Source: Oryzias latipes
Lineage: Eukaryota > Chordata > Actinopteri > Beloniformes > Adrianichthyidae
Length of the DNA: 64,000 bases
Direction of reading: 5' to 3'
Assembly: GCF_002234675.1 (NCBI RefSeq)
Contig: NC_019876.2
Location: forward strand, 29,153,196-29,217,195
The translations under genes were made by a program, and so were the position numbers. Shown here piece after piece: positions 1 through 64,000 of the stretch. Within the stretch, counting starts at the first letter, position 1. Each line of letters starts with the position of its first letter. The notes below the pieces were generated by a model. It had not been told where the DNA came from. It ran no database searches and saw only the letters and a list, made by a program, of their open reading frames with translations.

Positions 1-1940
1 TAAAAAGTCCGGACACAAACAGAGCAGAGCTGAATGAGTCTTCTTCTTCTGTGGTTCTCAAACAACTAAATGGTTCATTACCGCCACCTACTGGTAGGAA
101 GGGGGATTTTTTTTTTCTTTTCTTTCCTTTTTCTCAATTTTCCTCATTTCTTTTAAATACGTTGTTGTTGGTTTTCAAAAACGTTAGCTATTCTGAATGA
201 TGGAAGTATTGAATCGTATTATTACAATAGAAACACTAAACAACAGAACTCATGTAAAATATGAAGTCTATAAGAACATTTGATCTTTCTAAAGAACTGC
301 AGTTTTTTCTACATTCTTTGTTCAATAAGATCATTTAAACCTCTGGACTGTAAATGTTCATTGTTGATGTGCAGGTGGCACAGCATGTGCAATGTTTTCT
401 GTAGCCATTGTCTTGTGTCTAGTTCATTATAAAGTTTGTTTAAAAAAACATGCAAGAAAGTGTTTGGCAATGTTTTGATAAATAATTGTGCTACAAAATA
501 TTGTCACTTCTCGAAAGCCAATCCATACAATAATGTCACATGTCTGTCAAATGAAGCAGCATGTTTTTCTTTCTTAGTCATTTTTTAGCCTTCTTTAAAA
601 CGACCCTGTTCGTTCTAGAGATACAGTAAAATGAATAAATCATCAACTTATAACATTATACAGCAACAATCTGAAACATTAAGACGCCATCACAATAAAA
701 AAAGAAACCAACAGCACTATATCAAATCAGATAAGGTTAAAAAAACTGTTTTTGTGTATAGAAAATTAAAACTAAAATCAAACATTTTATCTCTAAGGTA
801 TTTGGAGTGTTTGTGCCCATATTGGTGGTAAAAATCCTCCTGAAAAACTACTGATTTGTATGCATTCTTATCACAGATGATTGATTGTTTCCATGGTAAC
901 ATCACAGCTGTTTTCCTGAAAAGTGTAAACATAACAGCTCCCTGTTTGGATGAATGTCATTCATATTCTTGAAATGAGTTTCTTTGCATTTTGGAGCAAC
1001 AGGAAGTTTTATAAATTTAGATCTTAAGTTCCCGCTTTCCAACTTTGTGTAATTTTTTTTAATGTAGGACACGTGGAGCAAAGATTGAGGGACTTTTTGT
1101 AATTTTTTGCATTTTTTGCAACGTTTGTTGATGGAAAGTAGAATGTTTAGTAGTTTCTTACAGTCCTAATTGTATTTCAGAATGAAATTGCCCCCCCCCC
1201 CCACACACACACAAATCTGAGAATTAGATACTTTTTTCTTTTTCTTTTTAATCTAAGCCAAACAATTTTAAGTACACCGTAAAAACTCTGCAACTGTGTT
1301 GTCCACATCATTATAATGCAGAGTTATTGTGCCTTTTGTTCATGTAATGTTTTGTTTTTTCTAATGAAATTGAAGTTTCCTTTGTTTATTCATTTCTTGC
1401 AGGTTTGGGGATTGACAAAACATTTTGCAGTGTGAATGAATCTTGAGAGACATTATTTAGAAAAAACTTTAAAAATGGAAATGTCAAGCTGTGATCACAC
1501 GTTTAAGTGAAGTTTGCTGCTCAAGCTCACTAAAAATACAGAGAGAGAGAGAGAGAGGGGGGGGGGGGTTAATAAATTTTTAATTTTTCAAAAATCAAAT
1601 GAGTTCGAATTGGCTTTTGGTTTTGAAGTTGTTTGATAATGTTTGAGTACTGACTGATTTAATCCAAAAATGTGTTTTTTTCATCTGTAATTGTTTTATT
1701 GAACATTGAAAAAACAGTTTTATACATGGGGATAAATAAGGTCACCTCTTAAGGATAGATCAGGTCCATGTTCAATTCTCTTTTTATTTATTTTTAAATT
1801 AGAACTTTCATTCAACAAATGTTGGAATCTAGACCAGTGTGGTTTCGTTTGCGCGTGCGCAGTGCTCAGCCCCGCTGTCGGCCGCAGAGATTTGACGTCG
1901 TGTCGCACGTCAATGACGTATTTGTCGCCAGAGAGGGAAA
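1..1940. other. Upstream region of pelp1, no gene seen
   Basis: AT-rich sequence with no ORF longer than about 70 codons and no recognisable protein on either strand. It contains low-complexity tracts: a C run then CA repeats near 1,191-1,213, and a GA tract followed by a G run at about 1,542-1,568. Composition changes sharply near 1,845, where CpG becomes frequent ahead of the pelp1 start codon. The 3' end of an upstream gene could lie here as untranslated sequence, but nothing supports that directly. Confidence 0.5.
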
Positions 1941-2100
1941 ATGGCTACATCTGTCGGGCTGCATGGCTCGCCTGCCCTCAGACTCACAGAGGGTTTAGTG
2001 TCGTTTCTGAAAGAACAGCGGCCCGAGTATTTACCGGAGGTGTTGGTCAACTACAGGGAGCACGGCCTTCAGATCCAGGTGAGCGCGCGGAGCGCTAAGG
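1845..2100 (+). promoter_or_regulatory. pelp1: CpG-rich promoter / 5' end of pelp1 with CRE-like sites
   Basis: CpG dinucleotides are frequent here, unlike the AT-rich DNA on either side, as expected for a housekeeping promoter that overlaps exon 1. Two CRE/ATF-like cores are visible just before the start codon: TGACGTCG at 1,893-1,900 and TGACGTA at 1,914-1,920. No TATA box is seen. The transcription start cannot be fixed from sequence alone. The first core is identical to the core of the minisatellite in intron 7. Confidence 0.5.
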
Positions 2101-5100
2101 CTCATGGGAGCTTGATGTTTTTTTTGTTAATCGAAGGCAGAATGCTAACGTGGAGCAGCACATCATTGTGTGTATTTGTGTGTTTCACGTGAGCGTTTAT
2201 CTCCTCAGGGAGCGAATGATGTGGCAGGTTTGGTGGGTTTCAGCAATGCCAAGTTATCCTCAAGCAAGACCAGGTGAGACTTTCACATTAAAATGCTGAT
2301 GCTTTTACTTTGAAAAAGCACACAGGTAAAGGTAAGGAGGACCGTTTCTGCTTGTGTGCATCCATAAACAGGTTTGAGGGCCTGTGTCTGCTCTCTGTGT
2401 TGGTCAAAGACAGCAGCAGTGACCTGTTCCAGCAGCACTGCCTCTTCTGGCTGCGCTCCCTTCAGCAAATCATTCAGGTATGGAGAAGGCTGCATGCAAG
2501 GGCAGGTGGGGTTGGGAGGGGGCATTTGTTGTCTAAATACAGCCCTGCTCACCCTTACTGCCCCTCCTTCATGTCAGCATATTTTTTAAACATGTTGTTG
2601 TAGCATTTTTCTGATGATGGATGACATTTATAAAGAAATTCAGATTAAACTAGTAGGAGCTGCTTTTCTAGAAAGAACTGCAGGGTTGAATGCTAGATTT
2701 CTGAATGAAACTCAAAGGGGAAGAATTGGCCTAAAAATAAAGAAGGAAATGATCAAAGTTGACTATAAATAAGGGGAAAACAACACAATAACAAAAAAAA
2801 CTTTGTGAAAAATGTTACAGCCGGGTATCGAACCAGCGAGCTTCTGCACCAAGGATTCCCCGTGTCTTTCAATGGAGGCAAAAATCCTGGAATATCTGGA
2901 AAAGTTCAAGGATTTGAAGGACCAAAAGTCAGAGCTGGAAAAAGATGAAAGAGCTGAACATTTGAATAGTTGAACGGTTAAAATAGATGAAAAACTGTAG
3001 GAGGAGTTAAGCACCAAAAAATGGAGGAAGATGCTAGAATAAAGAAAGAGAAACAGGAAAAGAATGGTTGAAGGATTTATAGTATTCACCAAATAGCATT
3101 TCTGAGTATGTCTTTATTCAAAGCAGACAAAACAAAGACATCCATTTCCCCCTGGATCCTGAGTGAGAAAATCCCCAATAATCTCGACCCCACCAAGCCC
3201 CCCCCCCTCCTGCAGGAGCTTTAATGAAGCCTTGACCTCTGCAGAAAGGCCTGTGTCAGTGGTGTCTCCCTCTCTGCTGCTGCTGCAGTCTCAGGCTCCC
3301 GTTCAGACCGTCCAGCTGGCCGTCAACATCCTGAAGGACCTGCTGCAGTACTCCAGCCATCTAGCGGAGCTCGCCAGGGAGGTCGGCCTCAACTCCATCC
3401 TGGGCATCCTGACGTCCCTGCTGGGCCTGAAGACCGAGGTGAGGGGGGGCGAGCTAGGAAGAAAGGCTGGGGGGCTGCATGGCACGTTTGTTTTCATCGT
3501 CTGAGCTTTTAGTACTTCATCGTATGTGTTCTGAATGTTTGTTTTTTTAAAGATGGAGTGGATCTATTGATGATCAGTAGAATGGGGGGGGCGGGGCCAT
3601 TTTGAAGATGATTTTGTCTTTTTCTGAGGTGTTTACATATAGTTTAATCTAGTTTAAATTAATTTTAATCTTTCAGGAACACAAAGGAACTGAATGTTTT
3701 AATTTTATTCCACACATTCACGGTGTACTGCGTTGTCTGTACCTGTCCTTTTAAAGTATTGGTCCCTTTCACTTTTCTCTCTAAACGTCTCCACTTGTTG
3801 ATTTTGTGTTCACGTGTTTTTAAAGCAGCAAAAAGAAACAGAAATAAAAATACATTCATGTATTTGTACTTACATTGACACGTTTTCACTACAGCTTCCA
3901 GCCTTCCTCCCTTATTTTGTCCATTTTTACTTTAGTTGTTCATTGGAACTTTTCTATTTAGTGTTTCCTTTGTCTCGTTGTGTCTTATTTTACAAACGTT
4001 TGTTTATGTAATACTCGTTGTTTTTCCAAAGAGGTTATAGTAGAAATGGAAGATGTGCATAGTTCAGTTCAGTTCTGTTCTGTTTCAATGAATTTTTATG
4101 AAACTCTTTTTGGAAAAATTGAATCTGAAAGTGTTTCTATGACCTGGAAGCTGCTCAGTGTTGCTTCGTTTGAATATTTATCTATATTTGGCTTTCCTAA
4201 CGTTCAAAAGCATCCGTGTTGTTTGTGTTCCAACCCTCCAAGTGTGAACTAGCAGCCATGGAGGGAATGGTGGCCTGCATGCTCTTCTATCCCAGAGCCT
4301 GTGGATCCCTGAAGGACAAACTAGGAGCCTATTTCCTCTCCAAAATGGACAGCAACAACATGAAAACCCAGGAGGTGAGGACTCCTTCTGTCAGTGTCCG
4401 TCTCCTGTTTGTCCAGCTGTTTATGAATTGTTGTTGCTTTTTTTTGGTGTGTAGATGGCCTGCTTGTGTTACAGCCATTTGCCCTGCCTGGGGGGGCTTT
4501 TGGACAGAGCCATAAGTGCTGGCAAAGCTGACGGCTGGACCAATCAGATCCAATGTCTCCTGGCTACGGCTGATGCCTTGTTGACTCAGATCTACAAAGG
4601 CTCAGAGCCAGGTAATCTTTATGGTGGTTTGTTAGTACACACGTGTATTCTTTACTTCTCTGTGCTGGGTTGAATAGTTTTACTCTTTATTTCTGTGCAG
4701 CCACTGAAGGGGAAACATCCCAGGCAGTCAGCGATGCAGAACTTTAGTTATTCACCAAAAATCCTTATTTTCTGCACCATCAAACAAAAAAAAACCCAGA
4801 ATATTTCTCAAATGTCCAACATGACGTTCATTACTCAGAATGATTAATTAGTGTCTGATTAGTTCCTTTGTTGATGGTTGAGTTAATCGAGGGGTGGGCA
4901 AACGTTTTGACTGAGGTGGGGGTCTTGAAATGTGACTGAAGCAGATCTGTGGAACATTTTGGAGTTTTTATTTCAGGACGGTGGCTTTCGTTTGTGCCCG
5001 ATGAGTCGATTACCTTCTATGGGAAACGTTAACGCGCTCATGTGGCGTTGAAATGGTCGGGAAAAATGACAGTTCGGCTCCAAAAACAGAAAACCAACAT

Positions 5101-8100
5101 CATATCCGAAGAACAACAATTCTTCCAACTTACTGTGGTTATAGAGCGCCATCTGTGGAGAGACACCAGAATTACAGGGAGAATTAAACATTAGTTAGGA
5201 TTATCAATATAAATAATTTCAGTTTGGCGTGCCAGATTTAATGGTTGAACACTTATGGCCCCCGGCCCGTAGTTTGGCCACCGTGTTTTTCGGTTGCTTC
5301 CTGTCTTACAGACGGCTCTGATGACACATTCAGTCCAAAATAGGAGGGAAAACGGCGTTCATTTGTATATCTGATAATAACACAAAGAGAAAAATAAAGT
5401 TTGTTAATTTAGCCCCATAGTCGCCAAAAAAAGTCTAGAATAAAAATGATTATTTTATTTGTGTAGCCTATAGAATAAGTCCCCACTTCAACATAAACCG
5501 TTTATTTAGTTGAATATGGAAATAAGTAGAGCTGAAGCCAAAGACTGAAGTATTCTGAGGAGGATTCACTTCAATTAGAACTGCTTTGGAGAACTACAAA
5601 CCTGGTCCTGATGGGACAGACAGAGAGAAACAGACCAGAATCTATCCCAGCTTGAATCGTTTCACATATTAGAACCAGGTTTTGTGAAAGTTCTTTTTGT
5701 TCTTTCAGAAATGGTGGTGCAGTACACAGGTCCTGGAGTGGAACTCGCCTTTCCTTACCTGGACCCAACAGAACCGCTGCTGCTGCTGCGCCTCCAGCAA
5801 AGATACACTGCTGTGTGCAGAGCCATGAGACACACACTCAGGTAACACACACACACACACACACATACAGAATAAAAAAGTGTCTGTCAGGATGTTGGTG
5901 GTCTATTTACTGTGGAGCCTCTGGAGAGAATCTGGACAAATAAGGGATTTATTTATTGAACATGAAGCATTCTAAGCATGAATGAACAACATGGAGAAGA
6001 GGTTTTCGATGCGCAGGTTTGTGACGTCGTGGGGGTGTGACGTCGTGGGGGTGTGACGTCGTGGGGGTGTGACGTCGTGGGGGTGTGACGTCGTGGGGGT
6101 GTGACGTCGTGGGTATGTGACGTCGTGGGGGTGTGACGTCGTGGGGGTGTGACGTCGTGGGGGTGTGACGTCGTGGGGGTGTGACGTCGTGGGTGTGTGA
6201 CGTCGTGGGTGTGTGACGTCGTGGGTGTGTGACGTCGTGGGTGTGTGACGTCGTGGGTGTGTGATGTCGTGGGTGTGTGATGTCGTGGGTGTGTGATGTC
6301 GTGGGTGTGTGACGTCGTGGGGGTGTGACGTCGTGGGTATGTGATGTGATGTTGTGGGTGTCTGGTGTCGTAGGTGTGTGATGCCGTGGGTGTGTGATGT
6401 CGTGGGTGTGTGATGTCATAGGTATGTGACGTCGTGGGGGTGTGATGTCATCGGTATGTGATGTCGTGGGGGTGTGACGTCGTGGGGGTGTGACGTCGTG
6501 GGTGTGTGACGTCGTGGGTGTGTGATGTCGTGGGTGTGTGATGTCGTGGGTGTGTGATGTCGTGGGTGTGTGATGTCGTGGGTGTGTGATGTCGTGGGTG
6601 TGTGATGTCATAGGTATGTGACGTCGTGGGTATGTGATGTGATGTTGTGGGTGTCTGGTGTCGTAGGTGTGTGATGCCGTGGGTGTGTGATGTTGTGGGT
6701 GTGTGATGTCGTAGGTGGGTGTGTGATGTCGTGGGTGTCTGATGTCGTGGGCGTGTGACGTCGTGGGTGTATCATGTCGTGGGTGTTTCATGTCGTGGGT
6801 GTTTCATGTCGTGGGTGTTTCATGTCGTGGGTGTTTCATGTCGTGGGTGTGTCCTGTCGTGGGTGTGTCCTGTCGTGGGTGTCTGATGTCGTGGGTGTCT
6901 GATGTCGTGGGTGTGTCATGTCGTGGGTGTGTCATGTCGTGGGTGTGTCATGTCGTGGGTGTGTCATGTCGTGGGTGTGTCATGTCGTGGGTGTGTGATG
7001 TCGTGGGTGTGTGATGTCGTGGGTGTGTGATGTCGTGGGTGTGTGATGCCGTGGGTGTGTGATGTCGTGGGTGTTTCTTGTCGTGGGGGTGTGATGTCGT
7101 GGGGGTGTGTGATGTCGTGGGGGTCTGACGTCGTGGGGGTCTGACGTCGTGGGGGTCTGACGTCGTGGGGGTCTGACGTCGTGGGGGTCTGACGTCGTGG
7201 GGGTCTGACGTCGTGGGGGTCTGACGTCGTGGGGGTCTGACGTCGTGGGGGTCTGACGTCGTGGGGGTCTGACGTCCTGGGGGTCTGACGTCGTGGGGGT
7301 CTGACGTCGTGGGCGTGTGACGTCGTGGGCGTGTGACGTCGTGGGGGTGTGACGTCGTGGGCGTGTGACGTCGTGGGGGTGTGACGTCGTGGGCGTGTGA
7401 CGTCGTGGGCGTGTGACGTCGTGGGCGTCTGATGTCGTGGGTGTGTCATGCGTATGTTTGTGACGTCGTGGGGGTGTGACGTCGTGGGCGTGTGACGTCG
7501 TGGGTGTGTCATGCGTATGTTTGTGATTTCGTGGGTGTCTGACGTCGTGGGGGTGTGACGTCGTGGGCGTGTGACGTCGTGGGCGTCTGATGTCGTGGGT
7601 GTGTCATGCGTATGTTTGTGACGTCGTGGGGGTGTGACGTCGTGGGCGTGTGACGTCGTGGGTGTGTCATGCGTATGTTTGTGATTTCGTGGGTGTCTGA
7701 CGTCGTGGGCGTGTGACGTCGTGGGCGTGTGACGTCGTGGGCGTCTGATGTCGTGGGTGTGTCATGCGTATGTTTGTGACGTCGTGGGGGTGTGACGTCG
7801 TGGGGGTGTCATGCGTATGTTTGTGATGTCATGGGCGTGTGACGTCGTGGGGGTGTGACGTCGTGGGCGTGTGACGTCGTGGGCGTCTGATGTCGTGGGG
7901 GTGTGACGTCGTGGGGGTGTGACGTCGTGGGCGTGTGACGTCGTGGGCGTCTGATGTCGTGGGTGTGTCGTGCGTATGTGTGTGACGTCGTGGGCGTGTG
8001 ACGTCGTGGGTGTGTCATGCGTATGTTTGTGATTTCGTGGGTGTCTGACGTCGTGGGGGTGTGACGTCGTGGGCGTGTGACGTCGTGGGCGTCTGATGTC

Positions 8101-11100
8101 GTGGGTGTGTCGTGCGTATGTGTGTGACGTCGTGGGCGTGTGACGTCGTGGGTGTGTCATGCGTATGTTTGTGATTTCGTGGGTGTCTGACGTCGTGGGG
8201 GTGTGACGTCGTGGGGGTGTGACGTCGTGGGGGTGTCATGCGTATGTTTGTGATGTCATGGGCGTGTGACGTCGTGGGGGTGTGACGTCGTGGGCGTGTG
8301 ACGTCGTGGGCGTGTGACGTCGTGGGCGTCTGATGTCGTGGGTGTGTCGTGCGTATGTGTGTGACGTCGTGGGCGTGTGACGTCGTGGGTGTGTCATGCG
8401 TATGTTTGTGATTTCGTGGGTGTCTGACGTCGTGGGGGTGTGACGTCGTGGGCGTGTGACGTCGTGGGCGTGTGACGTCGTGGGGGCGTGACGTCGTGGG
8501 GGTGTGACGTCGTGGGCGTGTGACGTCGTGGGCGTGTGACGTCGTGGGTGTGTCATGCGTATGTTTGTGATGTCGTGGGTGTCGGATGTCGTGGGCGTGT
8601 GACGTCGTGGGGGCGTGACGTCGTGGGGGTGTGACGTCGTGGGCGTGTGACGTCGTGGGCGTGTGACGTCGTGGGTGTGTCATGCGTATGTTTGTGATGT
8701 CGTGGGTGTCGGATGTCGTGGGCGTGTGACGTTGTGGGAATGAATTAATGAATATTACAGCTTTTCAACAGAGGCGTTCTGGATCGTCAAACCCAGAAAA
8801 TCTATTTGTCTTATTTGTCTTCTCATCATCAGGGTGATGTCGTGGGCGTGTGACGTCGTGGGCGTGTGACGTCGTGGGCGTGTGACGTCGTGGGCGTGTG
8901 ACGTCGTGGGGGTGTGACGTCGTGGGGGTGTGACGTCGTGGGTGTCTGACGTCGTGGGTGTCTGATGTCGTGGGTGTGTCATGCGTATGTTTGTGATGTC
9001 GTGGGTGTTTGATGTCGTGGGGGTGTGACGTCGTGGGCGTGGGACGTCGTGGGCGTTTGACGTCGTGGGGGTGTGACGTCGTGGGCGTGTGACGTCGTGG
9101 GTGTGTCATGCGTATGTTTGTGATGTCGTTGGTGTCTGATGTCGTGGGGGTGTGACGTCGTGGCGGTGTGACGTCGTGGGGGTGTGACGTCGTGGTGGTG
9201 TCATGCGTATGTTTGTGACGTCGTGGGCGTGTGACGTCGTGGGGGTGTGACGTCGTGGGCGTCTGATGTTGTGGGTGTGTCATGCGTATGTTTGTGATGT
9301 CGTGGGTGTCTGATGTCGTGGGGGTGTGACGTCGTGGGCGTGTGACGTCGTGGGCGTGTGACGTCGTGGGTGTCTGACGTCGTGGGTGTCTGATGTCGTG
9401 GGGGTGTCATGCGTGTGTTTGTGACGTCGTGGGCGTCTGACGTCGTGGGGGTGTCATGCGTATGTTTGTGATGTCGTGGGTGTCTGATGTCGTGGGCGTG
9501 TGACGTCGTGGGCGTGTGACGTCGTGGGCGTGTGACGTCGTGGGCGTCTGATGTCGTGGGGGTGTGACGCCGTGGGCGTGTGACGTCGTGGGGGTGTGAC
9601 GTCATGGGCGTGTGACGTCGTGGGGGTGTGACGTCGTGGGCGTGTGACGTCGTGGGGGTGTGACGCCGTGGGCGTGTGACGTCGTGGGGGTGTGACGTCA
9701 TGGGCGTGTGACGTCGTGGGGGTGTGACGCCGTGGGCGTGTGACGTCGTGGGCGTGTGACGTCGTGGGAATGAATGAATGAATATTACAGCTTTTCAACA
9801 GAGGCGTTCTGGATCGTCAAACCCAGAAAATCTATTTGTCTTATTTGTCTTCTCATCATCAGGGTGATGTCGTGGGCGTGTGACGTCGTGGGCGTGTGAC
9901 GTCGTGGGCGTGTGACGTCGTGGGCGTGTGACGTCGTGGGGGTGTGACGTCGTGGGTGTCTGACGTCGTGGGTGTCTGATGTCGTGGGTGTGTCATGCGT
10001 ATGTTTGTGATGTCGTGGGTGTTTGATGTCGTGGGGGTGTGACGTCGTGGGCGTGGGACGTCGTGGGCGTGTGACGTCGTGGGGGTGTGACGCCGTGGGC
10101 GTCTGATGTCGTGGGTGTGTCATGCGTATGTTTGTGACGTCGTGGGCGTGTGACGTCGTGGGGGTGTGACGCCGTGGGCGTGTGACGTCGTGGGCGTGTG
10201 ACGTCGTGGGGGTGTGACGCCGTGGGCGTGTGACGTCGTGGGAATGAATGAATGAATATTACAGCTTTTCAACAGAGGCGTTCTGGATCTTCAAACCCAG
10301 AAAATCTATTTGTCTTATTTGTCTTTTCATCATCAGGGTGATGTCGTGGGCGTGTCATGCGTATGTTTGTGATGTCGTGGGCGTGTCATGCGTATGTTTG
10401 TGATGTCGTGGGCGTGTGACGTCGTGGGCGTGTGGGCGTTCTGGATCGTCAAACCCAGAAAATCTATTTGTCTTATATGTCTTCTCATCATCAGGGTGGA
10501 CCCGGCTTCAGCTGTTCGTCTGCCAGTAAAACCAATCCTCAACCTGGTGTGTCGAGCTCTCGCTGTAAACTCCAAGAGTACTGTAAGTGCAAAAACACAC
10601 ACACACAACATTCAAAAAGTGAAAAAGAAGATGAAGAGATATTTAATGTTCCTTATTGGAAATCGAGAGTAACGTTTGTTTATGGAAGCCGTCTGATTCA
10701 AATCATTTTTGTTGAACAATGACTGCTGCTGCTTCTACTGTTCAACACCATGAGTGAATTAATTACAAAAACAAAAAGTAATGGCACTAAAGAATCTGCT
10801 GACAGAAGTTTTAAAGGCCCACTTCAATGGTTCAGAACTGGACGGATGGACAGCTCCGATATTGCTGCTGTTTTTGTTGCAGCGCTAATGTTAGGCCAGA
10901 GTTGTTGTTGTAGTTGTTGGAGAGTGTAAACAAAGGGATGATGGGAAATTAAAAAACGGATGACAGAAACCAGTCTGCAGGTATATTTATGCCTGAAATG
11001 ATCATAATGCAGCAGTAATTTCCTTCTTTGTTGTTCACTAAAGCTTTCTGTTCACGTGTTTTAAGTTACTGCACTCGAATGTACGTCTTTTATGATTTGG

Positions 11101-14100
11101 TGACGCTCTGTGTTTCCGTTTAATCTGTTCTTTTTCAGAGTTTATCTGCAGATGGAAGTTTGATGCTGTTGATTTTACCCAGCATTCACTGCAACACTTT
11201 AGAGATGCTGTCAGACCTGATCACAGTGTGAGTACTCAGCTGCATGTGCCCCATACGTCTATAGTTTGAGCCTTAGCGACCTTTAGAATGCACTGATCCA
11301 ATAACTAAAGGGAACACCAGCTAACTGCTAACGGATGGAAGATTTCTATATAAATGCTTCATTATTTGCAGACCTGCATGTGCTGACAACACAACACAAC
11401 CACACAACACAACAGGATTAATGCTAATGACATCTATTGGCCTGTGGAAGTCTGGATGTGGAATCATGCTCAAAAGAAAAAAACTCAACTGATCCAACGT
11501 GGATGTAACGTTTTTGACACGAGTCAGAATGAGGTGCAGGAGTGGGCGTGGCCTCCACATGCCCATATGACTTTACTTCTTATGAGGCGGGGGATGGTCC
11601 CCTGCCACACCGGGAACGACCGGGCCGGTCCATTCCACCGAAACCTTCGTCTAGCAGAAACTGCTGACACAATGCAGCCACATGAGGTCCAGTGTGGTCT
11701 GGCCTTGGGAGGACTCCAGGGCCCAACCGCACCAGCATGTGGTCTCACACGGGGTTTGAGGATCTGATCTGGGTACATAACAGCAGTCAGGCTTCCTCTG
11801 GTGAGCTCATGGAGAGCTGTGCGTCCCCAAATCATTACTGAACCGGTCAGAACATTCTCCAGACTCTGTCCCAGTGTGACCCGGCTTCCATCTGTGAAGA
11901 CCACAGGGCGCCAGTGGAGAATTTGTCGATCTCTGTGTTCTCCTGCAAATGCCAAACGTCCTCCTGCTGTTGGGCTGTGAGCACGACTCCCACCTGTGGA
12001 TGTCGGTCCCTCATGGGGTCTGGTTCTAACCGTTTGAGCAGACATGTGGCCTGTGGAAATGGTGATTCTGCTGAGCTCTGGCTGTGCTCCTCTTGTTTCT
12101 CCGTGAGCAAAGGAGGAGGTGGTGGTCCTGATGGAGGGTTGTTGCCCTCCTACCGCCTCCGCCACATCTCCTGATGTTCTGGCCTGTCTCCTGGTAGCGC
12201 CTCCACGCTCTGGACACGACGCTGACAGGCGTTGATGTGTCGTCCTGGATGAGTTGCACTTCCTGTGTGGCTCGTAGACGCCGTCTCCCGGTTCCACTGG
12301 AGTGACGGCACTGTTGACATTTAAAAGTCACCAAAGCATCGCCCAGAAAACAGAAGGGTGGAGAAGTGGTCACCACTGTCAGAATCGCTCCTTTATTGGA
12401 GGAGTCTCGCTGATGGCCCTTTTCTTTCCACCACTTCCACCAAAACAGGGGAAGTGTCTCTTCGGTCAGCGGTGCTTCCTGATTGGACAGTTTGATTACA
12501 CGGAAGTGGACTTGGAGCAACATTGAGTTATTTAGGTGTTCCCTTTATTTTCTTGAGCATAAGTAAAATTAAATACTCTTTATTCCAGCAGGCTTTGTAA
12601 TTTTACTTAAAAATGACCAACAAAAAAACATTTAGCTCACTGAGATTTTATTGGTTTTACTGACGTTTCCATCAGAAATCCAAGTTAAATTTTTAGGATA
12701 TATTTTCAGGAATAATCAGTTTTTAGTAAAAAGTGGCGTCTGGTCACTCAGCCTTGAGGAACTAGTTGGTGCGATTGCAGCAAAGCTAGATCCTGTTAAT
12801 CAGTTTAGCCTGATTTCTATCAACGCCTGCTTTTTGTTGGTGTGATTCTTGCATTGCAGGGTCCGCAGCAGCATGGTTCCATACGCCGCTATCATTCAAA
12901 GGCTGTTTTCTCAAACGCTGTCTGCTTGGACTCCTCTGGTGGAAGCAGGCGTTGGCCGGCAGAGAGGGTACAGGTGAGGGCCTCTACCTGTACCTGCTGC
13001 TACATTGACACTGAGGTTCTCTGATGAAGACTCCACAGGAGTCCATGCTGTGAGTTTTAGTCTGTGTGTGAATTAAGGAAGGTTTTCTTTTTCTTGTCCA
13101 GCTCGGTTAGGGTGTCTGTGTACAAAACCTTAGAGCTGTGGGTCAAGGTAGTGGGAGCTTCTGTCAGCATTCTCCAGGAAAACCCAATGCATGCAGACCT
13201 GCTGTTCAGTAACCTGCTTGGTGACATCACCCCCGGACCAGAATCCATCAAGGTAAGAATTGACCACATTCAGAAATGAAGGGACTATAAAAAGCAGTGG
13301 CTATGTGCTTGTAGCAGTAATTGAAGATGGACTTGGTCCACCGTTTACTCCCTTCTTTCAGTTTAGGGCGGGTCTGGGTGTGGACGTAGTTCCCGGGGGA
13401 AAGCCAGGTCCTCGGAGGACGAAGCATTTGGTCATTGCAGATCCAATGGGTCCATCACTGCAGAGGAAGGGGGACCCTTTGTCCAATCAGGACACGTGCC
13501 TTGCTGCCCTTAGAGGTGGAATCGCTATTTGATCCAATAATAACGGTTTAGTCGGGTGTTTTTATGAAACTGCTGACTTTTAAACGACTTGTTTCTCTTC
13601 TTCTGCAGCATTGAGACAAATCATCCAGACGTGCGGGACACTGATAAAGGAGGACATACACAAGGTACGTTTGTGGAAAGGACAATCAGGACTGAGGGTC
13701 TGATTTTAGGGTTAAGTTACCATGAGAGGTCACAGGGATGGACCACTGTCTGCATGATTTCCAGATATCCAAGCTCTACTCGTGACTGATTACCTGCTTC
13801 AGGCGTAGGGTAGGGTGTGTTGTAAAAACACTCCATAATGCGACCCTCGAGGCCTGGAGTTGCCCGTCCCTGGCGGGGCATTTCTTGCTGGAGGCAGACT
13901 TAAAAATGTTCCTGACAGTTGCTCCATTTTCCAGAAAGATGTGTACGGTTTACTGCACACATGATGTGCTGTTCATGCTGTTGTGTATGGCGTCATAACC
14001 CTCCTTTCCTGTTCTTGCAGAGGCTCCATGAGGTTGTGTTGCCGCTGTGTGTGTGTCTGCAGCAGCAGAAAGGCTCCAGCTCGGTTTTCGAGTCCACCGG

Positions 14101-17100
14101 GGCCATCAGTGGGCAGTACAGCAGCGCTCGTGCTCGTCGAGAGCTTTTCAGGTGCGCCGTTTGTAAATGCGCCGTATGGTGTCGCTCAGATTTTTCATGA
14201 CAGTCGCCCAACCCTCCTGCAGATTTGTGAAAAATGCTCCTACAGCAAAGCAAAGTCTGCTTTTTACGTTGGTTCACGTGTTCTTTGTGCGGATTATTCG
14301 TTCTTCTTCTGTGGTTTTAACGTGGTTCATTCCTGATCCATCAGTGAACATTTCACCTAAAGACCACAACTTTTCTTTTTCCACGTAGATTCACGTCTGA
14401 CCAGTTTACATCCGTGTCATATGCAGTAAATTCACATAGCGGCTGTGGGACACAGACTTTAACGGCTTAAATGCTGACGATGTCATAGATTTAATGGTAC
14501 AGTTAAAATCAGAATCCATGGTTGTATTGCAATAGTAGGATTTGTAAATCGCTGTTCTGGTTTCATTTTTGGTTCTGGACCAAATTGAGTCTTTTTCCTC
14601 GGCTGATCGGTTATTCGGTTGCTGTGACGCCGACTGCAGCTCAGTCTTATTCTTCAGGTCAAAACGAGAATCTGAATGTCTGATCACCAGTTGCGGTTGC
14701 TAGTTGTTCATTGGGGGTCATCCATTGCAGAGGTTGTCATGACGACTGAGCCGTTGTCGGATAAGCGATGCAGAGAACATGTTGGCTCTGTTTGTTTGAC
14801 TTCCAGGTTGCTGCTGGCTCTGGTTCTGGTCCCGTCACCATCATGGCCTCCACCTCTTACCTGCGCCGTCTCCATCTTCAGCAACGGCCGCACTGACCGC
14901 AACCTCAAGGTGACGCTTCTCCGTCAGTCACTGTTTGGGATCCATTTCTTTAGGGGGTATATATGACATTTGCAAAGGTATGGAGGGTATGTTTAAGGCG
15001 TTAGCGGGAACGCCGCTCTTTGACACACCGTACCTCTTTGACCGTTTACGCCATCAAAAACGGGAAAAAATTGTTTTTGCCTTTGCATCGATGCGCAGTG
15101 TCTCCCCTGGGACTGGAAGGTCATGAGTTCAAATCCACGGTGGAGTTGTACCAAATGTCTCCCTGCTTGATACTCAGGCTTAGCCCGCCGTGAGATCAGC
15201 GCCAGAAAACCGTCTAAAGTCAACTCTAACTTGTGTTTAATACTGTGGTTGAGGTTTGATTATATGAAAGACAGAATACGGCCATTATTTGTAGTTTCTG
15301 GAGAGGAGCGACCTTTAGTTTTGATAAACGTAGAGAAAAATGAACGTAGGTCAGAGGTCTGCAGCGTCTGGAGCCGCTTTGGGAGGCAGGGCTATCTGTA
15401 AGAAATCCAACAACAAGGAAGCCGATCGTTATTTTATTTAGGGATGAGGAGCGACAGGATTTTTTCTAGAGCAACAAATTGTAGAAACTTTACGATGCAC
15501 AGCGAAAGTCCCACCCGCCGCCGCCACCACGGGTGGCGAGCAGTTCAAGTTCAGAGGAGTCAGACACGCCTCCACCTGTGAGTTAGACTCCAGCCAGAGA
15601 GGACGTCAGCAAAACAGAATTCCAGGAAAAAAGCGATATGAACAACAGAGCAGCACCGGAAGACAGATTCAGATTGTTTGGGCTGCCTGGAAGCTGAAGC
15701 CTCGCCGTCAGACACCAGGAAGGTCCCATCATGGAGGCGTGAGGCCTCCCATCAGCCTCTGTGAGGCGGAACACAAACGGTTTACAGAGGAGGCACAAAG
15801 AAATCGGAATTTCTTGTATTTTCTTCCAAAAGAAATGTTGTTTTTGTGAATTTCCATCTGAAACTTTCATTTTATGCTGTAAAAAGGGTCGGTTGAACAT
15901 TTTTGGGGTTTTCACAGCAAATGTGAGCATTTTTCTCCAAACGGGATTCTCTGTTTTTGTATGATTTCATGTCTAGTGTGTGAATGCAGCGTGGGAAAAT
16001 GACACAATAAAGTTAGTGTCACATAGATGAGGTTCTGTTGGTTAAAATGATCCCAGCCAAGCAAACAAGTAATCATTCAAATGGAAAAAAAAAACATCCA
16101 AACGTCCATCTGCAGCTTGGATTTCCTCCTTTTTTCCAAAAGGATTCGTCCGATAACATTTTAGTAACCTCCGCCTCTTCCTCCTCCTCTTCCTCTCTCT
16201 TAGGTCTCTTCGTTCTGTGCCGAGGCACTGACCATCTGCAACACCATGGTCCACCCACGCACCCCTTCAATTGCCCTGCCCTTGCCCCCCCTCACCCTCA
16301 AACCCCCCACCTCTGCCCCGGTGCTCTCCCCTCAGGGGTCGGCTCCTAGGCTGACCCTGCCGACCCTCCTGGAGGGTCACGGTTCCGGCCCTCCTTTTCC
16401 TTCACGGCAGTCTCTGAATCTGGGCCCGTCGTCCATGCTGAGCTCTCTGGAGAACCACCTGTCGACGGTTCCGGGTCTCCCGGCTCAAGGCCCCACCCCC
16501 GGGGACCTGTTCTCCCCCCACCGGCAGCACGACTCTGGGCTCGGGCTTCCGGAAAGCCAGAGGCCCGTTTTCGTCCGCTTCGACAAAGAGGAGCCGGACG
16601 ACGTGGAGATCTCCCTGGCGAGTGACTCGGACGACAGCGTGGTCATCGTTCCTCCGGGGATGATCAACCTGGACCAGCAACAGGACGAGGCGGCGGCGAA
16701 CGTGCAGACGATGCTGTCCGCCGCGCCGGCCGGGGGCGGCGTGGCGTTACCCGCAGCAGAATCGAACTCAATGGTCCCCATAACGGCAGCCACGAGCACA
16801 AGCGACGTGTCCACTCTCCTGAACGACTTGCCCGCCTCGTCGTCCCTGCTCGCCACCTCGGCCTCCTCCGTCAACTCCTTCCCCCCCTCCGGCGGCTCTG
16901 CGGCCCCTCTGCCTCCTGCCCTGAACTCCGGCATCGTCTCGGACCCGCACGGCGACCTGGCGGACGCGCTGCCCTGCAAACCCCAGCTCCAGCAGATGCT
17001 GATGCAGGCGCCGGCGGCGGGTCAGGCCAGCGCCATGGGGCTGCCGCTCCAGATGCTGCAAACCCCGCTGAGTCAGCAGGGAAGGCTCCACCCGCCGCTG

Positions 17101-19989
17101 CCCGCGCCCCCCAGCAACGAGGACTCCGCCATCATCAACATCAACAGCACCGATGACGAAGACGAGGAGGAGGACCTGGAGGACGACGAGGAGCTGGAAG
17201 AGGAGGAGGAGGACGGGCTGGATGAAGAGGAGGAAGAGGAAGGAAGCGAGGATTTCTACGATGGGGAGGAGTACGAGGACTACGACGAAGAGGAGGGAGA
17301 AGAGCTCGAGGAGGAGGAGGAGGAAGAGGAGGAGGAGATCGGGGACATGCCGCCGCTGGAGGGAAGCGAGGAAAAGTTGGTGGACGTTGCCATCGAGGAA
17401 GGGCAAGTCCTCCATCCCGCCGCCGATGACAAAGAGCCGAGTCAGCTTCACGCGGAGGCGGACTCCGAAAGAGGAATACAGGAACTCCAACCGCAGAGGA
17501 CGGTGCTCGGAGAAGACCGGGTGAAGCTGCAGGAGGTGGAGAGCATCGGCGTCCTGGAGGACGTGCAGGTCGGCGTGGAGGAAGATGAGAGCGAGCGCAT
17601 GGACGATCCCACCATGCCTCAGATCATCTGCGTCAGCGGAGGAGCGCAGGAAAGCCTGGAGTCGGGGGATGAGGGGGGAGGAACGACGAGCGTCCTTCAA
17701 GAAGACAGAAGTCATCAAGCTGCCAAGGAGGAGGAGCTGGAAGCTGCTGCAGAGGAGCAAGCGGGGTTCAGGGCAGAGGTGAGAGCCGCTGCTGAAACGG
17801 CGGCACGTAGACGAGACGGGTGAAGAGCGGAGGCTCACCAGGAGAAACGGCATCACGGTTACGTCACTTTGTGAGGTGTGTCAACGTGCTGCTCCTCATT
17901 TTCCCTTTGCTTCATGGTTCAGGAGCCTGAAGGGGAAACGGCGCCGGAGGACGTGAGCAGCAGCGACGCTCCGGATCCCCCTGCAGGACGGCCAGCCGGC
18001 GCTCCGGCAGAACAAGCAGAAGCAGGGCGGCGAAATCCAGCAGAAGAAGAAGAAAAACAGGCGGAAAATCCAGCCTCCGAGGGAGGAGAACAGCCAAAAG
18101 GAGGAGAAGAGGAGGAGAAGAGTGAACCGCCAAGAGAGGAGAGTGACAAAGAGGAGGCACAGGGGACGAAGAGGAAGAGGGAAGATGAAGTGGAGGAAGA
18201 GGCGGGACCAAGCACAGAAAAGAAGAAGGTAAGAACAGAACAGTTTCTGGCTTCACAAATATGTGGATCATTTTTCTGTCCTGCAGTAGGTTTAGGTTTG
18301 GAAAGGGTTGGGGTCGTGCTCCGGTCTGCCTGTGATCAGCCTCACTTCAGATCACTCATCCAGATACTGAAGGGTTGCCAGTTTGATTCCCGGCTGCCAC
18401 GTTAAATGAGGGGTCTCTTGGCGAGGCTCCGCCTCCAGTGGGTTACCTTCATCCTCCTAGTCCGTGTTTTCGGTGAGAAGCTTGAGTAAAATGTCCACAA
18501 GACACGCCCAACTTCTGTTCGGTGGCGCCCGCTGTGCAACGCCCAAGGCCGCCAGGTCCTACCGAGAAGCGCGTCACCATCCAGTCGTTGGTCACATGGC
18601 TCATTCAATAAAAAAAAAGTGTTTCCGTTGCAGTTTTGGGCCATACGTCCATCTGGACACGCCTCAAAAACCGTTTTCTCCATAAATCCTACGGGCACGT
18701 CCGGATCACGTGCACGCCCAGTGCACGTGCAGCCTTTGTGAGGAGCCAGAGCTCACCTTACCAGCGACCAGAATGTGGCGTCAGGACGCCGTTAACGCCA
18801 TACGTGCGAGTCACAAATACCTCACCATGCACTTGGCCACACTCACCACAATGGTACGTTCCGTTTCCATGACGTCACTAGAGGGGGCGTACGAGCCTCA
18901 AGAGGACTGCAGGACGCACCAGCGGCCACCTCAGGACGCTCCTCCATGAACCTCCACGGACCGGACGACCCCAAAACTTTGTGATGATGTCACAATGTGA
19001 TGATGTCACAATGTGATGATGTCACAATGTGAGGAGGAGGGGCTCAGAGCGCAGGTCTTTAGAGGAACCTTCAGAAAACGGATCAAAATACCACTGGGGG
19101 GGGGGTTGTGAGAAATGAACATGATAAAACACTGAAGAGTGCAAAAAGTTTATTTTGTATGACCTATGCCCTTTAATGACAAAGCAAATGCAACAAGACA
19201 CTTTCTTCTTAATTCCATTTAACCCTTGTGGTATCCTATGGGGTCAAAATGACCCCCCCCCCCCTTCCATTGTCGTGTTCTCCCTACCATGACAAAGGTG
19301 GATAAAGGTGGAAAGATTTCATGTAATCCATGGACACCAGTGAAGATCACAAATCATTGAAGAAAAAAGGTCCAGAGCTCTGTCTAGTGGGTCTAGATGA
19401 CCCAACTCCCAATGTTAAAGTGCCTATAGGATAGCACAAGGGTTACACCTCGATATTTGGGTCATAGTTTTGGAAATGTGTGTATTACTAAAGAATAAAA
19501 AAAGTCAGAAATTTATGTTTATTCAATTTGCCAATAAGCAAAGGACAATAAAGAAAAACCTGTAATTAGAGATCACTAGGCCTTGTGTGATGCAATAAAA
19601 CGCTAAATAATAAATCCTTCCTAATTTTAGCACGTGTTTTTTTTAGATTTAGTTCAGTTAAGTTTTAAACGGAATTGTGGCTCATCTACTGTGAGGATTA
19701 GGTTTATTTTGTTTCATGTCATGGCTTTTATTTTCTTAAACTGCATAATTCATTTATTTTATTTTGATAGTGCAGTAGTAGAAATTGCTCCTCCTATTCT
19801 GTTGTAGAACAACACAGTCACTCCTATAAATATAACTATGATTGTTTTATCCTTTTTGCTGCCGATTGATCGTACATCCTGTCTTTTCAGGTGGATGAGG
19901 ACGCCATGGCGTCCATGCTGGCAGATTTTGTGGCGTGTCCACCTGATGATGAAGCTGCCGCCGCCGCCGCCGGATCAACCTGTTCATGA
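1941..19989 (+). CDS. pelp1: pelp1: proline-, glutamate- and leucine-rich protein 1 (RIX1-complex scaffold)
   Basis: Exons: 1941-2078, 2209-2273, 2372-2477, 3289-3438, 4243-4374, 4455-4611, 5709-5841, 10495-10582, 11139-11227, 12860-12973, 13102-13252, 13362-13515, 13609-13664, 14021-14151, 14807-14909, 16204-17778, 17923-18228, 19891-19989. All introns are GT/AG, phases agree, and the sum is 1,249 codons including stop. The helical N-terminal half (residues 1 to about 600) follows vertebrate PELP1 closely, for example [17 protein letters not shown] and [16 protein letters not shown], and carries LXXLL nuclear-receptor boxes (LKDLL and LTSLL in exon 4). Exon 16 encodes a proline-rich stretch, the conserved [19 protein letters not shown] segment (about 720-740), and a long Glu/Asp tract at about residues 902-975 led by a SUMO-interaction-like [12 protein letters not shown]. 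Exon 17 has a basic KRKR nuclear signal. The C-terminus ([16 protein letters not shown]) is the family hallmark. Known role: nucleolar/nuclear scaffold with TEX10, WDR18 and SENP3 in 60S maturation, and a steroid-receptor coregulator. The start Met is the first in-frame ATG in the CpG-rich region. Exon 1 is poorly conserved in the family, so the start is slightly less sure than the rest. Confidence 0.95.
2816..2880 (-). repeat. tRNA-like (SINE) remnant in pelp1 intron 3
   Basis: Read on the minus strand this short stretch contains GGTTCGATACC, which fits the RNA polymerase III B box of tRNA-derived SINEs. No complete tRNA cloverleaf can be drawn around it, so I treat it as a SINE remnant and not a tRNA gene. 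Downstream, 2,880-3,090 is purine-rich intron with no conserved coding signal. Confidence 0.3.
4889..5286. mobile_element. hAT-like miniature transposon in pelp1 intron 6
   Basis: The ends are inverted: AGGGGTGGGCAAAC at the left and GTTTGGCCACCGTG at the right, the terminal pattern of a widespread vertebrate hAT miniature family (a GGGGTGGGCAAAC-type end facing a GTTTGGCCACCCC-type end). No transposase is encoded in about 400 bp, so it is non-autonomous. A clean target-site duplication is not visible, which suggests an old copy. Confidence 0.55.
8738..8832 (+). repeat. Duplicated intron-7 end, decoy splice acceptor copy A
   Basis: A 95-bp non-minisatellite block within the array. Its last 60 bp match the true end of intron 7 (10,435-10,494) apart from about one base, including the pyrimidine-rich tract and the AG. 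It is followed by GGTG, the first four bases of exon 8, and then by array sequence. If this acceptor were used after exon 7, reading would reach a TGA within about a dozen codons. Confidence 0.9.
9768..9862 (+). repeat. Duplicated intron-7 end, decoy splice acceptor copy B
   Basis: This 95-bp block is nearly identical to copy A, 1,030 bp further on. The array sequence after it repeats the unit order that follows copy A for roughly 200 bp, including a rare GGGCGTGGGACG variant. The two were therefore duplicated together as a large block. Confidence 0.9.
10242..10336 (+). repeat. Duplicated intron-7 end, decoy splice acceptor copy C
   Basis: The third 95-bp copy differs from copy B at a few bases (for example GGATCTTC for GGATCGTC). 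It lies 158 bp before the genuine exon-8 acceptor. The genuine intron end keeps only the last 60 bp of this block, so the array has replaced its first 35 bp. Confidence 0.9.
10831..10955 (-). repeat. Dispersed repeat fragment (copy 1 of 5)
   Basis: In reverse orientation this shares the central part of a repeat also found at 20,795-21,068, 24,630-24,975, 36,830-37,255 and 47,985-48,660. Shared landmarks are a GCTAACATTAG-type motif and CAACAAAAACAGCAGC followed by a GATCCATCC stretch. No protein is encoded. The family name is not known to me. Confidence 0.6.
11291..12562 (-). mobile_element. Inactive Tc1/mariner transposon in pelp1 intron 9
   Basis: The ends are inverted repeats containing AAAGGGAACACC (left, about 11,307-11,318) and GGTGTTCCCTTT (right, about 12,535-12,546), typical of a fish Tc1-like family. 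The minus strand between about 12,300 and 11,530 encodes a broken transposase spread over several frames. Recognisable pieces are [29 protein letters not shown] (first catalytic Asp kept), [17 protein letters not shown] and KARPH. In active relatives the last reads DNARPH, so the second catalytic Asp is gone. Frameshifts and substitutions make it inactive. Confidence 0.85.
15085..15200 (+). repeat. Possible tRNA-derived SINE remnant in pelp1 intron 15
   Basis: A B-box-like GAGTTCAAATCC lies near 15,125-15,136, preceded by a degenerate A-box region. A complete tRNA fold is not visible. The remainder of intron 15 (14,910-16,203) shows no other recognisable element. Confidence 0.3.
19219..19446. 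mobile_element. piggyBac-like miniature transposon, copy 1
   Basis: TTAA precedes a CCCTTGTGGTATCC terminus. The other end reads GGATAGCACAAGGG followed by TTAC, so the ends are inverted and the insertion site is TTAA-like. About 220 bp with no ORF, so non-autonomous. Closely similar copies occur at 22,705-22,823 (reverse, truncated) and 51,503-51,717. It lies in pelp1 intron 17. Confidence 0.7.
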
Positions 19990-20303
19990 AAATCTGCCTT
20001 TCTCTAATGAATGTTAGGATTACATTGATGTGTACATAGATGGTTGATACATTGATACATTGACATAGATGGTCAACATTAGATTTCCCCCACATTTTGT
20101 CATCCCTACAACACTCTTCTGATCTTATTGTGAAAATCAAAGTCTGTTCATCATCCTCTACGTTCCACAGCATCTACTAGCAGAAACTCACAGAACCATG
20201 TTAGCTGTTACCTAAAACCATCACTCTATCCGTGCATGCAGTACGGATTCTCACATCTGTGTCCACTTTGAGACATTTCTGTTTTGTCTTTTTTTGTTCT
20301 TAC

Positions 20304-20309
20304 AATAAA
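20304..20309 (+). terminator. pelp1: Poly(A) signal of pelp1
   Basis: AATAAA lies 315 bp after the pelp1 stop codon, with a T-rich tract just before it and TTTTTTGG just after. This fits the expected 3' end, so the 3' untranslated region is about 19,990-20,330. Confidence 0.75.
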
Positions 20310-20794
20310 GTATTTCACCAGTTTTTTGGAAAAAAAAAACTTCATTCTTTTAAAAAGAAGCGAAAAGAACACACCCTGATAATAAAACACAAAGTGCCCT
20401 TTTAAATCAGAGCCTTAACTAAAAACATGACAGATCTGAATATTTTCCTTCAGGTTCACCTTTCACCCTCGTCAGGCCGACAGGAGCTGGGTTTGAACGG
20501 CGTTTTGACATGTTTGCCTGTTTAGCTGTCGGTACAACATGCCTGTCTCTCAATTGCATTCTTTCAAGGTAGGAAGTGATGGGAAAATAATCCAGGTTTC
20601 TTTTAATGTTTAAACTCATTTGGCCAGCAAGAACATCAGGTTTTTGATTTAAAAATATTTTTAAAAATGTGTCGTTTTCTTGGACACATTTCTGCTACGG
20701 AAGAGGATTAGAGCCATGGGAAAAGAAAAAACAAAGTACAGAAAATTCTGACTTTATTCTCAGAATTCTGATCTTAAAAGGTTAGAATTAAACT

Positions 20795-21068
20795 CTAAAT
20801 TCACCCCTGAGTTGTGGGCGGGACTGTTGGTGCAGAGCAACTCCGCTCCCCTACCCGTCACCCATCTGTTTACACACACTCCCGCCGTCTTACAGCCCCA
20901 AGCTAACATTAGGGGTGCAACAAAATGGCAGCGATATCAGATCCATCCATCTGTCCTGTTCTGATCCAGATTCCAGCTCAGACCAGGAAATCAAAGATGT
21001 TCATTGTTCTGTTTGTCTGCAGGTGGAGGATCATAAAGGGGCGGGGCTTGGAAAGTGTGGCCCCGCCC
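20795..21068 (+). repeat. Dispersed repeat, copy 2 of 5
   Basis: Forward copy of the family. It begins near an ATTCACCCCTGAG motif and ends in a GGGGCGGGG-type segment. It includes the shared CTTACAGCCCC, GCTAACATTAG and GATCCAGATTCCAGCTCAG blocks. Non-coding. Confidence 0.65.
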
Positions 21069-21519
21069 AGCGTAGATATTTTTTTTAACATATAAGATCT
21101 TTTTCCATTGGCATTTTATTCGTCTGCTCCAGATTCCCAAAGCTTTGAATCCTGATGTGACGTAAATATGAGGCTGATTTCCACCGGGCCGTCTCAGTTC
21201 GATTATAATAATTAATTAATGTTCATCGGTCAACCAGAATGTTTACATCGCCTCAGTCATGTCTGCGTTCCACGTCCGTCCATCCGTACAGAAACGCAAG
21301 CTTTACGCAGGAGTTCTATTGACGGTCAAGGCTTCATGGGCAATTTCGCGGCAAAAAGCCGGAGAACCGGAAACGGATCCGGATTTCAAAATAAACACTT
21401 CAGTTGTACTTTCAAAATAAAGCTTTGTCTTATAATCAACGCCGAATTTCCACATCTCTAAGTGGGTCCGTCTCATTACTGTTTTTTTCATTTATGTGTT
21501 ATTTTATTATTTATTTTTT

Positions 21520-22690
21520 ATACTGTATTGTTAAAAATACAGAACAAATATGGAGGACAAGGACAATAGTCATAACAATGAGAATATCAGAGGATGGCAT
21601 ATATATTCTAAAAGAAAGATTGCAAAACACATTACCATCCATTGAATATGTTCAAAGACAGAAATCTTTCATATAGAAATATAGAAACTTTTTTGTTTGA
21701 ACTATTACAAATGGCATGTAAATTAAAATGTAATTATTTAATTATTACAGGGGAAAAAGTTGTGGTGAGGAAAATTTTGATTTTCTTAACTCATCAATAA
21801 ATAGATGAGTTGCCAATGTTTGATTTTGTGTTCTTTTCTTGTGGGCCAAATATGATATATTCAAGTTTCATCTAAAATTGTGAGTCAAAACATGTACATT
21901 CTTTCCAAACCTTTATAGTAATATTACAATTCCAGAGTAGGTGACTGAGTGTTTCTGGTGTTCTTTACAGAGAGGACAGCTGGGGTCAATTGTCTTATTA
22001 TATCTTAGTATGTATTGATTAGTGGAAGAGATTCTATGTAGATGTTTGTAGGAGACGTCTCTCATCGTGTTATTGATTAATAATTCCTGATCCAGAGTCC
22101 ACATATTTTAGTCTGGAATAAATATTTCCCCACTAGAACGCAGCAGAGGGAACAGAAATGACATTTTGCTGAAACAGCATGACTTTTTTTATCTTAAGGG
22201 CAAAGCTGAAACAGGATTTTCCAACATTAGTGTCATTATTAGGAGATATTTTCATCAAGTTCCGTATTTTTAAAGAGCTGACAGATTTCATTAACAGCAT
22301 CAAAAACAATGGCGTACTCTGTTGGAGGAACAGCAGGGCAACATTTAAGGTTAAATTCTTTCTTTCTGAGTGATTGACCATTGTGGTTAAAAAGCTGACC
22401 CACCAGTAGAATATTATTATTAAACCAATGATTGTAAAATAAAGATTTGTTCTTGTAAAGAATATATCTGTTATTCCAAATAGAAAGGTTATGAGGGGAA
22501 AAATAGTGTTTATAAATAAGAAAGAAGAATCTGTCTGTAAAAAGCAAAGAGTTTAACTGGTATTTGTCAATATTATAACTAAAGAGGAGAAGAAAATGGA
22601 GAAAACCAACATTAGCAAACATGAGATGAGGGAAAATATTCCAGATTGAGAGTGGATTTTTTTAAAGTATTATTTAATCCTTTTTATGTT
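21520..22690 (-). mobile_element. LINE (L1/Tx1-type) ORF2 C-terminal fragment
   Basis: On the minus strand two open segments (22,622-22,239 and 22,104-21,913) resemble the C-terminal part of fish L1-type ORF2. Visible pieces include SIWNNRYILYKNKSLFYNHW, LLVGQLFNHNGQ and EYAIVFDAVNEI, then a cysteine motif CPLCKEHQKHSV. The frame is broken between the two pieces and again downstream. The 5' part (endonuclease, most of the reverse transcriptase) is absent, as expected for a 5'-truncated insertion. Confidence 0.75.
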
Positions 22691-22704
22691 AAAAGTATGA
22701 TGTA

Positions 22705-22823
22705 ACCCTTGTTCTATCCTAGGCACTTTAACATTGGGAGTTGGGTCATCTAGACCCACTAGACAGTGCTCTGAACCTTTTTTCTTCAATGATTTGTGAT
22801 CTTCACTGGTGTCCACTGTGGAG
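22705..22823. mobile_element. piggyBac-like miniature transposon, copy 2 (truncated, reversed)
   Basis: This is the reverse complement of the right half of the element at 19,219-19,446, starting TAACCCTTGTTCTATCC. The other terminus is missing. Confidence 0.6.
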
Positions 22824-23502
22824 GACAAACAAGTTTTTTTTTTTGTTCAACATAAAGAAAATGCTGTTTGTATCATCTGCTAATAGACGGTGGCGGTATT
22901 CAAAGAAGACAATCTATGACGACATTATGAATCCCGTCAAAAAGAGAAATATGAGAGCTTGCAACTCTCAAAGCTATAATATCTATTAAGTTATTATATG
23001 TTTGCTGATTATTATTATTTTCTTTTTTTTCCTGAAGAACCCAGAGAGAATTATTTGATATCAGATCGGGTTATAAGTGGCTTTCTGGGAAACAATAAAT
23101 ATTTACATTTAGGAAACCCTGCGACTGTCACACTTTTTCTGTTTCAAACGGACCCTGGCCCCCGATCAGAGGATGGAAACGTCAAGGGGCCCTCACTGGA
23201 AAAAGTTTGGGGACCCCTGGATTTATCAATTAAGGGGGCATAATTAAATAAGAATCTGTCTATACTATTTTTGGAAATAATAATGCTTAAGTCTGTTAAA
23301 GTTTCTGTTTCTTTGACAGGAACGTTACAGATTGATTGCACAGAAAATGGACCTTTTTACACTCGTTAGCCTATTTGACGTCATCAGACTGAAGACCGAA
23401 TTGGCCAATCGTCTTTTAGAGTACAGAATTGAGCTCAGCCAATAGGAATTCTTCTTGTTGGATTGCTCTTCCCCGCGGTTCAACCTTTGTAATATTCTGT
23501 TA

Positions 23503-23514
23503 GCCGCCATTTTG
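23503..23514. promoter_or_regulatory. sf1: YY1-type site in the sf1 promoter
   Basis: GCCGCCATTTTG is a perfect match to the reverse complement of the YY1 consensus (CAAAATGGCGGC). It lies 102-113 bp before the sf1 start codon, at the edge of a CpG-rich zone (about 23,470-24,080). YY1 sites at this position are common in TATA-less housekeeping promoters and often mark the transcription start. Confidence 0.6.
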
Positions 23515-23615
23515 AGGTAGACTGCAGGTAGATGTTGCTTTGTCATTTAGCCTTGAATAGAAGTCCGGATTGAACTGAAGCTGAACGGAGAAGAAGCCAT
23601 TTCGGTGCTGCGGTA

Positions 23616-26600
23616 ATGGCGACTGGAGCGAACGCCACTCCTCTGGGGAAACTGCACCCCAGCATCGGCGCTAAACGGGGATTTGATGCGGGGCCTGGTG
23701 CGGGCAATGGGCTGATGCCCGCGCCGGGGCCGACCGCCTCCTTCCCCGCGATGCCGGGCTTCCAGCCCGCGATGCCGAGCGCCCCATTTGCCCAGTTCAA
23801 TCCAGTCGGCAATTTTCAGACCCCCGCTCAACCAGCCGCCGTGTCCGGGATGAGCAAGAGTGGTAAGTGGACCGAAAGCCGGGGGGGCTGCTAACGTTTG
23901 TCAGGCGGTACGGTGGAACGAACGAAGGCCCGCAGCCAGCGCCGCTTCACGAAATGGAGGCCGTCGCTGGTTTGTAAACAGCTCGGACCAGACAGGACGA
24001 GCCACGAGGCGAGCGTCCCGCTCCTGCGCAGGAGCGAAGCGGTAGCTACGACCCGGGTTTGGACCAGTAAAGACGAACTTTGATGCCGTAATGGAACCGG
24101 GACGGGCTGGCAGTGCCACGGATTGGAATTTATTGTTGACCTCTCCGTCGTTGCCAGTTTTGTTCGAATATAAAGTTCTTCTAGAAACATCCGTGTTCTC
24201 CCAGAGATTCGAGTCTAAAATCAAACCTTTGCACACGAAAAAAACCGAGAGTTTGAGTCAAAAAACAACAAGAAAATCGTTAAAAAGCAGCAAAAGAAAC
24301 TTGGAGAAAAAGTATAAATTATTAATTAAGGAAGGCCATTAACTTAAAAATAGTATTTACACACATTTGTTTTATGCCGTTATTTAATGTGTTCTCTATT
24401 GAAAGTTACTGGTTTAAAACGTAATGCAGCAACGCGCATGCGTGTCGCTATCTGGTCACTAAACTATGGCCAGCCTTGTAGACCTTTAACAAAAAGTTCA
24501 TTTATTAAAGTCCCGCTCCGATCCTCTTTCGATCTATCGTTAAAGCTTTCTCAGTGGTCTCTTAATTATGATGATGATGATGATTTTATTCCAAATCTAG
24601 AAACCTGTGTTGTTTTCTAGAACCTAGTTTCTGAAGAGCCACAGTTAGGAGTTCATTACAAATCACCTCTGAGTTGTGGGAGTGTTGGATTGGAACTTAC
24701 CCTCCTTCTCTCCCGCTGGCTTACAGCCCCTCACATCACCAAGCTAACATTAGCAGTGAAACAAAAGCAGCAGCAACATCGTAGCTATCCAGCCGTACAG
24801 TTTAGATCCAGATTCCAGCTCAGGAAAACAAAGACGTTCATGGATCTATTTGTCTGACAGTGGATGATCAAGAAGGGGCGGAGCAAGAAGACTATAGCAC
24901 CTACATCACCGCTACAGGCTTTTCCCAACTGCGTTTTTTGTCTGCTCCCGATTCACAATGATTTGACTTAAGAAGTAATAGAAAAGCAGCTTTAATGTTA
25001 ATATTCTTCATATGTGTCCTTGGTCCTTGAGGAACTGTGAGTTGGCCACCTTTGGCCCATGAACCAGACTTTGGACATGTATATGAAGTGTAGGAAGTTT
25101 ACTACTGGTAACTAAATACTGCTTCAGACTGAATTGGAACATTTTAAGTTTACATTATAGATGACATGTAAAAGTGAAATTCATGTATACTGCCTGACTT
25201 TCAGTATAGACCAAATATACTTGTAGTATACTTAAATAAACTACTTTTTGCTGAGGGTAGATTATTTCATAATAACTGGAAGTTGGTGTTGTTGCTGGAT
25301 TATCTCTTTCCAGATTTGCCTGAATACTCTGATCGTTTCTTACTGCAATATTTGTAATTTCTGTGTTTGTAGAAAACATTTTTTTTTATATTACAGTGTA
25401 CCTGTTAAAGGATGACGTAATGCTTGTTTAAAAAAAACAACAATACAAATCGTTTCCACTGTCATTGTTTTCATGGTGATGCTTGACTTTTGCCTTTAGC
25501 TTTGGATGATGTCATCTAAAAAAACAACAACTTTACCCCCATTTTGTGCAGATTTCGGAAAGAAAAGAAAGAAAAGCAGATGGAGCAGTGAAACCCCCGA
25601 TCAGAAGACGATCATTCCCGGAATGCCTACCGTCATTCCTCCTGGACTCACCCGGGATCAAGAGAGAGCTTACATAGGTAAATGTTGCTTTATTCAGCTA
25701 AGGTTGGCTTTTAATGCTATAAATGCCATTTTCTCTCACATTTCATCCGATGTATTTTGTTAAGGTTTGGATTTTATGCAAGTGCATACCAGTGTTTATG
25801 TTGTTTTGCTAAATTCTCAACAGTTGGAGCTTTCCGCAGACTTCTACAGAATTCCTACCTTTTTTTGTTTTTAAACCAATTTTAATCTTTTTTCCACAAC
25901 ATTATCAAAGTGTGAGAAATCGGATTCTGTTCCAACTGTTGAGATGAAGCTGTCATGTTTAATGACCAATGATTATAACATGTTGAAGCGTTGGATTCTC
26001 TTTAAGTGGTGCTGCTGTGTCCTGTAGTCTCTTTGTTTGCATACCATTGGGCTCCCATTAGCAAGATGGGTTTTTGATATCCCAACCTCACTGCCTGCTG
26101 ATATCTATTCTGAGATCCAGGTCACTGCCCAGTGTCTTGCTTGATCCTCAGCACATCATCAGTGTCGTTTCTGTGCATGAAAACATTGCAATGTTGTAAC
26201 AAAAATTGGTTATTCAATAATTTTGGTTTTCTGGGGGGGGGTTCACCCTAGCATAACTTGGTCTAAGGGGTATTTCAAAGAGAGACCCTTAATGCTTCTG
26301 TTCCCTGTGGCTTTATTGAACACGTAACACAAGTCAAAAGTGAGCGTGAACACGCCGCCAAAGCTTTTTTGATATGTTATATTATAGTGACTGGTGCCCC
26401 TGACCAGCATCGGAGGAGCTTCAGGTGAACAGAAACACAAGCGACGCTTAGATTTGCTCTTTGATCAGAGTCTTTGTGGGAAACTGGATTGACTGAATAG
26501 TGGGAACAGCTCGTTGAGAGGCTGTTGACCACACTCTTGGCATGGATTACGTGTTGAATTAAGCTCCAGTTTCTAGTTTGGTCTGCTTCAAATGGAGAGA

Positions 26601-29600
26601 AAACCAATGAACATTTTAACCACATGCCTTCCAGCAGCAGAATGACACATACACGCTGCCTTTACTTTCCTCATTAAAGTAGATGGCACCTTTTGTCAGA
26701 AACTAACATCATTCTTGATGTTGTCCTCTCATTGGTAATGGTTGTTCTTCCTTGGTATGTAAACATTCATTACCCCTTGTTTGTCACCCTTGGTTTACTT
26801 TGCTCATTCCGTAGATCCCCTGAGCACTTTGAAAATGGAATTGCTGTGAGCATTAAGCCAGCAGCCTCATTAACTTGCATATTACAGTAATCACTCCTGT
26901 AATCGGGTGGGGGGGCGTTGTCTTCACTTTCATAATGTGCATGGAATGAGTGGGTTTTTTCATCAGCAGCGTTAGATCTGTGGAGTGCAAACGTCTCACT
27001 GCTGTGCCTAGAATGTCAAAGCTGGAAAGGAAAGTACTCCGTTGTACAACAATAACCTTGTAAGGCGTGGGAGTTTACCACAGCAGACGTTTGAAGTATT
27101 AATGTCATGACAGGCTTTTTGTAGAACTCATCATTCTACCATTTAACATGTTTTCCTGCTTAATCATTTTCCAATAGAAGTCTTTGTAGAGCCTGTAATG
27201 TACAGTATCTGTCAGAGGGTTAGTGATTTCATGCTTCAGTCTTAAGAAGTGTGCATTTGATCTCCTGAACTGCAATAATGAATGAGACATGGCTCTAATG
27301 TGCAGAGCAGTGTCTCTCTGATGTTGTTTTGGTAACCACATTTCTCTCCATCCTTGTTTTTCTTTCCTAACCTGAATTCTTCCAGTCCAACTGCAGATTG
27401 AAGACCTGACTCGTAAACTGCGTACAGGAGACCTGGGAATCCCTGTTAACCCTGAGGACAGGTTGGAAAAAGATTAAACCCTTGAACAGTAACATTTTCT
27501 ACCTTCTTGACTATTTGGAAGACAGTTGTTCATTTGAATTGAATGTGATGATTAGCTTAAAGCTATTTAGCTGCATTAGCTGAAAAGTGTAGAAACTACT
27601 TTGAAAGTCAGTGTTAGAATTACTGCAGGTTTTTTTTATGTCACTCCAACTTCCTGCTGGTATGTTGGGATATTTTTAATAATTAGTTTTCTTTTTTAGT
27701 GGTAACTCATTAAATCTTTAAATTATTGCTTTTTTAGAACAATGTGATTGACGTACAGTCAAAGATCTTTAACACAGACATAGAAAAATCGTTTGTTTTC
27801 ATCCAAGTCAAGAATGCACTGTTTTCAAATGTGGGAATGACACTTTTTTTCCCTAATTTCCCATTGATTATTTAAACATAAGCTGTCAAGGTAATGACAG
27901 AGAGGAGAATCTATTGAAGTTTGGGGCTCTTCTGGTCTCACCATCACAGCTGCACTGATGCAGACAGTAGCTGTATTTCCATTGACTATGATATTATACA
28001 TATTAGATTTGCGATAATAAATTCTCCAAATGGAAAAACGACAACTTTGAAAAAACGTATCAATTGAAAAAGGGTTGTGCTTGGAGGAGCTATTTTTTGA
28101 GGCGTATCAGAATGGACGTATTTTAACTGTGGTAGAAACACTTTTTTCAAATTAAATTCGTCACATGACCAACAACTGGATGGCGATGTGCTTCTCGGTG
28201 GGAACTGGCGGCCTTGGGTCAGACAGTGTCACAAGGCTCATCCAAAGTTGAGCGTGCCATGTGGAATTGTTGGATCCACAACTCCTCTGGAAAACCACCA
28301 TTTCCCAAAATGGTTTTATCCGTAGCCCCTCCCACGTGTAAGGAGCTCGCCGCTTTATGGTATGAAGAAGACGCCGGCGTCTCCTTCGACAGATGATGAT
28401 GAGCGCTAGAGCAACGGCAGACATTTTAATGTATCTGCAGTCAAAGTATTGTTCAGATCCGGCGCCGTGTTTTTTAATGACTTATCGCGTCAGTTGGTTT
28501 GTGTTTGTTCACACAATTAGGATTTAATGGAAACAATGTGATTGTGAATTTTCTTTTTTACATTTCTAGAATTTGGATCAAGTTTTGAGCACATGTGCAA
28601 TGGAAACGCAGCTACTGGTATCTCAGAAGTAGCAACGGTGCTTCAGTCTTGGATTCAAAAACATTTTATTTTATTTAGATATGTTGATTCAAGTGGTATT
28701 AATGTTTTAACACTTAGTCATTCCTTCAAAAAGTTTAGTATACTGTCATCTGAAGATCAATTACGTTAGCCAGTAAAGACCATGGTCAAAGTTTCATGCA
28801 TTCTTAATATTTATTACTACTTATATTTTTACTACTCAGTAACTTGAGTTTTCACTGGATTTCTGCACCTTTTAGCATTATTGGTTTACATTTCTGCTTG
28901 TCTTTATGTGATGCAAAGTGCTGTGTGGATGTGGTTTAAAAAGAACATGATGCTTTATGATACATGCTGTTTAGATATTTGACCATAAAGCAGGTGTTAG
29001 TTTGAGTTATCAGTTCATTTGAAGTAAACGCCAAAGTTAAAACAGCTCACTTTGGAATCATGTACAGAACTGTGCAAAAGTTTTTGGCTGGTGAGTAAAA
29101 ATCCTGTAAACAAAGAAATATAAATTATGGTTTATCCATTTACAGAATACAACGTGGGAAGCCAAAAGTAAAAACATACAAGTCTGTATTTGGTGTTTCT
29201 AGCTTTTGTCTTCAAACCAGCATCCGTTCTTATCGGCTGGCTTGCTCAAAGTCTGGGGTTTTGTTAGATTTTACTCATGTCAAAGAAAGTAAACAAAGTA
29301 TTACATGCACAGACAAACTATGTTCCCGCAATCTTAAGTACATAATATTCAAGAAACAAACATGAATCATATCAGAATGGCTGTTGCATATAAAATCAAA
29401 CAGATGCTGGTGGTCAATGTTATAGGTAGTTTGAAACTGGTCATGAAGTGAAACAGAAACCACTGTGAAGTAGACTTACACCAAATTGCTACCAAGTGAT
29501 GAGAGTGAGTACAAAAAGGCACAGAGAAGTTCCATTGGTTACCCCAAATTTCCGCTGGCGCGTCTGCAATGCGTTTCTGTTGCATTGTGTGACGAGTGCG

Positions 29601-32600
29601 TCTCAAGCCCATCAGTTGGACACGTTGTCTCCGACCCGTCCCTCCTCCCACCACTCCTGGAGGAGTCATTTGTCCTACTATCCCCATGTCATCAACATCC
29701 AAAACTTTAGCAATCGGGCCCCAGGAACCGCACCAATGTCCTGTTTCTCCAGCTTTTAACCACGAAATTGATGCGTTGACAGACTGGAAATGGAACTTCC
29801 AAGTAAAGCTTGCATTGTGGTGCGGAGGGAAGGACTTCAGACGCAGACACAATGGAGGCGATGTAAGCATTCTGATTGATGAGCGTTTTTATTTTCTGGA
29901 TCTACGCACCGCAGACGGACCTTTAGGGGTTAGATGTTCATCCGCATTTGAAGAAGCATAAAGAAACGTCGAGGATAGTAAACACAGTGTTGGACAAGGA
30001 AAACTAGTTCAGCAGAAGATGGAAACATCAAAATTATTACTTTTCAAAATCAGAAGATGTCCAGCATCAGACAAGTCTGCTCAGAAGTATCTTTGTGGAA
30101 AAGTTTCAGGTTAAAAGCTAAACTTCTGACATAGAAACAAGACCAAGCAACTCAACTATGCAGGAAAACAGGAAGTGGACTGGAGAAAAATGGCAACAGC
30201 TGCTTGTTGAAGGGCTGTGAAGAAGAACAATGATTGTAGGCAATAGTGAAGCATGGCGGAGGCTCCACAAACATCTGGTCCTGTATTTCTGCAAATGGAG
30301 ATTTGGTCAAGATTCATGGTGTCCTCAATGCAATACAGACAGATACTTACCCATCTATCGGGGTATGATTGACCGCAGTCTGAAGAACCAAAAGCCATGA
30401 AGAACTGGAAGTGATGGCATGGCCTCCACAGAGGCCCGGTCTCTACTTCATGGAGTGGTTCAGGAATTAATCAAAGAGGCTGAAGGTGGGGAAACAGACT
30501 ACATTCACAGACGTTTTGTGGTTAGTTAACTAAAATGTTTGGATCAACCATGCTGAGCAAGTTTACCGAGAAGTGGTGCTGGTCTGAAGACAAATGGTGG
30601 TCACACCAAATATGGACTTTGTTCACATTTCTGTTTTGTTTTTTTTGTGCATTTCATTGATTAATGACAATAACTACTTTTTGTAAAAAAAAATTCTCAC
30701 CTGCCTGAAATGTTTGCACAGTGCTGTATAAAAAAGTACATTTAATAGTCTTAATCGCCATCAGCTGATACAGCCGTATCTGTTTTACGTAGCATTTTCT
30801 TTCTCCCTTCTAAATTTATTAGTGATGACCCTAGCTAATGGTGACCACTGGCTCTGCCTTAGACCAAACGGAATGATTCATCATTGGACATCTTGGGTTC
30901 TTTTGTGCTCTATACACTTTTTTACCCAGCAAGGAGGCCACGTGTCCAGTTTTTGGGGGGGGGGGTCCTTAGCTGTGAAAGAAGGTGTTTGGAAACTCAG
31001 TGGCCAGTTTGACATACAGATCTGCTCCTGCAGGCAGCGTCTTTCCCTCAACTCTGTGTGGACTCACACTGTAAGAGTGTTCAGAACATTTCCACAGCAA
31101 CCCAAATCTAATGGAGACCTTTAGCTCTCTTCCAATCCTTCCCCTCTAATGTGACAGCACAGACATGGGAGGCATTTCAGGTCATCATCGTTGGAAGTTT
31201 GAAGCTTAAAAGAAATCCTTTTTTTCCCTCCATTCCTCACTTTTCATGTACACGAGAGTGGCTCTCTAATGGGAGAGCGTAAGAAAAGGTGGATTTCTAA
31301 TCTTAATTCCTTTTCTCTAACCCAAATTACCCCTCGTCAATCTAACCCTTTTTCAAGCACAGAGCCTCCGTATAACAGCAGCACAGGTTTTCAGCATCCC
31401 TGGAGAGGTCTGGACCTCTTCCTCCTCATCAGCACCAAGCAACCCTCAAAGCCATCGCCGTCTTAGGACTGAAATACTTTACACACACTCTGGTTGTCTG
31501 TTTGTTCCTTCTTTGTGGTTGATTCCCCTTCAGTGTAAAGGGTTAATTACCTGTATACAGCGATGGTTGCCCCCTTCTTACCCAGAACTGTATGAAGAGG
31601 TGCTTTGTAGCCTTTAACATGTCATTGCAGGGTCTTAAGTCCTTTTTATTTGTAAGTTTGTTTTCGTCCTGGTGGACCAGACAGTCCTCAGTACATCCAA
31701 GTCCTAACAGATAATAATGGTGATTGAAATGTAGTCTTAGTCAGCTGTAGGTAGCTCTTCTCAGCTGTGGGCCGCCTCCTGTACAAAGTCGTCAGTGTGC
31801 TGTGCTTTGTATTCTGTCTGCTGCTCTCAGGTCCCCCTCTCCAGAGCCCATTTATAACAGCGAGGGCAAACGGCTAAACACCCGTGAGTATCGCACGCGG
31901 AAGAAGATCGAGGAGGAGCGCCATGCCCTCATCACTGAAATGATCGGACTGAACCCTGACTTCAAGCCTCCTGCAGACTACAAGTATGTCCAGTTCTAGG
32001 TGTTCCTGATGATTTAATGTCCTTATTTTGGACATTAGCTCTTTGCTGTGATGTTTCATTAGTGTGTTTTATTTAAAAAGAATTCATCTACATAGTTACT
32101 GGGTTGTGTGGGTTCCACTGTGGGCGAATGTCAAAGCTCACCTGGACTCTGCAGCGTTCCTCTTCAGTGTGTATGCAGTGTTCCCTCGTTTATGTTCCAT
32201 AAAGGACGTAGCGTTCTAGATGTTATAAGGCTATAAAACTCCTCACTTTGCATTTTTTTTTAATAGTTTTTTCAGTCAGACATGAATATTTTCACACTTT
32301 TCTCTCTGAAACTCTCAAAAGTTCAAACCTTAAAAAAAGAATCCAGGATTATAGAATCAGAACAAAGATCTGATCACGATAAAGAATAATGTAGATTTAA
32401 CAAGCTGAATTTACGGCACAGAAGAGATAAGACAACATCAGTAGCCAATCAGGATGCAGAGCACAATGTGGTGTAAAAACACACACAGAACGCATGCAAA
32501 ATTCTACAGGAAAAAAATCTGTTAAAAGGTGATGTGTACAGGTGTGTGTACATCACTGTTAAGTCTGAAGAAATAAAAAGACAGCTTAGACGATGTCTGT

Positions 32601-35600
32601 TCTTCAGGCATGGCGGTACAGACAAGCAACATGTCCTTTGACGATTTCCGATTGGCCCAATCCAAATTCACCTCCTGCCCCTACGGTTTCTCCAGACCCG
32701 TGCATTTATCCCTCCAAGCACAGACTTATAGAAACATAAGGTCTTCAAATCCGGGTGTTACTCCCACTTGATGGCGTCCTGAATAGTCGCAGGTCATCTG
32801 CGTAGGCGCGTAGCTGCCAGTGCTTGGAAATAAATAAAAACATCAGTTCTATTATTTAAAAAGCCATGCTAAAACAGAAAGTCCTTACCTGCAATTAGAA
32901 TGAAAACTTGTGTGCTTCAGAGGTCACCCATGTGAGGAAAAGCGCCACGTGGAACACGCTGGCAGCGTAGGGATAGTCACTACGGCTACTCCTAAAAAAT
33001 CGAGTTCAGACACCATTACAGCTTCAAATACCCCTACAGTTGGAGCAGTAAGGGGTCAGAGGGGTAGGGGAGGAACTCTGAGTTTATAGATATGAAATGT
33101 TTTTTCTCTCCTCCCAATAAACCGCGTGAATGTGCTAACCTTTTTGAAATAAAAGCTGCGCTTTTCTCAAGTGAATTCTTTTTGCTGCAGGCCTCCAGCC
33201 ACCCGAGTCAGCGATAAAGTCATGATCCCGCAAGATGAATACCCCGAAATCAACTTTGTTGGGCTGCTGATTGGACCACGGTAACGCACACCGTTTCAGA
33301 CGGCTGCCTTTGCTTTCTAACGTCCTGTAAACTTCAACGTCTTGAGGTGGCTCAGACTCTCTCTATGCTCTCGTTTTCCCAGAGGAAATACGCTGAAGAA
33401 CATCGAGAAAGAATGCTGTGCCAAGATCATGATCAGAGGGAAGGGTTCGGTGAAAGAAGGGAAGGTCGGGCGAAAGGATGGCCAGATGCTGCCCGGAGAG
33501 GACGAGCCTCTGCACGCCTTGGTCACGGCCAACACCATGGAAAATGTCAAGAAGGCTGTGGAGCAGGTGTGTTTGCTGGTGGACACTTCCCAGTCTGATG
33601 TGTTTCCAGCTACAGGAGCAGATTTGGTTCTGATGGGAAAACTGTTCACAGATCCGAAACATCCTCAAGCAAGGAATCGAGACGCCTGAGGACCAAAACG
33701 ACCTACGCAAGATGCAGCTGAGGGAGCTGGCCAGACTCAACGGCACTCTCAGAGAAGACGACAACAGGTGTGTGTGTGTGGCGCTATGGGCTGTTCTGCC
33801 CATAAAAACGACTCCACGAAAGGAGGATTTAGGGAAAGGTTCAAGCTTTATGTTGAAAGCGGCGCTGAAGATTGTTTCCTCGTTTTTCCTTGCAGGATTC
33901 TTCGTCCTTGGCAGAACTCGGAGCCACGCAGCATCACCAACACCACCCTTTGCACAAAGTGTGGTGGAGCCGGTCACATCTCTTCTGACTGCAAGTACAC
34001 CAGGTAACCATCAGCCTCGGTCTGGAGGTTCCAGTTGCAGAACTCGTCACAAAGATTCATTTGTTGTTGTTGTTCTGCAGCACCTTCGCTGCCCACAGAG
34101 CCACAGGCGGGGAGCCCCCCCAGTCAGCGCAGGACAAGGCTCGTATGGACAAAGAATACCTGTCCCTCATGGCTGAGCTGGGGGAGGCCCCCGTCCCCAG
34201 CTCTGGCGGGGGACACTCCAACTCTCAGTCAGGATCTCGGAATTCCGGCCCCAACAGCAACCAGGCGATGGTCAGTTCAGGAAACAGACTGGAGCTGCTT
34301 CTTTGATGAGTGGAAAGCGTCTTAGCTGATGTGTGTTTCAGAACCGCCCCCCCTGGATGAGCTCTGGCCCCTCAGAGAACAGGAACTACTCTGCTGTTCA
34401 GGGAGGTCCCGCTGGACCCCACGGCTTCCCTCCCCCGATGCCTAGCATGGGAGGACCACCGCTTCCTCCCAATCCTAACGGAATGCCCCCACCCTGGATG
34501 CAGCCGCCCCCACCTCCCATGGGCCAGGGACCCCATGGACACCCCATGGGTAGGAGCTTTCATTGCCCAGAAGACGCACAATGTAAATATTACTCTTCTT
34601 TTCAAACAAACTGACTTTCAAATTCAAATGTAGCGGTCAGCAAGTAAAACGGTTCACTTCTGGCCCCAACCTAATGAAGTCAATTCAGTCGCCACTTTCT
34701 CACGGTATGGACGCCGTCATGTTGGAACCATCAGTAAGAAGGGATCTGCCTGAGTAGACGTTTCTATGGCAACCAGGAGTGAGCTTGTTGAAAGGCCACA
34801 CCTGAAAGCAGGCTCAGGAGAATCTGTCAATCACACGTTTTCAACGCTCACATTTAGCGGGGCGTCTGATTGGTCCGTTTATAACTTGAGTGACTTGCAA
34901 GAAAGAAAAGAGATTTTAAAAACATTTAGCATTATCAAGATTTTAAAATAGGAATCTGAGCCAGAGCGGTCCTTAGTTCTCTATCGAAGTCTGGAATTTT
35001 GGCTTTTTGGAGCCAGCAGGTACTTCCTGTTTGGAACGCCGGGGGGGGAGGGGTCACTCAGTCCAGTTCCCATTTACAGTCAATCAATTCTGGCAAAAAA
35101 AAGTATATTATTGTGCTTTCAATTTTATATAATATTTACTTTGGTGTAAAGGATTTTTGTGTTTAAAGTGTTTTATAAATAAAGATTGATTTGGTTTATA
35201 AATAAAGGTGGAAGGCGGCGCCTTCCTCTGAACCTTCAAAGCAGAACTGAGCATCACATCTGTTTGTTTAGGTATGATGCCACCTCCAATGGGTATGATG
35301 CCACCACCTCCTCCACCCCCCAGCAGCCAGCCCCCTCCACCACCCTCCGCTCCCTTGCCACCATGGCAACAACAGGCTCCGCCCCCTCCTCCTACAAGCA
35401 GCATGGCAACAAGTACACCGCTGCCGTGGCAGCAGAGTAAGTATCCAACCAGAATCTGGTGCAGTGCATGTCAGACCCCAGCAGGGTCACGCCAGGGCGG
35501 TGTTGCTGCGTTTTGGCGCCGTTTGGTGACCGTCTGTCCCCTCCTCCTCCCTCGCAGACACCACCACCACCACCTCCAGCACCGGCACGCTGCCTCCATG

Positions 35601-35886
35601 GCAGCAGCCCCAACAGCCTTCTGTGTCTGCAGCTCAGCCCCCTCTGCCCATCGGAACCGCATCCATGGTGCCGCCTCCTCCCGGGGTCCAGCCCCCCTTG
35701 CCCCCAGGCGCCCCTCCGCCGCCACCCCCACCACCTCCGGGCTCCACCAGCATGATGTATGTTCCGCCGCCCCCTCCGCCACCCATGGACCCTTCCAATT
35801 TTGTTACCATGATGGGGATGGGAGTTCCGGGCATGCCACCCTTTGGGATGCCCCCCGCCCCTCCTCCTCCTCCCCCACAGAATTAA
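23616..35886 (+). CDS. sf1: sf1: splicing factor 1 (branch-point binding protein)
   Basis: Exons: 23616-23862, 25552-25677, 27386-27461, 31831-31983, 33191-33280, 33383-33566, 33652-33767, 33896-34003, 34081-34270, 34342-34549, 35272-35436, 35558-35886. Phases agree and give 663 residues plus stop. SF1 binds the intron branch point in the early spliceosome, together with U2AF2. Visible parts: the U2AF2-binding KKRKKSRW motif with Arg92-Trp93; SPSP at 151-154, the site phosphorylated by KIS in mammals; a KH domain in exons 5-6 with the GPRG loop of LLIGPRGNTLK; a QUA2 region in exon 7; a CCHC zinc knuckle (Cys350, Cys353, His358, Cys363) in exon 8; and a long proline-rich tail ending APPPPPPQN. 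The start is [13 protein letters not shown], continuing into an 82-residue Gly/Pro/Ala-rich exon 1 as in the long mammalian isoform, not the short DFPSKKRK form. Similarity to mammalian SF1 is high throughout. Introns 2 and 3 are the longest. Confidence 0.97.
24630..24975 (+). repeat. Dispersed repeat, copy 3 of 5, in sf1 intron 1
   Basis: Forward copy with the shared TTACAGCCCCTCACA, GCTAACATTAG, GATCCAGATTCCAGCTCAG and AAGGGGCGGAGC blocks. It ends near a TCTGCTCCCGATTCACAA segment that also ends copy 4. Non-coding. Confidence 0.65.
25678..27385. other. sf1 intron 2, nothing recognisable
   Basis: About 1.7 kb of AT-rich intron with no long ORF, no terminal inverted repeats that I can pair, and no RNA gene. 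A short G run lies near 26,233-26,241. Confidence 0.5.
27965..28616. mobile_element. Miniature DNA transposon in sf1 intron 3
   Basis: The ends are inverted: CAGTAGCTGTATTTCCATTG at the left and CAATGGAAACGCAGCTACTG at the right, matching at 18 of 20 positions. The 652-bp interior has no transposase. The hAT-like CAG...CTG ends suggest a non-autonomous hAT family, but I see no clear 8-bp target duplication. Confidence 0.65.
29063..30728 (+). mobile_element. Decayed Tc1/mariner-like element in sf1 intron 3
   Basis: Long imperfect inverted ends flanked by TA: the left end contains ACTGTGCAAAAGTTTTTGGC and the right end, in reverse, CACTGTGCAAACATTTCAGG. The interior around 29,985-30,480 on the + strand has broken transposase-like text, for example [10 protein letters not shown]-type and SLKNQKP pieces near 30,325-30,400. 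Between 29,270 and 29,960 there is other sequence with a 167-codon minus-strand ORF (29,870-29,367) that I do not recognise; it may be a second insertion. Confidence 0.6.
32000..33190. other. sf1 intron 4, nothing recognisable
   Basis: Non-coding intron between exons 4 and 5. No long ORF and no element boundaries that I can pair were found. Confidence 0.45.
34550..35271. repeat. sf1 intron 10, probable old dispersed repeat
   Basis: The stretch around 34,670-34,870 contains text such as ACGCCGTCATGTTGGAACC that I associate with dispersed repeats in fish genomes. No termini or coding content can be defined. Confidence 0.3.
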
Positions 35887-36439
35887 TTCTCAATTGCAGT
35901 TGCCCGACAGCCCCCCCCTCCATCACATGATTCGGTCCGGCTGATTGACGCTACAGTCCACAGAGGAGTGGTTTCCAGCTGTGAGCGGCTGCATCCGTTC
36001 TGCTGCTGCAGCGCCGCGGTTGTCATGGAAACCCGCCCCCCCTTCATGGTTTCTGTGCTCCAATGAATCTGAACATTTTAGTTTGAGGTCCCAGCTGAAG
36101 CTGCATGATCCGAGCTCAGTCTGGTCCGCTGTTTTCCCGCCCTTCTCTGTTTTCCCGCCTTCAATCAGATGAATATTTTTGTAACAGTGAGACGATCGGT
36201 GACACGGATCTTAGCTCAGTCCAAAACGCTCCGTGTTGTAACTCATTTCCCTGTTGGTTGCTTAGCTCTAGACTATAATTGCTGTTTCCTGCTCTTCTTT
36301 TCACTGCATCTGCGTTCAGAAACGCAGAGACGGAACGGCGTTTGTGTGGCTTTGAGAAGATTCTGTTCTGTTCTTTCTTAGACGGACGTCAACAGAGCAT
36401 CTTGTCTTTTTCCTTGTTTGTGGATTTGTCTCTGACCTC

Positions 36440-36445
36440 AATAAA
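36440..36445 (+). terminator. sf1: Poly(A) signal of sf1
   Basis: AATAAA lies 554 bp after the sf1 stop codon, followed within 25 bp by T/G-rich sequence. This gives a 3' untranslated region of about 35,887-36,465. Confidence 0.75.
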
Positions 36446-36829
36446 AATATAATTCTTGGTTTGGTAATAAACTGATCAGTAAGCTTCCTTTCTGTGGATG
36501 TGAGGTCTTTGCACTCACTCTGAAATCTCAGGATTGTCAACCATGAACCCGTTCTGTCAAACGTCTGCTGCTGCGTGAACTTCTCGCTCCGCCTCCGTGT
36601 TGCAGAAGCTGTGTAACACGCATGTCTCACATACGGTGCAAACGGAGGTCAAAGCTTCTTTGAGGACTTGTCGTTCAGATTTCCCAACAGATCTCTAAAA
36701 ATTGCAGCAGAGACAACAGGAAGAGTCTCAGGACGCAGATCCCCTCATTGCCCCTTACTGTGTTTTAATAATAGGTATTTACATGTATTTAGATGAATAT
36801 TTACCAAAACTAAATGCAAAAGTAGTTTC

Positions 36830-37255
36830 AAAGACCCACTCCGGTCATCTTCTGTTCTATTTTTTTCAACGTTTTTAGCCAAAATTAGAGCATGTCGTTT
36901 TCTAGGACATAGTTTCTGCAGAGCGGCAGGAGTTCATCAAATTCACCTCTGATGTCCCATCATTTCTTTGTTTACACTCTGTCCCGCTAGCTTACAGCCC
37001 CTCACACCCCCTGCCTAACATTAGCGGTGCAACAAAAACAGCAGCAACATCAGATCCATCCATCCGTCCAGTTCTGATCCAGATTCCAGCTCAGACCAGG
37101 AAAACAAAGACAATCATGGATCTGTTGGTCTGCTGGTGGATGATCAGAAAGGGGCGGAGCATGGAGGCTTTGGCCTGCAGAATGTAGTTGTACATAAAAA
37201 ATGCAAGCTTTTTAAATGGGTTTTTTTTCGTCTGCCCCTGATTCACAACGATTAT
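36830..37255 (+). repeat. Dispersed repeat, copy 4 of 5
   Basis: The longest forward copy of the family, from a CCCACTCCGGTCATCTTC segment to TGATTCACAACGATT. It includes the GCTAACATTAG-like, CAACAAAAACAGCAGCAAC and GAAAGGGGCGGAGC blocks. Non-coding; its length and lack of ORF fit a miniature or short interspersed element. Confidence 0.65.
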
Positions 37256-37739
37256 ACCACGGTCCGGGTGAATACTCGAATCTGATTGGCTGCTGGGTGA
37301 GCATTAGTGATAACCGCACGCCCCAAAAGGAAGTATCTTAAATCTTCTGTATCCATGAGCCGGCTTCTCTAAAACAACCTTTAGCTTCATCATCTGGACA
37401 AACACGATCGGTAAGAGGAGAACTTTCTCTCTGAACTGATGCTTTATTCAACCCATCGGGATCATCAGCATAGATGTATCGCTTTCAAATCTTGACTGCA
37501 GCGGTGGCGCAGTCAAATGTGATAATGCACACTTCGTCTGCCATTAACCCTTATAAAGAACAACTCAGAAAATTCATTTTAAGCTTACCGTATTTTCTTT
37601 GTTCTCCATCATCTGCAAATGCTGCTAGAACATGTTAACACTGGGGTTTCAGGATCAATGGTCGTAACACGGACTTATCTTTAGCTAAGATCAATGCTTC
37701 CACTAAACAAACCCTTAATGGAAGAAAAACGTTCAATGT

Positions 37740-38082
37740 CTTCAGATGAGTATCTGTACGGTTGTACAAAGCAGAAACTTAAGAATATTAAAAAAACTGT
37801 GGTGGTACTATGATGGTCTGGGCCAGGTTGATTTTGCACAAACGTCTGCTGAATACCGAACGAGCTGGATGGAGTCTGGTCTTCCAGAGGAAACAGTCCT
37901 GAGTGGACGACGTGGATTCAAACCTGAACGGCCAAAAACACATTTTTCAGTCAAAGTCTGGATTTGAAGAAATGCTTATTTAAAGGGTTTTTTTTAAACA
38001 AAGGGTACATTAGTCTAAATAATCACTAGAATATCTGCAGCTTTAACAACATGACAAGAACTTTTGCACCGTTCTCCAGAAG
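37740..38082 (+). mobile_element. Tc1/mariner-like remnant
   Basis: A transposase-like MMVWARL piece (compare the VMVWG motif of Tc1 elements) lies near 37,810-37,830. A terminal AACTTTTGCACCGTTCTC segment near 38,058-38,076 is a relative of the inverted end of the element at 29,063-30,728. The reading frame is broken. Confidence 0.4.
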
Positions 38083-39084
38083 ATCTCCAGATGTCATTAA
38101 ACTACATTTCACCAAAAAGTGCCTAAAACTGTTGGAATCAAGAAAAAAGACATTTTTGCAAAGCTTCTGTTTTTCTATAGAAGCATCAAAATTGACAGAA
38201 AATAAAAACGTTATGTTTAACACTAAATTTGGCTGTGATTGTTCCGCTTGTTCTTCCCGCCACGGCCCGTCGTCTTTGAGAGGTAACCCCCCCCGACCTC
38301 TCAGAGCTTCACTGTCGTTGGCGTCCAGCCCGGCGTCTCAGGTTGGCGACCAACCAGAGTGGGTGTGGGGAGAACAGGCCTTTTTAGACCAGTGTCTCCA
38401 TCCACTTAAACCACGAAAACTCATTTTTACACTGAAGCATTTGGTCCAACATGACGTTTTAATCTGAAGTGTTTTATGTTTTTATTCACCTATTTATAGC
38501 TTTCAACCGCTTTTATGATGGAAGCCGTTAATGTACAGCGTTTTGTTAGAATTTTGTTTATTTACAAATGTACAACTTTATAAATAAACTTATTGTTATT
38601 ATTACTATTATTATTTTGGTTGAGTTCAAGGGTCGGTGACCTGAGGCTCCTTGAAAGAAAACTATTTGAATAAAGAGTGAATTTGTAGTTTTGGTTACTA
38701 TATTTCAGATAATTTTATTAAATCATCTATGTTTAGACTTTTATCATGTCAGATAAAAATGATGGTAAAGCTTGAATCTACCATCCATCCATGTAGGACT
38801 TGACTGAATTTTTTATTATTTATTTATTTTAAGTTAATTCGCTGCACCAGGATCTTCTTTGACACCGGATGTGTTTTATTTTGAAAGGATTCTGGATGTG
38901 CTGCAGACAAAAGTAAAAAAAAAGTTCACGTTATTTGTAGCAAATTAGAAACCTGTTATAATTAAATTACTGTAAGCCAAATGTCTCTTGTGGCGTTGAG
39001 GCTGCCTGCCGCCTCCTGGTTTGGCCTCTGATGAAGTTTTACTTTGAAACGCCACCGGAAGCAGTTTTCTTTCCTGCGCTGTCC

Positions 39085-58289
<19,205 letters not shown>

Positions 58290-59136
58290 ACCGCCGGACG
58301 TGGCCGCGTGGGACGCCGCGCCCTGTAGCTCCTCCCTGCACTGTGGAGTCCCTCCTGCTTCCTTAGCCTCCATCCTGCCTTCCTCTTCGTCATGCTTTAC
58401 CACATCTTTGGTGACAAAGATTTACGTAGAAGTTTTACAGATGTTTTCCGTGCTCCAGTTATCAAACTCACTGCTGAACGAAACCTTTACATGTCCACAT
58501 CCACGCGTCCAACCTAAACATTTAAAGCGTTAGCTGCTGTAGAGGTCTAGATTGGTCTAAGTCATGACTTTGTTTGATTCCAGTGATGCTTCATGGATCT
58601 GTTCTACTTTGAGGTTTCAGACACTCGTCTCTGGCATTCCTCCTTAACAAAAGGCAGCAGAAATCCAAACCAGCGTGTTTTAACCGTTCCACATCTGTCG
58701 GGGTGAAAGGCAGACATTCCTCCACGTTTGCAGCTCCTTCATCCCCAACGTCATGTTTCATAGATTCTCCACTGTTGTACCTGTTTGAAGGTGTTAAAGG
58801 AATGTATTTGTGTCCATTAAGATTATTGTTGGTTCTAGTGGAGTGCCTGAATGCTAATGTACGCTCAGTTGTGATGTCTGTAGCATGTTTGTGTGTCTTC
58901 TTCATTCATGTTTCTTGTCTAATTCTCTAAAGTGACCTAGAAAGAACGTTTTCTCTGCCTACAAAGAAAAATGATCTAACTTTGGAAATTAGTCAGGCCT
59001 GATACTGATACTGCACTGTGACGTGTTGATGCTCTGTAGCGCCATCTGGTGGTTCTGCTGCTGCTCCCACCTCTGACTGTAGAAGGCCAGCAGCAGCACA
59101 ACCTGCTGCCTCAGTGTCAGGGCTTTTATTTTGAAA

Positions 59137-59142
59137 AATAAA
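59137..59142 (+). terminator. pygm: Poly(A) signal of pygm
   Basis: AATAAA lies 848 bp after the pygm stop codon. No better signal occurs earlier in the interval, so the 3' untranslated region is about 58,290-59,160. Confidence 0.65.
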
Positions 59143-59159
59143 GCTGCAATGATCCAACT

Positions 59160-61700
59160 CTCCGTCTCTGAAACAGACTAAATCTGAACTGCTGTCATGG
59201 ATGACACAGACAAACTCCATCGTGTCAGTCTCCTAGTCCTATGAGCACACACACACACACACACGCACACACACACGCGCACACACACACACACACACAC
59301 ACAGAGAGGGAGAGAATCTGCAGACTGCTCTGACCTAAATGTCCTAAATGTCTCCATATGTCTCTCCTTCTGGACAGGAAGCTTTGTGACCTAGCTGTAA
59401 AAGTCCTCACCTTTTGGGTTTTATTCTAAACTTTGACGCGTGAAGGTCACCTCCTTCAGATGCTGAAGTCTCAAGATAAAAATCATAGAAAACATTATTA
59501 AAAAATTCAGGGATAAAGAGGCAGAAATAAAAGTTTACAAAACACTACAAATGACCATGAAAGTCATTAAAATGACATGAATAAATGCATAAAAACACAG
59601 AGTATAATACATTGAAGCAGAGTTACTGCCTGCCTTAGCTCATAACTTTTCAGTGCAGCTTTATATCACATCTGAAAACGATACATTGATATATATTGAC
59701 TCTTCTCATGGAAAGGAGGACATTCTACAAATGTCTACAAACTATGTCCAAACGTTTTCCAGAGGGACAGATTAGTTCAGGTGAAAATGTGGCTTTTGCA
59801 GCTTTAATATTGACATTAAATACAAATAATCATTTCTTTGCAATGGGATACTTTTCATTTCAGAATCAGCTTTATTGGCCAAGTACAATAAGTTTCTTCA
59901 CATCAAATAGAAATGCATCTAAATGTTTTCACCAAACTTACTGTGTATTTTACATTTAGAATCCAGAAATGAAGGGAAAGTTTGGTCAACAGTAAATCAT
60001 AACACCTCACTGTAAATATCTAAATAGATGATGTGAAAGGGGGAAATAACCCAAATACTTATCTTACTCAGGAGTACAACTGTGGTTTGATCAGAGAAAT
60101 AAATCTTTTACTTTTTTAGTTCACAGTTGACAGATTACAAAAGAGCGGGAAAGGGTCACAGAGGTAGTTCAGTCACAGATGTCTCCATTATGGGAAGTAT
60201 TGCTGGCTGCAAATGATTAGTTTCATGGCAGGAACTGTAGAGATTTAGATGCGTCTACTTCTGGCCGATGGGCCGGGCTTTGGACGTGCCTGGCATACAA
60301 TCCTGTTAGTAATGCTTATGGCAAAGATGAACTCCCCTGAACTCACATTCCCTTACCCAGTGGTGGTTTTGGTTCTAAATTTGTGGGTAGAAATGGCTTT
60401 GTGTAGGTAGGCATAATTTAGGCGGTTTTAGGGTCAGTTCGGAGACTTTTTATTTTTTCTCATAAAAATATAGGACAAAGTTAGGCTGTGTGGCTGTTCT
60501 ATGTACTGGAGCTCCGTGAACACACCAGGCAGAGATGCTTAATGGACCGGGCTCTGTCATCTAACCTGGTGTTGCCGCCCCGCTTGTCCAAAATTGTGTT
60601 CTTTAAAGCTTGACACCACGTCTGCGTGTGGGAGGAGCTACCAGCTAATATTTTTGTCAATCGCTACATGGAGCGGTGTCTGTGTTTATCTCACTAACAA
60701 TTCATGGAAGACATGGAGAATGTTGAGAGATCAGGTTTATTATTTTGAAGAGTTCTACATGGTAATCCTGTTTCCATGTTTGAGTTCATAAAATCATCCC
60801 AGAGAGAGTCTCTGCTTCAACTCCTGCAGTGAAAGCTGCATCTTCTTGACAGCCGTGTTTTTATCTCTGACAGAGTTTAAAGCTTGCTGTCCCGCGTTAA
60901 CCAGAGAGGGAAAAATAAAACCAGGGGACCTGATTTATTATTATCTCGTTGAAAATAAAAAAATATCACAAGGTTCAGCGGCCCCGAGGAGGCTGGCTCC
61001 CCATCCTTCAGAGGGTCTCTGTCTGGCTGCCAGTGTCATGCGTGAGGGAAACCCAGATGTGACGTCAGACTGGATCTGTGATCACAGACAGAGCTGTGTT
61101 AGCTACAGAGCAGAGAAGAGCTTGCGTACAAATTTTTGGATAGAACTTGTGCATTTTCCAGAAACGATGCGGTAATAATAGAAGAAATCCTTGAATAAAA
61201 TGAACAAACAGGCTCCAAAATTTTGTACGGTCCCCAACCACAAGGCCGGTCCGCTGAAGAAATATGCAATACTGTCCTCATTTTATTATTAGTCTGAACT
61301 ATCTTTTATTTTAAAAAAACATCTCTTTTGAAAGAAGGATCCGGGTGTATTCTTGTTTCTCCTGATCTCATTATTACACACACACACACACACACAAACA
61401 TATTTAAGCGACCTGTCGTATTTCAGGCAGGCACACTCGGCAGTGTTTTACAGGTTACTCCCCTAGGGCGGTTCAGTCAATTAACACACCCGCTCAGCGT
61501 CCTATTTAAGCTGTGTGCATGGGCTTAGCTGTTCATTCTCTTTCTTATCTTCAGCGCTCATTCTTCGCCGGTTCTCCGTGCTCGCTGTTCTCTTTCATGG
61601 TGACCTTCCCCTCGTTCTTCTCGGATTGTCAGAACCCCCTTCTTATGGGGGCGTCCGTCTCCTCCTTTACACAGTGGCACCGCGTTCTTCACCGGTTCTC
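59160..61700. other. Downstream of pygm, no gene recognised
   Basis: AT-rich spacer. It contains CA-repeat microsatellites at about 59,241-59,303 and 61,376-61,398. Short ORFs show no recognisable family. Part of the stretch may belong to the hAT element further right. Confidence 0.5.
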
Positions 61701-61715
61701 CACCGGTGGTGGTCT

Positions 61716-61764
61716 CCACCGGTTCTCCACCACCGGTTCTCCACCGGTGGTGGAGAACCGGTGG
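61716..61764. repeat. Perfect 19-bp inverted repeat with 11-nt loop
   Basis: CCACCGGTTCTCCACCACC (61,716-61,734) is exactly complementary to 61,746-61,764. It sits within a wider cluster of ACCGGT palindromes from about 61,686 to 61,780, upstream of the hAT remnant. Confidence 0.85.
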
Positions 61765-61828
61765 CTCCGGTGGAACCGGCTCCTTTAAAACGTGCTTGCT
61801 GTCTTATCTTAGGTGAAAACAAGATGGA

Positions 61829-62752
61829 ACAGCACATTTAATATGTTGGAAAGGCTGTTTAAGGAGAGAGAGCAAATGGGGGCAGCTCTGGCCACCCTCC
61901 ATACGGACCTTCCTCCATCACCTCAGAGGACTACCAGGCCATACACCACTGCTTGAGCGTTCTTTCCCCGTTTCAAGAGGCCACAGTTGAGCTTTCGACA
62001 GAAAAACGAGTGTCAGTCTCCAAAGTCAGTCCCATAGTCAAAATGCTGAAACATTACATCTCAAGCAGGTGTGGTCAGATCACACAGCCACTTGGTGAAA
62101 AACTGGCCACTAACTTGAAGAACAATCTCCATGAGAGGTTTTCAGCTCTGGAGAAGGTCACTGCTCTGTCAATGGCAACCTTGTTGGACCCAAGGTTTAA
62201 AGAGCTGGGGTTCTGCAGCCAAGGCTCTGCCCACACGGCCATAGAGCGACTCACTAAAGAGTGTGCTGCAACAATGCAGGCGCTACTTCCAGAGGCACAG
62301 CCACAGTCGCCACCTAGAGAAGGTCCTTAAGGTCAGCAGGAAGATGGTGGTCTCTGGGCCCTGCTGGACAGGCATGTGGGGGTTCAACAGCAGGTGACCA
62401 GCACAACTGCCAGTGCAACAGTGGAGGTTCAGAGGTACAGTAAAGATTAGAATCCTCATCATAACTTCTGCTCATTTTAGACTGGTGCATGACAATAGGC
62501 TATTAATGTCCTTCTAGGTACTTAAAGGAACCTCACATCCCAAGGACTCAGGACCCACTGAGATACTGGGTTACCCACAAGGTTTTATACCCACATCTCT
62601 ACAAGCTGGCAATGAAGTTTTTATGCACACCAGCTTCATCTGTGCCTTGTGAGAGGATCTTCTCCAAGGCTGGCGAAATCGTCAGCCAAAGACGAAACAG
62701 GCTGAAGCCCAGCACAGTGGAGAAAATTCTGTTTTTAAATAAAAATCTATAA
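61829..62752 (+). pseudogene. Broken hAT transposase (ZBED1/4-like) fragment
   Basis: The + strand reads TRWNSTFNMLERLFKEREQM from about 61,820. It then shifts frame near 61,915 to EDYQAIHHCLSVLSPFQEAT and continues through MATLLDPRFKELGF (about 62,170-62,211) to a TAA at 62,328. The same frame can be followed to VEVQRY. After a possible 85-bp intron (62,434-62,518) it resumes with YLKEPHIP, then ASSVPCERIFSKAGEIVSQR and RNRLKPSTVEKILFLNKNL, which is the hAT C-terminal dimerisation domain, ending at 62,752. The frameshift and the internal stop mark it as a pseudogene. The N-terminal BED finger is missing. Confidence 0.75.
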
Positions 62753-63010
62753 CATGTATCCCACCCAGTCATGTTAGACCCTGGTTCACAATCACTCATT
62801 CTCACTTTATACATGGCATTCACAATGTAACACAAGCACTTCCTCACAAATCTTCAAACATTGTCTTTGTTTCATTTCCACAGTGAAGTGTTACAAGGGC
62901 AAGGAACTTAGTGGAGTAGATGATATACGTCCTGTCTGCCACCAGATGCCGCTGTTCTGTGTGGTTTCGAAGCCCCAAATGCTTCATTCATTTTTCTGGC
63001 ACATTTACAT

Positions 63011-63053
63011 GAAGCCCCATGAGAGCTTCATGGGGCTTCGATTCCCATCCCTA
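63011..63053. mobile_element. Possible hAT terminal region with hairpin
   Basis: GAAGCCCCATGA and TCATGGGGCTTC form a perfect 12-bp stem. It is followed by GATTCCCATCCCTA, which in reverse resembles a hAT-type TAGGGATGGGAATC terminus. It could be the right end of the element whose transposase remains at 61,829-62,752. The left end was not found. Confidence 0.4.
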
Positions 63054-63239
63054 CTTGTTATACTCCGCCTCTAACTGTATGAGTTTCAGCCTAGCTAAAA
63101 TACTATCAAAACCTAAATGGAATTTTGCCCTGTCATTCTCTACCACCTTCTGAGCTGTTTCCCATTTTGACCTTGTGGTTTCCAGTCCATATTCTGCACA
63201 CATTGTGAGGAAACTGGAGATTCTAAACAGGACTGTAAA

Positions 63240-64000
63240 ATAGGTAAATTAGGTTCGTTCCCCTTCAGCTTCCTGCACACAGAAATGAATGAATAAGACT
63301 CAGAGACAGTTACTTATCTTTTGTGGAGGTTTTACTTCGTACAAACACGAAGGGGTCAGACAAATCAACATGGTGCATTCAAAGTCCGAACCAACGAGCT
63401 CAGAGATGGGCTTTGGTATAAAAAGCCTGCATTTGCATATTCAGAAGATCGTCCGATGGACCCCGTGTGAAAATCACGGCCACAGGTTACTGCTGGAGAG
63501 AAGCTCAAAGGCTAAAGTGAAGATAAGTCTGAGGCCTGCTCAGCAGAAAACACATGCACAGTAAAAAGGGAGGATGAGAAGAAACTGTTAGAACAATAGC
63601 TTGGCTGTGCTTTCTTCAAATGTAATATAATTTTGAGATTACAATACATGCTTAGTGAATTAAGTTTAAACCATTAGTGTAATAAAAGTTAAAGGCAGTT
63701 TCTAACTATTCTTCACATACCCCCCTGTTTGTCATATCAAAATTACATATGAAAAGTCAGCAGAACTCCTGTCATCATCAACCAAATACCATTTCACGAA
63801 GATTTTCAGTATAGGCAGCATATCGGTTCTGCCTAGAAAACAAAAGTGTATAGGTACAGGTAAATACAAAAGAAAACATAAAATCAACATGAATAAATGA
63901 GCATATCAGAGGTGGTAGGTGATACATGAGTGTTGATGCGATAACCTCCAGGGCTAAACTTATACCATCTGTGTGAAACATTCAGTGAGCAGTCAGGGAG
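63240..64000. mobile_element. Possible LTR-retroelement edge
   Basis: Around 63,719-63,730 there is a CCCCCCTGTTTGTCA segment, which read in reverse looks like a polypurine tract before an LTR. To its right a 67-codon minus-strand ORF (63,981-63,778) contains one hydrophobic segment. To its left, 63,270-63,718 could be the LTR, but a GGTATAAAAAG box at about 63,416 points the other way. The element would continue past the window, so orientation and identity are uncertain. Confidence 0.25.

Follow-up and report, generated by a model that had tools for sequence, protein, structure and literature searches.

Three copies of the exon 8 splice acceptor within an intronic minisatellite of PELP1 in Oryzias latipes

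Intron 7 of the PELP1 gene of Oryzias latipes is largely occupied by a 16-bp minisatellite in which three copies of the 3' end of the same intron are embedded. Four near-identical 3' splice sites are therefore present in the intron: the true acceptor of exon 8 and three decoys. The most probable explanation, to which we assign a probability of about 0.7 as a whole, is that the copies are a young and unselected by-product of minisatellite growth, and that the decoys are mostly bypassed during splicing with some leak at the third copy (block C). Coordinates below are those of the window, i.e., the whole stretch of 64,000 nucleotides that was analysed.

Results

Host gene and position of intron 7

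The conceptual joining of exons 1 to 9 gave a stop-free sequence of 352 residues, of which residues 29 to 351 align with human PELP1 (9dum_C; E value of 7.7e-87), a scaffold of the Rix1 complex. The alignment spans the junction between exons 7 and 8, and sequence homology was thus present on both sides of intron 7. This intron is 4653 nt long and intron 8 is 556 nt long. The numbering of exons 7 and 8 in a first-pass annotation of this DNA fits the nine-exon model, as does its donor at 5,842, since exon 7 ends at 5841. The exons are as follows.

1941-2078, + strand, PELP1 exon 1, coding
2209-2273, + strand, PELP1 exon 2, coding
2372-2477, + strand, PELP1 exon 3, coding
3289-3438, + strand, PELP1 exon 4, acceptor placed at 3288
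4243-4374, + strand, PELP1 exon 5, acceptor placed at 4242
4455-4611, + strand, PELP1 exon 6, acceptor placed at 4454
5709-5841, + strand, PELP1 exon 7, coding; the donor GT at 5842 is the start of intron 7
10495-10582, + strand, PELP1 exon 8, 88 nt; donor ACT/GTAAGT
11139-11227, + strand, PELP1 exon 9, coding

Minisatellite array in intron 7

The features of intron 7 considered here are listed below.

6016-10434, + strand, minisatellite of intron 7 (4.4 kb), 16-bp unit GTGGGCGTGTGACGTC and variants
6009-6028, + strand, left array edge, ATGCGCAGGTTTGTGACGTC, similar to the 31-bp units (ATGCGTATGTTTGTGACGTC)
8738-8832, + strand, block A, decoy acceptor, copy of the intron end including the AG
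9768-9862, + strand, block B, decoy acceptor, copy of the intron end including the AG
10242-10336, + strand, block C, decoy acceptor, copy of the intron end including the AG; highest score of the four sites
10435-10494, + strand, true end of intron 7, with branch-point-like CTTAT (A at -20), pyrimidine tract and AG

Tandem Repeats Finder detected a period of 16 bp at 6016-10242 and again at 10338-10434. Parsing of the segment 5985-10500 yielded 235 pieces, most of which (201) are 16 bp long; a further 25 measure 31 bp, three measure 108 bp, and six, including both array edges, have other lengths. The three 108-bp units are those holding blocks A, B, and C. A 28-base unit pattern, searched with at most two mismatches in the 734-Mb assembly, gave 153 forward and no reverse matches; the same rule applied to the window alone also gave 153 matches, indicating that, at the sensitivity used, the array is private to intron 7 of PELP1.

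Most of the 31-bp units, which are found between 7437 and 10407, carry ATGCGTATGTTTGTGA. Where the array begins on its left side, in unique DNA, the sequence reads ATGCGCAGGTTTGTGA. In their non-repeat part, the edge and the 31-bp unit have equal bases at 7 of 10 positions (p of 0.003 for a single register picked post hoc). The array may likewise have captured its left flank, or the edge may be a worn 31-bp unit.

CpG is very abundant in the array (484 sites between 6016 and 10434), which also contains 141 TGACGTC words, a sequence close to a CREB/ATF site. Searching the whole window against Rfam at gathering scores returned no match.

Copies of the intron end

The three 95-bp blocks described in the first-pass annotation were found where it had placed them, with pairwise identities of 94/95 (A and B), 92/95 (A and C), and 93/95 (B and C). 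Each block terminates in CATCATCAG followed by GGTG, like the true site ending at 10494. The part common to the true site and the blocks is the last 60 bp of the intron (10435-10494), with one to three differences. Within these 60 bp, the true intron end has one private base (A for T) and block C has two. To the left, alignment of the true site with A, B, or C ends after a single base, and the 35 bp with which the blocks begin are absent from the true site. The opening G of each block is part of the repeat unit GTGGG. In view of the length of the matches, we judge chance to be unimportant. When the segment 10400-10560 was searched for in the 734-Mb assembly, with only the best candidates scored, four locations were obtained, namely the true site and the three blocks, whose identities over 64 bases were 98, 98, and 95%.

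Thus, the alignment that had been proposed as a check on the blocks revealed the acceptor sequence in all three of them, and the description of four near-identical 3' splice sites sharing about 60 bp, pyrimidine tract and AG included, was borne out. The additional claim that the copies extend over the first four bases of exon 8 (GGTG) has to be narrowed: since GTGATGTC is also a repeat sequence, the first G is the only one of these bases that necessarily originates from exon 8.

Predicted strength of the acceptors

Acceptors were scored with a simple matrix that was not fitted to this genome. With this matrix, decoys A, B, and C scored 10.55, 10.55, and 11.26, respectively, versus 8.96 for the true site. 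The seven remaining acceptors of exons 2 to 9 ranged from 2.30 to 12.85. In each of the four sites, a single yTnAy motif occurs in the interval from -15 to -59; its A is located at -20, and every site lies 36 bases after the nearest upstream AG. Outside the blocks, 6016-10434 contains six AGs in all, a density far below the 64.5 AGs per kb of the rest of the gene (1-6015). As the decoys outscore the true site, they cannot be excluded on the basis of strength alone, and their bypass is not obvious.

The donors of exons 1 to 9 all scored between 6.42 and 10.72. Donor partners that would convert sequence downstream from the decoys into cassette exons were also considered and rejected, the best word in 8833-10494 scoring 5.48, below all nine donors.

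Predicted consequences of decoy use

Counted from the codon at the junction up to the stop, decoys A and B each add 12 residues, in agreement with the dozen or so codons previously proposed for these two copies, and decoy C adds 22. The exon extending to the donor at 10582 is 1750 nt long from A, 720 nt from B, 246 nt from C, and 88 nt from the true site. Decoy C is therefore the best-placed rival of the true acceptor, its exon being nearest to an ordinary size, a point missing from the first-pass annotation.

In vertebrates, an exon tends to be paired with the donor at its own downstream end (exon definition). Exon definition, together with the lack of a good donor in the array after the decoys, would lead to predominant use of the last site. 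Some use of decoy C would generate a premature stop and, in turn, mRNA decay. Carranza et al. (PMC9225289) report that genes spliced by exon definition favor the sites that are closest across the exon. According to the same study, alternative 3' sites overall prefer upstream positions, a preference that is merely reduced under exon definition (PMC9225289). This upstream preference and the higher scores of the decoys both count against an easy bypass. Considering these elements together, we regard bypass of the decoys as likely and a leak at decoy C as a fair expectation. TDP-43 is a splice repressor that binds UG repeats. As 57 of the 86 GTGTGT words of the window lie within 6016-10434, it may be speculated that UG-binding repressors such as TDP-43 could assist the bypass.

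The same features could be viewed as those of a regulatory device, in which the decoy acceptors would compete with exon 8, so that a constant fraction of PELP1 transcripts would run into a premature stop and the level of expression would be tuned by allele length. In agreement with this proposal, all three decoys retain the branch-point-like motif, the tract, and the AG, outscore the true site, and are followed by an early stop, and the dense GTGTGT words would be usable by UG-binding repressors. However, the copies are so alike (92 to 94 identical bases out of 95) that intact signals may merely reflect their youth, and we consider a regulatory function to be rather unlikely. It is also unlikely, and a little more doubtful, that a number of decoys varying from allele to allele would set the loss of PELP1 mRNA, and that exon definition and UG-binding repressors alone would keep the stronger decoys in check.

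Origin of the copies

All three blocks have identical junctions, GTGGG/AATGAAT on the left and GGTG/ATGTC on the right. The latter junction is absent at the true site. This observation, and the fact that the blocks differ by one to three bases and occupy distinct unit contexts, argue against an assembly artefact in which the copies would originate from mis-joined repeat reads. Long tandem arrays are easily mis-assembled, and one amphioxus array of the type discussed below was mis-assembled in a draft genome (PMC3087553). On balance, we find an artefact quite improbable.

Comparison of the 220 bp located 3' of A and of B, blocks excluded, showed that 201 of 203 aligned bases match, with a similarity score reached by none of 300 random 220-bp pairs from the array. 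In the 220 bp preceding the blocks, A-B and A-C similarities were not above random (scores reached by 138 and 181 of 300 random pairs, respectively), and B and C were weakly alike (14 of 300 random array pairs). Downstream from C, only the first 19 bases follow the sequence present downstream from A and B. The identity of the junctions in all blocks and the match downstream from A and B make a single capture, followed by duplication within the array, the simplest history. The dissimilar upstream flanks and the early divergence of C mean that duplications of unequal extent, or later turnover of units, have to be allowed for.

Unequal exchange that captured the intron end on three independent occasions would also yield three copies, and would be compatible with sequences upstream from A being no closer to those upstream from B or C than random array pairs. 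It would not be expected to produce the same two junctions in all three blocks nor the near-identity downstream from A and B, and we hold such a history to be very improbable. The statement of the first-pass annotation that the intron end was copied three times is thus replaced by one in which a single capture fits the data. Its proposal that the growing array took up the intron end stands; the mechanism that it had put forward, unequal exchange, is not singled out, slippage or end-joining fitting equally well.

A single capture would have proceeded as follows. The 16-bp array in intron 7 would originally have reached GTGGG/AATGAAT, approximately 95 bp before exon 8, and this junction indeed looks like a former right edge of the array. 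A single duplication would have copied the entire 3' splice site into the array and left the original untouched; its left breakpoint would have been within the array and its right breakpoint one to four bases into exon 8, at a point where the exon shares GGGTG with the repeat. Additional duplications within the array would have led to three copies of the block. A later deletion of at least 35 bp would have moved the array boundary to GGCGT, at 60 bp from exon 8, with the branch point, the tract, and the AG preserved. Such a deletion at the true site would explain why the true copy is shorter. GGGTG at the start of exon 8 and GGCGT at -59 are both array words; since 5-bp array words are frequent elsewhere near the junction, a role of microhomology is weakly indicated by this coincidence taken by itself.

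Stepwise removal of intron 7 by recursive splicing, with each decoy acting as a joint acceptor and donor (AG/G/GTGATG), is hardly credible, since, although AGG/GTGATG is the second-best donor-like word in 8833-10494 (score of 5.04), intron 7 is just 4653 nt long and one base separates the AG from the GT, instead of the donor directly following the AG with a zero-length exon, so that each recursive step would retain one additional G and change the reading frame.

Discussion

The PELP1 structure resembles a type that already has a name, the mirages of amphioxus, of which it may be a variant; the first-pass annotation did not make this connection. Mirages are described as tandem copies of intron-exon boundaries and were found in the globin genes BflGb6 and BflGb9 and in Adh3 (PMC3087553). 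The BflGb6 mirage involves the 3' end of an intron and comprises six and three units in two haplotypes (PMC3087553). As in PELP1, minisatellite-like copies of a boundary lie beside the real one, with turnover of the array and possible cryptic sites; many copies carry AG/GT signals and, in BflGb6, the 3' end of the intron was copied together with the 5' part of the exon (PMC3087553). The authors suggest that regular splicing is undisturbed (PMC3087553).

The two systems also differ. In amphioxus, the boundary unit is the repeat itself (150-160 bp for BflGb6, 157 bp for BflGb9, and 10-72 bp for Adh3; PMC3087553), whereas in PELP1 the minisatellite has a 16-bp unit and the intron end occurs only as a rare 108-bp unit. 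Boundary segments account for 3 of 235 pieces, and the tandem unit is basically the 16-mer. The PELP1 copies do span the exon-intron boundary, with 60 bp of intron and a minimal exon part (one to four bases), and all three harbor the splice signals, i.e., the AG, the tract, and yTnAy with its A at -20. In contrast to the mirages, the real site lacks a part that the copies have kept, and the host gene is the vertebrate PELP1.

A minisatellite of the human interferon-induced gene 6-16 (IFI6) reportedly contains multiple splice donor sites (Nucleic Acids Res. 1995). Several splice sites are likewise offered in one gene, but these are donors rather than acceptors and are reportedly located within the basic unit. 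Rogers' proposal that introns may arise when sequence around AG/GT proto-splice sites is tandemly duplicated, as cited in PMC3087553, similarly involves copying of a splice site within a gene by duplication; unlike the introns in that proposal, the PELP1 copies sit in an existing intron and no intron was created. Among the listed titles and abstract openings on minisatellites and splice sites, drawn mostly from open-access literature, none dealt with acceptors duplicated inside a minisatellite of a vertebrate intron, which is a weak negative.

In intron 7 of PELP1, the spliceosome is presented with four 3' splice sites that are almost the same in sequence and are distinguished chiefly by position, and the choice between them constitutes a natural test; predicted strength points to the wrong sites and exon length to the right one. 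The intron also illustrates that a minisatellite can absorb a splice site of its host gene and leave the gene unbroken, because duplication leaves the original site in place. The mirage type may extend from amphioxus to a vertebrate gene.

Other features of the window

A neighboring gene at 33239-36000 encodes a KH domain (PF22675) and a zinc knuckle. It resembles SF1, the splicing factor that binds the branch point. A glycogen phosphorylase gene occupies approximately 54400-57600 (extent estimated by eye), with a match to Pfam PF00343 at 57062-57577. Reading frames at 11524-12327 (- strand), 56141-56431 (- strand), and 61863-62330 (+ strand) are presumably worn pieces of transposase genes (Tc1-like, hAT-like); none of the three had a Pfam match at an E value of 0.001. 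A GACA microsatellite with a higher period of 24 bp is present at 48243-48399.
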